This document shows positions 1 to 64,000 of a stretch of 64,000 bases of DNA, piece by piece (within the stretch, counting starts at the first letter, position 1; each line of letters opens with the position of its first letter). Origin of the DNA: Angustibacter luteus (GTDB lineage Bacteria; Actinomycetota; Actinomycetes; Actinomycetales; Angustibacteraceae); NCBI RefSeq assembly GCF_039541115.1, contig NZ_BAABFP010000008.1, positions 186,001 through 250,000 of the forward strand, read 5' to 3'. The notes under the pieces were generated by a model. That model saw only the letters and a list, made by a program, of their open reading frames with translations, was not told the origin of the DNA and searched no databases. The position numbers and the translations under genes were made by a program.

Positions 1-51
1 GAGGCGTCGGCGCGCGCGAACGTCGAGGCCGAGCTGCGCGACCTGGGGTGA
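1..51 (+). CDS. 3' end of an unidentified protein (partial)
   Basis: The first 51 bases read as an open frame ending in TGA at 49-51. They encode the final 16 residues of a protein that starts before the window. The peptide is charged and alanine/glutamate-rich, consistent with a helical C-terminus. Nothing further can be said about function. The frame is supported only by its codon pattern and by the clean stop before the convergent gene downstream. Confidence 0.5.
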   Translation, partial: EASARANVEAELRDLG

Positions 52-85
52 GCGGCGGGCGGCTGGGGCGCCGGCGCCTGGTGCC

Positions 86-748
86 TCAGCGGGGCCCGCG
101 CAGCCGGTCCAGCAGCGGCAGCCAGTAGGTCAGCGCCGGCAGGTCCGCCAGCTCCTCGGCCGCCGCCCAGCGCAGGGGCTGCTGCTCCGCCAGGGCGGCG
201 ATGAGCTCGGCGGGGCTGACCCCGCGCAGCGCGACGTGCAGCTTGCGGCTGGCGGGCTCGGGACCGAACCGTGCACGCAGGTGGCCGAGCGGCTGACCGC
301 GCTGAGGGTCGGGGAGCGCGGGCAGTGCGTCGTCGGCCAGCGCGAACCGGCCCCCGGCCCGGGCCAGCAGGGCCACGCCGACCGTGGTGTCCGCCGGTGG
401 CCCCAGCCGCGAGGCGATGACGTCGACCCGGTGCGGGCCGACGTCGGGCAGCAGGTGCCCGTCCGGCCAGGTGCGCAGGACGCGTTCGCCCTTGCGCTTG
501 GGCACCCGCAGCCCACTGCGCTGCAGGCCGAGCAGCAGGTCGCGCCCGGCCACCGCGCGGGCGCCGGCCGCGACCAGGGCGTGGTACCGCTCCTGGGGCA
601 CGTCGTAGTGGTCGCCCTCGAACGCCCGCCGCGGCACCCCGGCGGCGGCGGCGAACGCGTGCAGCTCCTCGTACGACACGTCGCTGACCAGGTGCGACCA
701 GAGGCGGCCGTGCGCCGGCCACGCGGGAGGGTCGATGAGGACGGCCAC
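86..748 (-). CDS. DUF4031 domain protein
   Basis: About 220 residues. The N-terminus (AVLIDPPAWPAHGRLWSHL) is the hallmark of the DUF4031 family, whose function is not established. The rest is not confidently assigned, although the C-terminal part is globular and Arg-rich. The frame stays open upstream to a GTG at 829. I chose the GTG at 748 because the family normally begins at this motif and because a -10-like TACGCT (760-755) lies exactly six bases before it, which suggests a leaderless transcript. The gene is divergent from the WXG100 gene at 856. Confidence 0.8.
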   Translation of the reverse strand: MAVLIDPPAWPAHGRLWSHLVSDVSYEELHAFAAAAGVPRRAFEGDHYDVPQERYHALVAAGARAVAGRDLLLGLQRSGLRVPKRKGERVLRTWPDGHLLPDVGPHRVDVIASRLGPPADTTVGVALLARAGGRFALADDALPALPDPQRGQPLGHLRARFGPEPASRKLHVALRGVSPAELIAALAEQQPLRWAAAEELADLPALTYWLPLLDRLRGPR

Positions 749-855
749 CAGCGCAGCGTAGGTGAGCCCGAGCCTGTGGATGACCGCAGCGCGGTCGTCG
801 CGACCTCCCCTAGCGTCGGAGGGACACACCCAGCAGGACGACGAGAGGGGCCTTC

Positions 856-1146
856 ATGAGCAGCCAGTTCCAGGTCGACACCGACCGGATCAGCGGCGCG
901 AGCGGCACCGTGCAGCGGATCGGCGCGGACATCGACAGCGCCGTCAGCCGGATGACCAGCGAGCTCACCGCGCTGCAGGACGCCTGGCGCGGCGAGGCGT
1001 CCGGCCGCTTCCACGCGGTCGCGGTCGAGTGGCGGGGGACGCAGGTGCGGGTGCGCGAGGCGTTGGACCACATCGGCCAGCTGCTCGCCCAGGCGGGGCA
1101 GCAGTACGCCGCCGCGGAGCAGCAGAACGCCGCGATGTTCCGCTGA
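856..1146 (+). CDS. WXG100 family (ESAT-6-like) protein
   Basis: A 96-residue all-helical protein with the W-x-G turn (AWRGEAS, about residues 46-52) between two predicted amphipathic helices. Its length is typical of WXG100 proteins, which form four-helix dimers and are usually exported by type VII (ESX) secretion. A purine-rich ribosome-binding site (GAGAGGGG) lies about 7 bases before the ATG. It is a solitary gene: no EccC ATPase, mycosin, PE/PPE or partner WXG100 gene is visible nearby, so any export would rely on machinery encoded elsewhere. The C-terminus ends NAAMFR with no obvious YxxxD/E export signal. Confidence 0.9.
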   Translation: MSSQFQVDTDRISGASGTVQRIGADIDSAVSRMTSELTALQDAWRGEASGRFHAVAVEWRGTQVRVREALDHIGQLLAQAGQQYAAAEQQNAAMFR

Positions 1147-1242
1147 GCCGGACTCACTGTCGGGGTCCGTTCACGCCAGGGTCGGCGTGGCGACACCTAT
1201 CGGCGGCGCGAACCGGGTAGAAAGGTGGTGGCACCACGCGAA

Positions 1243-1277
1243 CGAGGCCCCTCCAAGTATGAGTTGGAGGGGCCTCG
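1243..1277. terminator. Perfect 14-bp inverted repeat, probable terminator of the WXG100 gene
   Basis: Arms 1243-1256 and 1264-1277 are exactly complementary around a 7-base loop, about 97 bp after the WXG100 stop. There is no T-tract, as is common for actinobacterial terminators. It could act in both directions. Confidence 0.6.
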
Positions 1278-1649
1278 CGTGTGCGTCGCCATGATCACCT
1301 GGCCGGCGAACCGACCCTGCCATCACCCGGGATGACGCCCGCCGCGTCCGGCCTATCCGACAGCCGAGGCCACCGGGACTCCGAACGACGTGCCACGCTC
1401 GACCAGGCCCGTGCGCTCCCGACGTCTCGTCATCGACGTCGCCCGCTCGGCAAGCCGCTCGGGGGTGGAGCACCGGTCTCCTGACCGCCCACCTCAGTCT
1501 GCTGTCGGCGCCTTCCGCTCGGGTTGCCCCGGTCTTCCGGCCCCGCATGCGTTCTGCGGTGTGGGAGATTTCTATCCTCCGATCCGACTGCCGCGCAAGG
1601 GTTTTGGCGAGATCTCGTCGGAAGAATTTTGGCCGGGTCGCCGCCGGCT

Positions 1650-1832
1650 TGTGGATCATCCTGTGGACCAGGTGTGGATCACATGTGGACGACGAACCGG
1701 CCGTGGGACGGGAGTGGCGTCCCCCAGCGCGCCGCCGTCCCCTGCCGTCATCAACAGGCTGTGGACGCGCTGGGGACGACCGCTGTGGACAATCGCGGGG
1801 AACACCGAACCCCCTGTCCACCATGTGGACAG
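1650..1832 (+). other. Array of DnaA-box-like sequences
   Basis: Seven same-strand copies of TGTGGA(C/T) start at 1650, 1662, 1673, 1684, 1760, 1784 and 1824. The copy at 1784-1792 is TGTGGACAA, the exact reverse complement of the actinobacterial DnaA box TTGTCCACA. Others match 7-8 of 9 positions. The first four are spaced 12, 11 and 11 bp, about one helical turn each, so they would lie on one face of the DNA. An A/T-enriched stretch precedes the array. No dnaA, dnaN or gyrase gene is in the window, so this is not the usual oriC neighbourhood. DnaA binding is inferred, not shown. Confidence 0.55.
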
Positions 1833-1840
1833 GGGGTTCG
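1806..1840 (-). terminator. Perfect 16-bp hairpin after groL
   Basis: Arms 1806-1821 and 1825-1840 pair perfectly around a 3-base loop. The structure begins 35 bp past the groL stop on the minus strand, so it is the likely groL terminator, without a T-tract. Its 3' arm also carries one DnaA-box-like TGTGGACAG. Confidence 0.7.
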
Positions 1841-1875
1841 GGTCGTTCAGACGCTGTGAGCCAGCGCGGCGGGAC

Positions 1876-3582
<1,707 letters not shown>

Positions 3583-3624
3583 TCACGCGACGCTCGACGG
3601 CCTCACTGATCGGTCGACGTCAGG

Positions 3625-3649
3625 TAGCACTCACGTCGTGCGAGTGCTA
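3625..3649. promoter_or_regulatory. CIRCE operator 1 (HrcA site)
   Basis: TAGCACTC (3625-3632), nine bases, then GAGTGCTA (3642-3649). This is a perfect inverted repeat matching the CIRCE consensus TTAGCACTC-N9-GAGTGCTAA at its core. It lies in the groL leader, promoter-proximal on the minus strand. Confidence 0.93.
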
Positions 3650-3655
3650 GGTCAA

Positions 3656-3684
3656 TGATTAGCACTCGGCACCCCCGAGTGCAA
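3656..3684 (-). promoter_or_regulatory. Candidate groL promoter
   Basis: On the minus strand, TTGCAC (3684-3679), a 17-bp spacer and TAATCA (3661-3656) form a plausible housekeeping promoter. CIRCE operator 2 covers both elements, so HrcA binding would block RNA polymerase. A second TTGACC (3654-3649) could serve an alternative promoter. Confidence 0.6.
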
Positions 3685-3685
3685 A
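3659..3685. promoter_or_regulatory. CIRCE operator 2 (HrcA site)
   Basis: TTAGCACTC (3659-3667), nine bases, then GAGTGCAAA (3677-3685) matches the CIRCE consensus except for one base in the right arm. The centre-to-centre distance to operator 1 is about 35 bp, so two HrcA dimers could bind side by side. Confidence 0.9.
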
Positions 3686-3733
3686 TGCCTGGACCCCTAC
3701 CGCCGCGCGCCGCGCCGGACGATCATGGGCGCC

Positions 3734-4192
3734 ATGAGGCTGAGCAGCCGGGACTGGACCCGTCGGGTGGTGAACGTGCTCACGTTGGCCACGCCGGTCG
3801 GGCTGGCCCTGGCCAGGTCGGGCCACGCCCGGCTGGTGCCCGGGCCGCGCGGCACCTGGGTGGCCACCGGCTACCGCTCCCGCTTCCCGGCTCCGCGGGC
3901 CCCCGCGGTGACGATCGGGGACGTCGTCCTGCTCCGGCTGGACGACGAGCGCCTGGCCCGCCGCCCGCTGCTGCTGACCCACGAGTCGCGGCACAGCGGC
4001 CAGTGGGCGTGCTGGCTCGGCATGCTCGGGTTCCCGGTCGCGTACGGGGTGGCCAGCCTGCTGTCGTGGTGGAAGGTGCGGGACTTCGCGCTGGCCAACG
4101 TGTTCGAGGTGCGCGCCGGACTGGTCGAGGGCGGGTACCTGAGACCGGGCGAGTCGGTCAGCTCGGGTAGTCGGCGCCCAGCACCGCAGTGA
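3734..4192 (+). CDS. Small HExxH-containing protein of unknown function
   Basis: 152 residues. It has an HESRH sequence (an HExxH metal-binding signature) followed by SGQW, then a hydrophobic segment (about residues 95-118) that could be one membrane helix. The N-terminal part is Arg-rich. An HExxH followed by a Q-W and a hydrophobic stretch recalls membrane-associated metallopeptidase-like proteins, but no third metal ligand can be identified, so protease activity is speculative. Another ATG lies at 3725. I prefer 3734 because GATCAT sits seven bases upstream, matching the leaderless pattern seen at other genes. Its 3' end overlaps the convergent LytR_C gene by 35 bp. Confidence 0.7.
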   Translation: MRLSSRDWTRRVVNVLTLATPVGLALARSGHARLVPGPRGTWVATGYRSRFPAPRAPAVTIGDVVLLRLDDERLARRPLLLTHESRHSGQWACWLGMLGFPVAYGVASLLSWWKVRDFALANVFEVRAGLVEGGYLRPGESVSSGSRRPAPQ

Positions 4193-4724
4193 CCCGGGAC
4201 GAGCCGAAGTCCGCGGACTCCTGCACCGCGGCGGGGCTGCCCAGGTCGTCGGCGACGGCCTGCGCCGTCGCCTGCAGCGAGCCCTTGCCGTAGAAGATCG
4301 TCGTGCCGGTGACGGAGCCGGTGTAGTTGCCGGTGCTCCGGATCGTCCAGCCCGCGTTGCGCAGCTTGGTCGCCGCACCGGCGGCCAACCCGCCGCGCTT
4401 GGTGGCGTTCAGCACCGCGACCGGCTGGCTGTGGTCCACCGTCGGCGTCTGGGTGGTGCTCGCGGACTTCGTGCTGGTCGGTGAGGCGGTCTTCGTGCTC
4501 GACGAGGACTTGGTGGAGGTGCCCTTGGTCGTGGTGCCGGTCGCCCCCGAGGTCACGCCCGTGTTCGAGCTGGCCTCATCGGTCCCGCCGCCACCCCACC
4601 AGCCGGTGGCCCACACCACGATCAGCACGACCGCCACGGCCGCGACCAACCAGGGGACGGCACCGGCCGGGCCCAGGCCCGGTGGACGGTGCGCGCCGCG
4701 GCGCTCGTGGAACGTCTGGCTCAT
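4158..4724 (-). CDS. Membrane-anchored LytR C-terminal (LytR_C) domain protein
   Basis: 188 residues. A short cytoplasmic Arg/Pro-rich N-terminus is followed by one transmembrane helix (about residues 29-46), then a Ser/Thr-rich linker (about 50-95) typical of extracytoplasmic stalks. The LytR_C domain (VAVLNATKRGGLAAGAA, about 102-188) ends the protein. The domain occurs in LytR-CpsA-Psr cell-wall proteins, but the catalytic LCP domain is absent here, so a non-catalytic envelope role is inferred. It lies 19 bp after the DUF3263 gene in the same direction, a pairing common in actinobacteria. Confidence 0.88.
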   Translation of the reverse strand: MSQTFHERRGAHRPPGLGPAGAVPWLVAAVAVVLIVVWATGWWGGGGTDEASSNTGVTSGATGTTTKGTSTKSSSSTKTASPTSTKSASTTQTPTVDHSQPVAVLNATKRGGLAAGAATKLRNAGWTIRSTGNYTGSVTGTTIFYGKGSLQATAQAVADDLGSPAAVQESADFGSSRVTAVLGADYPS

Positions 4725-4743
4725 GCTGCGAACGCCCTCAGGG

Positions 4744-5058
4744 TCAGACCTTCATGCCGAGGCGACGGGCCGAGCGGGCCCGCTGACGCGAGGCGCGCAT
4801 GCGGCGCAGCCGCTTGACCAGCATCGGGTCGAGCTCCAGCGCGTCCTGCCGGTCGATCAGCGCGTTGAGCACCTGGTAGTACCGGGTGGCGGACATGTCG
4901 AACAGCTCGCGGATCGCCTGCTCCTTGGCGCCGGCGTACTTCCACCACTGACGCTCGAAGGCCAGGATCTCGGCGTCCCGCTCGCTCAGGCCCGACGCCT
5001 CGCCCACCCCGGCAGAGCCGTGGCCAGCGGTGCGGGGGTCGGTCGTCGCGGCATCCAT
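4744..5058 (-). CDS. DUF3263 protein
   Basis: 104 residues and highly charged. The central part (ILAFERQWWKYAGAKEQAIRE, about residues 31-51, then a tyrosine-rich helix) is the DUF3263 signature, an actinobacterial family that looks like a small helix-turn-helix DNA-binding protein. The C-terminus is Arg-rich. A GTG at 5064 is possible, but the ATG at 5058 lies seven bases after TACCCT (71-66 of the 5000s on the minus strand), supporting a leaderless start there. It is the first gene of a two-gene operon with the LytR_C protein. Confidence 0.88.
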   Translation of the reverse strand: MDAATTDPRTAGHGSAGVGEASGLSERDAEILAFERQWWKYAGAKEQAIRELFDMSATRYYQVLNALIDRQDALELDPMLVKRLRRMRASRQRARSARRLGMKV

Positions 5059-5092
5059 GCCCACCAGGGTAGACGGTGAACCACACCGATGT

Positions 5093-5114
5093 CATTCGAC
5101 CCGCTGGGTGAATG
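5093..5114 (-). terminator. Weak hairpin after the PLP decarboxylase
   Basis: A 5-bp plus 4-bp stem with one bulged base and a 3-base loop lies about 20 bp past the decarboxylase stop. It has no T-tract. It may terminate the decarboxylase transcript. Confidence 0.3.
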
Positions 5115-5134
5115 CCAGCCCCTGCGCCAACCCC

Positions 5135-6484
5135 CTAGGCCATCGTGTCCAGGATCGTCGAGATGTCCGCCTCGCTGGTGTTCGGGTTGACGATGGCGAA
5201 CCGGGTGACGGTCTCCCCCTCGTGCGTGGTCGGGACGACGAACGCGAAGTTCGCCAGCAGCAGGCGGTCCGACCAGCGCTGGTACTGCTGCGGCGTCCAG
5301 CCCACCCGGCGGAACACGACGACCGAGGTGTCGGGCTCGCGCAGCAGCTCCAGGTAGTCGCGCTGCTCGACCTGCGCGGCGGCGAACCGGGTCACCTCGA
5401 GGGTGCGCTCGACCGCGGCGGCGTAGGCGTCCGTACCGTGGGTGGCGAGGCTGAACCAGAACGGCAGCCCGCGCGCCCGCCGGGTCAGCCCGACCGAGTA
5501 GTCGGACGGGTTGAACTCGGCCGACTCGGTCAGCACGTCGAGGTAGCCGGCCTTCTGGGTGTGCGCGGCCCGGCCGAGCTGGGGGTCGCGGTAGATCAGC
5601 GCGCAGCAGTCGAACGGCGCGAACAGCCACTTGTGCGGGTCCACGATGAACGAGTCGGCCTGCTCGATGCCGTCGTAGCGGGCCCGGATGCTGGGGGCGG
5701 CCAGCCCGGCGCCGCCGTAGGCGCCGTCCACGTGGAACCAGACGCCGAGCTCGGCGCAGACCGCCGCGACCGACGCGAGGTCGTCGACGATGCCGAAGTT
5801 CGTCGTGCCGGCGGTGGCGACGACCGCGAACAGCCCGTCGGTGCCGGTGGACGCCAGCGTCGCCCGCAGGTTCTCGCCGGTCAGCCGGCCGGCGTCGTCG
5901 ACCGGGACGCCCAGGAAGTCGACGTCCATGATGTCGCAGGCGCTCTTGATGGACGAGTGCGCCTGGGTGGTGCCGGCGACCTTCCAGCGGGTCGGCTGCT
6001 CGCCGCCCTCGCGGCGGGCCGCGTGCCGGGCGGCGACGAGCGCGGACAGGTTGCCGATGGTCCCGCCGGGCACGAACACCCCGCCCGCCGACTCGGGCAG
6101 CCCGGCCAGGTCACTGATCCAGCGCAGCGCCGCGTTCTCCGCGTGCACCGCGCCGGCGCCCTCCAGCCAGGACCCGCCGTAGATGGACGACGCCCCGACC
6201 ACCAGGTCGAACAGGGTGCTGGCCTCGGTGGGCGCACAGGGGATGAAGGACAGGTAGCGCGGGTGGTCGGTCGAGATGCAGGCCGGGGCGAGCTCTCTGG
6301 TGAAGAGCTCGAGGGCCGCCACGCCGCCGAGGCCGTCGGCGGTGATGGTCTGCCCGGCCACCTCGTCGAGCTCCGCCTGCGTGCGCGGGCCGTCCAGCGG
6401 CACCGGGTTCATCCGCGAGCGGCGCAGCGTGTAGTCCAGGACGGCTTGGCTCAGGGCCTCGACGTCGGCGTCGAAAGAGTGCAC
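5135..6484 (-). CDS. Group II PLP-dependent amino-acid decarboxylase
   Basis: 449 residues with the aspartate aminotransferase fold of the aromatic amino acid/glutamate/diaminobutyrate decarboxylase family. The PLP lysine is Lys285 in VDPHKWLFAPFDC, and the HVDGAYGG segment supplies the PLP-ring aspartate. It should decarboxylate an L-amino acid to an amine. The family does not reveal the substrate (aromatic, Glu or 2,4-diaminobutyrate). Immediately downstream of the exporter gene in the same direction (21 bp gap), it may share its transcript, with the exporter possibly moving the amine or a related compound. The start is a GTG at 6484, with TAGACT eight bases upstream. Confidence 0.92.
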   Translation of the reverse strand: MHSFDADVEALSQAVLDYTLRRSRMNPVPLDGPRTQAELDEVAGQTITADGLGGVAALELFTRELAPACISTDHPRYLSFIPCAPTEASTLFDLVVGASSIYGGSWLEGAGAVHAENAALRWISDLAGLPESAGGVFVPGGTIGNLSALVAARHAARREGGEQPTRWKVAGTTQAHSSIKSACDIMDVDFLGVPVDDAGRLTGENLRATLASTGTDGLFAVVATAGTTNFGIVDDLASVAAVCAELGVWFHVDGAYGGAGLAAPSIRARYDGIEQADSFIVDPHKWLFAPFDCCALIYRDPQLGRAAHTQKAGYLDVLTESAEFNPSDYSVGLTRRARGLPFWFSLATHGTDAYAAAVERTLEVTRFAAAQVEQRDYLELLREPDTSVVVFRRVGWTPQQYQRWSDRLLLANFAFVVPTTHEGETVTRFAIVNPNTSEADISTILDTMA

Positions 6485-6505
6485 GAGAGGGAAGTCTAGG
6501 GGCCC

Positions 6506-8227
6506 TCAGTGCGCGCTCAGCACCTCCTGCACGGCGGCCTCCTCGTCGGTTCGGACGTCGACCTGCGGGCTGGGCCTGACCAGCGACATCAGCGCGCCGG
6601 CCACGCACATCACCGCGGCGGCCAGGAACACGACGACGAGGCCGTCGTGCAGCGGGCCGGAGATGAGCTGCGGGAAGAACGTCTTGCCGACCAGGTTCGC
6701 GGCGTGGTCCGGCGACAGCTTCGCCAGCACGTCGGGGCCGACCATCTCGCGCATCGGGTTGTAGCCGAGGAAGGCGGCGAACAGGCTGCCCACGGGCGGC
6801 AGCCCGGCGATCGTGTGCGCGGTGTCGGCCGGGACGCCCTGCGCGGTCAGGCTGCTGCTCAGCTGGGCGGGCAGGTGCTTGGCCAGCCCGGCGATCATCA
6901 GCGAGAAGAAGATGCCGATCGACAGCAGCATGCCGGCGTTCATGAAGGTGGCGCGCATCCCCGAGGCGGCGCCGCGGTCCTGCGGCTGGACGCTGCCCAT
7001 GATCGCGCTGGTGTTGGGCGCGGCGAACAGGCCCGAGCCGATGCCGTTGAGCGCGATCAGCGCCGCGAACCAGCCGTAGTGGAAGTTCACCGGCAGCAGC
7101 AGCAGGCCGACGAAGGACGCCGCAGCGACCATCAGCCCGACGAACGCGAACAGCCGGGAGCCGTACTTGTCGGACAGGTGGCCGGACACCGGGCCCGAGA
7201 CCAGGAAGCCGATGGTCAGCGGCACCAGGTAGATGCCGGCCCACAGCGGGGTGGACTCGTAGTCGTAGCCGTGCAGCGGCAACCAGACGCCCTGCAGCCA
7301 GATGATCAGCATGAACTGCAGGCCACCGCGGGCGATGGAGGACAGCAGGGTGGCCGCATTGCCGTAGGCGAACGTGCGGTCGCGGAAGAGCTCGAGGTGG
7401 AACATCGGGTAGGTGACCCGGCGCTCGACGAACCAGAACGCCACGAGCATGGCCGCACCGCCGATCAGGCCGGCCAGCACCCACGGGTTGGTCCACCCGG
7501 TGTCGTGGCTGCCGTACGGCTGGATGCCGTAGGTGATGCCGGCCAGCATCGCCGTCAGCCCGGCGCCGAACAGGACGTTGCCGACCCAGTCGATGCTCCC
7601 CTTGCCGCGGCTGGTGAGCTCGTGCAGCGACCGGTAGGCCCAGACGGTGCCCACGATGCCGATCGGCACGGAGACCCAGAACACCGAGCGCCAGTGCCAC
7701 TCGGACAGCACGCCGCCGAGCACGAGCCCGATGAAGGAGCCGGCGAGCGCCGCGACCTGGTTGATGCCCAGCGCCATGCCGCGCTGCTCGGTCGGGAAGG
7801 CGTCGGTGAGGATCGCGGTGGAGTTCGCCATCAGCATCGCGCCGCCGACGCCCTGGACGACGCGGAAGCCGATCAGCCACAGGGCGCCCGCGCTGCCGGT
7901 CCACGGGACGAGCGCGAGCGCGACGGAGGCGGCGGCGAACACGGCGAAGCCCGCGTTGTACATCTTGACCCGGCCGTAGATGTCGCCGAGCCGGCCCAGC
8001 GAGACGACCAGGACGGCGGTGACCAGCAGGTAGCCCATCAGCATCCAGAGCAGGTAGCTGACGTTGGACGGCCGCAGCGGGTCGAGCTGGATACCGCGGA
8101 AGATCGCCGGCAGCGAGATCAGCACGATGGACGCGTTCACGGTCGCCAGCAGCACCCCGAGCGTCGTGTTCGACAGCGCGACCCACTTGTAGTGCGGGTG
8201 GGCGGAGTCGTATCGGGGGTTGGGCAC
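6506..8227 (-). CDS. MFS transporter, DHA2 (EmrB/QacA-type, about 14 TM)
   Basis: 573 residues with hydrophobic segments consistent with 14 transmembrane helices. Family features include [15 protein letters not shown] between helices 2 and 3, and [20 protein letters not shown], the antiporter motif C region. DHA2 proteins are proton-coupled exporters of drugs, dyes or metabolites, and the substrate is unknown here. The cytoplasmic C-terminal tail is charged. A clear ribosome-binding site (GGAGG) lies 5-6 bases before the GTG. The upstream 100 bp contains a locally A/T-rich island (8241-8270) that probably carries the promoter and any operator. Confidence 0.93.
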
Positions 8228-8329
8228 GGGGCCTCCAGAGAAAGATACTTAGACTCGGTATGTAATCTACGCCCGCACTCCCGCGCCGCGCCAGCAGGGT
8301 TCGGGGGCCGCGCACTAACGTGTGCGGAC

Positions 8330-9004
8330 GTGGCGAGGGCACTGAGCGAGCTGATGGACGACGGCTGGGCGCAGGCGCTGGCGCCGGTGGCCGACCAGGT
8401 CGCGCAGATGGGCGACTTCCTGCGGGCCGAGTTGGCCGGCGGCGGGCAGTACCTGCCGGCCGGCGAGCGGGTGCTGGCCGCGTTCGAGCGGCCGTTCGCG
8501 GACGTCCGGGTGCTCGTCGTCGGCCAGGACCCCTACCCGACACCCGGTCACGCCGTCGGGCTGTCCTTCTCGGTGGCGCCCGACGTCCGGCCGATCCCGC
8601 GCAGCCTGCAGAACATCTACCGCGAGCTGAACGCCGACCTGGGCGTGGCACCGCCCCCGCACGGTGACCTGACCGCGTGGTCCGACCAGGGCGTGCTGCT
8701 GCTCAACCGGGTGCTGACGGTGGCGCCGGGAGCGAGCGCGAGCCACCGGGGCAAGGGCTGGGAGGCCGTGACCGACCAGGCCATCCGCGCGCTGGTGGCC
8801 CGCGGCACCCCGCTGGTCGCGCTGCTGTGGGGCAAGGACGCGCAGACCCTGCGACCCCTGCTCGGGGACACCCCCGTGGTGGCCAGCGCCCACCCGAGCC
8901 CGATGTCCGCCGACCGCGGGTTCTTCGGGTCGCGCCCGTTCAGCCGGGTCAACGAGCTGCTGGTCGCCCAGGGCGCCGAGCCGGTGGACTGGTCGCTGCG
9001 GTGA
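8330..9004 (+). CDS. ung: Uracil-DNA glycosylase, family 1
   Basis: 224 residues, the usual length. It removes uracil from DNA to start base-excision repair. The catalytic loop [17 protein letters not shown] carries the water-activating Asp67. [18 protein letters not shown] carries His188 and the DNA-intercalation loop. The usual GQDPYH is GQDPYP here, a variant I know from other actinobacterial Ung proteins. The GTG at 8330 follows TAACGT by eight bases. An ATG at 8354 is an alternative. The last base pairs overlap the start of the next gene (GTGA). Confidence 0.96.
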
Positions 9005-10269
9005 GCTCGGCAGCCCGCCCGCCCCGCCAGGCCCGGCTCGTCCTGCTGGACGTCGGCGGCGACCCGGTCGGGCGGCTCGGGCCGGTCGAGGTCGCGTCGC
9101 CGTGGTGGCCGGACGTCGAGCCGCTCGTCCACGCGGTCCGGGAGCAGCACGGCCTCGACGTGCTCGTGCTGCGAGTGCTGGCCCCCGCCGCCGACGACGG
9201 GTCGCGCGAGCCCGTGGGCGGCGCCGTCACCTACCTCGCCCAGAGCACGCGAGCCCTGACCGCGGAGGAGCTGGCCGGCCTCGAGCCCCCGCCGGCGGCC
9301 GTCCTGGGCGACGCCCTCGACGACCACCCGCTGCGGGCACCGTGGGCGCGACCCGGCGGACCGACGTCCATCCTGACCTGGGCGGACGATGTGCTCTCCC
9401 GGGCGGGGACGCCGCGCACCGCGCCGGCCGAGCAGGTCAAGACGTGGAACCTGTCCTCGATCCTGCGGCTGCCCACCGCGCGGGGGCCGGTCTGGTGCAA
9501 GAGCGCGCCACCGTTCTTCGCGCACGAGGGGGCCATCATCGCCGCGGTCGCGGCGCGCCACCCACGGCTGGTGCCGCACCTGCTCGCGGCCGACCCGGCG
9601 ACGGGCACCGTGCTGATGGCCGACGTGCCGGGCGAGGACCAGTGGTCCGCCGGACCGGCGCGGCTCGCCGACATGGTCGAGGCCGTCGTCGACCTGCAGG
9701 ACGAGTGGGTCGGACGCGCTGACGAGCTGCTCGCCCTCAGGCTGCCCGACTGGCGGGGTCCCGCACTGGCCGGCGCGCTGTCCGCGTTGCTCGCCCGCGA
9801 CGACGTCCGCGACCGGCTCGAGCCGCGCGAGCTCGACGGGGTGGACGGGCTCGCCGCCCGGCTGCCGGCCCTCGTGGCCGAGCTGGACGCCTGCGGGCTC
9901 GGCGACACCCTGGTGCACGGCGACCTGCACGCCGGCAACTGGCGGTACGGCCCGGGCGGCCTGCTGCTGCTCGACTGGGGTGACAGCGGCGTCGGCCACC
10001 CGCTGCTCGACCTGCCGGCCTTCCTGGAGCGGCTGCCCGGGGACCAGCAGGACGCCGTCCGGGCCGGCTGGGTGCGGCAGTGGCGCGCCCGCCGACCGGA
10101 CGCGGACGTCGAGCGCGCCATCGCCCTGGTGCCACCCCTCGCGGCGCTGCGCCAGGCGCTGATCTACCGGACGTTCCTGGACCGGATCGAGCCGGACGAG
10201 CGGATCTACCACCGCGACGACCCGCCGGTCTGGATCAGGCGCGCCCTGCAGCTCAGCGCCACGGACTAG
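9001..10269 (+). CDS. Phosphotransferase-fold (APH/choline-kinase-like) protein
   Basis: 422 residues. The C-terminal half has the aminoglycoside/homoserine-kinase-like fold: catalytic loop HGDLHAGN (His306, Asp308, Asn313) and metal-binding LLDWGDS (Asp325). The N-terminal ~150 residues form a separate region, perhaps a NUDIX-like or substrate domain, not assigned. Substrate cannot be inferred, and many family members are not resistance enzymes. It starts at GTG 9001, overlapping the ung stop by 4 bp, so the two are likely translationally coupled. It converges with the LuxR regulator gene, overlapping it by 4 bp. Confidence 0.85.
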
Positions 10270-13094
10270 CCGCGCGGGCGAGCGCTCACCAGCTGCACCC
10301 GGTTCGACAGGCCCAGCTTGCCCAGGATGCTGCGCATGTGGCTCTCCACGGTCCGCTCCGACAGGACGAGCCGTCGGGCGATCTCCTTGTTGCTCAGACC
10401 CTGCGAGGCCAGCTCGGCGACCTCGCGCTCGCGCCCGCTCAACGGGTCGCGGTCGCGCGCCACGGCTCTCGCCCGCTCCTGCAGCGCCACGGCCTCGGCG
10501 AGGGGACCGGGCAGGTCCAGGGCCCGCGCCTCCCGGGCGCCGGCCGTGGCGGCCGCGAGCGCCCGCGGGACGTCGTCCGGCTGCGCCCGTGGGGTCCGGG
10601 ACCGGCCGAGCAGCGCCTCGGCCAGACCCACCCGGTCCCGGGCGACGGCCGGGCGGGCGCCGGTCCTGGTGTCGGTGGCCAGCGCCGACTGGAAGTGCTC
10701 CACCGCGTCGTCCCAGTGCTCCAGGACGACCGAGAGCCGGCCGGCGAACCAGCGCGCCGAGCCGAAGCAGTAGATCCCGGCGTCACCGACCTCCCACTCG
10801 TACTGCGCCACCAGCGGTTCCAGCGCCGCCGCGGCAGCGACGTCGCCGAAGGCACTGACCAGCGCCACCTGGCTCAGCGGGACGCCGTGCCGCAGCTCGG
10901 GTCCGACGTCCTCGATGGTGAGCCCGAGGCCGTCGTAGGCCGCGCGGGCCTCGTCCGTGCGGCCCAGCTGCAGCAGCATCAGCGCGACGCTGACCCGCAC
11001 CACGGTGAGCTCCTGCGGCGCGGCCCGCAGCGTCGCCAGCGACTCCTCGCTGACCACCGGCTGACCGGTGGCGACGCTGTGCACCAGCAGAAACGCGTCG
11101 GACATCCCGGCGGCGGACAGGTCCTGGGACAGCTCGCTGGCGCCCAGCCGGCCGGCCTGTGCGTTCAGCTCGAGCGCCTCCTCGAACTCGCCGCGCAAGG
11201 CGGTCACCGAGGCCCGGACCCGCAGCTCGTGCCAGCGCACCAGCGGCAGCCGGGACGAGCGGGCCAGCAGCCCCAGCTCGGCGATCTCGGCGTCCGCGGC
11301 GGCCATCCGGCCGAGGTTGAGCGCGGCGTCGATCCGCCACTTGTGTCCCCACAGGACGGTCATCGGCTGCCCGCTGCGGGTGCCCGTCTCGACGGCGACC
11401 TGCCCGAGCCGCAGCCGCTCGTCGGGCGAGAACGCCGAGTCCACGACCTTGTCCCGCGCCCGGGCCGCCTCCACCAGCGCGATGTCGTCGCCGCTGCGCT
11501 CGGCGAGCTCGAGCGCCTCACGCGACCACTGCGCACCGTCCTGTGGGCGTCCGGCGTCGGCAGCCGCCGAGGTCCGCAGCGACAGCAGCCGCGACCGCGT
11601 CAGGTCGTCGAGGTCGGTGTCGAGCTCGAGTACCCGGGCGCACCGCCGCAGGACCTGTGGCAGCACGTCCGGCGCCGCGACGTCGTGCACGACCAGGGCG
11701 GCCGGGGCGAGCAGGTCCGGCCGGTCCCCCGCGAGCGCCAGGTCGACGACCTGCTCGGCGCACTCGCTGGCCTCCCGCACCCGGCCGTCCCGGAAGTGCG
11801 CGTCGGCCAGCCGCAGCAGCAGCTCCGCGCGTTCACCGTCACCGGCCCCGGCCCGCTCCAGCTCGCCGAGCGCCATGGCGAGGTAGCGCGCGGCCTCGGC
11901 GTCCGCGTAGGCGCGGGTGGCGGCGTCCGCGGCCCGGACCGCCCACGCGGCGGCCGTCCGCAGCTCGGCCGGGTCGCGGGCGCAGCGCAGCCAGTGGCCG
12001 GCCACCAGACCGGCCCGACCCGGGTCGTGCCCGGACTGCTCCTGCAGGACGAGGGCGGCGTGCCGGTGCAGCGCCTCGCGCTGCGAGCGGTCGAGGTCCG
12101 CGTACACGCCCTCGCGGACGACGGCGTGCACGAACCGGAGCCGGCCGGCTCCGACGTCGGGCACCTCGGCCAGCACGCCGGCGCGCACCGCCTCGTCCAG
12201 GTCGCGCTGCACGGCCGGTTCGGGGCGCTCGCAGACCGCCGCCAGGACGGCGACGTCGAGCTGCTCGCCGAGCACGGCCGCGGCGGCCAGCAGCTCGGCG
12301 GCGGCCTCGGGCAGCCCGGCCACGACGCCGCGCACCAGGGTCCGCAGCTGGCTGCTCGCGTCGGCGTCCGCCGGGTCCGGCGACGCCCCGCCACGCACCA
12401 GGTCGGTGACCGCCCGCAGGTACAGCGGGTTGCCGCCGGACCGGTGCAGCACGCCCCGCACGTGCTCGGGGTCGGCGGCCCGGTGCAGGGTCTGTCCCAG
12501 GTAGGCCCGGACGTCGTGCTCGACCAGCGGGGGCAGGGGCAAGGGGTGGGTGGTCGACCAGCGCAGCAGGTCGGGCAGCGCCTCGGCCATCAGGCCGGCC
12601 GACCCGCCGTCCCGGTAGGTCGCGACCACCACCAGCCCGGCGCCGGCGACCTCGCCGGCGATCCGGCGCAGCAGGCGCAGCGAGGTCTCGTCGGCCCAGT
12701 GCAGGTCCTCCAGTACGACGACGAGCCCGGCCGGCTCGGCGGCGCGCAGCAGCGCGTCCGTGGTGTCGGCCACGAAGCGGAAGCGGGCGGACTCGGCGTC
12801 GGCGAGCGGCTCGGCCGGGACGTCGGGCAGGGCCGCGAGCGCGGCGCGCCACGGCCACAGCGGTGGCGCTCCCGGCTCGTCGACGGCGCGGCCCCAGCGC
12901 ATGGGCACCTGGTCCGACGCCGGGCCGCAGACCCGTTCGACCAGGCGGGTCTTGCCGATGCCGGCCGGGCCGCTGACCAGGACCAGGCCGCCGCGACCGG
13001 CGCGCGCACCGGCGACCCGCTCGCCCAGCTCGGCCACCTGCCGCTCGCGACCGACGAAGGGCGGGCCGGTCTCGACGGGACCGTGCGTCGCCAC
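10266..13094 (-). CDS. LuxR-family transcriptional regulator with AAA/STAND ATPase (LAL type)
   Basis: 942 residues. The Walker A motif GPAGIGKT is at 42-49, followed by a Walker B-like [13 protein letters not shown] long TPR-like helical region fills about 350-860, and a C-terminal LuxR helix-turn-helix ([20 protein letters not shown]...) sits at about 877-935. This is the LAL (large ATP-binding LuxR) architecture, in which ligand or protein binding to the sensor half drives ATP-dependent activation of transcription. No adjacent biosynthetic cluster reveals the target. The open frame extends to 13196, but the GTG at 13094 precedes the motif VGRERQ at the usual distance and follows GATACT by six bases. 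Confidence 0.93.
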
Positions 13095-13213
13095 GGGCCC
13101 AGTATCGCGATTCAGTGGCGCGCTGCGTACTGGCACGGATGGACCGGGCGGCGGCGGCGCGGATCGTCGTCCTCGTCGCCGGCGACCAGCCGGCACCGAC
13201 CGAGGAGGTAGCC

Positions 13214-13732
13214 GTGTACGCGTCGTTGCACCCTTTCACCCACCAGCCCCCGGGACCGGACACCCTGCGCCCGGGCGGCCCGCCGTCCGGCCACGTCGTG
13301 CTGCGTTCCGCGGACGGGGTCCTCGACCAGGTGCTCGCCTTCTGGGAGACCTCGGGGGCCGGCTACGTGGTGGTGGACTCCCACGAGGGGATGGCGGTCG
13401 CTGAGCCGCCGACGCACGCGATGGTGCTGTGGTTCGACGGGCCGCGCAGCGCGGCCCAGGCCGCCGCCGACCAGGTCGCGGGCAGCCGGATCGCCCCGGC
13501 GGTCCAGCAGGTGCCCGGTGTGGTGCGCACCTGGGTGCTGCGGGCGGACGACCTGGGCTACCTGACCGTCTCGTTGGTGACGTCGCCGGACGTGCCGGCC
13601 GCCATCCAGGACGTGGCGATGTCGACCGAGCTGCTGCCCGGCGAGGACCCGGCCCTGCTGTCCGGACCGGACCGGATGGCGGTGCTCAGCGTCGAGCGGT
13701 GCGAGCTGCCGGCCGTGGCAGGTGCGCGATGA
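13214..13732 (+). CDS. Hypothetical protein
   Basis: 172 residues with no recognised family. It is acidic and soluble-looking, with a beta-rich pattern in the second half ([19 protein letters not shown]). The GTG at 13214 follows a strong GAGGAGG ribosome-binding site by about 6 bases, so I prefer it to the upstream in-frame start at 13115. The stop codon overlaps the ATG of the YceI gene (ATGA), indicating co-translation. Confidence 0.75.
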
Positions 13733-14247
13733 GCGCGTCGACAGCCACGCCGCTGCAGACCGGCACCTGGCAGGTGCAGGCGGCCGACAGCCGGGCCGGC
13801 TTCACCGTCGCGAACCTCGGCAAGACCGTCGCGGGGACCGTCCCGGTGCGCTCGGGCGAGGTCGAGGTCGACGCGTCCGGCGCCCCGCGGCGGCTGGTGG
13901 CCGAGCTGGACCTGGCGGCCCTCGACACGGGCAACGCGCGCCGCGAGAAGGACCTGCGCAAGCCGCGCTTCCTCGACCTGGACGCGCACCCGACCCTGAC
14001 GTTCGTCAGCGACCGGATCAGCACCCAGCACGACGGCTGGACGGCGCAGGGCACGATCGCGGCTCGCGGCACGAGCTGCCCGCTGACCCTACACGGGACG
14101 CTGCCGGGCGAGCCGGGTCCGGACGGCCGCGTGCCGGTCGAGGCGACGGCGGTCCTGGACCGGCGCGACCTGGGCTTGAAGGCGCCCCGGCTGATGATCG
14201 GCCGTCAGGTCGGCATCACGGTGACGGCCTGGCTGCGGCTCGCCTGA
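13729..14247 (+). CDS. YceI family protein
   Basis: 172 residues, matching a YceI lipocalin-like beta-barrel: the sequence opens TGTWQVQAADSRAGFTVAN and has KPRFLDLDAHPTLTFVS in the middle, both family signatures. YceI proteins bind isoprenoid or amphiphilic ligands. No signal peptide is seen, so it is probably cytoplasmic, unlike E. coli YceI. It is the second gene of a pair overlapping the upstream hypothetical gene by 4 bp. Its 3' end overlaps the convergent ThrE-like gene by 32 bp. Confidence 0.93.
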   Translation: MSASTATPLQTGTWQVQAADSRAGFTVANLGKTVAGTVPVRSGEVEVDASGAPRRLVAELDLAALDTGNARREKDLRKPRFLDLDAHPTLTFVSDRISTQHDGWTAQGTIAARGTSCPLTLHGTLPGEPGPDGRVPVEATAVLDRRDLGLKAPRLMIGRQVGITVTAWLRLA

Positions 14248-15637
14248 GCCACCAGCGGTCGGCGGGCGCGGCGAGGACGTCGCCGAGGGCCACGCCCGCG
14301 CCGATCGCGAGGGCAGTCGCCATCGCCAGGAACAGCTGCCCGATGCCGGCCTGCGGGTCGCTGGACAGCAGGCTCATCGCCCGGAAGATCGCCAGGCCGG
14401 GCAGCAGCGTGGACAGCGCAGGCACCGAGAGCACCAGCGCGGGCGCCGTCATCCGTGCGGCGAGCAGCCGGGCCAGCAGCCCGACGACGACGGCGGCCGC
14501 GGCCGTCGCGGCGGTCGGCCCGGCCAGGTCGCTGACCCGCAGCAGCCCGTAGATCGCGTAACCGATGACGCCGATCAGCACCGGCGGCAGGACCAGCCGG
14601 CGCGGGCTGCGGTAGGCCACTGCGGTGGCCAGCGAGGCGACGGCCGCGCAGACCAGGCCGCGGACGACGTCCACCGCGGTCGTCCCGGTCAGGTCGACCA
14701 CCAGGTCGAGGTCGAGCCGCTGCGCCAGCCCGAGGCCGATGGCGGTGCCCGAGATGATCGCGGCGCCGGTCAGCAGCACCTGGAGCACCCGGCCGGACGC
14801 GGTGACCGAGAAACCGAAGATCGCGTCCTCGACGGCCGCGACGAGCAGCCGCCCGGGCAGCAGGACGACGATGCCGCCGGCGATCACCGCGCCGGCGTCG
14901 CGCGGGCCGATCAGCTCGAGCTCGGCCGCCAGCACCGTGACGACGGCGGCGATCGCGGCGCCGACGAACGTGATGAAGAACGGCACCAACCGGCGGCGGC
15001 CGAGGTAGCGACCGAGCCGGTCGACTGCGACGCTGGCCACGAACGCCAGCGCCGTGGCCCGGGCACCACCGCCGACCAGCGCGCAGACCGCGGCGGCCAG
15101 CAGGCCGTAGGCGACCGACACCACCCACCGCGGCCACGGCTTGGGCCTGGTCTCGATCTCGGTCAGCCGCCGGTCGGCCTCCTCGCGCGAGCAGCGGCCG
15201 GCGACCAGGTCCGAGACGAGCCGGTAGGCGTCGGCGAGCCGGGCGTGGTCGCGGCTCTGCGTCCGGGCCACCCGCAGCAGGTTCACCGGACGCCCGCCGG
15301 CCGGCGCGTGCTGCAGCAGGATCGACTGGGCGGTGATGTCCACCTCGACGTCCGTCAGACCCATCGCCGCGGTCACCGCGATCAGGGCGGCCTCGACGTC
15401 CCGGGTGCCGGAACCGCTGCGCAGCAGCAGGTCCCCCAGCCGCAGGCCGAACTCGATGACCTCGCGGGCCTGCTCCTCCTGCGGGGCGCCCATCCGGCTC
15501 GGGTCGCGGAACGGCGTGCCGCGCAACCGGTCCACCAGCGGCACCGGACCCGTCGGCTCCTCCGAGCGCAGCCAGCGCTGCCAGGCCAGGCCCGGCTGGT
15601 GCGGCTGGCCCGACCCGCGTCCGGTGGGCTCGGTCAT
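14216..15637 (-). CDS. Threonine/serine exporter family (ThrE-like) membrane protein
   Basis: 473 residues. The N-terminal ThrE domain (about residues 60-285; EFGLRLGDLLLRSGSGTRDVE and the ITAQS segment) is followed by a C-terminal ThrE_2/DUF3815 domain (about 310-455). Together they provide about ten transmembrane helices, as in the fused corynebacterial ThrE type. It is likely a proton-driven exporter of Thr/Ser or small peptides. The ATG at 15637 follows CAGCAT by six bases and is divergent from the SGNH hydrolase, with only 24 bp between start codons. Confidence 0.9.
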   Translation of the reverse strand: MTEPTGRGSGQPHQPGLAWQRWLRSEEPTGPVPLVDRLRGTPFRDPSRMGAPQEEQAREVIEFGLRLGDLLLRSGSGTRDVEAALIAVTAAMGLTDVEVDITAQSILLQHAPAGGRPVNLLRVARTQSRDHARLADAYRLVSDLVAGRCSREEADRRLTEIETRPKPWPRWVVSVAYGLLAAAVCALVGGGARATALAFVASVAVDRLGRYLGRRRLVPFFITFVGAAIAAVVTVLAAELELIGPRDAGAVIAGGIVVLLPGRLLVAAVEDAIFGFSVTASGRVLQVLLTGAAIISGTAIGLGLAQRLDLDLVVDLTGTTAVDVVRGLVCAAVASLATAVAYRSPRRLVLPPVLIGVIGYAIYGLLRVSDLAGPTAATAAAAVVVGLLARLLAARMTAPALVLSVPALSTLLPGLAIFRAMSLLSSDPQAGIGQLFLAMATALAIGAGVALGDVLAAPADRWWLRRAAARPSP

Positions 15638-15643
15638 GGCCCC

Positions 15644-15655
15644 ATGCTGCACGAT
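15644..15655. promoter_or_regulatory. Abutting divergent -10 elements for the ThrE-like and SGNH genes
   Basis: CAGCAT on the minus strand (15649-15644) is six bases from the ThrE-like ATG. CACGAT on the plus strand (15650-15655) is six bases from the SGNH GTG. The two hexamers touch, so two polymerases could not occupy both. Each -35 would lie in the opposite gene. Confidence 0.45.
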
Positions 15656-15661
15656 GAGCGG

Positions 15662-16504
15662 GTGGACGAACGAACCGAAGAGCAAACCACGCAGGCCCCG
15701 CCGTGGACGCGCTACGTCGCGGTCGGCGACTCCTTCACCGAGGGGATGGAGGACGTCGGCGAGGACGGCGCGTACCGGGGCTGGGCGGACCGGCTGGCCC
15801 ACCAGCTGGCCGGCGGGCGCGCGGCCGCGGACCCGACCGGCGGCGCCATCGAGCCGCTGCGGTACGCGAACCTCGCCGTCCGTGGCCGGCTGCTCGGCCA
15901 GATCGTGCAGGAGCAGGTCCCGGCGGCGATCGAGCTGGGCGCCGACCTGGTGAGCCTGGTGGGCGGCGGCAACGACGTGCTGCGTCCGGGCAGTGACCCG
16001 GACCGGCTCGCGGCCCGGCTCGAGGCCGCGGTGGTCGACCTGCGGGTCAGCGGGGCCGACGTCCTGCTGGCCACCCCGGTCGACCCGGTGCAGTCCCCGC
16101 TGATCAACCTGACCCGCGGCAAGGCCGCGGTGTTCGCCGCCGCGATCTGGACGATCGCCCGCCGGCACCAGACGTACGTGCTGGACCTGTGGGGCATGAA
16201 GGCGTTGCAGGACAGGCGGTTGTGGGCTCCCGACCGGATCCACCTGACCAGTGAGGGCCACCAGCGGGTGGCACTGCACGCCGCCGAGGTGCTGGGGCTG
16301 GCCGGCGACGGGAGCTGGGCCATCCCGCTGCCGCCGGCCCAGGCCCGGGACCGGCGCACCGCCCTGCGCGAGGACGCCCAGTGGCTGCGCCAGTACGTCG
16401 GCCCCTGGGTGGGTCGCCGGCTGCGCCGGCAGTCCTCCGGCGACACCGTGCAGCCGAAGCGGCCGACGGCCGAGCCGCTACCGCTGGTGGACCGGGACAG
16501 CTGA
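15662..16504 (+). CDS. SGNH/GDSL-fold hydrolase
   Basis: 280 residues. Block I GDSFTEG carries nucleophile Ser24, block III GGGND has Asn104, and block V DRIHLTSEGH carries Asp191 and His194. The complete set predicts an active esterase/lipase-type hydrolase. No signal peptide is present, so it acts in the cytoplasm. The C-terminal ~50 residues are Arg-rich, with a PWVGRRLRR segment that could touch membranes or nucleic acid. An in-frame ATG lies at 15644, but the GTG at 15662 keeps the six-base distance from CACGAT. Confidence 0.92.
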   Translation: MDERTEEQTTQAPPWTRYVAVGDSFTEGMEDVGEDGAYRGWADRLAHQLAGGRAAADPTGGAIEPLRYANLAVRGRLLGQIVQEQVPAAIELGADLVSLVGGGNDVLRPGSDPDRLAARLEAAVVDLRVSGADVLLATPVDPVQSPLINLTRGKAAVFAAAIWTIARRHQTYVLDLWGMKALQDRRLWAPDRIHLTSEGHQRVALHAAEVLGLAGDGSWAIPLPPAQARDRRTALREDAQWLRQYVGPWVGRRLRRQSSGDTVQPKRPTAEPLPLVDRDS

Positions 16505-16510
16505 ACGCGG

Positions 16511-17449
16511 TCAGCCCAGGGCGCGGACGGCGTTCGACGGGCTCGGGCGGCCCATCAGCCCGGCCAGCCAGACGCTGGTCGCGACGAGCTTCGGCAGGTC
16601 GACGCCGGTCTCGATGCCCAGGCCGTGCAGCTGCCACACGAGGTCCTCGGTGGCCAGGTTCCCGGTCGCGGACATGGCGAACGGGCACCCACCGAGCCCA
16701 CCCGCCGAGGAGTCCACCGTCGTGATGCCCTGTTGCAGCGCGATCAAGGTGTTGGACAGCGCCTGGCCGTAGGTGTCGTGGAAGTGCACGGCCAGGGCCT
16801 CGCGCGGCACCCCGGCGGCCGCCAGGCCGTCCAGCAGCCGCACGACCTGACCGGGAGTGGCCACCCCGATCGTGTCGCCGAGCGAGATCTCGTGGCAGCC
16901 CTGCTCGCGCAGCGCGAGGACGACGTCCACCACCGCGGCGGCGTCGACGTCCCCCTCCCACGGGTCGCCGAAGCACATCGACACGTACCCGCGGACGGAG
17001 CGGCCGGCGGCCAGCGCACCCTCGACGACCTGGCCGGACATGGCGAGCGCCTCGTCCCGGGAGGCGTTCAGGTTCTTGCGCGCGAAGGACTCGGTGGCGC
17101 TGACGAACACGGCCAGCTCGGGGACGTCGCGGGCCAGCGCCCGCTCGAGCCCGCGCGCATTGGGCACGAGCACCGGGGCCCGCACCCCGGCCAGCTCGCC
17201 GGTGGACAGCGGGCCGAGCAGGTCCAGCAGCTGCTCGGCGTCCGCCAGCTGCGGCACCCACCTGGGGTGCACGAAGCTGGTCAGCTCGACCGCGCGCAGC
17301 CCGCTGGCCACCAGCCGGCGGACCAGCTCGGCCTTGACCTCGACCGGGACGACCTCGGACTCGTTCTGCAGGCCGTCGCGGGCGCCGACCTCGTAGATGC
17401 TGACGCGCTCGGGCAGGCCGGGGATCGGGGTCACCTGGGGCTCTCGCAC
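16511..17449 (-). CDS. mvaB: Hydroxymethylglutaryl-CoA lyase
   Basis: 312 residues, the usual length. It cleaves HMG-CoA to acetoacetate and acetyl-CoA in leucine catabolism. Signatures: YEVGARDGLQNE near the N-terminus (catalytic Arg and metal-binding Asp), VHFHDTYGQ (metal-binding histidines) and GGLGGCPFA with the active-site Cys. No other leucine-degradation gene is visible in the window. The GTG at 17449 follows TAGGGT (17461-17456) by six bases, so the gene probably has its own promoter lying just past the stop of the upstream HEAT-like gene. Confidence 0.95.
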   Translation of the reverse strand: MREPQVTPIPGLPERVSIYEVGARDGLQNESEVVPVEVKAELVRRLVASGLRAVELTSFVHPRWVPQLADAEQLLDLLGPLSTGELAGVRAPVLVPNARGLERALARDVPELAVFVSATESFARKNLNASRDEALAMSGQVVEGALAAGRSVRGYVSMCFGDPWEGDVDAAAVVDVVLALREQGCHEISLGDTIGVATPGQVVRLLDGLAAAGVPREALAVHFHDTYGQALSNTLIALQQGITTVDSSAGGLGGCPFAMSATGNLATEDLVWQLHGLGIETGVDLPKLVATSVWLAGLMGRPSPSNAVRALG

Positions 17450-17465
17450 CCGCCGACCCTAACGC

Positions 17466-18041
17466 TCACCACCGGTCCAGCCGCTCCTGCAGCCGGCGCA
17501 CCGCGAGCTCGGCGGCCCGGTGCACGGCCGGGTCCTGGTCGTCCTGGGCGTCCCGGGCGGCGTCCAGCGCCTCGACCTCGCCGACCAGCCCCAGCGCGCG
17601 GACGGCGGCCGCCCGCACCCGCGGCACGTCGTCCTCGACCAGCGGGAGCAGTGCCTCGCCGGCCTGCCCGAGCTCGCGGCGGGCCACGACCTTGGCGGCC
17701 ATCTCGCGCACCCGCCAGGCCGGGTCGGCCAGCGCGCAGACGACCGCCGGCACCAGCTCGAGGACCGCGTCGTCCCAGGCGTGCAGCAGGGCGCGGGCCG
17801 CCCAGGTGCGGGCCCAGTACTCCTGGTCGTCGGCGACCCGAGCGGGCTGGCCGAGCAGCCAGGTGGCGTGCGGACCGCCCAGCCAGGTCAGGGGCGGCTG
17901 CGCCGGGTCGTCGTAGGCGACGTCCCCGGTCAGCAGTCCCGCGCACCAGCGGAGCACCACGGGGGCCCCCAGCTGCTGCTCGGCCAGCTCGACGCGTTGA
18001 CGCGGCGAGAGGCCGCGCCCGTCGTCCGGCAGACCGTCCAC
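17466..18041 (-). CDS. HEAT-like repeat protein
   Basis: 191 residues, predicted mostly helical, with several HEAT-like repeat units in the second half (repeated ...DPAWRVREMAAKVV..., ...DDVPRVRAAAVRALGLVGEVEAL...). Such folds scaffold protein-protein contacts. No catalytic motif is seen. The GTG at 18041 follows TAGCGT by seven bases. Upstream in-frame codons to 18095 would run into the promoter of the divergent ANTAR gene. It lies 16 bp upstream of the HMG-CoA lyase gene in the same direction. Confidence 0.8.
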   Translation of the reverse strand: MDGLPDDGRGLSPRQRVELAEQQLGAPVVLRWCAGLLTGDVAYDDPAQPPLTWLGGPHATWLLGQPARVADDQEYWARTWAARALLHAWDDAVLELVPAVVCALADPAWRVREMAAKVVARRELGQAGEALLPLVEDDVPRVRAAAVRALGLVGEVEALDAARDAQDDQDPAVHRAAELAVRRLQERLDRW

Positions 18042-18048
18042 GGGAGGG

Positions 18049-18096
18049 ACGCTAGCGAGAAGCGGGTGACACAGCACCCGCCGCACGGTGCACACT
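18049..18096. promoter_or_regulatory. Divergent leaderless -10 elements for the HEAT-like and GAF-ANTAR genes
   Basis: TAGCGT on the minus strand (18054-18049) and CACACT on the plus strand (18091-18096) lie seven and six bases from their start codons. The 61 bp between the start codons therefore hold both promoters. Confidence 0.4.
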
Positions 18097-18102
18097 GGCC
18101 CC

Positions 18103-18840
18103 GTGACCGAGCACGACGAGCAGCAGCAGCGCTACCAGGGGCTCGACCCCGAGGGCAGCGGCGAGATCGCGACGAGCTTCGCGGACCTCGCCCGAATCGT
18201 GCACTCCAGCCCAGGGATGGATGACGTCTGCCGGGCCATCGTCGACGCTGCGCCGCAGCTCGTCGAGGGCTGCGACCACGCCAGCATCATGGTCAAGGAG
18301 AGCAAGGGCTACCGCACGATCGCCGCCTCCGACGAGATCGGGGCGAAGATCGACGCCATGGAGCGCGAGGTCGAGGACGGGCCGTGCGTGGACGCCATCG
18401 AGAACGACGCGTACCAGCTGGACTCCGACATCGCGACCGCCTCGCAGTGGCCGTCCCTCGCGGCCCGGGTGCTGGCGGAGACCCCGGTCCGGGGCATGGC
18501 GGGCTTCCGGCTGCTGGTCGACGGCCGCAAGAGCGGGGCGCTGAACCTGTTCTCCAACACCGCCGGCGCCCTGACCGCCGACTCCGGCGACACCGGCGCC
18601 ATCCTGGCCGCGTTCGCGTCCGTGGCGATGGGCGCCTCCGCGCACCACGAGCAGGCGACCACGATGGCCGAGGGCATCTCCAGCAACCGTGAGATCGGCA
18701 CCGCGATCGGACTGCTGATGGCGGCGCACGGGCTCACCGCCGACGAGGCGTTCGCGACGCTGCGCAAGGCATCCTCGCTGATGAACCGCAAGCTGTCGTC
18801 GATCGCCCGGGAGATCGTCGAGCGCGGGCCGGACTCCTAG
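18103..18840 (+). CDS. GAF-ANTAR transcription antitermination regulator
   Basis: 245 residues. A GAF sensory domain (about 25-165; [21 protein letters not shown]) is followed by a C-terminal ANTAR RNA-binding domain (about 185-240; [23 protein letters not shown]). Actinobacteria carry many such proteins, which sense a ligand or redox state and bind RNA hairpins to prevent termination. The GTG at 18103 follows CACACT by six bases. An upstream GTG at 18088 is less likely. It converges with panD, overlapping by 4 bp. RNA targets are not evident nearby. Confidence 0.93.
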
Positions 18841-19250
18841 CCAAGCAGGCCCGAGGTGATCAGGCCGTGGCCGGCGGGCACCGCGGCCGGGTCCGCACCG
18901 ACGTCCACGACCCGGTTCTCGGCGTCCACGAACACCACGTCCGGACGGCGCCCGCGGGCCTGCGCGTCCTCCAGCAGCCCGTAGGCGATGACGATCACGA
19001 CGTCGCCGCGGTGCACGAGGTGCGCGGCCGCGCCGTTCACGCAGACCACGCCGCTGCCGCGCTCGCCCTCGATCACGTACGTGGTCAGCCGGGCGCCGTT
19101 GGTGACGTCGACGACGTCCACCTGCTGGCCGGGCAGCAGCCCGGCCGCGTCCATCAGGTCGAGGTCCAGGGTCAGCGAGCCCACGTAGTGCAGGTCCGCA
19201 TCCGTCACGGTCGCTCGGTGGATCTTGCCCAACAGCATCGGCCGCAGCAT
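18837..19250 (-). CDS. panD: Aspartate 1-decarboxylase precursor
   Basis: 137 residues, standard for PanD. It makes beta-alanine for pantothenate and CoA. The pro-enzyme self-cleaves between Gly24 and Ser25 in HYVGS to create the pyruvoyl cofactor. The conserved [19 protein letters not shown] segment is present. It is a single gene here: panC and panB are not adjacent. The ATG follows TAACCT (19262-19257) by six bases, consistent with a leaderless mRNA. Confidence 0.97.
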
Positions 19251-19256
19251 GGGGCG

Positions 19257-19281
19257 AGGTTACCGGGCGGCCTGCCACACT
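19257..19281. promoter_or_regulatory. Divergent leaderless -10 elements for panD and the MBL-fold hydrolase
   Basis: TAACCT (19262-19257, minus) serves panD and CACACT (19276-19281, plus) the hydrolase. Each is exactly six bases from its start codon. The whole intergenic space is 37 bp. Confidence 0.5.
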
Positions 19282-19287
19282 GATCGG

Positions 19288-20058
19288 GTGGACCCAGCGG
19301 AGCCGACGACGGTCACCTGGTGGGGTCACGCGTTCGTGGCGCTGACCATGGACGGCACGACGATCCTGATGGACCCGTTGCTGCGCACCCGGATCGGGCC
19401 GCTGCACAACACCGGCCCGGTACCGGACGTCGCCACCCTGGGCCGGGTCGACGCCGTCCTCATCTCGCACCTGCACCGCGACCACCTGGACCTGCAGTCG
19501 CTGCGCCGGCTGCCGCGCGGGGTCACGCTGGTGGTGCCAGAGGGAGGTGCCGACCTGGTCCGTCGACGCACCGGGCACACCGTGCGCGGGGTGCGGCCGG
19601 GTGCCCAGGTGGACGTCGGCGCGCTGCAGGTCAGCGCCACCTACGCCGACCACGACCCGCGGCGGGGCAAGGGCCAGCTGCAGTCCGACCCGCTCGGCTT
19701 CGTCATCGCCGGCAGCGACCGCGTCTACTTCGCCGGTGACACCGAGTCGTTCGACGGGATGCGCCGGCTCGGCCCGCTCGACCTGGCGCTGCTGCCCATC
19801 GGCGGGTGGGGTTTGACCCTGGCGGAGGGGCACATGGACCCCGAAGAGGCGGCGCAGGCCATCGGGTTGCTGCACCCGAGCTACGTGGTGCCGATCCACT
19901 ACGGCGACCTGCGCATCCCCGTCCTCTGGCGGTGGCGGGCGGCCCGCCGGGCCCACGCGGCCGCCGGCTTCGCGGCCCTGGCCCGGGAGGCGTACGCCGG
20001 GTGCACCGTCGTGGGGCTGGCGCCCGGCGAGAGCTGGGACCTCCCCCGACACGGGTGA
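19288..20058 (+). CDS. Metallo-beta-lactamase-fold hydrolase
   Basis: 256 residues resembling the UlaG/YcbL-like L-ascorbate-6-phosphate lactonase/metal-dependent hydrolase group. HLHRDHLD (His61, His63, Asp65, His66) binds the metal pair. YADHDPR, FAGDTESF and VVPIHYGD supply further ligands. The substrate is unknown; a sugar-phosphate lactone or phosphodiester is possible. The GTG at 19288 follows CACACT by six bases. An in-frame codon at 19225 would extend across the panD promoter and is rejected. Confidence 0.9.
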   Translation: MDPAEPTTVTWWGHAFVALTMDGTTILMDPLLRTRIGPLHNTGPVPDVATLGRVDAVLISHLHRDHLDLQSLRRLPRGVTLVVPEGGADLVRRRTGHTVRGVRPGAQVDVGALQVSATYADHDPRRGKGQLQSDPLGFVIAGSDRVYFAGDTESFDGMRRLGPLDLALLPIGGWGLTLAEGHMDPEEAAQAIGLLHPSYVVPIHYGDLRIPVLWRWRAARRAHAAAGFAALAREAYAGCTVVGLAPGESWDLPRHG

Positions 20059-20121
20059 TGCGCAGGTGACCCGCGCGTCGGATCGTCGTCGGTGACGGCG
20101 GACCGGACGCGGAGGCATCGC

Positions 20122-20361
20122 ATGAGCGAGTACGTGATCAGCGTGGCGGGTCCGCTGTCCGACGACCTGATGAGCGCCTTCCCCGGCCTGTCGCGTCGGC
20201 AGGTCCCGGTGCACACCATGCTGTCCGGTGAGCTGCCCGACCAGTGCGCACTGCAAGGGGTGATCAACCACCTCGACCGGCTCGGCGTCGAGATCATCGA
20301 GATCCGTCAGCTGCCACCCAGCCACCATGGGCGCGTCGCGAGCTCGGGACCGGCGGCATGA
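20122..20361 (+). CDS. Small conserved hypothetical protein
   Basis: 79 residues: a compact alpha/beta pattern starting MSEYVISVAGPLSDDL and ending with a basic/Ser tail. The layout resembles short actinobacterial proteins found beside membrane proteins, function unknown. The ATG at 20122 follows a GCGGAGG ribosome-binding site by about 6 bases, so it is preferred to the GTG at 20092. The stop overlaps the next ATG (ATGA), making it the first gene of a three-gene coupled operon. Confidence 0.8.
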   Translation: MSEYVISVAGPLSDDLMSAFPGLSRRQVPVHTMLSGELPDQCALQGVINHLDRLGVEIIEIRQLPPSHHGRVASSGPAA

Positions 20362-21758
20362 GCGACGACGGCAAGCCTGCGGCCGGCCCGAAAGACGCAG
20401 AGGTCGCACGCCTGCAGCAGCAGGTCCAGGACCTGCAGCGCCAGCTGGACGAGCGACCCGCGGGGCTCGACCAGACCACGCCGATCGCCGTACCGCCTCG
20501 ACCGGGCCGGCTGTCCGGCTGGTGGCGCCCTCCGGTCGTCGTGGTGCTGCTGATCATCGCGACGGTCTGCGCCCCGGCCGCCGTGGTGGCACGCTGGACC
20601 AGCCACGAGCTCGGCGACACCGACACCTACGTGCAGACGGTGGCACCGCTCGCCTCCGAACCCTCGGTCCAGGCCGCCATCACCGACCAGGTGACGAACG
20701 CGATCTTCACCCGGCTGGACGTCAAGGCGATCACCAGCCAGGCCGTGCAGGCGCTGGAGGCGCAGGGACTGCCGCCGAACATCGCCACCGCCCTCACCGC
20801 GCTGAGCGGCCCGCTGTCCAACGGTGTCGAGAGCTTCGTGCACGACCAGGTGGCCAAGATCGTTGCGACCCAACAGTTCCAGGACGCCTGGACGGCCGCG
20901 AACCGCGAGGCGCACGCCCAGCTGGTCGCCGTCCTGACCGGCGACCAGAGCGGAGCCGTCACCGTCCAGGACGACAACGTCTCGGTGAACCTCGCCGGGG
21001 TGATCGACGCGGTGAAGGCCAGCCTGTCCGCCCAGGGCTTCTCGATCGTCGACAAGCTGCCCACGGTGAACGCGTCGTTCGTGGTGCTGGAGGGCGCGGA
21101 CATCAGCCGGGCGCAGCGGGTGTTCTCGTTGCTCGACACCCTGGCCACTGCGCTGCCGGTGCTGGGCATCCTGTGCCTGATCGCAGCCGTGGCGATCTCG
21201 CGGCACCACCGGCGCACCCTGATGGTGGGCGCGCTGTGCATCGCGGTGAGCATGCTCGTGCTGGGGGCCGGGCTGAACCTGGCCCGCCCCTACTACCTGG
21301 ACGCGCTGCCGTCGGCCATCCCGCAGGACGCCGGAGGCGACATCTTCGACACGATCACCAGCACGATCCGGACCAACCTGCGCGCGGTGCTGGTGCTGTT
21401 CCTGATCATCGCGGCCGCGGCGTGGGCCACCGGCTCCTCGGCGCCCGCGGTGGCGACCCGCAGCGGACCGTCCCGCGGAGCGGCGGCGCTGCGTGAGGGC
21501 GGTGCGCGGCACGGGATCGACGCCGGCCCGGTCGGCCGGTTCGTCGGCCGCTTCCGGACCCCGCTTCGGTTGGCGGTCGTGGGGTTGTGCGCGTTGGTCT
21601 ACGTCGTGAAGGACCACCCGTCGGCCGGGTTCACGATCGTGCTGACCATCGTCCTCGTCGTCCTGATCGGCATCATCGAGCTCCTCGCCGCGCCCGTCGC
21701 CGACGACGACGTCAGCTCCGGGTCCCTGCCGCCGAGCGCGCCGCCGTCCACGGCGTGA
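20358..21758 (+). CDS. Conserved integral membrane protein
   Basis: 466 residues. Predicted order: a short coiled-coil N-terminus (about 14-36, LQQQVQDLQRQL), TM1 (about 57-80), a ~190-residue extracytoplasmic region rich in small and acidic residues, then four TM helices (about 262-280, 290-308, 345-365, 400-450). A single-anchored outer domain plus C-terminal membrane block suggests sensing or envelope organisation. I do not recognise a named family. Overlaps both neighbours by 4 bp. Confidence 0.85.
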   Translation: MSDDGKPAAGPKDAEVARLQQQVQDLQRQLDERPAGLDQTTPIAVPPRPGRLSGWWRPPVVVVLLIIATVCAPAAVVARWTSHELGDTDTYVQTVAPLASEPSVQAAITDQVTNAIFTRLDVKAITSQAVQALEAQGLPPNIATALTALSGPLSNGVESFVHDQVAKIVATQQFQDAWTAANREAHAQLVAVLTGDQSGAVTVQDDNVSVNLAGVIDAVKASLSAQGFSIVDKLPTVNASFVVLEGADISRAQRVFSLLDTLATALPVLGILCLIAAVAISRHHRRTLMVGALCIAVSMLVLGAGLNLARPYYLDALPSAIPQDAGGDIFDTITSTIRTNLRAVLVLFLIIAAAAWATGSSAPAVATRSGPSRGAAALREGGARHGIDAGPVGRFVGRFRTPLRLAVVGLCALVYVVKDHPSAGFTIVLTIVLVVLIGIIELLAAPVADDDVSSGSLPPSAPPSTA

Positions 21759-22651
21759 GCGAGCCGCTCGACACCACGGTTGGCCGTCCGGAGGCCAACC
21801 GGCCACTGTGGACCAAGCCGCTCGACAAGGTCGCGCAGCGCCAGGACCGGATCGGTGCGCTGGCCCGCTGGCTGGCCGACTCGTTCGTCCTGGGCTGCCT
21901 GCTGAGGTTCGTGCGGATCAACGGCCGCGACCGCATCCTGGTGATGGCCTCGCAGGCGTTCACCGCGATGATCCCGCTGCTGATCGTGATCAGCAGCTTC
22001 TCGTCCGACAACGACGCCCTGGCCGACGGCATGGTCGAGCGGTTCCACCTGAGCGGCAACGGCGAGAGCGCGATGCGCGTGCTGTTCACCCGGCCGGCCA
22101 ACGCCGCCAGCGCCCTGACCCTCGTCGGTCTCGTGGTGCTCTTCTACTCGACGATGGCGCTCGCCCGCTACGTGCAGCGCACGTACCAGTCGGCGTGGGA
22201 CCTGCCGCCGGTCGGCATCGTCGGCACCCTGAACAGCGTGCTCGGGCTGGCGCTGCTGATCGGGCAGGTCGTGTTCCTGTCGTGGCTGTCCGGGCTCGTG
22301 GGCGAGCTGCGCGGCCACCAGGGCGTCGTCATCCTGATGCACCTCGCCATCGCCAGCGTCCTGTGGCTGCAGGTGCAGTACCTGCTGCTCAGCCGCCGGG
22401 TGCCGCGCCGGGCGCTGGTGCCGGGGTCGATCACCGCAGCGGCCGGGCAGGCGGTGGTGAGCATCTACTCGGCCACCTGGATGCCGCACATCGTCTCGCT
22501 GAACTCCGTGCGGTACGGCGTCATCGGCGTCACGTTCGCCCTGCTCACCTGGCTGATCGTGGTCTGCGCCGGCGTCGTCGCGGCCGCCGTGGTGTCAGCG
22601 GAGTGGGCGCAGCGCGCCGAGCTCGTCCCGCACCGGATGCCGCGGGTCTGA
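21755..22651 (+). CDS. YihY/BrkB-like membrane protein
   Basis: 298 residues. Six hydrophobic helices follow a short cytoplasmic N-terminus. RDRILVMASQAFTAMIPLL near residues 55-75 recalls the YihY (formerly RNase BN-like) family, where the first helices carry this pattern. The family is widespread and functionally undefined in the envelope. It overlaps the upstream membrane protein by GTGA, so the three genes from 20122 are probably one operon. Confidence 0.78.
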   Translation: MSEPLDTTVGRPEANRPLWTKPLDKVAQRQDRIGALARWLADSFVLGCLLRFVRINGRDRILVMASQAFTAMIPLLIVISSFSSDNDALADGMVERFHLSGNGESAMRVLFTRPANAASALTLVGLVVLFYSTMALARYVQRTYQSAWDLPPVGIVGTLNSVLGLALLIGQVVFLSWLSGLVGELRGHQGVVILMHLAIASVLWLQVQYLLLSRRVPRRALVPGSITAAAGQAVVSIYSATWMPHIVSLNSVRYGVIGVTFALLTWLIVVCAGVVAAAVVSAEWAQRAELVPHRMPRV

Positions 22652-22665
22652 GCCGGGGGCGGCGC

Positions 22666-23427
22666 TCAGGCCTCCGATGCCTCCTGCAGGCTGGCCGGCG
22701 CCTCGCGACTGCCGAGCAGCGGTCCGTAGATCGCGCCGGCGATCAGCGCTCCCACGATCGGGGCCACCCAGAAGAGCCACAGCTGCCCGAGGGCCCAGCT
22801 GCCGGCGAAGAACGCGACGCCGGTGGACCGCGCAGGGTTCACCGAGGTGTTGGTCACCGGGATCGTCACGAGGTGGATCAGGGTCAGCGCGAGGCCGATC
22901 GCCAGCGGCGCGAAGCCGCGCGGTGCCCGGGTATCCGTCGCACCCAGGATGACCAGGACGAAACCAGCGGTGAACACGACCTCCACCACCGCGCAGGCGA
23001 GCAAGGCGTAGCCCCCCGGGGAGTGGTCGCCGTACCCGTTGGCCGCGAAGCCGCTGGCCTTGGCGCTGAAGCCCTCCTGGCCGTTGGCGATGACCAGCAG
23101 CACGGTCGCTGCCGCGGTCGCCGCCACGACCTGGGTGACGACGTAGACGGGCACGTCCCTCCAGGCGAAGCGCTTCGCCACCGCGAGGCCGATGGTCACG
23201 GCCGGGTTGAAGTGCCCGCCGGACAGGTGGCCCACCGCGTAGGCCATCGTCAGCACGGTCAACCCGAAGGCCAGGGACACCCCGGCGAAACCGATGCCCA
23301 GGTGGACGCCGTCGCCGTTGACCACGCCGGCGGCGAGGACGGCGGAACCGCAGCCACAGAGGACGAGCCAGAACGTGCCGAACGCCTCGGCCGCTACCCG
23401 GTGTCCCGTGGTGATCGTGTCCGACAT
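22666..23427 (-). CDS. Aquaporin Z-type water channel
   Basis: 253 residues with six helices and two NPA half-helices (HFNPAVT and SVNPARS). The selectivity-filter residues match AqpZ: Phe in VSLAFG, His in LIHLVT, Thr in TNTSVN and Arg in NPARS. That set favours water over glycerol. An AGAGGAG ribosome-binding site precedes the ATG. A single convergent gene with the YihY-like operon. Confidence 0.93.
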
Positions 23428-23548
23428 CGACGCTCCTCTGGGTGGGGGTAGTGACTGTCCGCAGCCGACGCTAGGCAGCCAGCAGCGGTGATCGCCTCAC
23501 CCGTCTCGGGCGAGATGCGCGGCGCCCGGCCGTGCCACGCTGAGCACG

Positions 23549-25756
23549 ATGACGACCGCGCCGGCACCGGCTGCCGGTGGCGAGCAAGCCTCGACCACCA
23601 CCGGCCGATGGCGGCTGGCCCGGTCCCTGCTGCACTCCATCCGCTGGACCGTCGGCTCGCTCTTCCGCTTCCTGCTCACCTGGGTGATCGGCACGGCGAT
23701 CCTCGCCATCATCATCCGGATCGTGCCGGGGATCAGCGCGGACGACGGCTGGGACATCGCGATCGCCGTGGTCCTCGTCGCGGCCGCGACCATCGTCCTG
23801 CGCCCGGTGCTGGCCGCACTGGCCGTGGCGATGTCGTGGTTCGGCATCGTGGTCGTCGGCTTCTTCGCCCAGGCCCTCATCGTCTGGGTCGGGCTGGAGC
23901 TGTCGCCGGGCATCCACGTCGACGACTTCGGCTCGGCACTGCTCGCCTCGTGGTTGTACGCGATCCTCGGGGCGCTGGGGTCGTGGCTGATGCTGGTGGA
24001 CGACGACTCCGCCCTGCTGGCCCACGTCGTGCGGTCCGCGCAGCCGGGCTGGTTCGCCCGGTGGCGGGCGAAGCGCCAGGGCATCACCTTGCCGACTCCT
24101 GGTGCGGACGGGCTGGACGGGGTGGTGTTCGTCCAGCTGGACGGCATGCCCTGGCCGGTGCTGCAGCTGGGCGTCGCGTCCGGCGACATGCCCACGATCA
24201 GCCGCTGGGTGCGCTCGGGCAGTCACGCAATGCGCGAGTGGACCGCCGCCGTCCCCTGCACCACCCCGATCTCCCAGGCCGGCATCCTGCACGGCAACAA
24301 CGACAACATGCCCGCGTTCCGCTGGTACGAGAAGGACTCCGGGCGGTTGCTGGTCGCGAACCGGCCGGCCGACGCAGCCGAGATCGAGAGCCGGGCCAGC
24401 AACGGTCTCGGCCTGCTCGCCGACGACGGCTGCTCGATCAGCAACCTGTTCTCCGGTGACGCGGAGATCAACATGCTCTCGATGGCCGGCATGTCCGAGG
24501 GCAAGCGCGGGCTCGGCCCGTCACGCAGCTACGCCTCGTTCGTGCTGCACCCGTTCGGCTTCGCCCGGGCCTTCTTCCTCACCATCGGGGAGATCGTCAA
24601 GGAGCTGCACCAGGGATGGTTGCAGGGCAAGCGTGGGATCGAGCCCCGGATCCACCGGCACGGCTCGTACGTCCTGCTCCGGGCCGCGACGAACGTCATG
24701 CTGCGCGACCTGAACATGGCGCTGGTGGCCGAGCAGATGGTGCTCGGCCGGCGCGCCGTCTACGTCGACTTCGTGGACTACGACGAGATCGCGCACCACG
24801 CCGGCCCGCTGCGCCCCGAGTCGATCGCGTCCCTCGTCGGCCTGGACCGGGTGCTCAACAGCCTGGAGCGGGTGGCCAGCCAGGTGAACCGGCGCTACCA
24901 CTTCGTGCTGCTGTCCGACCACGGCCAGAGCCAGGGGCCGACGTTCCTGCAGAAGTACGGGAAGTCGCTGGAGGACGTCGTGACCGACCTCGTCGGCTCG
25001 ACGGACACGGTCGCCGTCACCTCCTCGATCGAGGGCTGGGGCCCGGTCAACGCGTTCCTCACCGACCTCACCCAGCAGACCGGGGTCGCTGCGAACTTCG
25101 CCCGGCGCAGCCTGTCCAAGCGTTCCCAGGACGGCGACGTCGGCCTCGGCCCGGCCGACCGCGAGGTCGCGGCCGCCACCTCGGACAGCGAGCAGCGACC
25201 CGAGCTCGTCGTGGTCGGCTCCGGCAACCTCGGCCTCGTCTGGTTCGCCCGCGAGCCCGGCCGGCTCACGCTCGAGGACCTGGAGGAGCTGCACCCCGGC
25301 CTCGTGGGCGCGCTCGCCAACCACCCAGGAGTCGGCTGGCTGCTGGTGCAGAGCGCGGCGCACGGACCTGTCGTGGTGGGGGCGAACGGTCTGCGCCAGC
25401 TCGTCGACGGGACCGTCGAGGGCGTGGACCCGCTGGCCCCGTTCCCCGCGACCGCAGGTCCGGACCTGTTGCGGCTGGCCGAGTTCGGCAACGCGGCCGA
25501 CCTGTTCGTCGGCAGCGCCTTCGACCCCATGACGATGGAGGTCTCCGCGTTCGAGGAGCTCGTCGGCTGCCACGGCGGCCTCGGCGGCTGGCAGACCCGG
25601 GCGATGCTGGTGCACCCGGCGGAGTGGCCGCTCACCGAAGCCGAGCACCTGCACGGCGCGCCGACGCTGCACCGTCAGCTCGTGCGCTGGCTCGAGGACC
25701 TCGGGCACCGCACCGAGCTGCCCGAGAGGCAGCCGGCCCCCCACGACGTGGTCTGA
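23549..25756 (+). CDS. Membrane-anchored phosphodiesterase/alkaline-phosphatase-superfamily protein
   Basis: 735 residues. The N-terminal ~160 residues carry about four TM helices resembling a phage-holin-family 4 domain. The rest (about 185-720) has alkaline phosphatase/nucleotide-pyrophosphatase features: VFVQLDGMPWPVL near 190, VDFVDYDEIAHHAG near 408 and LLSDHGQSQGPTF near 452 supply metal-binding Asp/His residues. A thiol or Thr nucleophile may sit in the PCTTPISQAG segment. Likely a membrane-bound phosphodiesterase or phosphatase on an envelope lipid or glycan. The topology (soluble part inside or outside) is uncertain. The ATG follows CACGCT by seven bases. Confidence 0.82.
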   Translation: MTTAPAPAAGGEQASTTTGRWRLARSLLHSIRWTVGSLFRFLLTWVIGTAILAIIIRIVPGISADDGWDIAIAVVLVAAATIVLRPVLAALAVAMSWFGIVVVGFFAQALIVWVGLELSPGIHVDDFGSALLASWLYAILGALGSWLMLVDDDSALLAHVVRSAQPGWFARWRAKRQGITLPTPGADGLDGVVFVQLDGMPWPVLQLGVASGDMPTISRWVRSGSHAMREWTAAVPCTTPISQAGILHGNNDNMPAFRWYEKDSGRLLVANRPADAAEIESRASNGLGLLADDGCSISNLFSGDAEINMLSMAGMSEGKRGLGPSRSYASFVLHPFGFARAFFLTIGEIVKELHQGWLQGKRGIEPRIHRHGSYVLLRAATNVMLRDLNMALVAEQMVLGRRAVYVDFVDYDEIAHHAGPLRPESIASLVGLDRVLNSLERVASQVNRRYHFVLLSDHGQSQGPTFLQKYGKSLEDVVTDLVGSTDTVAVTSSIEGWGPVNAFLTDLTQQTGVAANFARRSLSKRSQDGDVGLGPADREVAAATSDSEQRPELVVVGSGNLGLVWFAREPGRLTLEDLEELHPGLVGALANHPGVGWLLVQSAAHGPVVVGANGLRQLVDGTVEGVDPLAPFPATAGPDLLRLAEFGNAADLFVGSAFDPMTMEVSAFEELVGCHGGLGGWQTRAMLVHPAEWPLTEAEHLHGAPTLHRQLVRWLEDLGHRTELPERQPAPHDVV

Positions 25757-25764
25757 GCGGTGGC

Positions 25765-26820
25765 ATGAGCGAGCGGTCCGGACGTCGTCACCTGGCCTAC
25801 CAGCTCGGCAAGCAGGCGGCTGCGCTGCTGGTCTGCGGGGTCAGCCTGTACATCGTCCTGCCCAGCCTGCTCACCGTGTTCGGCGCCTGGCCGGAGCTCG
25901 GTGACGTGAAGCCCTACTGGTTCGTGGCGATCGTCGTCCTGGAGTCGCTGAGCATGGCCCTGCTGTGGCTGCTGCTGCGGATCTCGCTGGCGACGAAGAA
26001 CTGGACGGACGTCGCGCTGTCCCAGCTCGCCGGGAACGCCGCCACCCGGGTGATCCCGGGCGGCGCGGCGTCCGGTGCCGTCGTCCAGGGCGGGCTGCTG
26101 GTGCGCGCCGGGATGGACACCGGGCGGGTGGCCACGGCGCTGGCCGCCTGCGGGCTGCTCACCACGGGCGTCCTGCTGGCGCTGCCGGTGCTGGCGATCC
26201 CGGCCGCCTTCCTCGGGCCACCGCTGGCGCACGACCTGCAGCTGGGGCTGGAGTTCAGCCTGGTCGTGGCGGGGCTGCTCGTCGGGCTCGGCTACGCGTT
26301 GCTGAAGTGGGACCGGTTCGCCCGTGGCGCCTTCTACCTCGTCGGCCGACTCGTGGCGCTCGTGCGACGCAAGTCCCAGCCGGCCCGGACCGCCAAGCGG
26401 CTGGTCGCCGAGCGCGACCAGGTGGCGGCGGCGCTCGACAAGCGATGGATCCGCGCGCTGACCAGCGCGGCGGCCAGCCGGATGGCCGACTACGCGGTCC
26501 TGGTCGCGGCGCTCATCGCCGTCGGAGCCCAGGTGCGCCCGTCCCTCGTACTCGTCGCGTACGTCGCCGCCATGGCGCTGGGCATGATCCCGATCACCCC
26601 GGGCGGCGTGGGCATCGTCGAGGCCGGCCTGACCGGCTTCCTGGTCTTGGCGGGCGTACCGTCGGACCAGGCCGTCGTCGGCACGCTGCTCTACCGCCTC
26701 GCGTCGTTCTGGTTCCCCATCCCGGTGGGGCTGCTGGCCTGGCTCATCGCGCGGTTGCGCGGGCCGGGCTCGCTGTCCGGCAGACATCTCGCAACCAACC
26801 AAGGAGGAGCGCGTGCCTGA
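25765..26820 (+). CDS. LPG-synthase-like (UPF0104) flippase-domain membrane protein
   Basis: 351 residues. About eight TM helices with the pattern of the lysylphosphatidylglycerol synthase transmembrane domain: the conserved GGAASG and ITPGGVGIVEAGLTG segments are present. There is no C-terminal GNAT-like aminoacyl transfer domain, so it is not MprF. Such proteins often translocate or bind lipid-linked glycans. It starts 8 bp after the phosphodiesterase gene and overlaps the sulfatase gene by 8 bp, giving a likely operon. Confidence 0.88.
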   Translation: MSERSGRRHLAYQLGKQAAALLVCGVSLYIVLPSLLTVFGAWPELGDVKPYWFVAIVVLESLSMALLWLLLRISLATKNWTDVALSQLAGNAATRVIPGGAASGAVVQGGLLVRAGMDTGRVATALAACGLLTTGVLLALPVLAIPAAFLGPPLAHDLQLGLEFSLVVAGLLVGLGYALLKWDRFARGAFYLVGRLVALVRRKSQPARTAKRLVAERDQVAAALDKRWIRALTSAAASRMADYAVLVAALIAVGAQVRPSLVLVAYVAAMALGMIPITPGGVGIVEAGLTGFLVLAGVPSDQAVVGTLLYRLASFWFPIPVGLLAWLIARLRGPGSLSGRHLATNQGGARA

Positions 26821-28312
26821 TACCCCGAACATCCTGATCATCTGGGGTGACGACATCGGCCAGAGCAACCTGAGCTGCTACAGCGACGGAGTCATGGGCT
26901 ACCGCACACCCAACATCGACCGCATCGCGGACGAAGGGGTGCGGTTCACCGACTACTACGGCGAGCAGAGCTGCACGGCGGGTCGGGCGGCGTTCATCAC
27001 GGGCCAGAACCCCTACCGCACCGGGCTCACCAAGGTCGGCCTACCCGGCGCAGACCTCGGCCTGCGCGCCGAGGACCCGACCATCGCCACCGCGCTGAAG
27101 GCGCGCGGCTACGCGACCGGCCAGTTCGGCAAGAACCACTTCGGTGACCGCGACGAGTTCCTGCCCACGATGCACGGCTTCGACGAGTTCTTCGGCAACC
27201 TGTACCACCTGAACGCCGAGGAGGAGCCCGAGCTCGACGACTACCCGACACCGGAGGAGTTCCCGGACTTCCGGAAGAACTTCGGCCCGCGCGGCGTGCT
27301 GCACAGCTGGGCCAACGGCGATGGGACGCAACGCATCGAGGACACCGGGCCGCTGACCAAGGAGCGGATGAAGACCATCGACGACGAGATCGTCCCCGAG
27401 GCCCTGCGGTTCATGACCGACGCCAAGGCGAGCGACACCCCGTTCTTCGTCTGGCTGAACACGACCCACATGCACTTCCGGACGCACATCAAGGACGGCA
27501 GCCGCGGCAAGGCCGGACGCTGGCAGTCCGAGTACCACGACACGATGGTCGACCACGACGAGCTGGTCGGCTCGGTGCTGGACTTCCTGGACGAGCAGGG
27601 GCTGGCCGACGACACGATCGTCATGTACTCCACGGACAACGGACCGCACATGAACTCGTGGCCGGACGCCGGGATGACGCCGTTCCGCAACGAGAAGAAC
27701 TCCAACTGGGAAGGTGCCTTCCGGGTGCCGGCGGTGGTCCGCTGGCCAGGGCACATCCCGGCCGGGACGGTGCTGAACGGCATCGTCAGCCACAACGACT
27801 GGTTCGTCACGCTGCTGGCCGCCGCGGGCGACACGGACGTCGCCGATCGGCTCAAGGTCGGAGCCGACCTGAGCGGGACGACGTACAAGGTGCACCTGGA
27901 CGGGCACAACCAGCTCGACTACATCACCGGCGCGAGCGACACCAGCGCGCGCAAGCACTTCTTCTACGTCTCGGACGACGGCGACCTGACCGCCATGCGC
28001 TACGACAACTGGAAGTTCGTCTTCCTCGAGCAGCGCGCCACGGGCACGCTGCAGGTGTGGATCGAGCCCTACACCGAGCTGCGAGTGCCGAAGCTGTTCA
28101 ACCTGCGCACCGATCCCTACGAACGGGCGGACCTCACCTCGAACACCTACTTCGACTGGGTTCTCGACCACATCTACCTGTTCATCCCGGCCCAGGTGTA
28201 CGTCGGGCAGATGATGAGCACGCTGGTCGAGTTCCCGGCGCGGCAGACGCCGCCGAGCTTCAGCATCGACCAGATGATGGACAAGCTGAGGGCAGGTGCC
28301 GGGAGTGCCTGA
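26813..28312 (+). CDS. Sulfatase (formylglycine-dependent arylsulfatase family)
   Basis: 499 residues. Metal-binding Asp13/Asp14 (WGDDIG), the formylglycine site CTAGR (Cys54, Arg58) and DNGPH supply the active site. The usual CxPxR has Ala in place of Pro (CxAxR), a variant of some sulfatases. Cys54 should be oxidised by a formylglycine-generating enzyme, not encoded in this window. No signal peptide is seen, so it is probably cytoplasmic. The GTG start follows a perfect AAGGAGG ribosome-binding site. The next HAD gene overlaps its 3' end by 17 bp. Confidence 0.94.
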   Translation: MPDTPNILIIWGDDIGQSNLSCYSDGVMGYRTPNIDRIADEGVRFTDYYGEQSCTAGRAAFITGQNPYRTGLTKVGLPGADLGLRAEDPTIATALKARGYATGQFGKNHFGDRDEFLPTMHGFDEFFGNLYHLNAEEEPELDDYPTPEEFPDFRKNFGPRGVLHSWANGDGTQRIEDTGPLTKERMKTIDDEIVPEALRFMTDAKASDTPFFVWLNTTHMHFRTHIKDGSRGKAGRWQSEYHDTMVDHDELVGSVLDFLDEQGLADDTIVMYSTDNGPHMNSWPDAGMTPFRNEKNSNWEGAFRVPAVVRWPGHIPAGTVLNGIVSHNDWFVTLLAAAGDTDVADRLKVGADLSGTTYKVHLDGHNQLDYITGASDTSARKHFFYVSDDGDLTAMRYDNWKFVFLEQRATGTLQVWIEPYTELRVPKLFNLRTDPYERADLTSNTYFDWVLDHIYLFIPAQVYVGQMMSTLVEFPARQTPPSFSIDQMMDKLRAGAGSA

Positions 28313-29213
28313 GCAGCTGCCGTCGTGGCGTCCCGGGGTGACCCGGGACGCTGTGACGGCTTTCCTGGACGCGGCCGCGGCAGTTCCGGTTGCCGAGCGC
28401 GTGGCGTGCTTCGACAACGACGGCACGCTGTGGTGCGAGAAGCCGACCTATGCCCAGCTGGACTTCTTCATCGACGCCCTGAAGTCCCGGCTCGGCCAGG
28501 ACCCGAGCGTGGCGAAGGTCCCGGAGTTCGCCGCGCTGCTCAGCGGTGACCGAGCGGCCATCGGCGAGATCGGGCTGGAGCGCATCGCGTTGGCGCTCGG
28601 TGGCCTGTTCGAGGGGTTGGAACCGCACGAGTTCCTGTCCCGGGCTCAGGCGTTCATGGACAGCGCGATGCACTCCACGCTGCATCGCCCCCTGCGCACC
28701 AACGTCTACCAGCCGATGCTCGAGCTGATGGGGGAGCTGCGACGGTTGGACTTCACGGTGTCCGTCGTCACCGGTGGGGGCACTGAGTTCGTGCGCGCGA
28801 TCAGCGAGGACCTGTACGGCGTCCCACCCGAGGCCGTGGTGGGGACCTTGGTCGAGTACGAGTTCAGCCGCGCCGAGAGCGGCTCACCTCGCCTGCGACG
28901 CACCGCCCGGGTCACCGGTGGCGCCAACGAGGGCAGCACGAAGGTCGGCAACATCCAGACCCAGCTGGGGCGTCGTCCGATCTTCGCCGCGGGCAACTCC
29001 GGCGGGGACCGCGAGATGCTCGAGTGGGCGGTCTCGGGCGACGGCCCGTCGCTGGCGCTGCTGGTGAACCACGACGACGCCGAACGCGAGTTCAGCTACG
29101 TCAGCTCGGCCGAGACGTTCGCCGAGCCGGAGCCCATCACGGACGTCGGACGTCGACTGGGGTGGACCGTGGTCAGCATGGCTGACGACTGGGACACGAT
29201 CTTCCCGGGATGA
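28296..29213 (+). CDS. HAD-superfamily phosphatase
   Basis: 305 residues. The DNDGTLW motif provides the nucleophile Asp40 and general acid Asp42. SVVTGGG and FAAGNSGGDREML give the Thr/Ser and Asp motifs of a phosphoserine-phosphatase-like HAD. The substrate is unknown. Genes of this type often follow this sulfatase family, suggesting coupled dephosphorylation/desulfation. The GTG at 28296 overlaps the sulfatase stop; a second GTG at 28305 is possible. Confidence 0.88.
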   Translation: MPGVPEQLPSWRPGVTRDAVTAFLDAAAAVPVAERVACFDNDGTLWCEKPTYAQLDFFIDALKSRLGQDPSVAKVPEFAALLSGDRAAIGEIGLERIALALGGLFEGLEPHEFLSRAQAFMDSAMHSTLHRPLRTNVYQPMLELMGELRRLDFTVSVVTGGGTEFVRAISEDLYGVPPEAVVGTLVEYEFSRAESGSPRLRRTARVTGGANEGSTKVGNIQTQLGRRPIFAAGNSGGDREMLEWAVSGDGPSLALLVNHDDAEREFSYVSSAETFAEPEPITDVGRRLGWTVVSMADDWDTIFPG

Positions 29214-29219
29214 GTCTCA

Positions 29220-29726
29220 GTGGATGACGCGGTGGCGGAGGACCACGTGCTCGGCCTCGCGCCGCTGCCTCGGCCGGTCGTTCGGAAATGGCCCATCACC
29301 CGGTGGGCGCCACGGCACGGGTGGGCGTTGGCCAGCGGGACGCGGCGCACCTTCGCCTGCGCCACGCTGGTCCTCGCGCCAGTCCTGTTCCTCGGCCCGT
29401 TCTGGTACGGGTGGCTGGCGTGGGTGGCCGCGACGCTGGGTCCGCCGGCGTACTACTCGCTGGCCCGCGTGCTGCGTCCGACCACGGGGCGCGCCGGTGT
29501 CGCGCCGGACGAGGAGCTGCTGCTGCTGGACAACGCAAGGCACCTGATGGCCGCCACTGCGACGGCGTTCGCGACGCCCGTGCTGGGGTACTTCCTCTCC
29601 CAGCGGGCGCGGTGGCCCGATGCGACGAACTGGCCAGCCGAGCTGTTCCTGTACCTCGGGGTGCCCGCCCTGACCATGGGCCTCGTCACGCTGGTCTGGG
29701 GCGCCGTTACCCGGCTGCGGCGCTGA
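29220..29726 (+). CDS. Hypothetical small membrane protein
   Basis: 168 residues. Hydrophobic segments at about 46-80 (probably two helices), 107-125 and 140-160 suggest four TM helices. No family recognised. It starts 6 bp after the HAD gene and is the last member of the co-directional run from 23549. An alternative start cannot be excluded because no strong ribosome-binding site is seen. Confidence 0.7.
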   Translation: MDDAVAEDHVLGLAPLPRPVVRKWPITRWAPRHGWALASGTRRTFACATLVLAPVLFLGPFWYGWLAWVAATLGPPAYYSLARVLRPTTGRAGVAPDEELLLLDNARHLMAATATAFATPVLGYFLSQRARWPDATNWPAELFLYLGVPALTMGLVTLVWGAVTRLRR

Positions 29727-29754
29727 ACCCCGGGTCCTCCGGGGGGCTTGCCAG

Positions 29755-29763
29755 TTATCCACA
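29755..29763 (+). other. Isolated perfect TTATCCACA (DnaA-box type) sequence
   Basis: A nine-base match to the canonical DnaA box lies 51 bp upstream of the DUF222-HNH gene, in a short 87-bp intergenic space. Role unknown. Confidence 0.35.
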
Positions 29764-29801
29764 GATTCGGTTGGTACGTCTGGTTTGTCGGTGTCCTCTC
29801 G

Positions 29802-29807
29802 TAGAGT
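29802..29807 (+). promoter_or_regulatory. -10 element of the DUF222-HNH gene
   Basis: TAGAGT is exactly six bases before the ATG at 29814. No strong ribosome-binding site separates them, so transcription probably starts at the A of ATG. Confidence 0.5.
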
Positions 29808-29813
29808 TGACGC

Positions 29814-31148
29814 ATGACATCAGCCCCGGGCGACGGCGTGGACGCGGCTTCCGCCGCGCTCGCGGACGCGCTCGAGGCGATCAGCCGATTCGCGCAGATC
29901 CCGGCCTGGCGGCTGGCCGATGGGCAGCTCACCGAGGCCGTCGCCGGGCTCGACGCGCTGACCCGGCGGGTGGGTGCGCAGTCGGTGCGGGTGGTCGCCG
30001 AAGCCTCCTCCCGCGGGCTGCCCGCGCAGGCAGGGCACGGCCGGGCAACGGGCTGGATCCGGCAGGCGGTGCCCACGATGAGCCCGCGGGACGCCGCCAC
30101 CCTGGCCCGCCGGGCGGACGCCCTCTACCCGGGTCCCGGCGCCGTCGACCTGGAGCCCACCCGAGCCGCCGTGCTCAGCGGGTCGGTCGCACTGGACCAG
30201 GCCGAGGTGCTCACCACGACGCTGTCCGCGCTGCAACCCCCGACGGTGCCGGCCGGGACCATCGACGAAGACACCCTGGACGAGGCACAGACCTTCCTGC
30301 TCGACCAGTCAGCCGCCTTCGACGCCAGCAAGCTCACCCGGATCGCCGCTTACCTGCGGCACCGGCTCGACCCCGACGCCGACGAGCGCCTGGCCCGTGA
30401 CGAAGCCGCCCGCGAACGCGCCCGCACCCTCAGCATCCACACCCTGACCTCCGGAATGGTGCATCTCGAGGGTGCACTCACCCCCGAGTGCGGCGCCGCC
30501 CTCCGCACGGCGATCGACGCGTGGTCCGCACCCCAGCCCGCGGCCGACGGCTCACCTGACCCACGCACGGCGGCGCAACGCCGCCACGACGGTCTGCACC
30601 GCCTCGCCGCCTCGGCGGTCGCCACGCCCGAGCTGCTCCCGACCACCCACGGCAGCCCCTACCGCGTCGTCGTCACCGTCCCGCACACCACCCTCGTCGC
30701 GGCGCTGCCCGACGGCACCCGGCTCTCGTCCGACGCACTGCGGACGCTGACCTGCGACAGCGAGGTCGTTCCAGTGCTGGTCGACGACCTAGGCAACCCC
30801 CTGGACGTCGGCGACACCCAGTACTCCTTCCCCGCCAAGCAGCGCCTGGCCATCGCCGTCCGCGACCAGCACTGCACCTACCGAGGATGCACCGCCCCTC
30901 CAGCCTGGTGCGACGTCCACCACCTCATCCCCTTCTCCCAGGGCGGCAGGACGGCCGTGCACAACGGCGCCCTTCTGTGCGGCCGCCACCACCGGCATGT
31001 CCATGCCACGGGCCAGACCGGCCGCGTCGAGCACGGCCACGTCACCTGGGGCACGGGGCCGCCGGACCATCAAGTGGCCGACGCCAACTGCGCCACCCAG
31101 GCCGTCGAAGCCCTCGTCCGCCGCTACCTCACGCGAATGCGTCGCTGA
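29814..31148 (+). CDS. DUF222/13E12-family HNH endonuclease protein
   Basis: 444 residues. A helical DUF222 domain (about 20-290) precedes an HNH nuclease domain (about 345-395) containing CTYRGCTAPPAWCDVHH, GALLCGRHH and paired Cys residues that form the zinc-stabilised beta-beta-alpha-metal site. The set looks catalytically intact. Multiple copies of such genes are typical of actinobacterial chromosomes, and in mycobacteria one is a phage attachment target; their role is not settled. It converges with the giant surface gene, overlapping it by 25 bp. Confidence 0.93.
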   Translation: MTSAPGDGVDAASAALADALEAISRFAQIPAWRLADGQLTEAVAGLDALTRRVGAQSVRVVAEASSRGLPAQAGHGRATGWIRQAVPTMSPRDAATLARRADALYPGPGAVDLEPTRAAVLSGSVALDQAEVLTTTLSALQPPTVPAGTIDEDTLDEAQTFLLDQSAAFDASKLTRIAAYLRHRLDPDADERLARDEAARERARTLSIHTLTSGMVHLEGALTPECGAALRTAIDAWSAPQPAADGSPDPRTAAQRRHDGLHRLAASAVATPELLPTTHGSPYRVVVTVPHTTLVAALPDGTRLSSDALRTLTCDSEVVPVLVDDLGNPLDVGDTQYSFPAKQRLAIAVRDQHCTYRGCTAPPAWCDVHHLIPFSQGGRTAVHNGALLCGRHHRHVHATGQTGRVEHGHVTWGTGPPDHQVADANCATQAVEALVRRYLTRMRR

Positions 31149-34100
31149 CGCCGCTGCGCAGCCACCACGCAGACTGCGCCGGAGAGCAGCAGCGCCAGAG
31201 CGAGCCAGCCCATCACGAGGACGTCGGCGCCGGTGCGCGGCAGCCCACTGGCTGGCTCGCTGGGTGTGCCCGGCGTACTCGGCGGCCCAGGCTCCTCGCT
31301 GCCGCCCAGCACGATCGGGGTGAGGGTGCGGCAGGCATCGGCCGTCCCGTCACTGCAGTTCGAGGCATCCGGTCCGGTCACGACGTTGCCCAGCACGGCG
31401 TCACCCGCCGGCGGGTCGCCGACCGTGACCGAGTAGGTGATGGTCGCGGACGCGCCCACCGCCAAGGCACCGCTCCAGGTCAGCAGCGGCTCGGTGTAGC
31501 CGGTGGTTCCCGACGACGCGCTGGCACTGCCGTTGTAGGTCGCGTCGTCCAGCACGCCGGTCAGGTCGTCCGTGATGGTCGCCGGATCGGTTGCGGTGTA
31601 GTCGATCTCGCCGCTGTTGACGACCTCCACCGTGTACCGGACAGTGTCACCGGGGTCCACGCTGCCCGTCGGGCTGGCGGTCTTGGTGATGGTCAGCCCG
31701 GGCTCGAGGACCGTGGCCTCGGTCGAGCAGTCCGGGTCGAGCGGCGCATCGGCGGCGGCCGCCAGTGGTCGTGACTGCAGGACGCGGGCACCCTCCGCCA
31801 GAGGCACGGGGCAGTTGCTGTCCGGCGGGCCGACCAGGACGTTCGGCAGTCGTCCGTTACCCGCACCCGGCGGCTTGACCGTGACGGAGTAGGTAATCGT
31901 CACCGTGTCGCCCGGATCCAGCGAGCCGTCCCAGCCGATCACCTCGCCCTCGACCCCCACTCGGCCGAGCGAGGCCTGCAGGTCGCCGTTCCAGCTCGCG
32001 TCATCGAGCACGTCCGTGAGCCGGTCCGTGAGCTTGGCGGACTCCGGGACGACGTAAGGGACCGCACCGATGTTCTCCGCGGTCAGCGTGTAGGTCACGA
32101 CGTCACCCGGGACGACGTCACCCGACGGCTGCTGCGCTTTGGCCATCCGCAGTGCCCGGATGGCCGCCGTGACGGTGCAGCCGTCCACGGTCGGGTCGGC
32201 GCAGGTGGACTCCGGTGGGCCGGTGACCGCGTTGGTGAGCGTGCCGTTCCCGGTGAGGGGGTCGTTGACCGTCACCGAGTACGTGACCGTCGCGGTCGCA
32301 CCCACGGCCAGCGGTCCGGCCCACCGCAGCGTCGGGGCGGAGTAGGCCACCACGCCGGCGCTGGCGGTGGCGTCGTCGCCCCAGGTGGCGTCGTCCACGA
32401 CGTCGGTCAGGTCGTCGCTGAAGCTCGCCGGGTGGACTGGGGTGTAGGCGACCTGACCGCTGTTCGTGACCGTCACGGTGTACGCGATGGTCTCGCCGGG
32501 CCCCACCGTCGGTCGGGCGCTCTGGGACTTGACGATGTCCAGGCCACGGGTGAGCACCGGCATCTCGGTCGTGCACCCCGCGGCGGTGGGGTCGCCGCAG
32601 GTCGACTCGGGCGGCCCGGTGACCGCGTTCGTCAGCGTCCCGTCGCCGGGCGTCGGGTCGTCCACGGTCACGGAGTACGTGACGGTGGCGGTTGCCCCCA
32701 CGTCGAGCGCGCCGGACCAGCTGAGCGTCGGGTCGGTGAAGCTGACCTCACCGGCGCTCGCCGCCGCGGTGTCGTCCCAGGTCGCGTCGTCCAGGACGGC
32801 CGTCAGGTCGTCGTCGAAGGTCGCCGGATCCGTTGCGGTGTAGGGCACCTGGCCGCTGTTCGTGACCTTCACGGTGTAGAGCACCGAGTCACCGACCGCA
32901 ACCTCGTCGGACGGCTCGGACGTCTTGACGATCGTCAACGAGCGGACCGGTGTGGTCGTCGTGCACCCGGGCCCGTCGCCGTCAGCGCAGCTGGACTCCG
33001 GCGGCCCGGTGACCGCATTGGTGATCAGCCCGTCCCCGGTGACCGGGTCGTTCACGGTGACCGAGTAGGTGATCGTGGCGCTGGCGTCGACCGCCAACGG
33101 GCCGGACCAGGACAGGGTCGGGGCCGTGTACGTCGCGGTGCCGGCGCTGGCGGCGGCGTTGCCGTCGTAGGCGGCGTCATCGAGGACGTCGGACAGGTCG
33201 TCCGCGAAGGTCGCCGGCTCGCCCGCGGTGTACGCGGCACCCCCCGAGTTCGTGACGACGACCGTATACGTCACGACGCCGCCAGGAAGCACCTCGCCGG
33301 TCGGAGCCGCCGTCTTGGTGATCTGCAGCGCCCGGACCAGGGTCGTCGTGGTGCAGCCGGCCGCGGTCGGGTCGGCGCAGGTGGACTCGGCTGGGCCGGT
33401 CACCGCGTTGGTCAGCGTGCCGTCCCCGGACGGCGGGTCGTTCACGGTCACCGAGTAGGTGATCGTCGCCGTCGCACCGGCGGCCAAGGGGCCCGACCAG
33501 CTGAGTGTCGGGGTCGCGAAGCTCACCGTTCCGGCACTGGCGGCCGCGTCATCGTTGTAGGTCGCGTCGTCGAGGACGGCGGACAGGTCGTCGCTGAACG
33601 TGGCGGGTTCGGTCGCGGTGTACGGCACCTGGCCGGTGTTGGTGACCTTGACGGTGTACGTGACCTTGCCGGTGGGGGTGACCTCACCCGTCGGCGACGA
33701 CGTCTTGACGATCTGCAGGGCGCGGACCTGCGTCGTCGTGCTGCAGCCGTCGTCCGTCGGGTCGGCGCAGGTCGACTCCGGTGGGCCGGTTACCGCGTTG
33801 GTCAGCGTGCCGTCCCCGGACAACGGGTCGTTCACCGTCACCGAGTACGTGATCGTCGCCTCGTCACCTGGTGCGAGCGCGCCCGACCAGGAGAGCGCCG
33901 GCGTCGCGAACGCCGCCGTGCCGGTCGACGCCACCGCATCGCCGTTGTACGCGGCGTCGTCCAGGACCGCGGACAGATCGTCACTGAAGGTCGCGGGATC
34001 GGCTGCGGTGTAAGGAGCCTGACCGGTGTTCGTGACCGTCACGGAGTAGGTGACCGTTCCGGCCGGGGTGACCTCACCGGTCGGCGACGACGTCTTGCTG

Positions 34101-37100
34101 ATCTCGAGCGACTGCAGCAGCGTCGTGGTCGTGCAGCCGTCGTCGGTCGGGTCGGCGCAGGTCGACTCCGGCGGCCCGGTCACCGCGTTGGTCAGCGTGC
34201 CGTCCCCGGACAGCGGGTCGTTCACCGTCACCGAGTACGTGATCGTCGCCTCGTCACCCGGTGCGAGAGCCCCCGACCAGGAGAGCGCCGGCGTCGCGAA
34301 CGTCGCCGTGCCGGCGCTGGCGACCGCGTCGTCGTTCCAGGTCGCGTCGTCCAGGACTGCGCTCAGGTCGTCGGCGAAGGTGGCTGGATCGGTTGCGGTG
34401 TACGGCACCTGCCCGGTGTTGGTGACCCGCACCGTGTAGGTGACGACGCCGCCGGGCGTCACCGTCCCCGTCGGGGAGGATGCCTTGACGATGCTCAGCG
34501 ACTGCACGGCCGTGCTCGTGGTGCAGCCGTCCGCGGTGGGGTCGGCGCAGGTCGACTCCGGCGGGCCCGTCACGGCGTTGGTGAGGGTGCCGTCCCCGGT
34601 CAGCGGGTCGTTCACCGTCACCGAGTAGGTGATCGTCGCGTCGTCACCCGGCGCGAGCGCGCCCGACCAGGTGAGGGTGGGGTCGTTGAAGGCCACCGTT
34701 CCGGCAGTCGCGGCCGCGTCCCCGTTGTACGACGCGTCGTCCAGCACTGCGGTCAGCTCGTCCGAGAAGGTCGCCGGATCCGCGGCCGGGTAGGCGCTCT
34801 GCCCGCTGTTGGTCACCGTGACCGTGTACGTCACGGTGCCGCCCGGTGTCACCGCCCCAGCGGGTGACGCCGTCTTCACGATCGACAGGGACCGGACGGG
34901 AGTCGTCGTGGTGCACCCGTCCGTCGTCGCGTCGGGGCAGGTCGACTCCGGCGGGCCGGTCACCGCGTTCGTCAGGGTGCCGTCGCCGGTCAAGGGGTCG
35001 TTCACCGTCACCGAGTAGGTGATCGTCGCCGTGGCGCCGGCCACGAGCGGACCACTCCAGGTCAGGACCGGTGTGGTGAAGGAGGCGGTACCCGTGGACG
35101 CCGCGGCGTCGTCGTTCCACGTGGCGTCGTCCAGCACCGCCGTGAGGTCGTCGCTGAACGTGGCCGGATCCGCTGTGGTGTAGGCGACCTGGCCGCTGTT
35201 GGTCACCGCCACGGTGTAGGTGACGACCCCGCCAGGGGTGACCTGACCGGCCGGGGACGCCGTCTTGGTGATGGTGAGCGCCCGCACGGGCGTCGTGGTC
35301 GAGCAGCCGTCCGCGGTCGGGTCGGCGCAGGTCGACTCCGGCGGACCGGTCACCGCGTTGGTCAGCCGGCCGTCACCCGTCACCGGGTCGTTCACCGTCA
35401 CCGAGTAGGTGATCGTCGCGTCGTCCCCGGCGGCCAGCGGCCCGGACCAGGACAACGACGGATCGTTGAAGGCCGCTGTCCCGACGTCGGCGGTGGCGTT
35501 GCCGTCGTACGTCGCGTCGTCCAGCACCGCGGTGAGGTCGTCGGAGAAGGTCGCGGGGTCGACGGCGGTGTAGTCGACGCCACCGGTGTTCGTGACCTGC
35601 ACGGTGTACGTCACCACGCTGCCCGGCACGACCTCGCCGGTCGGCGTGGAGGTCTTGGTGATCTCCAGCGCGCGCACCGATGTCGTGGTGGTGCAGCCGT
35701 CCGCGGTCGGGTCGGCGCACGTCGACTCCGGCGGGCCGGTGACGGCGTTGGTGAGGGTGCCGTCCCCGGACACCGGGTCGTTCACCGTCACCGAGTAGGT
35801 GATCGTCGCGACCGCACCGGGTTCCAGTGCCCCCGACCAACCCAGCGTCGGAGCGGTGTAGGTCGGGGTGCCGGGGTTGGCCGCCGCGTCGCCGTTGTAG
35901 GTCGCGTCATCCAGGACGGCGGACAGGTCGTCACTGAAGTCCGCCGGATCGGCTGCCGTGTAGGCAACCTGACCCGTGTTGGTGACCGTGACGGTGTAGG
36001 TGACCGTGCCGCCGGGGGTGACGTCACCGGTGGGCGACGCGGTCTTCGTGATCTGCAGGGCCTGGACCAACGTCGTCGTCGAGCAGCCGTCCACGGTCGA
36101 CTCGGCGCAGGTCGACTCCGGCGGCCCGGTCACCGCATTCGTCAGCGTCCCGTCCCCGGACAGCGGGTCGTTCACCGTCACCGAGTACGTGATGGTGGCG
36201 TCACCGCCCGGCGCGAGCGGACCCGACCACGTGATGGTGGGGTCGTTGAAGACCACTGCGCCAGCACTCGCGACCGCGTCGCCGTTGTAGGTCGCGTCGT
36301 CCAGCACCGCGGTCAGCTCGTCCGAGAACGTGGCCGGGTCGACGGCGGTGTAGGCGACCTGCCCGGTGTTGGTGACCGTCACCGTGTACGTCACCGTGCC
36401 ACCCGGAGTGGTGCTCCCGCTCGGGGCCGAGCGCTTCACGATCTGCAGCGCCCGCACCAGCGTCGTGGTCGTGCAGCCGTCGGCGGTCGGGTCGGCGCAG
36501 CTGGACTCCGGTGGGCCGGTGACCGCGTTGGTGAGGGTTCCGTTCCCGGACAGCGGGTCGTTCACCGTGACCGAGTACGTGATCGTCGCGGTGGCGCCCG
36601 GCGCGAGCGCGCCGGACCAGGAGAGCTTGGGCGTCGCGAACGTCGCCGTGCCGGCGCTGGCGGTCGCGTCGCCGTTGTACCTCGCGTCGTCCAGCACCGC
36701 CGTCAGGTCGTCCGAGAACGTCGCCGGGGCGGCAGCGGTGTACGGCACCTGCCCGGTGTTGGTGACCCGCACCGTGTAGGTCACGACGCCCCCGGGCGCC
36801 ACCTGCCCGGTCGGGGCCGACGACTTCTCGATCTGCAGGGCCCGGACCAGCGTCATGGTCGTGCAGCCAGCTGCCGTCGGGACGGCGCAGGTGGACTCCG
36901 GTGGGCCGGTGACGGCGTTGGTGAGGGTGCCGTTACCGGTCAACGGGTTGTTCACCGTCACCGAGTAGGTGATGGTGGCCGTGGCCCCCACCGCCAGCGG
37001 TCCGGACCAGGACAGCCTCGGTCTCGCGAACGTCGCCGTGCCAGCGCTCGCGGTGGCGTCGCCGTTCCAGGTGGCGTCGTCCAGGACCGCGGTCAGGTCG

Positions 37101-40100
37101 TCACTGAAGGTGGCCAGATGCGCTGCCGTGTAGTCGATCTCGCCGGTGTTGGTCACCCTCACCGTGTAGGTGACCGTGCGCCCCGGCAGCACCTGCCCGG
37201 TCGGGCTCGAGGTCTTGGCGATCCTCAGACCACGCGCCAGCACCGGTGTCGTCGTCGTGCACCCGCCCGCCGTCGGAGCCGCGCAGCTGGACTCCGGCGG
37301 TCCCGTCACCGCGTTGCGCAGCGCCCCGTCCCCCGGGTCCGGGTCCTTCACCGTCACCGAGTACGTGATGGTCGCCACGGCGTCGACCGCCAGCGCACCC
37401 GACCAGGACAGCGTCGGCGAGGCGAAGGACACCGTGCCCGCGCTCGCCGCCCCGTCACCGTTGTACGTCGCGTCGTCCAGCACCGCGGTCAGGTCATCCG
37501 AGAACCTCGCCGGATCGGCCGCCGTGTACGCCACCCCGCCGGAGTTCGTGACCACGACCGAGTAGGTGACGGTGTCGCCGGGGGCCGCCGAGCCCGGGGT
37601 CGGTGTCTTGACGATCGTCAGGGCACGGACGCCGAGCCTCACGGCGCAACCGGACGACGTCGCGACGGCACAGGTCGACTCCGGCGGTCCGCGCACCCCG
37701 TTCGTCAGCACCCCGTCGCCCGAGACCGGGGCGTTCACCGTGACCGAGTACGTGATCGTGGCCGTCGCCCCCGGAGCGAGCGGACCCGTCCAGGACAGGT
37801 TCGGCGTCGCGAACGAGACCGTCCCCGCCGACGCCGCCGCGTCGCCGTTGTAGGTCGCGTCGTCCAGCACCGCGGCCAGGGAGTCGGTGAACGTCGCCGG
37901 ATCACCCACGGTGTACGCCACCTTGCCGCTGTTCGTGACCCGCACCGTGTAGCCCACGGAGTCACCGGGCCGAAGCACCCCAGCGGCACCCGAGGTCTTC
38001 ACGATGGTCAGCGCCCGCACCGGCGTGGTCGTCGTACACCCCACGGACGTCGGGACGGCACAGTTCGACTCGGGTGGCCCGGTCACCGCGTTGCTCAGGA
38101 TCCCGTTGCCGGTCAACGGGTTGCTGACCGTCACCGAGTAGGTGATGGTGGCCGTGGCACCCACCGCCAGCGGTCCGGACCAGGACAAGGTCGGGCTCGC
38201 GAACGTCGCCGTTCCCGCGCTCGCACTCGCGTCGCCGTTGTAGGTCGCGTCGTCCAGCACCGTTGCCAGGTTGTCCGTGAAGGTGGCTGGGGTCGTCGAG
38301 GTGTAGGGCACCTGGCCGGTGTTGGTGACCCTGACGGTGTACGTCACCTTGCCGCCCGGGATGGCCTGGGACGGCGCCGCGGACTTGGTGATCTGCAGAC
38401 CCGGGGTGGCGAAGCCGACCTGCCAGTCCTCCACCTCGCCGGAGACCGCGCCGAGCCCGACGTCCGTCACCGCCAGGGCCAGCGCCGCAGCTGCCGGTGC
38501 GGTGTCCAGCGAGACGCGCAGCCGTAGGTACGAGCTGACCGGTGGCGTCACGCCCGCCGGGACCGTCCAGGTGAGCGTGACGCTGTGGGTGGTCGTCCCG
38601 GCACTGGTGACGGCCGCTTCGGCGCTGTCGAACGTGCCGTTGTTGTTGAAGTCGATCCACCCGGCGAGCGTCGCCGGCTGCCCGGCGTTGTTGGTGATGG
38701 GTACGGCTTGACTGATCGTCCCGGCGGCGCGGTTGTAGACCGGGTTGGCGGGGAAGGCGTCGTCCGAGTCGAGGTTCGCGGCCGCCGAGGGTCGGCCGTC
38801 GTTCTCCAGCGTGACGGTGCTGCCGATCATGACCGAGGGGGCGCCACCCGCCGTGCGTGTTACCTGGTGCAGCGGACCGCCGCTGTTCAAGGTGGTGGTG
38901 TAGGAGTCCGGGGCGTCACCGAAGTCCAGCGGCAGCGGGGCGTTCACGCAGCGCGCGCCGTCGTTCTGGTTGGACGCCGGACCGTAGGAGAAGAACGAGA
39001 TGTCCGTCGGGTTGTTCATGTTGATGCGCCAGGTGTGGCCGGTGCCGTTGTTGGCGGCGTACAGGTAGCCGTTGCTGTCGGCGTACGTCGCCCCCATCTG
39101 GGGATCGTTGGTCTGCTGGCTGTTCACCCCGTTCGGCGCCGTCAGGCGACCCGGTGAGGCGACCAGCGTGGTCGTGCCGGTGCGCGGGTCGAAGCGGAAG
39201 ACCTGGGCGTTGAAGGTGTTGGCGTTGTAGCCGACCGAGTAGAGGTTTCCGTCCGCGGGGTTGAAGGACCAGTCGGCGCCGAAGACCTGGTTGGCGTTAC
39301 CCGTGCCGGTCTGGCCACCACCCACGGTCTGCAGGTACGTCGGGGAGCCGGGGTTGACGTCGACCGCCAGCCAGCGCGCGTTGGTGGGTGTGTTGGTGCG
39401 GCCGTACCAGATCCCCGCCGGAGAGACGTCCCCCGTGTTCATGGTGCCGAAGTCCGACAGCGGGAAGCCGGTGCTGCTGACGTCGGGGGCACCCAGGTTC
39501 GTCACGGTGCTGAAGTCCGGCGAGATTCGGACGAGCGCCTGCCCCCCGGCGTCGCCGGCCTGGATGTAGCCGTAGTAGTTGCCGTCCGTGACGTTGTAGC
39601 CGACCGAGTTGATCTTCGCCCCGGCGACCGTGGCCCCGGCGTTGGTGACGCCGGTGACGAGGTTGACCGTCTTGACGTTCGTCGTCTGGCCGGTGGCCGG
39701 GCTCTGCCAGAGCGTCGCGTCGGTGGGGCAGGAGCCTGGTGCCGGCGGGGGCAGGAACGTGATGCTGGTGCTACCCGGTGCCAGCAGACCGCTCGTCGTC
39801 ACGTTGCTCGGCCCGTTCGTGTAGGTGCCTGCGGTGTTCGACGTGACGTCGACGGTGAAGGTGCAGGAGTTGACGTTGGCCCCGGACAGGTCGCCGGTCG
39901 CCGAGAGGCTGCTCGGGGTTCCCGTCATGGCACCGTTCGCGCAGGTGGTCGTGAACGCCAGCGGCTGCTTGACCTGCAAGCCGGCCGGCATGGCGTCCGT
40001 GAACGACCAGCCGAGCTTGGGCCCGGACGACTGGGTCGGCGCCAGCGGGTTGTAGGTGTTGGTGACCGTGAACGTCAGCTTGCCGGTGGCACCCAGCGGG

Positions 40101-41173
40101 TAGCCGCCACCCTCGCGCGGCCCGGTGGAGAACTGCTTGTCGACCTTCGGGGTGGTGTCCAGGATCAGGATGTTGTCCCACGCGGAGTCGTTGCCGCTCC
40201 CGGAGTTCGTCAGGTTCTGCAGGCGCAGCCGCAGCGAGTTCCCGGTCGCGCGGATCGGGGTGTCGCCCAGGAAGGTGCCGGTCCGGGTCATGCGCGCGTT
40301 GGCATTCCCACCGATCTGCACGGTCTGCGCCGGGTCGCAGACGTTCGGGATGGTGCTGAACGCCGGTGAGCTGGTCCCGTCCTGCTGGATCATCGTGAAC
40401 TGCGGCCGGGCCACCGTCGCGCCGTTGATGCAGCTCATCGTGACCTCGTCCACTGAGAACGAGAAGTAGTGCCCTGGCGTGACGGGCAGTGGCTGCTTGA
40501 ACTCCAGCTCGGTCCCGTTGCCCGGGTTGCCGTTGGTGAACGCCGCAACCTGGTGGTTGTCCAGGTCGCTGGCGGGCTGCCCGGAGCCGGCGAGGAACGA
40601 CGTGTAGGGCCACGCCGCGCTGTGGACGTACGTCCCCATGTCGGCCGCCATGTAACGCAGCCGCGTCCAGAACTCGTTGGCAGGCGCGGTCGTGGCACAG
40701 GCAGCGGCCGAAGCGGCCGAGGGCAGCGGCGTCGTGGTGTCCGTCTTCGGGGTGGTGGCCCGCATGACCAACCCGTTGCAGAACTGCCCGTTCCACTGCG
40801 GGTCGGCCGTGTACGTCATCCCCGTGCGTCCGACGTACCCCGGCTGGAAGCCGGGCGAGCCAGGCGCGGCGCCGTTCGGGTAGTCCGCCAGGGTCTGCAC
40901 GAACGTCGAGGTGTTCTCCGTCGGGATGTTCTCGAAGTTCTCGAAGTACGACAGGCTCGGCGCCTCCATCACGCCCGGGCTGCCGGGCGCGGCCTGCGCC
41001 GGTGCGGGGTTAGCGACGTCCGCCGCGACGACGGCCACCGTCGCGAGACCGGTGGCCAGGGACGCGGCGAGCAGGGTGCCGACGGGCACGCAGGCGATCA
41101 GCCGACGTGCCCGGTTCGCGTCACGACCCCGGCGCGTCGACTCCCCGAACCTGCCCCGGTGCGCCGTCCGCAC
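31124..41173 (-). CDS. Giant LPXTG-anchored surface protein with 18 DUF11-type repeats
   Basis: 3349 residues. A cationic signal peptide ends near AQA (about residue 61). Then follow an N-terminal adhesin-like region (about 65-480), a beta-propeller-like region (about 490-740), a GEVED-type domain (about 745-925), and 18 tandem ~130-residue DUF11-type repeats (about 926-3290). The C-terminus has sortase signal LPRTG (31243-31229), a hydrophobic helix and an RRQRR tail. Each repeat carries ITYSVTVNDP... and a Cys pair about 7 residues apart, likely a disulfide. Predicted to be a long wall-anchored stalk or adhesin. No sortase gene is in the window. The GTG at 41173 follows a GGAGG ribosome-binding site. 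I cannot verify the array free of assembly errors. Confidence 0.95.
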   Translation of the reverse strand: MRTAHRGRFGESTRRGRDANRARRLIACVPVGTLLAASLATGLATVAVVAADVANPAPAQAAPGSPGVMEAPSLSYFENFENIPTENTSTFVQTLADYPNGAAPGSPGFQPGYVGRTGMTYTADPQWNGQFCNGLVMRATTPKTDTTTPLPSAASAAACATTAPANEFWTRLRYMAADMGTYVHSAAWPYTSFLAGSGQPASDLDNHQVAAFTNGNPGNGTELEFKQPLPVTPGHYFSFSVDEVTMSCINGATVARPQFTMIQQDGTSSPAFSTIPNVCDPAQTVQIGGNANARMTRTGTFLGDTPIRATGNSLRLRLQNLTNSGSGNDSAWDNILILDTTPKVDKQFSTGPREGGGYPLGATGKLTFTVTNTYNPLAPTQSSGPKLGWSFTDAMPAGLQVKQPLAFTTTCANGAMTGTPSSLSATGDLSGANVNSCTFTVDVTSNTAGTYTNGPSNVTTSGLLAPGSTSITFLPPPAPGSCPTDATLWQSPATGQTTNVKTVNLVTGVTNAGATVAGAKINSVGYNVTDGNYYGYIQAGDAGGQALVRISPDFSTVTNLGAPDVSSTGFPLSDFGTMNTGDVSPAGIWYGRTNTPTNARWLAVDVNPGSPTYLQTVGGGQTGTGNANQVFGADWSFNPADGNLYSVGYNANTFNAQVFRFDPRTGTTTLVASPGRLTAPNGVNSQQTNDPQMGATYADSNGYLYAANNGTGHTWRINMNNPTDISFFSYGPASNQNDGARCVNAPLPLDFGDAPDSYTTTLNSGGPLHQVTRTAGGAPSVMIGSTVTLENDGRPSAAANLDSDDAFPANPVYNRAAGTISQAVPITNNAGQPATLAGWIDFNNNGTFDSAEAAVTSAGTTTHSVTLTWTVPAGVTPPVSSYLRLRVSLDTAPAAAALALAVTDVGLGAVSGEVEDWQVGFATPGLQITKSAAPSQAIPGGKVTYTVRVTNTGQVPYTSTTPATFTDNLATVLDDATYNGDASASAGTATFASPTLSWSGPLAVGATATITYSVTVSNPLTGNGILSNAVTGPPESNCAVPTSVGCTTTTPVRALTIVKTSGAAGVLRPGDSVGYTVRVTNSGKVAYTVGDPATFTDSLAAVLDDATYNGDAAASAGTVSFATPNLSWTGPLAPGATATITYSVTVNAPVSGDGVLTNGVRGPPESTCAVATSSGCAVRLGVRALTIVKTPTPGSAAPGDTVTYSVVVTNSGGVAYTAADPARFSDDLTAVLDDATYNGDGAASAGTVSFASPTLSWSGALAVDAVATITYSVTVKDPDPGDGALRNAVTGPPESSCAAPTAGGCTTTTPVLARGLRIAKTSSPTGQVLPGRTVTYTVRVTNTGEIDYTAAHLATFSDDLTAVLDDATWNGDATASAGTATFARPRLSWSGPLAVGATATITYSVTVNNPLTGNGTLTNAVTGPPESTCAVPTAAGCTTMTLVRALQIEKSSAPTGQVAPGGVVTYTVRVTNTGQVPYTAAAPATFSDDLTAVLDDARYNGDATASAGTATFATPKLSWSGALAPGATATITYSVTVNDPLSGNGTLTNAVTGPPESSCADPTADGCTTTTLVRALQIVKRSAPSGSTTPGGTVTYTVTVTNTGQVAYTAVDPATFSDELTAVLDDATYNGDAVASAGAVVFNDPTITWSGPLAPGGDATITYSVTVNDPLSGDGTLTNAVTGPPESTCAESTVDGCSTTTLVQALQITKTASPTGDVTPGGTVTYTVTVTNTGQVAYTAADPADFSDDLSAVLDDATYNGDAAANPGTPTYTAPTLGWSGALEPGAVATITYSVTVNDPVSGDGTLTNAVTGPPESTCADPTADGCTTTTSVRALEITKTSTPTGEVVPGSVVTYTVQVTNTGGVDYTAVDPATFSDDLTAVLDDATYDGNATADVGTAAFNDPSLSWSGPLAAGDDATITYSVTVNDPVTGDGRLTNAVTGPPESTCADPTADGCSTTTPVRALTITKTASPAGQVTPGGVVTYTVAVTNSGQVAYTTADPATFSDDLTAVLDDATWNDDAAASTGTASFTTPVLTWSGPLVAGATATITYSVTVNDPLTGDGTLTNAVTGPPESTCPDATTDGCTTTTPVRSLSIVKTASPAGAVTPGGTVTYTVTVTNSGQSAYPAADPATFSDELTAVLDDASYNGDAAATAGTVAFNDPTLTWSGALAPGDDATITYSVTVNDPLTGDGTLTNAVTGPPESTCADPTADGCTTSTAVQSLSIVKASSPTGTVTPGGVVTYTVRVTNTGQVPYTATDPATFADDLSAVLDDATWNDDAVASAGTATFATPALSWSGALAPGDEATITYSVTVNDPLSGDGTLTNAVTGPPESTCADPTDDGCTTTTLLQSLEISKTSSPTGEVTPAGTVTYSVTVTNTGQAPYTAADPATFSDDLSAVLDDAAYNGDAVASTGTAAFATPALSWSGALAPGDEATITYSVTVNDPLSGDGTLTNAVTGPPESTCADPTDDGCSTTTQVRALQIVKTSSPTGEVTPTGKVTYTVKVTNTGQVPYTATEPATFSDDLSAVLDDATYNDDAAASAGTVSFATPTLSWSGPLAAGATATITYSVTVNDPPSGDGTLTNAVTGPAESTCADPTAAGCTTTTLVRALQITKTAAPTGEVLPGGVVTYTVVVTNSGGAAYTAGEPATFADDLSDVLDDAAYDGNAAASAGTATYTAPTLSWSGPLAVDASATITYSVTVNDPVTGDGLITNAVTGPPESSCADGDGPGCTTTTPVRSLTIVKTSEPSDEVAVGDSVLYTVKVTNSGQVPYTATDPATFDDDLTAVLDDATWDDTAAASAGEVSFTDPTLSWSGALDVGATATVTYSVTVDDPTPGDGTLTNAVTGPPESTCGDPTAAGCTTEMPVLTRGLDIVKSQSARPTVGPGETIAYTVTVTNSGQVAYTPVHPASFSDDLTDVVDDATWGDDATASAGVVAYSAPTLRWAGPLAVGATATVTYSVTVNDPLTGNGTLTNAVTGPPESTCADPTVDGCTVTAAIRALRMAKAQQPSGDVVPGDVVTYTLTAENIGAVPYVVPESAKLTDRLTDVLDDASWNGDLQASLGRVGVEGEVIGWDGSLDPGDTVTITYSVTVKPPGAGNGRLPNVLVGPPDSNCPVPLAEGARVLQSRPLAAAADAPLDPDCSTEATVLEPGLTITKTASPTGSVDPGDTVRYTVEVVNSGEIDYTATDPATITDDLTGVLDDATYNGSASASSGTTGYTEPLLTWSGALAVGASATITYSVTVGDPPAGDAVLGNVVTGPDASNCSDGTADACRTLTPIVLGGSEEPGPPSTPGTPSEPASGLPRTGADVLVMGWLALALLLSGAVCVVAAQRRQRRIRVR
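31307..38398 (-). repeat. 18 tandem DUF11-type coding repeats, period about 390 bp
   Basis: Repeat starts seen on the minus strand include 38398, 33328, 32938, 32542, 32152 and 31696. Most spacings are 390 bp. Repeat 15 to 16 is 396 bp and repeat 17 is 456 bp because of an insertion between its two cysteines. Central repeats look most alike and the outer ones more diverged. Confidence 0.92.
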
Positions 41174-41384
41174 GTCCCTGCCTCCGCGCGTCCCAGCCGA
41201 AGGACAGACGGGCGTACCCCGTACGCGGTGTCGTCCGTGAAACGGCTGGAAACTCGTTGAAGCGTCCCGCGTGACAGAAGGGATGTAAAGGGGTACTTGC
41301 CATCAGAAGTGACTGCAGGAGTATTGGATCTTCGGCAACCGGCTGAGCCCCTGGCGGGAATGCCTCGGCGGTGGGCAGGCTTAG

Positions 41385-41407
41385 CCCTCTCGCGGAACGC
41401 GAAAGGG
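41385..41407 (+). promoter_or_regulatory. Hairpin that sequesters the nhaA ribosome-binding site
   Basis: Arms 41385-41394 and 41398-41407 pair at 9 of 10 positions around a 3-base loop. The 3' arm contains the AAAGGG of the ribosome-binding site (41401-41409) eight bases before the GTG at 41416. Folding would restrict translation, so this is a candidate control element. Confidence 0.45.
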
Positions 41408-41415
41408 GACTGCCG

Positions 41416-43281
41416 GTGTCGACGCCGTGGCTGACCGTCCGCAACACCCCGGTGCGCGAGTTCATCCGAACCGAGACCGGCAGTGCCGCCCTGCTGGTGG
41501 CCGCGATCGCGGCCGCCCTGGGCTGGGTGGCGATGATGCCGGCGGCGTACGAGAGCTTCTGGTCCACCCGGATCGCGTTCTCGATCGGTGACGCCGAGAT
41601 CGCCCAGGACCTGCGCGGCTGGGTCAACACCGGCCTGATGACCTTCTTCTTCCTGGTGATCGGCCTGGAGGCCCGGCGCGCACTCGACATCGGCGAGCTA
41701 CGAGCCCGCAGCCGCACCGTGCTGCCGGTGCTGGCCGGGCTGGCCGGCATGGCGGCGGCCGCCGGGGTCTTCCTGGTCGTCACGGCCGGGACCGACGCGA
41801 CCCACGGGTGGGGCGTGGCCATCTCGACCGACACCGCCTTCGCGCTCGGCATGCTGGCGCTGCTGCGCGCACAGCCGGCCGGGCGGCTGCGCACCTTCCT
41901 GCTGACCGTGCTGGTGGTGGACGACGTCGCCGCGCTGCTGGTCATCGCGTTCTTCTACAGCGAGGACGTCAGCCTGTGGCCGTTGCTGGTCGCGGTCGCG
42001 CTGTTCGGCGTCATCGCGGCCGGCGTGCTCACCCGGCGCCGGCACGGCGTCACGTACACGCTGCTGTCCATCGCGGTCTGGGCCTTCCTGTTCGAGTCCG
42101 GCGTGGACCCGCTGGTGCTCGGCCTCGCGCTGGGCCTCCTGCTGTACGCGCACCCCGTCGAGCCGGACGCCCTCGAGGTGGCCAGCGAGCGGTTCCGGTC
42201 GTTCCGGGAGCAGCCGACGTCCGAGCTGGCGCGCGAGGCGCAGCTCGGCCTGCGGTTCGCGGTCTCCCCCAACGAGCGGCTGCAGAACCTGTTCCACCCG
42301 TGGACGAGCTACGTGGTCGTGCCGGTCTTCGCGCTCGCCAACGCCGGCATCGTGCTGAGCGGTGACGCCTTGGACGATGCGCTGCACTCCCGGATCAGCT
42401 GGGGCATCGTGCTCGGCTTCGTGGTCGGCAAGCCGCTGGGCATCCTGGTCACCGCTGGGCTGGTGCGGGCCATGACTCGCGGACGCCTGCAGCCGTCGGT
42501 CGGCTGGGGCGCCGTGGCCGGGGGCGCTGCCAGCACGGGCGCCACCTTCACGGTCTCGCTGCTCATCGCGGCGCTGGCGTTCGACGGCGACCAGCTCGAG
42601 GAGGCGAAGATCGGGGTGCTGGCCGCGACGGTCCTCGCCACCGTGGTGTCCTGGCTCGTCTTCCGGGTGGTCGCTGCGCTGCCGACGCAGCTCCGCAACC
42701 GCGCGATGTACGGCGCCGTGCCCGCGCTGACGGACCTGACCGAGCCCGTGGACCCGGACCGCGACCACATCCGCGGGCCGGTGGACGCACCCGTGACGCT
42801 CGTCGAGTACGGCGACCTGGAGTGCCCCTTCTGCGGCCAGGCGGAGGAGGCGGTCCGTGAGCTGCTGACCGGGTGCACGGACGTCCGCTACGTCTGGCGG
42901 CACCTGCCGCTGCGTGACGTGCACCCGCGTGCGCAGCAGGCCGCCGTCGCGACCGAGGCCGCCGCGCGGCAGGGCCAGTTCTGGCCGATGCGCGACCTGC
43001 TGCTGACCCGGCAGGACGCGCTGGCCCCGCGCCAGCTCATCGCGTACGCCGGCGAGCTCGGGTTGGACGTTGAGCAGTTCGTCGCCGACCTCAAGCACGG
43101 CAAGGGCTCGGCCCGGATCGACGCCGACGTGGAGGGCGCTGCGGCCAGCGGCGTCCGGGGGACGCCGACCTTCTTCGTGAACGGACGTCGGCACCACGGC
43201 GCCTTCGACCTGCCCGCGCTGCTCGGCTCGGTGGACGAGGCGAGGCGGACGCTGGGATTGACTCGCGGGTCAACAACGTAA
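41416..43281 (+). CDS. nhaA: Na+/H+ antiporter NhaA fused to a DsbA-like thioredoxin domain
   Basis: 621 residues. Residues ~10-430 form an NhaA-type antiporter. Paired Asp169/Asp170 (VVDDVAALL) correspond to the transport-site aspartates, and the C-terminal TM block carries SVGWGAVAGGAASTGATFT. Residues ~440-620 form a DsbA/thioredoxin-like domain with CPFC (Cys470, Cys473) and cis-Pro RGTPTFFVNG. Such fusions occur in actinobacteria; the thiol domain probably faces the outside or cytoplasm depending on topology and may add redox sensing. The GTG at 41416 follows an AAAGGGG ribosome-binding site. The open frame extends to 41371. Confidence 0.94.
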   Translation: MSTPWLTVRNTPVREFIRTETGSAALLVAAIAAALGWVAMMPAAYESFWSTRIAFSIGDAEIAQDLRGWVNTGLMTFFFLVIGLEARRALDIGELRARSRTVLPVLAGLAGMAAAAGVFLVVTAGTDATHGWGVAISTDTAFALGMLALLRAQPAGRLRTFLLTVLVVDDVAALLVIAFFYSEDVSLWPLLVAVALFGVIAAGVLTRRRHGVTYTLLSIAVWAFLFESGVDPLVLGLALGLLLYAHPVEPDALEVASERFRSFREQPTSELAREAQLGLRFAVSPNERLQNLFHPWTSYVVVPVFALANAGIVLSGDALDDALHSRISWGIVLGFVVGKPLGILVTAGLVRAMTRGRLQPSVGWGAVAGGAASTGATFTVSLLIAALAFDGDQLEEAKIGVLAATVLATVVSWLVFRVVAALPTQLRNRAMYGAVPALTDLTEPVDPDRDHIRGPVDAPVTLVEYGDLECPFCGQAEEAVRELLTGCTDVRYVWRHLPLRDVHPRAQQAAVATEAAARQGQFWPMRDLLLTRQDALAPRQLIAYAGELGLDVEQFVADLKHGKGSARIDADVEGAAASGVRGTPTFFVNGRRHHGAFDLPALLGSVDEARRTLGLTRGSTT

Positions 43282-43336
43282 TCACGACCTCTCGGACGCA
43301 AGCGACACCGATCGCCGACTCCGAGGTCGCGAGTCC

Positions 43337-43365
43337 TTGTGCGGGAGGCGATCCGGGCCTAGGTT
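43337..43365 (+). promoter_or_regulatory. Candidate promoter of the APC permease
   Basis: TTGTGC (43337-43342), a 17-bp spacer and TAGGTT (43360-43365) precede the ATG at 43400 by about 35 bp. Confidence 0.45.
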
Positions 43366-43399
43366 CGGCGCCGCACCCTCCCTGCCGAAAGGAACGCCG

Positions 43400-44926
43400 A
43401 TGTCGTCGTCCGCATCACCGCAGGCCGCCTCCGGAGCCGCTGACGAGGAGCATCTCGCCGCCCTCGGGTACTCCGGCGAGCTGCAGCGCCACATGGGCCT
43501 GTGGTCCAACATGGCCCTGGGCTTCACCTACCTCTCGCCGCTGGTCGGCGTCTACTCGCTCTTCGCCTACAGCCTGTCCGTCGGCGGTCCGCCGTCCATC
43601 TGGTGGCTCGTCATCGTCGGCGCCGGGCAGCTGCTGGTCGCCCTGGTGTTCGGCGAGGTCGTCTCGCAGTACCCGTTGGCCGGTGGCATCTACCCGTGGA
43701 CGCGTCGGCTCTGGAACCGCCAGTACGCCTGGCTGGTGTCCTGGGTCTACATCTGGGCGATCATCGTCACCGTCACCGCGGTGGCCGAGTACGCCAGCGT
43801 GTTCGTGAGCGCCCTCTTCGAGATCGAGGCCACGCCCGCCGTCACGTTCCTGACCGTGGTGGTGCTGCTGGTGCTGGCGCTGGCGTTCAACTACAGCGGC
43901 ACCCGGATGCTCGGCCGCATCGCCCGCATCGGCCTCACCGCCGAGCTGGTCGGCGTGGTCGCGCTCGGCCTCTTCCTGCTGATCTTCAAGCGGGAGCAGC
44001 CCTTCTCGGTGTTCTTCGACCCGATGGGCGCCGGCGGCGACGCGGCCTACCTGGGCACCTTCCTGACGGCGGCGCTGGCCGGCCTGTTCCTGTTCTACGG
44101 CTTCGAGGCCTGCGGCGACGTCGCCGAGGAGGTCGCCGACCCCACCCGGCAGATCCCCAAGGCCATGATCCTGACCATCCTGGTCGGCGGCGTCTCGGGA
44201 CTCATGTCCTACGCCGGGTACGTCCTGGCCGCGCCCAACCTGCAGGACATCGTGGACGGCAAGGACACCGACCCGATCCCGTCCATCCTCGAGGACGCGC
44301 TGGGCAGCGCCGGCTCCAAGGTGTTCCTGTGCGTCGCCGTCATCGCGTTCATCTCGTGCGTGCTCTCGCTGCAGGCGGCCGGCAGCCGGCTGCTCTACGC
44401 GTTCGCCCGCGACCGGATGCTGCCCGGCAGCAGCTGGCTGGCCAAGGTCTCCGACCGGCACGCGGTGCCGACCAACGCGCTGCTCGTCGTCTGCCTCATC
44501 CCCGGCCTGATCGCGCTGTTCGTCTACTGGCGGCCGGACTCCCTGACCAAGGTGACCTCGTTCGCCGTCCTCGGCATCTACGTGGCGTTCCAGGCCGTCG
44601 TCCTGGCCGCGCTGCGTCAGCGTCTGCGCGGCTGGAAGCCGGCCGGGCTCTGGACGCTCGGTGCCTGGGGCATGGTGGTCAACGTCGCCGCCCTGGCGTA
44701 CGGCATCTTCGCGATGATCCTGCTGGTGCGTCCGGCGTCCGAGGGGCCGTTCGTGGACCGTTGGATCGTGCTCATCGGCCTCGCGATCGTGCTCGGTTCG
44801 GGCGCGCTCTACCTGGCGCTGGCCCGACCCGACCGCCACTCGTCGGAGGTCGCCGAGGGTGACGCCATCGAGGTCGCGGCGCACCTGCGCCAGATCCGCG
44901 CCGAGGCCGGCGTGGACCCGGCGTGA
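43400..44926 (+). CDS. APC-family amino-acid permease
   Basis: 508 residues, about twelve TM helices. It has the APC core: GYSGELQRHMGLWSNMALGFTYLSPL in helix 1, EVVSQYPLAGGIYPWTRRLW in the helix 2-3 region and FYGFEACGDVAEEVADPTRQIPKA in helix 6-7. It imports an amino acid or amine, substrate not determined. The neighbourhood (D-amino-acid catabolism 300 bp downstream) makes a D-amino acid or N-acyl-amino acid a reasonable guess only. A GAAAGGA ribosome-binding site precedes the ATG at 43400. Confidence 0.92.
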   Translation: MSSSASPQAASGAADEEHLAALGYSGELQRHMGLWSNMALGFTYLSPLVGVYSLFAYSLSVGGPPSIWWLVIVGAGQLLVALVFGEVVSQYPLAGGIYPWTRRLWNRQYAWLVSWVYIWAIIVTVTAVAEYASVFVSALFEIEATPAVTFLTVVVLLVLALAFNYSGTRMLGRIARIGLTAELVGVVALGLFLLIFKREQPFSVFFDPMGAGGDAAYLGTFLTAALAGLFLFYGFEACGDVAEEVADPTRQIPKAMILTILVGGVSGLMSYAGYVLAAPNLQDIVDGKDTDPIPSILEDALGSAGSKVFLCVAVIAFISCVLSLQAAGSRLLYAFARDRMLPGSSWLAKVSDRHAVPTNALLVVCLIPGLIALFVYWRPDSLTKVTSFAVLGIYVAFQAVVLAALRQRLRGWKPAGLWTLGAWGMVVNVAALAYGIFAMILLVRPASEGPFVDRWIVLIGLAIVLGSGALYLALARPDRHSSEVAEGDAIEVAAHLRQIRAEAGVDPA

Positions 44927-44947
44927 CGGGGCCTACTGACTGACGGG

Positions 44948-45142
44948 CTAGAGACCCATCCGGCGGATGCCGATGCTGCTGGCGGGTGAGATGTCGTTGG
45001 TGCTCACGCCCCAGCGCTTGAGGTTGTCCTCGTGCTCGTCCGTGTCGAGCTCGTCGGGCAGCGACGCCTCGGCCTCGGCTGCGTGGTCGTGGTGACCACG
45101 ACTCTTCAGCAGCTCGATGATGTGGTGCTTGTGGGTCTTCAT
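44948..45142 (-). CDS. Small acidic/histidine-rich protein of unknown function
   Basis: 64 residues. N-terminus MKTHKHHIIELLKSRGHHDHAAEAE is His- and Lys-rich; the middle is acidic (LPDELDTDEHEDNL). It may bind metal or be a small helical regulator, but this is speculation. A GAGGGGG ribosome-binding site lies before the ATG. It lies between the permease and the D-aminoacylase and is convergent with the permease. Confidence 0.75.
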   Translation of the reverse strand: MKTHKHHIIELLKSRGHHDHAAEAEASLPDELDTDEHEDNLKRWGVSTNDISPASSIGIRRMGL

Positions 45143-45182
45143 CTGCGTGGCCCCCTCGGGTGGCGTTCGACTCCTTCGAACG

Positions 45183-46820
45183 TTATGCCTCCCGAGGGGG
45201 TCGCGTCGATGGGTTGACTGGCCCGGTCTGACCGCGGCGCAGCGTGCGGCCCGGCAGGGCCTCGGTACGCCGCCCGGCCTCGATGACCGGCACGCCGTTC
45301 ACCAGCACCCACTCGATCCCGACCGACTGCTGGCGCGGGTCCTCGTACGTCGCCGCGTCCCGCACCGTGGCCGGGTCGAACAGCACCAGGTCGGCCGCAT
45401 AGCCCTCCCGGACCAGGCCGCGGTCGGTCAGGCCGAGTCGCTCGGCCGGCGTCCCGGTGAGGTGCCGGACGCACTCGGCCAGGTCCAGCACCCCCTCGTC
45501 GCGGACGTAGTGCCCGAGGTACCGCGGGAAGGTCCCCCAGGCCCGCGGGTGCGGCCGTGCCCCGACCACGATCGCGTCCGAGCCTCCGCAGTGCCGCGGG
45601 TGCGCCATGATCGTGCGGACGTTCGACTCGTCCCCCACGTGCTGCAGGATCGTCGTGGCAGCCCGGTCGGCGACGAGCAGCTCGAAGTACTCCTCGACCG
45701 GACGCCGCCCGGACGCCGCGCCGAGCTCGGCGATCGTCCGACCGACCGCGTCCGACGCGGCCGGGTCACGCACCCCGCTGACCTGGATCGTCGTCCAGTC
45801 GACCGGGCAACCATGGCATCCGTCGGTACCGTCGACCTCGAGCTCGCGGGTCAGTCGCTCGCGGATGGCCGGGTCCTGAAGCCGTTGCAGCAGAGCGGGT
45901 GTCCCCCCGCCGAGTGCCCAGCTGGGCAGCAGCGCGCTCAACGTGGTGGAGCCGGCCAGGTACGGGTACGTGTCCAAGGTGACGTCGACGCCGTCGGCCA
46001 GCGCGTCGTCCACCAGGGCCAGCAGCTCGGCGGCTCGGCCTCGGTTCGGCTCGAAGTTCATCGTCGCGTGGGTCAGGTGCAACGCGCAGCCCGACCGGCG
46101 CGCGACGTCCACCATCTCCGCGTACGCCTCGAGCGCTCCGGCGCCGTACGAGCGGGTGTGCGGGCTGTAGTAGCCGCCGTGCTCAGCCACCACCGTGCAC
46201 AGCGCGACGAGCTCCTCGGTGTCGGCGAACATCCCCGGCGGGTACGTGAGCCCGCTGCTCATCCCCAGCGCACCCTCGGTCAGGCCCTGGCGCAGCAGCC
46301 GGACCATCACCGCCAGCTCGGCTGCCGTCGCGGGCCGGTTCTCGTCGCCCATCGCCAGCAGCCGCAGGTTCCCCTGCGGCACCAGGTAGCCGACGTTGCA
46401 GGCGATGCCCTGGTCCAGCCGGTCCAGGTAGCCCGCCACCGAGTCCCACTGCTCCTCGACGCCCCCGGTCTGCCCGTTCCACCCCGCGATCTGGTCCTGC
46501 AGCCGGGCCCGCACCGCCGCGTCCACCGGGGCGAACGAGAGCCCGTCCTGGCCCAGCACCTCCGTGGTGACGCCCTGGCTCACCTTGGCCGTGTGGGCCG
46601 AGTTCGCGAGGATCTGCAGGTCCGAGTGGGCGTGCAGGTCGATGAAGCCGGGGCACAGGACCAGTCCGTCCGCGTCGATGGTGCGGCTGGCACTGGGCGC
46701 CGCGCCGACCCCGCCGATCGAGGCGATCGAACCGCCGTCGACGGCGACGTCCGCGACGGTGCCCGGTGCGCCCGTGCCGTCCAGGACGGTGGCGGCTCGG
46801 ATCAGGAGGTCGACCGGCAC
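45183..46820 (-). CDS. N-acyl-D-amino-acid deacylase (D-aminoacylase)
   Basis: 545 residues of the amidohydrolase superfamily. Metal-binding HAHSDL (after GFIDLHAH), GLTYPPGMFAD, LHLTHATMNF and the C-terminal MAHPRHCGGSDA segment fit D-aminoacylase. It hydrolyses N-acyl-D-amino acids to free D-amino acids. It follows the D-serine-dehydratase-like gene with a 6-bp gap, and both run on the minus strand, so they form an operon. GTG start at 46820. Confidence 0.93.
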   Translation of the reverse strand: MPVDLLIRAATVLDGTGAPGTVADVAVDGGSIASIGGVGAAPSASRTIDADGLVLCPGFIDLHAHSDLQILANSAHTAKVSQGVTTEVLGQDGLSFAPVDAAVRARLQDQIAGWNGQTGGVEEQWDSVAGYLDRLDQGIACNVGYLVPQGNLRLLAMGDENRPATAAELAVMVRLLRQGLTEGALGMSSGLTYPPGMFADTEELVALCTVVAEHGGYYSPHTRSYGAGALEAYAEMVDVARRSGCALHLTHATMNFEPNRGRAAELLALVDDALADGVDVTLDTYPYLAGSTTLSALLPSWALGGGTPALLQRLQDPAIRERLTRELEVDGTDGCHGCPVDWTTIQVSGVRDPAASDAVGRTIAELGAASGRRPVEEYFELLVADRAATTILQHVGDESNVRTIMAHPRHCGGSDAIVVGARPHPRAWGTFPRYLGHYVRDEGVLDLAECVRHLTGTPAERLGLTDRGLVREGYAADLVLFDPATVRDAATYEDPRQQSVGIEWVLVNGVPVIEAGRRTEALPGRTLRRGQTGPVNPSTRPPREA

Positions 46821-46826
46821 GAGGGC

Positions 46827-48134
46827 TCAGAACCGGGTGCGGATCAGGTCGACCACCATCGGGTCGTCGGCATCCGCGTCGTCCAGCACCGGGATCAGGC
46901 CCCACTTGTCGAACGCGGTGCAGGGGTGCGAGAGGCCCAGCCGCAGCACGTCCCCCACCTGGACCGGCGCCGGTCGCCGCGCGTCGAAGGACAGGAAGCC
47001 GTGCTGGTCGTTGAGCGCCGTCACCTCGATGCCGTCCAGCGGTGCCCCGCCGGCCAGCCGCTGCACCGTCGGCAGCCCCTCGTCGAACGGTAGGTCTCGC
47101 TTGCCGGCGTCGAAGATCGCCGTGCCGACCTCTGGCTGCGAGGTCACCCGCACCCAGCCGTGCATGGCGGACGTGAGGCGCCCGCCGTCCGCCCGCGGCT
47201 CCTCGCCGAGCGGGCTGATGTGCCGGTAGAAGCCGTCGTCGTGCACCAGGTAGGCCCCCGAGCGCAGCACCACGTCGACCCCGTCGGAGCCGAGCGACCC
47301 GAGCACCTCGGCGACCAGCTCGAAGTAGGCGCTGCCGCCGGCCGTCACGACCGGCCGCACGCCGGTCGGGTACAGCCCCTCGGCCGCCACGCTGCGGTGC
47401 AGGTCGCCCAGCTCCCGCAGGTAGTCCCGGACGACGGCCAGGCCCGCCGCGTCGCTGTCGTGCGCCAGCGCACCCTCGTAGCCGGCGACGCCGGCCAGCC
47501 GCAGGTGCGCCGACCGCGCGATCGCCCGGGCCACCTCGATCGCGGACGCCGCATCGCGCGCACCGGTGCGCCCGCCCGGGCCGCCCAGCTCGACCAGGAC
47601 GTCGACCGGTCGGCCGTCGTCCGTGGCCAGGGCGTCGTCCCCGAGCGCGGCGTCCATGGCTGCGACGGCGTCGACCGAGTCCGCCCAGACGCTGACGTCG
47701 AGGTCGGCGTCGGCGGCCAGCTCGCCGGCCAGCCAGCGCAGCCCGGGCGGCGACAGCAGCAGGTTCGCCACCATGATCTGCCGCACCCCGAAGGCGCGCG
47801 CCACCGCGAGCTGGCTCAGGTTGGCGACCGTGATCCCCCGGGCACCGGCGGCCAGCTGGCGGGCCCACAGCTGCGGCGCCATCGTCGTCTTGCCGTGCGG
47901 CGCCAGGCCGAGGCCGCGCTCGGCGGCCCAGCGTGCCAGCAGCTCGATGTTCGCGCCGAGGGCCCGCTCCGACAAGGTGAGCAAGGGCGTCGGCAGGTCG
48001 GACCGGCGAAGCCCGAGCGCCACCACCTCGGCCGGCGTCCGGCCCCAGCAGGACGCCGGGAGCGCCTTGTCCTGGGGTCCGACCGCGATGGCGGCGAGCC
48101 GGGCCACTGCGTGGGAGTCGATCAACTCGGGCAT
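46827..48134 (-). CDS. D-serine dehydratase-like / D-amino-acid deaminase (alanine-racemase fold)
   Basis: 435 residues. The N-terminal barrel carries the PLP lysine in PHGKTTM. The C-terminal domain has LNDQHGFLS and HPCTAFDKW, whose His and Cys match the zinc ligands of the DSD1-type D-serine dehydratases and related D-threonine aldolases. Likely products are a keto-acid or glyoxylate-type compound plus ammonia. The ATG at 48134 follows AATGAT by six bases; a GTG at 48137 is adjacent. It heads the operon with the D-aminoacylase and is divergent from the kinase gene. Confidence 0.9.
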   Translation of the reverse strand: MPELIDSHAVARLAAIAVGPQDKALPASCWGRTPAEVVALGLRRSDLPTPLLTLSERALGANIELLARWAAERGLGLAPHGKTTMAPQLWARQLAAGARGITVANLSQLAVARAFGVRQIMVANLLLSPPGLRWLAGELAADADLDVSVWADSVDAVAAMDAALGDDALATDDGRPVDVLVELGGPGGRTGARDAASAIEVARAIARSAHLRLAGVAGYEGALAHDSDAAGLAVVRDYLRELGDLHRSVAAEGLYPTGVRPVVTAGGSAYFELVAEVLGSLGSDGVDVVLRSGAYLVHDDGFYRHISPLGEEPRADGGRLTSAMHGWVRVTSQPEVGTAIFDAGKRDLPFDEGLPTVQRLAGGAPLDGIEVTALNDQHGFLSFDARRPAPVQVGDVLRLGLSHPCTAFDKWGLIPVLDDADADDPMVVDLIRTRF

Positions 48135-48140
48135 CACGCC

Positions 48141-48157
48141 ATCATTGCTCCTACGAT
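48141..48157. promoter_or_regulatory. Closely spaced divergent -10 elements for the D-amino-acid genes
   Basis: AATGAT (48146-48141, minus) and TACGAT (48152-48157, plus) lie 5 bp apart, each six bases from its start codon. Two polymerases could not bind together easily. Confidence 0.5.
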
Positions 48158-48163
48158 CGCGGA

Positions 48164-49219
48164 GTGCGTGGTGGGGCAGGTCAGCAGGGTCGTCCGTCAG
48201 CCGTGGCGTGCGTCGGCGAGGGTCTCGTGGTGCTCTCCGGCGCGGACGCCGAGTCGTTGGACGCCGCCAGGGTGCTGCGCCGCTCGGTCGGCGGCGCGGA
48301 GTGCAACGTGGCCAGCGGTCTCGTCGCGCAGGGCGTCGCGGCAGCGTGGCTGTCCCGCGTCGGCGACGACCCGTTCGGCCGCTTCGTCGTGGCCGACCTG
48401 GCCGGTCGCGGCGTGGACGTCGCCGCCGTGGACGTCGACCTCTCCCGGCCGACCGGGCTCTACCTGAAGGACCGCGACGGTTCCTCGTCGCGCATGCACT
48501 ACTACCGCAACGGTTCTGCGGCGAGCGCGATGGACGCCGACTGGCTGGCCAGCGACGCGGTGACCGCCGCGCTGGCGGCCGCCGAGATCCTGCACGTCTC
48601 CGGCATCACGCTCGGCGTGGTGGCCGACCCGGGCGCGTTCGTCGACGCCCTGGACGCGGCCCGGCAACGGCACGGCCTGCGGCTCACCGTGGACCTGAAC
48701 TGGCGCCCGGCCCTGTGGGGGCAACGGGACCCGGTCGAGCTGGTCCGGCTGCTGTCGCTGGCCGACCTCGCGTTCCTGGGTGCGGACGAGGCGCAGACCG
48801 CCCTCGGCACCGGCGACGTCGCCAGCCTGCGGACCCGGCTCGGCGAGCGGCCCGTGATCGTGCTGAAGAGCGATGACCACGTCGCGGTGAGCGCCGCGCC
48901 GGACGGTCGCACGGCGAGTGTCAGCGCGCTCACCGTCGACGTGCTGGACCCGATCGGAGCCGGCGATGCCTTCGCGGCCGGCTACCTCGCGGGAACCCTG
49001 GACGGCCGCCCCGCGCAGCAGTGCCTTCGGCTCGGACACCTCACTGCCGCAACGGTTCTGGTCACCGACGGCGACCACGCGCCGGCCGCGCCCGCCGCTG
49101 TCCGCCAGGCCCTGCTGACCTGCCCGGACGAGCAGTGGGCCGCTACCGTCGTCCGGGCCGGCGCGATCGAGTCGCCGGCCCTGCACCCCAGCCAGCCAGT
49201 CGAGGAGAGGTCCCGATGA
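48164..49219 (+). CDS. PfkB-family carbohydrate kinase
   Basis: 351 residues with the ribokinase fold: an N-terminal GGAECNVASGLVAQG and the C-terminal signature DPIGAGDAFAAGYLAG containing the catalytic Asp. The relatives include 2-keto-3-deoxygluconate kinases. The substrate is unknown. It is placed with D-amino-acid genes, suggesting a peptidoglycan-fragment or amino-sugar-linked route, though this is inference. The GTG at 48164 follows TACGAT by six bases. Its stop overlaps the RidA ATG (ATGA). Confidence 0.9.
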   Translation: MRGGAGQQGRPSAVACVGEGLVVLSGADAESLDAARVLRRSVGGAECNVASGLVAQGVAAAWLSRVGDDPFGRFVVADLAGRGVDVAAVDVDLSRPTGLYLKDRDGSSSRMHYYRNGSAASAMDADWLASDAVTAALAAAEILHVSGITLGVVADPGAFVDALDAARQRHGLRLTVDLNWRPALWGQRDPVELVRLLSLADLAFLGADEAQTALGTGDVASLRTRLGERPVIVLKSDDHVAVSAAPDGRTASVSALTVDVLDPIGAGDAFAAGYLAGTLDGRPAQQCLRLGHLTAATVLVTDGDHAPAAPAAVRQALLTCPDEQWAATVVRAGAIESPALHPSQPVEERSR

Positions 49220-49617
49220 GCGAGAAGACCCGGATCAGCACGGACGCCGCCCCCGCCCCCGCGCACACGTTCTCGCAGGGCATCCGCAAGGGGAACGTCG
49301 TGCAGGTGTCCGGTCAGGGCCCGGTCGACCCGCAGACCAACGAGTACCTGCACCCGGGTGACGTCGTGCGGCAGACCGAGCAGACGCTCGCGAACGTCGC
49401 CGCGATCCTGGACGCTGCCGGCGCGTCCTTCGAGGACGTCGTGATGCTGCGCGTCTACCTGACCAAGCGCGAGGACTTCGGACCGATGAACGACGCCTAC
49501 GGCGCCTTCGTCACGGCCCGCGTCCCGAGCGGCGTGCTGCCCGCCCGCACCACGGTGTTCACCGGCCTGCCCCGCGAGGAGATGCTGGTCGAGATCGACG
49601 CCCTCGCCGTCGTGTAG
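49216..49617 (+). CDS. RidA-family (YjgF/YER057c/UK114) enamine/imine deaminase
   Basis: 133 residues. The RidA core is seen in VVQVSGQGPVDP, QTEQTLANVAAILDAAG and GVLPARTTVF (the conserved Arg for the enamine carboxylate). RidA hydrolyses reactive 2-aminoacrylate/imine intermediates from PLP dehydratases. It fits the divergent D-serine dehydratase-like gene 1 kb away. A GAGGAGAGG ribosome-binding site precedes the ATG, which overlaps the kinase stop. It abuts the convergent EEP gene with no gap. Confidence 0.93.
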   Translation: MSEKTRISTDAAPAPAHTFSQGIRKGNVVQVSGQGPVDPQTNEYLHPGDVVRQTEQTLANVAAILDAAGASFEDVVMLRVYLTKREDFGPMNDAYGAFVTARVPSGVLPARTTVFTGLPREEMLVEIDALAVV

Positions 49618-50340
49618 CTAGATCTCCACCCACAGCGCCCGGTGGTCCGAGACCGGCGTCCGCACCGATCCCGTGGCCGGCCGCCGCCGCAGGCCGGGGA
49701 GCTCGCCGTCGAGCAGCACGTGGTCGATCTGCTTGACCGGCGCGGGCGCCGGGAAGGTGCGTGCCGACGCCAGGGCCCGCAGGCCGGCGACCCGACGGAC
49801 GGCGCGCGGGCGCAGGTTCAGGTCGCCGGTCAGCACCAGCGGGCGCGGCAGGTCGGCCAGGGCGTCCACGAGCAGCCGCAGCTGCTGCCGGTTGGACGGG
49901 CGCAGGTAGGACAGGTGGGTGTTGACCACGGTCAGCGGTCCACGCGGGGAGTCGACCTGCGCCGCGACCGCGGCCCGGGTCTCCTCACCGGCCACGAGCG
50001 CCGGCAGCCGGATCACCTGCCACGCCGCGACCGGGTGCCGGGACAGCAGCGCGATGCCGTACCCGGGCGCGTCTGGCGGCTCGTCGCCGGTGGCCGCCAC
50101 CCAGTCCTGCCCCGGCGTCCCGGTCAGTGCCGGCACGAACCGGTGGGCGACCGCCCCCATGGCCTGCGCCGCCGCCGCGGTTTGGTCCGCGCCGCCCGAA
50201 CGCTCCTGCCGGTGGTCGACCTCCTGCAGGCACAGCACGTCCGGGTCGAGGTCACGTACGGCCCGCTGCAGCCGGTTCAGCTCGACCACGTCCTGCGCCG
50301 CGGCGAGCCCGTGCTGGATGTTGAAGGTCACGATGCGCAT
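49618..50340 (-). CDS. Endonuclease/exonuclease/phosphatase (EEP)-fold protein
   Basis: 240 residues of the EEP superfamily. Key motifs: VTFNIQHG (Asn), CLQEVDHR (Glu), NTHLSYL, LTGDLNLRP (Asp/Asn) and SDHRALWV (Asp/His). This full set predicts metal-dependent phosphodiesterase or phosphatase activity; the substrate is unknown. No signal peptide. The ATG follows CAGCCT by seven bases. Confidence 0.9.
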   Translation of the reverse strand: MRIVTFNIQHGLAAAQDVVELNRLQRAVRDLDPDVLCLQEVDHRQERSGGADQTAAAAQAMGAVAHRFVPALTGTPGQDWVAATGDEPPDAPGYGIALLSRHPVAAWQVIRLPALVAGEETRAAVAAQVDSPRGPLTVVNTHLSYLRPSNRQQLRLLVDALADLPRPLVLTGDLNLRPRAVRRVAGLRALASARTFPAPAPVKQIDHVLLDGELPGLRRRPATGSVRTPVSDHRALWVEI

Positions 50341-50367
50341 GCGGCTCAGGCTGCCACGGCAGGTGCG

Positions 50368-50625
50368 CTAACGGCGGGCAGGGCCCTGGCGCTGCTGCGG
50401 GATCTGGCGCTGCTCCATGCCGGGCCCGCGGCCTCGGCCGTCCTCGAAGCGGTGGGCCGGACCGGAGTCGTCGCCCGCCTGCGCGATCCCGAAACCGATG
50501 ACGCCGCCGACGAGCAGGATGACGACGGCCGCGGCGACGGACGTCACCCGCACCTGCGCCTCGCGTACCTGCTGCCAGCGACTGCGGCCTGGAGCCGGTG
50601 TGGGCGTCGGCGTGCTCTCCGTCAT
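50368..50625 (-). CDS. Small single-pass membrane protein
   Basis: 85 residues. A Thr/Pro-rich N-terminus, an amphipathic/basic segment, one TM helix (about residues 30-49, VAAAVVILLVGGVIGFGIAQ) and an Arg/Gln-rich extracytoplasmic or cytoplasmic tail. No family recognised. A strong AGGAGG ribosome-binding site lies before the ATG at 50625. Probably an accessory envelope protein. Confidence 0.75.
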   Translation of the reverse strand: MTESTPTPTPAPGRSRWQQVREAQVRVTSVAAAVVILLVGGVIGFGIAQAGDDSGPAHRFEDGRGRGPGMEQRQIPQQRQGPARR

Positions 50626-50733
50626 GGCGGGCTCCTCCTGGGGTCGGTGCTGCGCGCCCAGTGTCGGGCAGGTTCCTTGGGCCCACCTGCGAGCAACCTG
50701 TGAATCGGGACGCGGCGGGTGCAGGATGTCAGC

Positions 50734-51378
50734 GTGCCCACGCTGCCCCTGACCCCGGACGAGCTGCTCACCACCACCCGATCGGTCCGCAAGCGCCTGG
50801 ACCTGACCCGCGACGTCCCGATCGGGCTCGTCCGCGAGTGCCTGGAGGTCGCACTGCAGGCGCCGTCCGGCTCGAACCGGCAGGGCTGGCACTGGCTCGT
50901 GGTCACGGACGCCGACCGGCGCGCCGCCATCGGTGAGGTCTACCGCCGGGCCGTCGCGGCGTACCTGGAGTCGCCCGGGTCGGCCGGCGCGCTGTTCGCG
51001 GACGACCCCGACCGAGGCCCGGTGCAGCAGCGGGTCGGCGACAGCGTCGCCTACCTCGGCGAGCACCTGGGCGAGGCGCCGGTGCTGGTCATCCCGTGCC
51101 TGACCGCGAAGCGGCTGGACGACGGCAACCAGGCGGGACTGTGGGGCTCGCTGCTGCCCGCCGCCTGGAGCTACATGCTCGCGGCTCGCGCGCGCGGGCT
51201 CGGCACGGCCTGGACGACGCTGCACCTGGAGTACGAGGACGAGGTGGCCACGCTGCTCGGCCTGCCGGACGACGTCCGGCAGGGAGCGTTGATCCCCACG
51301 GCGTACTACACGGGCGAGACCTTCAGGAAGGCGCCGCGCCAGCCGCTCGACGAGGTGCTGCACGTCGACCGCTGGTAG
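50734..51378 (+). CDS. Nitroreductase-family protein
   Basis: 214 residues. The FMN-binding N-terminus TTTRSVRKRLDL and APSGSNRQGWHWLVV fit the nitroreductase fold. The C-terminal GLGTAWTTLHLEYEDEVATLLGLP completes it. It should be an FMN-dependent NAD(P)H oxidoreductase, substrate unknown. The GTG at 50734 follows CAGGAT by six bases; an upstream GTG at 50719 is less likely. It lies 3 bp from the convergent membrane-protein gene. Confidence 0.92.
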   Translation: MPTLPLTPDELLTTTRSVRKRLDLTRDVPIGLVRECLEVALQAPSGSNRQGWHWLVVTDADRRAAIGEVYRRAVAAYLESPGSAGALFADDPDRGPVQQRVGDSVAYLGEHLGEAPVLVIPCLTAKRLDDGNQAGLWGSLLPAAWSYMLAARARGLGTAWTTLHLEYEDEVATLLGLPDDVRQGALIPTAYYTGETFRKAPRQPLDEVLHVDRW

Positions 51379-51381
51379 CGC

Positions 51382-52317
51382 TCAGTCGAGGTGTCGGTAG
51401 GCCTCCGGCGCCGGGCCGCCCTGGCGCAGCCAGGTGCTGAGCGCCTTGTTCTGCTGGCGCTCGGCCGCGTTGTCGGCCGGCAGCGGGAGGTGCAGCGCGG
51501 CGAGCAGGTCGAAGCGGTAGAGGTCGAAGGTGACGTGCAGCGCCTCGCCGTAGGAGAGCGCGGCGGCCACGGCGGACCGGTAGGCGAGCACCGACAGGGC
51601 CAGGACCCCCAACGGCAGCAACCACCAGAGCGGGTAGCGCCAGAGCAGCGCCGCGGTCACCACGGCCACCCCGGCGAACGTGGCGCACATCCGCGCCGTG
51701 AGGTCGAGCTGGTCGCGGCGGTCCTCGACGACCGCCCGCTGGGCGGGCGGCACGATCGGGTACAGGCGGGGCCAGAGCACCACCGCGTCCAGCCCGTAGC
51801 GGCGTCCGGCGCTGCGCTCGGCGGCGCGCAGCGCGTTGCCCAGTGCGGTCGGCAGCAGCGGGTCGCTCGGGTAGCGCGCCCGCCGGACCTGGTCGGCGAC
51901 CGCGGCGTCCGCGGGGACGCTGGTGGCCGCGGGGTCGGTCGTGGCCGGATCGAGGGTGGCCCGCTCGATCAGCGCCTGACGGGCATTGCGCTGCCGAGCG
52001 ACCAACGGCGCCGTGATCCGCGCGGCGAGCCAGCCGGTGCCCCAGTAGCCCTCCAGCAGCCGGACGAGCTGGAGCTGCAGCGGGTGCAGGACCACCGCGA
52101 CCACCAGGACCGCGACCCCGAGCAGGGCCACGTCGGAGGCGTCCAGGGTGCGCGCCGTCCGGACCGCCTCGTCCCACCCGGGCTGCTCCCCCGGCGCGCC
52201 GGCGGCGACGACGAATGCCACCACCAGGGTGCCCGCGGACGTCGGCAGCAGCGACACCAGCGAGAACCGGGGTCCGAGGGTGTCGGAGTCCAGACCGACG
52301 AGGGTGGCCAGTCCCAT
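51382..52317 (-). CDS. Membrane protein of the CHAT operon
   Basis: 311 residues. Predicted helices: about 26-42 and 65-86 in the N-terminal half, and two more around 220-260 (AGVAVVTAALLWRYPLWWLLPLGVLAL). The ~130-residue loop between them is charged and probably cytoplasmic, and the C-terminus ends soluble. No family recognised. The start at 52317 is 1 bp after the small-protein stop, so translation is coupled. In CHAT-associated systems a membrane partner may be the effector; this is inference. Confidence 0.8.
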   Translation of the reverse strand: MGLATLVGLDSDTLGPRFSLVSLLPTSAGTLVVAFVVAAGAPGEQPGWDEAVRTARTLDASDVALLGVAVLVVAVVLHPLQLQLVRLLEGYWGTGWLAARITAPLVARQRNARQALIERATLDPATTDPAATSVPADAAVADQVRRARYPSDPLLPTALGNALRAAERSAGRRYGLDAVVLWPRLYPIVPPAQRAVVEDRRDQLDLTARMCATFAGVAVVTAALLWRYPLWWLLPLGVLALSVLAYRSAVAAALSYGEALHVTFDLYRFDLLAALHLPLPADNAAERQQNKALSTWLRQGGPAPEAYRHLD

Positions 52318-52318
52318 G

Positions 52319-52729
52319 TCAGGCGGCGACCAGCAGCGCCACGTGGTGCACGCTGCAGGTCGGTGGGTCGTCGGGGTCGTAGGACAGCGCCAACCCGCTG
52401 ACCTGGCAGCCCTCGTGGGGGCAGTGCAGCCGCAGCACCACGTACTCGACCGAGTGCCCCGGCAGCGTGGCGTGGTCACCGGCCCCCAGGGTGCCGCGGT
52501 CGCTGGACCCGACCAGCGCGTAGGCGGCGGTGCGGCGCAGCACCCCCCTGTCGATGCCGTCGACGACCAGGCGCAGGGCGCTGCGGTCGTCATCCTCGCC
52601 GAACCACTCCTGGGCGAGCTCGATCGCGAGCACGGGCCCGGTCGCGGACGTGACGACGAGCAGCTCGTCGTCCTCGCTGGCCGCCACCGCGCCGTCGGTC
52701 GCCTGCAGCACCTGGTCCCACTCCGTCAT
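52319..52729 (-). CDS. Small Cys/His-containing protein of the CHAT operon
   Basis: 136 residues. N-terminal MTEWDQVLQATDGAV and a beta-rich middle lead to a C-terminal CPHEGC (Cys-x4-Cys) and TCSVHH (Cys-x2-His-His), which could form a zinc site. No family recognised. The ATG overlaps the CHAT stop by 4 bp (ATGA). A frame upstream to 52744 would enter the CHAT gene and is rejected. Could be an adaptor or a CHAT substrate. Confidence 0.75.
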   Translation of the reverse strand: MTEWDQVLQATDGAVAASEDDELLVVTSATGPVLAIELAQEWFGEDDDRSALRLVVDGIDRGVLRRTAAYALVGSSDRGTLGAGDHATLPGHSVEYVVLRLHCPHEGCQVSGLALSYDPDDPPTCSVHHVALLVAA

Positions 52730-55488
52730 GATGCCGGCCTCCACCTCACCAGGGGCTCACCGACCACGTACAGCGGAGCCCACTCGAACGGTCGCGCAAA
52801 GGGACGTCCCGGCGCCAGCCCCGCCGCGGCCGCCTCCAGGCGGAAGCGGGTGCGGCCGTCCGGGGCGGCGGCGCGCAGGTCCCCGATCCGCCGAGCCGCA
52901 TCGTCCCGGCTCAGCTGCGCCAGGCGGTCGCGGACCTCACCCACGAGCACGTACAGGTCGACGAGTCCGCTCGGCTGCGCACACAGCAGCTCCCAGAGCA
53001 GGTCGGCGGACACCGCCGCGAGCACGTCGTCCACGGTCCACGCCGTGCAGACGATCGAGCGGACCCCGGCCAGCAGCATCGCCGCAGGCAGCCCGCCGAG
53101 CTCGTCGCTGCCCAGGCTGAGCGCACCACCGCCGCTCTGGCACGCCGAGAGCACCGCCAGGCGCACGTCGCGCAGGGCGCCCGAGACCGCCATGTCGCCG
53201 GCTGACCAGAGCTCGGCCAGCCGGACCAGCCGGTCGCCGACGTAGACGGCCTGCAGCGTCCCGGCCGGGCCGTGCTCGAGGTGGCGCAGCGTGACGCCGC
53301 CACCGACGTCCTCCTCGCGGAGCAGGCCGGGCAGCGGCGGGCCGGTCCCGTCGTCGAGCCGCACCTCCGCGCTGCGTGCCTCGTCCGGCTCCCCCCGCCA
53401 GGACGCGCCGGCCACCAGCCGGTCCAGCTCCTCGAGGACGCTGGGCCCGGACCAGCGCGGGTCCGGTCGTACGTGCAGCGCCGAGCGGGCACTGTCCGTC
53501 ATCTCGGACGTCGCGTGCCCGCAGAAGTGCAGCAGCCGCGCCCCGCTCACCGCCGCCGCCACCCCGTCCTCGGTGCACTCGTCGACGGGCAGGTCCGCGA
53601 CCGGGACGCCACGGGCGCGCAGCCGCGCGGCCACGCTGCCGGCCTCCGCCGACGCCGCCGGCAGGTCCCCGGTGGCGTTGCCCACGACCACGGCCGGACC
53701 GCGCAGCTGCGCCGCCCCCCGCGCGGACGGCAGCATCGCCAGGCACGCCACCTGGCGGACGTCGAGACCGCGCAGGCTCGGCACCGCCCACCACGGCAGC
53801 AGCCCCAGGATCCCGTGCGGGACGAGCCACACCCGGTCCAGCCCGCGCTCGCCGGACCAGGCGAGCAGCAGCCGCCCGACCTGCTCGTCGGCCTTCGCCA
53901 GGGCTCGTTCGAGGGCCGCTCGCCGGTCGGCACCGGCCAGGGTGTCGAAGGCCCAGGGCAGGCCGACCGCGTAGGCCCACCCGGCGGGATCGTCCGAGCC
54001 CAGGGTGTTCGCCCACGCGTGGAGCGGCTCGTCCAGCACGCCTCCCCCCACCGCCTCACCGTCCGGCGGGCCGGCGCCCTCCAGGAGCAGAACCGCGGTG
54101 CCCCAACGGCCGGCGCCCAGGACGGCCACCCCCTCGCCGCGGCGCAGCCGTCCCGACACCTCATCCGCCGTCGGCACCGCCAGCTCGCGGCGGTGCCGCA
54201 GCGCCTCGCGGCGGTGCGCCTCACGCAGCCTGGCCACCGCCGTGACCTGCCGCGCCGCGCGACCCTCGCGACGCAGCTCACGATCACCCGAGCCGCCGCC
54301 CGAGCTGCCCGTGCCGCCGGTTCCCCGTTCGGCGCTCCACAACGCGGCCTCGAGCTTGCGGATGCTCGCCGCGGACCGGCCCTGCCGGATCGCCCTGCGG
54401 TACCGCAGCCGCGCACTGCTGGTGGTCTCCAACGCCCACAGCAGCAGGTCCAGGTCGCCGGTGGCCGCGCAGGCGGACCCGATGTTGGCCAGCGCCGCGT
54501 CCACCGCCTCGCGCTGCTCGCCAGCCCGCTGCGGATCGGGTTCCGTCGCGTACCGGAAGACGAGGCGGCCGAGCGTCTCGCGCGCGAACGCCGTCACCGG
54601 CTCGTGACGGCCGACGAGGACGCCGGTCCGCAGCACCGCGGTGAGCGCAGTGAGCCGCTGCTCCTCGGTCAGCGCCTCGGCGTGCTCGCCGTCCAGCGCC
54701 CGCAGGTAGAGATCCAGCGCGGCACCCTCGTCGTCGTCCAGCTCGTAGGCGAGCGCGGCCAACGGCAGCGCGGTCGCGTCGCCGGCCTCCGTGAGCCCCT
54801 CGACGACCGGGTCGAGCAGCTCGTGCACCCGCCGCGCTGCGTCGGTGACGCCCGCTCGGTCCTCGGCGTCCCGGGAAGCGATGAGCCGCCCCATGAACAC
54901 GGCCCCTGCCGCCATCCGGAACGCCCTGCGGGAGAACGGGTCCCGGCCGCGGGGCAGCAGCCGCTCGCCCTCGGCCACCAGGTCGTCGACGTCCTCGCCG
55001 TCGGGGTCCTGGTCGATCAGCGAACCCAGCGTCAGGAGGCGGCCCTCCACCTCGTCGTCCGTCTGCGGGTCGACCAGGTGACGGCGCGCCCGGGCCAGGG
55101 CGACGTCCAGGTGCTCGCGGCGCAGCGGGTGGCCGGCCGGCAAGCGGCGCAGCGCCTCGACGGCCAGCCGGGCCAGAGCGGGGGTCAGCTCGGCGACCTC
55201 CAGCGCGACGATGGCCCGCCGCTCGTCCTCGTCGGCCCGCGCGGTGAGGACGGCGCCGCCGAGCCAGCGCAGGAGCCGCGTCAGCCCGGCGTCCAGCACC
55301 GGCTGCCAGGGGTCCGGCGCCTCCCCTGCGGCAAACCGCAGCAGGTCGACGAACTCCCGGCCCCACGCGACGATCCCGGCGTCCAGCGCGGCATCGCGCT
55401 CCTGCTCGGAGCCGGCCTCCACCGCGTCCCGCAGGAACCCGGTCATCGCCCGGGTCTCGCGGACGTTGATGGGTGGCCGGTCGGTCAT
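52726..55488 (-). CDS. CHAT-domain (caspase-like) protein
   Basis: 920 residues. Residues ~1-450 are helical, perhaps TPR-like, with no enzyme motif. The C-terminal CHAT domain (about 560-910) has catalytic His658 in FCGHA and Cys783 in LSACQSGGG, the dyad of clan CD proteases. CHAT proteins include separase-like and CRISPR-associated (Craspase) proteases. It starts 4 bp after zwf and overlaps the small protein by 4 bp, so it belongs to a five-gene run. The substrate is unknown. Confidence 0.92.
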   Translation of the reverse strand: MTDRPPINVRETRAMTGFLRDAVEAGSEQERDAALDAGIVAWGREFVDLLRFAAGEAPDPWQPVLDAGLTRLLRWLGGAVLTARADEDERRAIVALEVAELTPALARLAVEALRRLPAGHPLRREHLDVALARARRHLVDPQTDDEVEGRLLTLGSLIDQDPDGEDVDDLVAEGERLLPRGRDPFSRRAFRMAAGAVFMGRLIASRDAEDRAGVTDAARRVHELLDPVVEGLTEAGDATALPLAALAYELDDDEGAALDLYLRALDGEHAEALTEEQRLTALTAVLRTGVLVGRHEPVTAFARETLGRLVFRYATEPDPQRAGEQREAVDAALANIGSACAATGDLDLLLWALETTSSARLRYRRAIRQGRSAASIRKLEAALWSAERGTGGTGSSGGGSGDRELRREGRAARQVTAVARLREAHRREALRHRRELAVPTADEVSGRLRRGEGVAVLGAGRWGTAVLLLEGAGPPDGEAVGGGVLDEPLHAWANTLGSDDPAGWAYAVGLPWAFDTLAGADRRAALERALAKADEQVGRLLLAWSGERGLDRVWLVPHGILGLLPWWAVPSLRGLDVRQVACLAMLPSARGAAQLRGPAVVVGNATGDLPAASAEAGSVAARLRARGVPVADLPVDECTEDGVAAAVSGARLLHFCGHATSEMTDSARSALHVRPDPRWSGPSVLEELDRLVAGASWRGEPDEARSAEVRLDDGTGPPLPGLLREEDVGGGVTLRHLEHGPAGTLQAVYVGDRLVRLAELWSAGDMAVSGALRDVRLAVLSACQSGGGALSLGSDELGGLPAAMLLAGVRSIVCTAWTVDDVLAAVSADLLWELLCAQPSGLVDLYVLVGEVRDRLAQLSRDDAARRIGDLRAAAPDGRTRFRLEAAAAGLAPGRPFARPFEWAPLYVVGEPLVRWRPAS

Positions 55489-55492
55489 GGCC

Positions 55493-56893
55493 CTAGACGA
55501 TCCAGGGTCCGTGCCAGCCGCCCGTCTCCTCGACCAGCGCGTCGGCCGCCGCCGGCCCCCACGAGCCGGGTTCGTACGACTGGACGGCCGTCGGGTGGTC
55601 GATGAGCGGCTGCATGATGCGCCAGTTCTCCTCGACCAGGTCCTGCCGCTTGAACTTCGACGTGTCCCCGATCATCGCGGCGTGCAGGAGCACCTCGTAC
55701 GGCGTCGGCGCCTCGCCGCCCTCGGCAGCGAACTCCATGTCGAGGGTGATGGACTCGGCCCGGTCGGCGTCGGCTCGACGGGCATCCAGGCGCAGCCGCA
55801 CCCCGGTGGACGGGTCGAGCTTCACGACGAGCTGGTCGCGCGGCCGGTCCGCGCTGGCGTCGTAGCCGAACCCGAAGTCCACCGGCGGCGGCTGCTTGAA
55901 GACCACCCGCAGCTCGGTCTGGGTGACCTGCAGCTTCTTGCCCGTGCGGATGTAGAAGGGGACGCCGGACCAGCGCCAGTTCTCGATCTCCAGGCGCAGC
56001 GCCACGAACGTCTCGGTGGTCGAGTCGGCCGCGACGCCGTCCACGTCCTTGTACCCGTCGTACTGGCCGCGCACGTAGTGCGCGGGGTCGGCGTCCGCGA
56101 CGGCGCGGAAGAGCGCGACCTGCGCGTCCTTGAGGGCGTCGGGGTTGCGGCCGCCCGGGGGCTCCATGGCCGCCGCCGCGACGACCTGCATGAGGTGGTT
56201 CACCACGACGTCGCGCAGTGCGCCGACCGGCTCGTAGAAGTGGCCGCGCCCGTCGATGCCGAAGCTCTCGGCCATCGTGATCTCGACGGACTCGACGTAC
56301 TGGCGGTTCCACAGCGGTTCGAGCATGGTGTTCGCGAACCGCAGGTGCAGGATCTCGGCCAGGCCCATCTTGCCGAGGTAGTGGTCGACCCGGCAGAGCT
56401 GGGACTCCTCGACGTACTGGTGCAGCTCGGCGGCGAGCGCCCGCGCGGACTGCAGGTCGTGGCCGAACGGCTTCTCGATGACGATCCGCGCGTCCGTGGT
56501 GAGCTCGGCCTCGGCCAGCCCCTTGACGACGGTGGAGAACAGGAACGGCGGGATCTCCAGGTAGTAGACGGGACGCCGGGCGGCGCCGGTCGCGGTGGCG
56601 ACGCGCTGGTAGGTGCCGGCGTCGCCGAAGTCTCCGGCCACGTAGGAGAGCCGGGCGGCGAACCGGGCGAAGACGTCCTCGTCGAGCGGTTCGCCGGTGG
56701 CCACGATGGAGTCCCGGGCGCGCTGGACGAGCCGGTCCAGCGACCAGTCGTCCACGGCCACCCCGACGACCGGGCAGTCGAGCAGGCCGCGGCGCTCCAG
56801 CCGGTACAGCGAGCGGAACGTCATGACCCGGGCGAGGTCGCCGGTGATCCCGAAGACCACGAGGACGTCGGCCGGTTCCGTGGACGTCGTCAT
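55493..56893 (-). CDS. zwf: Glucose-6-phosphate dehydrogenase
   Basis: 466 residues. Catalytic [10 protein letters not shown] and N-terminal Rossmann [13 protein letters not shown] identify NADP-dependent G6PD, first step of the pentose-phosphate pathway. The normal nucleotide-binding region usually continues to PALYxL; here [10 protein letters not shown], as in some actinobacterial paralogs. Overlaps GH15 by ATGA and is 4 bp from CHAT. Confidence 0.95.
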
Positions 56894-58752
56894 CGCGCAC
56901 CTCCCGGGACGTTGCGGCGCTGTCGGTTGAGGGCCGCGTCGAGGGTGATGGCGGCGTCGATCAGGGCGAGGTGGGTGAAGGCCTGCGGGAAGTTGCCGAG
57001 CTGCTCACCGGTCGCGCCGATCTCCTCCGAGTACAGGCCGAGGTGGTTGGAGTAGGTGAGCATCTTGGCGAAGGTCAGCCGGGCCTCGTCGAGCCGGCCG
57101 GCCCGGGCGAGGGCGTCCACGTAGTTGAACGTGCACAGCGAGAAGGTGCCTTCGGAGCCCGCGAGGCCGTCCGGCGAGGCGGCCGGGTCGTACCGGTAGA
57201 CGAGGCTGTCGGTGACCAGCTCGGCGTCCATCGCGGCGAGCGTGGACGTCCACTGCGGGTCGGTCGGCGAGATGAAGCCGACCGTGGCCATCCGCAGCAG
57301 CGAGGAGTCGAGGACGTCGCTGCCGTAGTGCTGCACGAACGACCGCCGTTCGGCGCTCCAGCCCTTGTCCATCACCTGGTAGTAGACGGCGTCGCGCGCG
57401 CTGGCCCAGCGGTCGGCGTGCGCCGGTCGCCCGCGACTGGTGGCCAGCCGCAGTGCGCGGTCGAAGGCCACCCAGCTCATCACCCGCCCGTAGGTGAAGT
57501 CCTGCTTGCCGCCGCGGGTCTCCCAGATGCCCTCCCCCGGGCGGTCCCAGTGGTCAGTCAGCCAGTCGATCATGTCGCGCAGCGCCAGCCAGCCGCCGTG
57601 GTCGAGCTCGATGCCGTGCTGGTCGGCGAAGTACATGCTGTCGACGGCCTCGCCGTAGATGTCCATCTGGGTCTGCTCCATCGCCCCGTTGCCGATCCGC
57701 ACGGGGTAGGAGCCGCGGTAGCCGGACCAGTGGTCGAGCGTCTCCTCGCTCAGGTCCGACGAGCCGTCGACGCGGTACATGATGTTCAGCGGGCCGGACT
57801 CGCCGCCGACCTTCTCCTGCACGCGGTCGCGCAGCCACCCGCAGAAGGCCGCGGCCTCGTCGGTGAAGCCCATGCCCAGCAACGCGTACACCGAGAACGA
57901 GCCGTCCCGGACCCAGGTGTAGCGGTAGTCCCAGTTCCGTTCGCCGCCGACCTGCTCGGGCAGGCCAGCGGTCGGTGCGGCGATGATGCCGCCGGTCGGC
58001 GCGTAGGTCATCAGCTTCAGCGTGATCGCGGAGCGTTGCAGCGCCTCGCGCCAGCGGCCGGTGTACGTCGACTGCCGCAGCCAGTGGCGCCAGAACTGCT
58101 CGGTCTCGCTCTCCAACCGTTCCACCTCGGCGACCGAGATCTCCCGCGGTGGCCCGACCGCGCCGGACTCCAGCACCACGCCGCGCACGTCGCCGGCGCG
58201 CAGCCTCGCCGTGCCGCGCACCCCGCGGCCGTCGTCGGAGACCTCCCAGACCGTGAGGTGCTCGTGGTCGGGGTCGCGCACGGCGTGCAGCGTGAGCGTG
58301 AGCCCGTCGGCCCGGAACACCACCCCGTGCTCGGTCTTGACGGTCTCGTGGCCGATCCGCGCGTAGTCGAACCGGGGGTTCACGTCGATGGTGAAGGTCA
58401 TCTCACCGCGCACGCAGCGGACCAGCCGCACCAGCTGGTGGTTGTCGGTCGCCTCCGGGCCCGGCCGGACGGTCATGAAGTCCACGACCTCACCCACGCC
58501 GTTCTCGGTCATGAACCGGGTGATCAGGATGGCGGTGTCGGGGAAGTACAGCTGGCGCGAGGTGTAGTCCGGCGTGCTCGGCGCGATCCGGAAGACCCCG
58601 CCGGCGCGGCTGTCCAGCAGGCTCGCGAACACGCTGGGCGAGTCGAACCGCGGGCAGCAGTACCAGTCGATCGCGCCGTCCTTGGAGATCAGGGCGGCGG
58701 TCTGCAGGTCGCCGATCATGCCGTGGTCCTCGATCGGCGGGTACTCGTCCAT
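56890..58752 (-). CDS. Glycoside hydrolase family 15 (glucoamylase/trehalase-like)
   Basis: 620 residues. The N-terminal beta domain begins [19 protein letters not shown]. The catalytic (alpha/alpha)6 barrel has [14 protein letters not shown] and, in the second half, [20 protein letters not shown], characteristic of bacterial GH15 glucoamylases and trehalases. It releases glucose from alpha-linked oligosaccharides or trehalose. No signal peptide, so it is cytoplasmic. I chose ATG 58752 at the family's usual start; a GTG at 58782 is possible. It heads the five-gene run. Confidence 0.92.
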
Positions 58753-58889
58753 GCCGGCCTCACTCTCGTTGATCTTCCTCACCCACCCTCGGCCGCGGCG
58801 CCCGCCCTGTCATCGCCCACAACGGGTGACGCGCTCGTGACCTGGCCGTGGTGACCTACCGGGAGCGAACTCACCAGGAGGCGACGGCG

Positions 58890-60101
58890 ATGAGTCTCGA
58901 GACCGGTCTGCGCACGCTCCTGGTCGTGTCCTTGGTGGCCACCCTGGCGCCGTTCGTCGCCGGCCTGCTGCACGCGGCCAAGGTGCCGCAGGTCGTGGTG
59001 CTGATCCTGGGCGGGATCCTGATCGGCCCTGAGGTCCTGGACCTGGCCGACCGCGCGGACATCTCGTTGCTGGCCAACATCGGGCTGGGGTTCCTGTTCC
59101 TGATGGCGGGCTACGAGCTCGAGCTGGAGCTGTTCCGCGAGCGCGGCGGCCGGCGAGCGGTGGTCGCCTGGTTCGTGACGGCCGTCATCGCCGTGGCGGT
59201 GACCGGCGTCCTGGCGGCCCTGGGCTTCGTGCACGCCTTCGTGCCGGTGGCGCTGGGGCTCACCACGACGGCCTTCGGCACGCTGCTGCCGATCCTGCGC
59301 GACAACGACATGCTGTCCGGTTCGTTCCGGCACTACGTGCTCCCGGCGGGGGCGGTGGGCGAGTTCCTGCCGATCGTGGGGATCGCGATCTTCCTCAGCG
59401 CCAACGGCAAGGTCCTCGGCCTGGTGTCGCTGCTGGCGATGGGCGTGGTGGCGCTGGCGCTCACGTACGTCCCGCGACTGGCGCGCAGCAAGCGGTTCGC
59501 CACCATCGCGCGCGAGGGCGAGCACGCGACGTCCCAGACGACCCTGCGGTTCACGCTCACGTTGCTGTTCGCCCTGCTGCTGGTCGCGAGCAACTTCGGG
59601 CTGGACGTCGTCCTCGGCGCATTCCTGGCCGGCGTGGTCCTCAAGCGGTGGGCCCCCGGCGACGTGCACTCGCTGGAGACCAAGCTGGACGCCGTGGGCT
59701 ACGGCTTCTTCATCCCGGTCTTCTTCGTGTCCTCCGGGATGGGTCTGGACCTGCGCTCCATCGCCGAGAACCCGTGGCGGCTGCTGGTCTTCTTCGTCCT
59801 GCTGCTGCTGGTCCGCGGGTTGCCCGCACTGGCGCTCTACCGCGGTCTGCTGCCGCTGCCCCAACGGTTCCAGATGATGTTCCTGACCGCGACGGCGCTG
59901 CCGCTGCTGGTCGCGCTGTCCGAGATCGGGCTGAGCACCGGTCACATGCTGCCGGCGAACGCGGCGGCGCTCGTCGGCGCCGGCGTGCTGTCCGTGATGG
60001 TGTTCCCGGGCGTCGCCGTGGCCCTGAACCGCTACAGCGGCAGCGCCTCCGACCCGGCGAACCCCGCCCCGGCTGACGCGGAGCCGGAGGCTGCCGGCTA
60101 G
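58890..60101 (+). CDS. Cation:proton antiporter (CPA2-type)
   Basis: 403 residues, twelve or so TM helices. HAAKVPQVVVLILGGILIGP and the central LTTTAFGTLLPIL and FLAGVVLKRW segments fit CPA2 (KefB/C-like) antiporters, which exchange Na+ or K+ for H+. The usual C-terminal TrkA-N regulatory domain is missing: the protein ends in an acidic tail. An AGGAGG ribosome-binding site precedes the ATG at 58890, so the upstream in-frame start at 58848 is rejected. It converges with the GGDEF-EAL gene, overlapping by 4 bp. Confidence 0.92.
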   Translation: MSLETGLRTLLVVSLVATLAPFVAGLLHAAKVPQVVVLILGGILIGPEVLDLADRADISLLANIGLGFLFLMAGYELELELFRERGGRRAVVAWFVTAVIAVAVTGVLAALGFVHAFVPVALGLTTTAFGTLLPILRDNDMLSGSFRHYVLPAGAVGEFLPIVGIAIFLSANGKVLGLVSLLAMGVVALALTYVPRLARSKRFATIAREGEHATSQTTLRFTLTLLFALLLVASNFGLDVVLGAFLAGVVLKRWAPGDVHSLETKLDAVGYGFFIPVFFVSSGMGLDLRSIAENPWRLLVFFVLLLLVRGLPALALYRGLLPLPQRFQMMFLTATALPLLVALSEIGLSTGHMLPANAAALVGAGVLSVMVFPGVAVALNRYSGSASDPANPAPADAEPEAAG

Positions 60102-62089
60102 ACCAGCATCGCGGCGGCGGTCTCGGCGTCCACCGCTGGGCTGTAGAGGAAACCTTGGACCAGCTCGCACCCGAGCTCGGCCAGCGCCGCCTCCAGCTCG
60201 GGCGTCTCGACGCCCTCGGCGACGGTGGTCAGCCCCAGCGAGCGGGCGATGGCCAGGACGGACGTGAGCAGCGCCCGCCCCTGCGGGTCGTTGGCCCGCC
60301 GGACGATCGACTGGTCGACCTTCAGGACGTCGACCGGCAGGCGCGACACCGCGCCCAGCGCGCTGTACCCGGTGCCGAAGTCGTCCAGAGCGATCCGCAC
60401 GCCCTCCGCCCGGAGGCCGGCGAGGATCGCGGAGGCTGCCTCGTCCACGGCCAGCGACTCGGTGACCTCGAGCGCGATCAGCCCCGGCGGCACCCCCGTC
60501 GCCAGGCAGCCCAGGACAGCGTCGGCGAACCGGCGCGAGGAGAGCTGGCGGGGTGAGACGTTCACGCTGAGGGTGACCTGGTGCCCGTCCGCCAGCCACC
60601 GCTGCAGCTGCTGCACGGCCTGCCGCAGCACGTGTTCGCCGATCTCGTTGATCAACCCGGTCGACTCGGCGATCGGGATCCACTCGTTCGGCGACAGGGT
60701 GGCGCTGCCCTGCTGCCAACGGGCCAGGGCCTCGAAGCCGACGATCCGCCGGTCCGGCAGGCTCAGGATGGGTTGGAAGTGGGTGAGGATCTCGCCCCGC
60801 TCGACGGCCCCGACCAGCCGGCGCTCGAGGTCGGCGCGGTAGACGACGGCCGAGCGCAGGCCGTCGTGGAACTGGCCGATCAAGGCGCCGCCGCGGGCCT
60901 TCGCGTCGTACATCGCGGTGTCGGCGTCCCGGAACATGGTGTCCGCGTCGGCCTGGCTGCAGCCGTCCGCGGTCGTGGTCACGATGCCGACGCTGGCCGT
61001 GACGGCGGCGCTGACCCGGGTGGTGACGAACGCCTGCTCGAAGGCCGCGGTCAGTCGCTGCCCGAGCTCCGCGACGCTGTCCTCGCCGTCCGCGTCGGTG
61101 CAGAGCACGACGAACTCGTCGCCGCCGAAGCGACCGACGACGTCGCAGCCGCGGGCCAGGCCGACCAGTCGGCGGGCCAGCTCCTCGAGCACCTCGTCGC
61201 CCGCCGGGTGACCGTGCACGTCGTTGATCGCGCGAAAGCGGTCGACGTCGCACAGGGCGACGGCGAGGGTCGCCGGGTGGCGGGCGCCGTCCGCGATCGC
61301 CTGGTTCACCAGCTCGCGCAGGCGGGACCGGTTGGCCAGCCCGGTGAGCTCGTCGGTGGCCGCCCGCCGCTTGAGCTCGTCGTTGGCGCGCTGCCGGTCG
61401 TCCGCCAGCCGCCGGACGGTCCGGTAGGCGTTCATCTGGCGCCCCCACAGGATGGCGGCGATGGAGATCAGGGCGGGCAGCGGGACGTAGCCCGACAGCA
61501 CCTCCGCCGCGACCGCGGAGCCCGACACGACGGTGACGACGGCGAGCACCAGGGACAGGACGAAGCCGACGACCAGCACCGACCGCTCCCGGTCCGAGCG
61601 GCCGCGCCCGGAGCTGACGCACAGGTACCCGAAGACGAGGGCGATGACGACGAATCCGGTCGGGCCCATCAGCGGCCCGTAGTCCGGCATGCCGTCCGCC
61701 AGCCGGTGACGGAACATCAGGTCCGTGCCCGGCCACAGGACCAGTCGCGTCCCGGCGACCACGACGATGGCCGACGTCAGCCACCGCGGTGGCGGCCGAC
61801 CGGCGATGCTGCCGGCCAGTGGCAGCGTGCTGACGGCGAGCACGGCGAGCGCCACCGAGCGGGCGAAGAGCAGCCAGTCGGGGGTCACCGGCTTGGCGAG
61901 GGCCCGGATCACCAGGTCGTTCGTGACCAGCACGGCGGCGGCGGCCAGCGCGGTGAACACGATGAGCCGGGCCGGGGACCGGGGGCCCTCCCAGCGCCAG
62001 ACGCTGGCCTGCTGGGCGGCGAGCAGCAGCGCGAAGCCGGCCAGCACGAGCTGGAGGGCAGCGAGCACCGTCCAGCCAGCTGACACCAC
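60098..62089 (-). CDS. Membrane GGDEF-EAL cyclic-di-GMP protein
   Basis: 663 residues. About eight N-terminal TM helices (to about residue 220) with no named sensor domain, then GGDEF (active site GGDEF at 322-326) and EAL (EAL at 453-455; DDFGTGYS, VAEGVET) domains. Both catalytic signatures look intact, so it may make and degrade c-di-GMP. A GTG at 62089 is followed directly by a second GTG at 62086; either could start. It is divergent from the TetR regulator across an A/T-rich 74 bp. Confidence 0.93.
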   Translation of the reverse strand: MVSAGWTVLAALQLVLAGFALLLAAQQASVWRWEGPRSPARLIVFTALAAAAVLVTNDLVIRALAKPVTPDWLLFARSVALAVLAVSTLPLAGSIAGRPPPRWLTSAIVVVAGTRLVLWPGTDLMFRHRLADGMPDYGPLMGPTGFVVIALVFGYLCVSSGRGRSDRERSVLVVGFVLSLVLAVVTVVSGSAVAAEVLSGYVPLPALISIAAILWGRQMNAYRTVRRLADDRQRANDELKRRAATDELTGLANRSRLRELVNQAIADGARHPATLAVALCDVDRFRAINDVHGHPAGDEVLEELARRLVGLARGCDVVGRFGGDEFVVLCTDADGEDSVAELGQRLTAAFEQAFVTTRVSAAVTASVGIVTTTADGCSQADADTMFRDADTAMYDAKARGGALIGQFHDGLRSAVVYRADLERRLVGAVERGEILTHFQPILSLPDRRIVGFEALARWQQGSATLSPNEWIPIAESTGLINEIGEHVLRQAVQQLQRWLADGHQVTLSVNVSPRQLSSRRFADAVLGCLATGVPPGLIALEVTESLAVDEAASAILAGLRAEGVRIALDDFGTGYSALGAVSRLPVDVLKVDQSIVRRANDPQGRALLTSVLAIARSLGLTTVAEGVETPELEAALAELGCELVQGFLYSPAVDAETAAAMLV

Positions 62090-62129
62090 TAACCCCCAAT
62101 ACCCAACGTATCGACCATTACCATACTGC

Positions 62130-62157
62130 TTGTCTATTAGTAGGTCAACTGTATGCT
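62130..62157 (+). promoter_or_regulatory. Leaderless promoter of the TetR gene
   Basis: TTGTCT (62130-62135), 16 bp, then TATGCT (62152-62157), which is six bases before the GTG at 62164. This fits transcription starting at the GTG. The A/T-rich interval also serves the divergent GGDEF-EAL gene. Confidence 0.6.
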
Positions 62158-62163
62158 GCGGAC

Positions 62164-62787
62164 GTGACCGACCGACGACAACGCAAGTCGCGAGCCGCCC
62201 TCCAGCAGGCCTTGATCACCCTCGTCGCGGCCAAACCGTATGACGCGATCACGGTGGAGGACATCACCGAGTACGCCGACGTCGCGCGGGCCACGTTCTA
62301 CGCGCACGTCAAGGACAAGCCGGCGCTCCTCCTCGAGGTCAGCCAGCAGCTGGTCGCCGAGCTCACCGAGCGCGCCCAGGCCGTTGCCGCGCCCGAGCCG
62401 CCGGTCTACACGGGCGGCGCGGTGTTCACGATCTTCGACCAGGCGGCGCGGCACCGTGCCCTGTACCGGCTGGTCATCAGCGGCGAGGGAGGCTCGGTGG
62501 CCCGGACCGAGCTCGTCGCGGCCTTCGAGCGACTCACCGGCGCCGTCCTGACCCGGATGGTCGCGGCCCCCGCCCACGAACCGCGAGTCCCGATGGACGT
62601 GATCACCACGGCGTACGTCGGGGCGATCCTGCTCACCCTCGAACGCTGGCTCGGTGAGCACCCCGACGCGGACTCGACCGACCCCGGCTCCCGACAGGTC
62701 GCCACGGACTTCCTGCGCTCGCAGGTGGGCGGCCTGGAGTGGTCGCTCGGCTACCAGCCCGGCGAGGCCCGTTTCGAAAGGGCGTGA
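62164..62787 (+). CDS. TetR-family transcriptional regulator
   Basis: 207 residues. The N-terminal helix-turn-helix (about 12-58; [24 protein letters not shown]) is typical of TetR. The C-terminal ligand-binding domain is helical and has no recognisable ligand signature. It probably represses itself and perhaps the divergent GGDEF-EAL gene. Its GTG start sits at the expected transcription start of a TATGCT -10 element. Confidence 0.92.
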
Positions 62788-62860
62788 CACCGGCCGCGAC
62801 GTCCCAGCGCTGAGCACCCCCGTCGGTAGCGTGGAGGAGCCGTCGACGCAGGGAGGAACG

Positions 62861-63568
62861 GTGCTCGGACTTCCGGACCACGTGCAGGCCTGCCTGTTCG
62901 ACCTGGACGGTGTGCTGACCGACACGGCGAGCGTGCACACGAAGGCGTGGACGGCGATGTTCGACGCGTACCTGCGCGAGCGCGCCGACCGCGGCGGCGA
63001 GCCGTTCCAGCCGTTCGACCCGGTCGCGGACTACCAGCGGTACGTCGACGGGCTGCCCCGCGACGACGGCGTCCGCACGTTCCTGGCCAGCCGGGGCATC
63101 GAGCTGGACGACGACGAGGTCACCGCGCTGGGCGACCGCAAGAACGCCGCGTTCCAGCAGACCCTGCACCGCGACGGCGTGCAGGTCTTCGAGGACGGCC
63201 GGCGCTACCTCGCCGCAGCAGCCGACGCGGGCCTGAAGATCGCGGTGGTCTCGTCCAGCGCGAACACCCAGGACGTCCTCGAGCTCACCGGGCTGGACCG
63301 GTTCGTGGAGCAGCGGGTCGACGGCGTGACGATCCGCGAGCAGCACCTGCGCGGCAAGCCGGCCCCGGACTCGTTCCTGCTCGGCGCGCAGCGCTTGGGC
63401 GTGCCCCCGGACGCCGCAGCCGTCTTCGAGGACGCACTGTCCGGCGTCGAGGCCGGGCGGGCGGGGCACTTCGGCATCGTCGTCGGCGTCGACCGGGTCG
63501 GCCACGCGGCCGCCCTGCGCAGCCACGGGGCGGACGTCGTCGTGCAGAGCCTGGAGGAGCTGCTGTGA
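62861..63568 (+). CDS. HAD-superfamily beta-phosphoglucomutase-like protein
   Basis: 235 residues. [10 protein letters not shown] gives the nucleophile Asp and general acid Asp; [16 protein letters not shown] and [11 protein letters not shown] complete the HAD motifs. It resembles beta-phosphoglucomutases, which convert beta-glucose-1-phosphate to glucose-6-phosphate. The neighbouring GH65 gene makes this substrate plausible. A GGGAGG ribosome-binding site precedes the GTG. The stop overlaps the GH65 GTG. Confidence 0.88.
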
Positions 63569-64000
63569 TCGAGCAGGGCGCGTTCCCGGTCGAGCCGTGG
63601 CACATCCGCGAGACCCGGCTGGACCTGGGGCTGATCGCGCAGTCGGAGTCCATCTTCGCCCTGAGCAACGGCCACATCGGGCTGCGCGGCAACCTCGACG
63701 AGGGCGAACCCGCCGGGCTGCCCGGTACCTACCTCGGGTCCTTCTACGAGACCCGGCCGCTGCCCTACGCCGAGGCCGGGTTCGGCTACCCGGAGGACGG
63801 CCAGACGCTGGTGGACGTCACCAACGGCAAGGTGATCCGGCTGCTCGTCGACGACGAGCCGTTCGACGTCCGGTACGGCGAGCTGCTGGAGCACGAGCGG
63901 GTGCTCGACCTGCGCGCCGGGACGCTGCTGCGCACCGCGCGCTGGCGCTCCCCCGCGGGCAAGGAGGTCGCCATCACCTCGACCCGGCTGGTGTCCTTCG
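63565..64000 (+). CDS. Glycoside hydrolase family 65 protein (partial, N-terminus)
   Basis: The first 145 residues are present; the gene runs off the window. [43 protein letters not shown] and the [12 protein letters not shown] segment match the N-terminal beta-sandwich of GH65 phosphorylases (maltose, trehalose, kojibiose and nigerose). Specificity cannot be decided without the catalytic barrel. It overlaps the HAD gene by GTGA, so the pair is translationally coupled. Phosphorolysis would yield beta-glucose-1-phosphate for the HAD enzyme. Confidence 0.92.

Follow-up and report, generated by a model that had tools for sequence, protein, structure and literature searches.

The divergently transcribed ThrE-like and SGNH/GDSL hydrolase genes are separated by only 24 bp (15638–15661), and within this stretch two -10-like hexamers, CAGCAT (minus strand, 15649..15644) and CACGAT (plus strand, 15650..15655), abut at 15649/15650, each located 6 nt from its own start codon. 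Both are probably genuine leaderless -10 elements. We consider it likely that they represent two distinct, minimal leaderless promoters, oriented away from one another and adjacent by happenstance, with the two genes most likely expressed independently. The site is contained in the window, by which we mean the whole 64,000-nucleotide stretch analysed (contig C8, 186001-250000), drawn from a high-GC genome of 4.16 Mb in 11 contigs. The first-pass annotation had placed 24 bp between the starts and touching -10 elements at 15649/15650, and on re-reading the coordinates agree. When the 24 bp is shuffled, the probability of nANNNT preceding both starts is P=0.00025 for spacer 6, and P=0.0011 if spacer 7 is allowed as well. 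Coordinates are listed in Table 1.

Table 1 Coordinates of the ThrE-like/SGNH junction and of two further divergent sites in the window.
Feature	Position	Strand	Remarks
ThrE-like threonine/serine exporter CDS	14216..15637	-	ATG start, A at 15637
SGNH/GDSL hydrolase CDS	15662..16504	+	Predicted GTG start, 15662-15664
Predicted -10 of ThrE-like gene, CAGCAT, spacer 6	15644..15649	-	Leaderless model posterior 0.96
Predicted -10 of SGNH gene, CACGAT, spacer 6	15650..15655	+	Posterior 0.97; register common to family relatives
Predicted leaderless TSS (= start codon), ThrE-like gene	15637	-	From -10 position
Predicted leaderless TSS (= start codon), SGNH gene	15662	+	From -10 position; 25 bp from opposite TSS
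Alternative in-frame ATG, SGNH gene (MLHDERVDER...)	15644..15646	+	From sequence; overlaps ThrE -10; pick of signal-free caller
Alternative in-frame GTG, ThrE-like gene (VQHGAMTEP...)	15650..15652	-	From sequence
Second site, predicted -10 TAACCT, aspartate decarboxylase (panD) starting 19250	19257..19262	-	Hexamer scan, leaderless-aware caller, Pfam
Second site, predicted -10 CACACT, metallo-hydrolase gene starting GTG 19288	19276..19281	+	Hexamer scan, leaderless-aware caller, Pfam
Third site, candidate -10 AATGAT, aldolase-like gene starting ATG 48134	48141..48146	-	Weak; aldolase-like by sub-cut-off NCBIfam match
Third site, candidate -10 TACGAT, PfkB-family sugar kinase gene starting GTG 48164	48152..48157	+	Kinase by sub-cut-off NCBIfam matches

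The minus-strand protein matches Pfam ThrE (PF06738, 1.2e-58, 198.9 bits against a cut-off of 26.3) and ThrE_2 (PF12821, 9.4e-15, 55.4 bits against a cut-off of 27). It is named ThrE-like because the NCBIfam ThrE equivalog model scores 234.6 bits, under its cut-off of 550. The SGNH protein matches Lipase_GDSL_2 (PF13472, 3.9e-24, 86.5 bits against a cut-off of 32.9) and displays the GDS motif as GDSFTEG; its closest named matches in the genome collection, from which very near records may be absent, come from two MAGs, one of Kineosporiaceae (69% identity in the best segment) and one of an unclassified Actinomycetota (66%), and indicate an actinobacterium.

To describe the -10 register independently of promoter signals, gene calling in 800 kb of the genome relied on codon usage and start codons only. 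Before the 252 divergent starts so obtained, nANNNT was found at spacer 6 in 58 cases and at spacer 7 in 27, compared with 0-10 cases at each of the other 23 spacers between 0 and 24. With a leaderless -10 model applied to 1.6 Mb, 423 of 1435 genes qualify in the true register; in seven shifted registers the number is 59-100 of 1435. This comparison is biased towards the true register by the use of the same model in choosing the starts. Counts from the leaderless-aware caller are partly circular, because -10 elements were used in selecting start codons. The shifted registers, which played no part in that selection, understate the chance rate; taken literally, they would attribute 14-24% of leaderless calls to chance, and the true share may exceed this. 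A gene-free scan of the 800 kb for paired start/-10 patterns showed no clear excess of the 6/6 register over the 3/3 decoy (at distance 25, one match in the 6/6 register, the ThrE-like/SGNH site itself, and one in the decoy), and it is uninformative given that several spacer combinations match themselves by symmetry. The register enrichment, seen genome-wide and again among the SGNH relatives described below, backs the first-pass annotation in calling both genes leaderless.

Neither hexamer begins with the T found in most called leaderless -10 elements (T 363, C 171, G 107 and A 8 of 649). A C-first hexamer is a normal -10 variant in this genome, since CAGGAT is the fifth commonest leaderless -10 (31 of 649). 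The two hexamers outscore only 33% and 41% of the called leaderless -10 elements. Neither strand of the 24 bp between the start codons contains a Shine-Dalgarno motif (GGAG, GAGG or AGGA).

Conservation was considered for each gene separately. Of 30 SGNH loci, own included, 16 have a candidate start preceded by nANNNT at spacer 6 or 7; for the remaining spacer pairs the mean is 1.6 loci and the maximum 4. The own locus and all three family members found (G001, G002 and G003) have nAC(G/C)AT at spacer exactly 6, the relatives reading GACCAT (G001), GACGAT (G002) and CACGAT (G003). In G002 the hexamer falls in a stretch that could equally be the 3' end of the upstream ung reading frame; the -10 sequence may not act alone there, and its conservation may not count in full. 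For ThrE, 14 of the 28 loci with candidate starts, own included, show the spacer 6/7 register, compared with a mean of 3.5 and at most 7 for other registers; these relatives are distant (<=46% identity) and located in other contexts, which leaves the ThrE -10 with no ortholog for comparison.

The caller without promoter signals selects ATG 15644 for the SGNH gene, while inclusion of the leaderless -10 model yields GTG 15662 together with ATG 15637 for the ThrE-like gene; for annotation, the model thus shifts the called SGNH start from ATG 15644 to GTG 15662. Because the signal-free caller selects ATG 15644, we infer the SGNH start at GTG 15662 rather than taking it as given. Were ATG 15644 the true start, the SGNH mRNA would carry a leader and originate at a promoter within the ThrE-like gene; CACGAT would then belong to the coding sequence, its register being coincidental. 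We regard this as highly improbable: ATG 15644 is in frame and is the choice of coding score alone, but no Shine-Dalgarno-like sequence is seen by eye upstream of it, the signal-aware caller favours GTG 15662, and the family relatives carry nANNAT at spacer 6. In addition, the relative L044 has such a hexamer at spacer 7, before a GTG at the place matching GTG 15662, 21 codons before GDSFTEG. On the opposite strand, the start codon of the relative L069 aligns with residue 1 of the ThrE-like protein (MTEGT vs MTEPT), and this alignment supports ATG 15637 as the probable start.

The same relative provides an argument for a different reading, in which the SGNH -10 is the sole genuine element, CAGCAT matches by chance, and a promoter within the SGNH gene gives rise to a leadered ThrE-like mRNA. 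L069 has no nANNNT at spacer 6 or 7 although its start codon aligns with the ThrE-like ATG, CAGCAT is rare as a leaderless -10 in this genome (3 of 649), and it has no ortholog at that place with which to be compared. A match of this quality in this register is, however, seldom due to chance: nANNAT, the class to which both hexamers belong, precedes 14 of the 252 divergent starts at spacer 6, compared with 4 at spacer 7 and 0-2 elsewhere. No Shine-Dalgarno-like sequence is apparent by eye upstream of ATG 15637 either. We therefore view a chance origin of CAGCAT as unlikely, and retain two leaderless promoters as the preferred reading.

These promoters appear to lack a -35 element. The first-pass annotation had placed each -35 inside the opposite gene; the -35 position does fall there, but no recognisable -35 sequence is found, the best TTGACA match at spacers 15-20 being 2/6 for the ThrE-like gene and 3/6 for the SGNH gene. 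A conserved -35 sought at the six promoters of the three divergent sites in the window was likewise absent, with best matches of 2-3 of 6. Across 470 strong leaderless calls, 15 show a -35 match of at least 5 of 6 compared with 4.2 in shuffles, a small excess.

We sought the junction in other genomes by comparing the coordinates of ThrE and SGNH matches by eye in 99 genomes (98 relatives and the own genome). ThrE matches were found in 73 and SGNH matches in 75, with both in 55, own included (54 of the 98 relatives). The divergent 24-bp junction was seen in the own genome only and in none of the 98 relatives, some of which are fragmented such that junctions at contig ends may be missed. One relative (G004, L186) has the two genes in tandem, and five f6 genomes (G026, G042, G057, G071 and G085) have them in divergent orientation, separated by 1.8-2.8 kb that includes other genes. 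In the latter loci (L179-L183, from G042, G057, G085, G026 and G071), the intervening genes are an amidohydrolase (Pfam, L179) and/or a ketopantoate-reductase-like gene (Pfam, L181). The same-genus genome G001 has a distant ThrE relative ~10 kb from its SGNH gene. These observations suggest that two often-leaderless genes came to adjoin back to back in this lineage, with no sign of selection as a unit.

The commonest upstream neighbour of the SGNH gene is instead uracil-DNA glycosylase (ung) in tandem, found at 18 of the 30 loci, the own locus not being among these. The 16 loci in the leaderless register are divided between the two contexts: 8 belong to the 18 loci with tandem ung and 8 to the remaining 12. 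In G001, whose ung copy matches Pfam UDG, ung and SGNH are separated by three called genes, of which the one closest to SGNH encodes an amino-acid permease and is divergent from the SGNH gene. An HMGL-like gene is located nearby downstream of SGNH, in convergent orientation, in the window (16511-17434) and in G001, G002 and G003; its identity is by Pfam for the window copy and by likeness of sequence for the other three.

The spacing of divergent starts was surveyed in 2.4 Mb (58% of the genome) with the leaderless-aware caller; counts are approximate, given its chance calls and its failure to call the third site. In this sample 649 of 2188 genes are leaderless by posterior, and 88 of 336 divergent pairs are double leaderless, 22 of these having starts <=40 bp apart. 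The start-to-start distances in the 88 pairs include 16, 19, 19, 19, 25, 25, 26 and 26 bp. Of the 88, the ThrE-like/SGNH site alone has exactly abutting hexamers. In two pairs the hexamers are separated by 1 bp (C8 307767/307793 and C7 572434/572460), and in five pairs they overlap (starts 16, 19, 19, 19 and, in the other 25-bp pair, 25 bp apart). The ThrE-like/SGNH spacing is the tail of a continuum and nothing special in this genome. A preferred spacing, hinted at by a gap at 41-52 bp in the first 1.6 Mb, was rejected when the held-out 0.8 Mb contained pairs at 45, 46 and 46 bp. Helical periodicity (9.5-11.5 bp) was not detected in the 67 distances of 20-120 bp (p=0.69).

Similar but wider arrangements had been noted at 19.25-19.29 and 48.13-48.16 kb in the window, and both were recovered, as 19250/19288 (37 bp) and 48134/48164 (29 bp). 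The third site was missed by the leaderless-aware caller, and only 6% of called leaderless -10 elements score lower than its AATGAT. No match to the metallo-hydrolase was found beside panD in 22 relatives' loci, for which the flanks covered extend to ~1.5 kb at most. The aldolase/PfkB pair recurs in one of 19 kinase loci of relatives (L160 in G016), where the genes are divergent with 86 bp between starts; the kinase there keeps a -10, TAGCAT, at spacer 6, and the aldolase gene has an SD-like GGAGG upstream.

As leaderless genes, the ThrE-like and SGNH genes are ordinary. Passages of PMC3160421 describe TANNNT ~12 bp upstream of the start as the mark of leaderless genes, which average 19.2% in Actinobacteria. 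Our site is alike in its -10-like nANNNT ~12 bp before the start, the absence of an SD and the large share of leaderless genes; as far as those passages go, it differs in hexamers that begin with C instead of T and in nothing else of substance. In the proposed mechanism, each promoter would consist of an nANNNT -10 only, 6 nt before the start codon and without a recognisable -35. The housekeeping RNA polymerase holoenzyme would initiate at or beside the start codons 15637 and 15662, and both mRNAs would be translated without a leader. With tight gene packing and many leaderless genes, divergent genes may need only ~24 bp between them. The site would presumably hold one polymerase at a time, with little consequence at ordinary promoter strength, although interference could arise should one side be strongly activated.

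The site was also compared with known divergent promoters. The bacterial bidirectional promoters of Warman, Grainger and colleagues are defined, in the sections of PMC10268837 consulted, by divergent TSSs 7-25 bp apart, and the excerpts of PMC12825309 and PMC10268837 describe TSSs that flank, or fall inside, a common -10 with symmetric bases, to which these promoters owe their bidirectionality; a distance of 18 bp is the commonest, and 10 and 23 bp are also common. The ThrE-like/SGNH site would resemble these in having predicted divergent TSSs within 25 bp and probably incompatible polymerase binding; the predicted distance of 25 bp is at the limit of the definition. It differs in having two complete abutting hexamers (15644-15649 and 15650-15655) that share no base, and in that both transcripts are predicted to be leaderless. 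Separate divergent promoters are, in the excerpt of PMC12825309, not called bidirectional, and they do not clash where polymerase binds. Our site is like these in its two independent -10 elements for two genes, and differs in that the -10 elements are probably too close for both polymerases at once. We have hence classed it as two separate leaderless promoters, divergent and closely packed, and as a borderline case of a bidirectional promoter.

The first-pass annotation had further proposed that polymerase bound on one side would exclude the other, and that expression could be mutually exclusive. The former is a sound steric argument: simultaneous binding of two holoenzymes would be impossible at this site, as judged from polymerase size and by analogy with bidirectional promoters, at which steric constraints are stated to bar it (PMC12825309, in part). 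Its extension to expression is unsupported. A mutual-exclusion switch, in which polymerase at one -10 blocks the other and exporter and hydrolase are expressed alternately, could draw on this exclusion and on predicted TSSs at the outer limit of the 7-25 bp class, but we find it very unlikely. In PMC12825309, the basal activity of all five bidirectional promoters tested in E. coli was insufficient for competition, and losing one direction barely altered the other; interference, or repression of the partner, could arise when one direction is substantially activated. Neither promoter at our site has a recognisable -35 and both hexamers are mid-to-low scoring, neither gene is a regulator by Pfam, and double-leaderless divergent pairs with starts <=40 bp apart are commonplace (22 of 88). 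Furthermore, the failure to see the junction in the 98 relatives, 54 of which have matches to both proteins, gives no sign of selection on the arrangement. Independent expression is the default expectation, given those low basal activities and the modest hexamer scores.

A broader proposal is that Actinobacteria hold widespread double-leaderless divergent promoters, with TSSs ~25-40 bp apart and polymerase exclusion coupling or quietening two unrelated genes. We judge this decidedly unlikely. If true, it would define a class just beyond the known 7-25 bp one, with the ThrE-like/SGNH site as the limiting case, and the first codons of each gene would double as upstream promoter DNA of the other. 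Irrespective of this, where leaderless genes are common, divergent genes with 24 bp between their starts can still each carry a promoter. No description of abutting divergent leaderless promoters was found in the open-access papers searched, as judged by titles and abstract openings. The 22 double-leaderless pairs with starts <=40 bp apart in 2.4 Mb constitute a natural test set for the spacing and strength threshold of divergent polymerase interference in a high-GC bacterium.

Three of the overlapping pairs deserve separate mention. At C8 465559/465578, C2 352260/352279 and C2 379239/379258, the divergent starts are 19 bp apart with spacers of 6 and 7, such that one A and one T are key to the -10 elements of both strands. 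In this they match symmetric bidirectional promoters in geometry, while the two genes of each pair are predicted to be leaderless.
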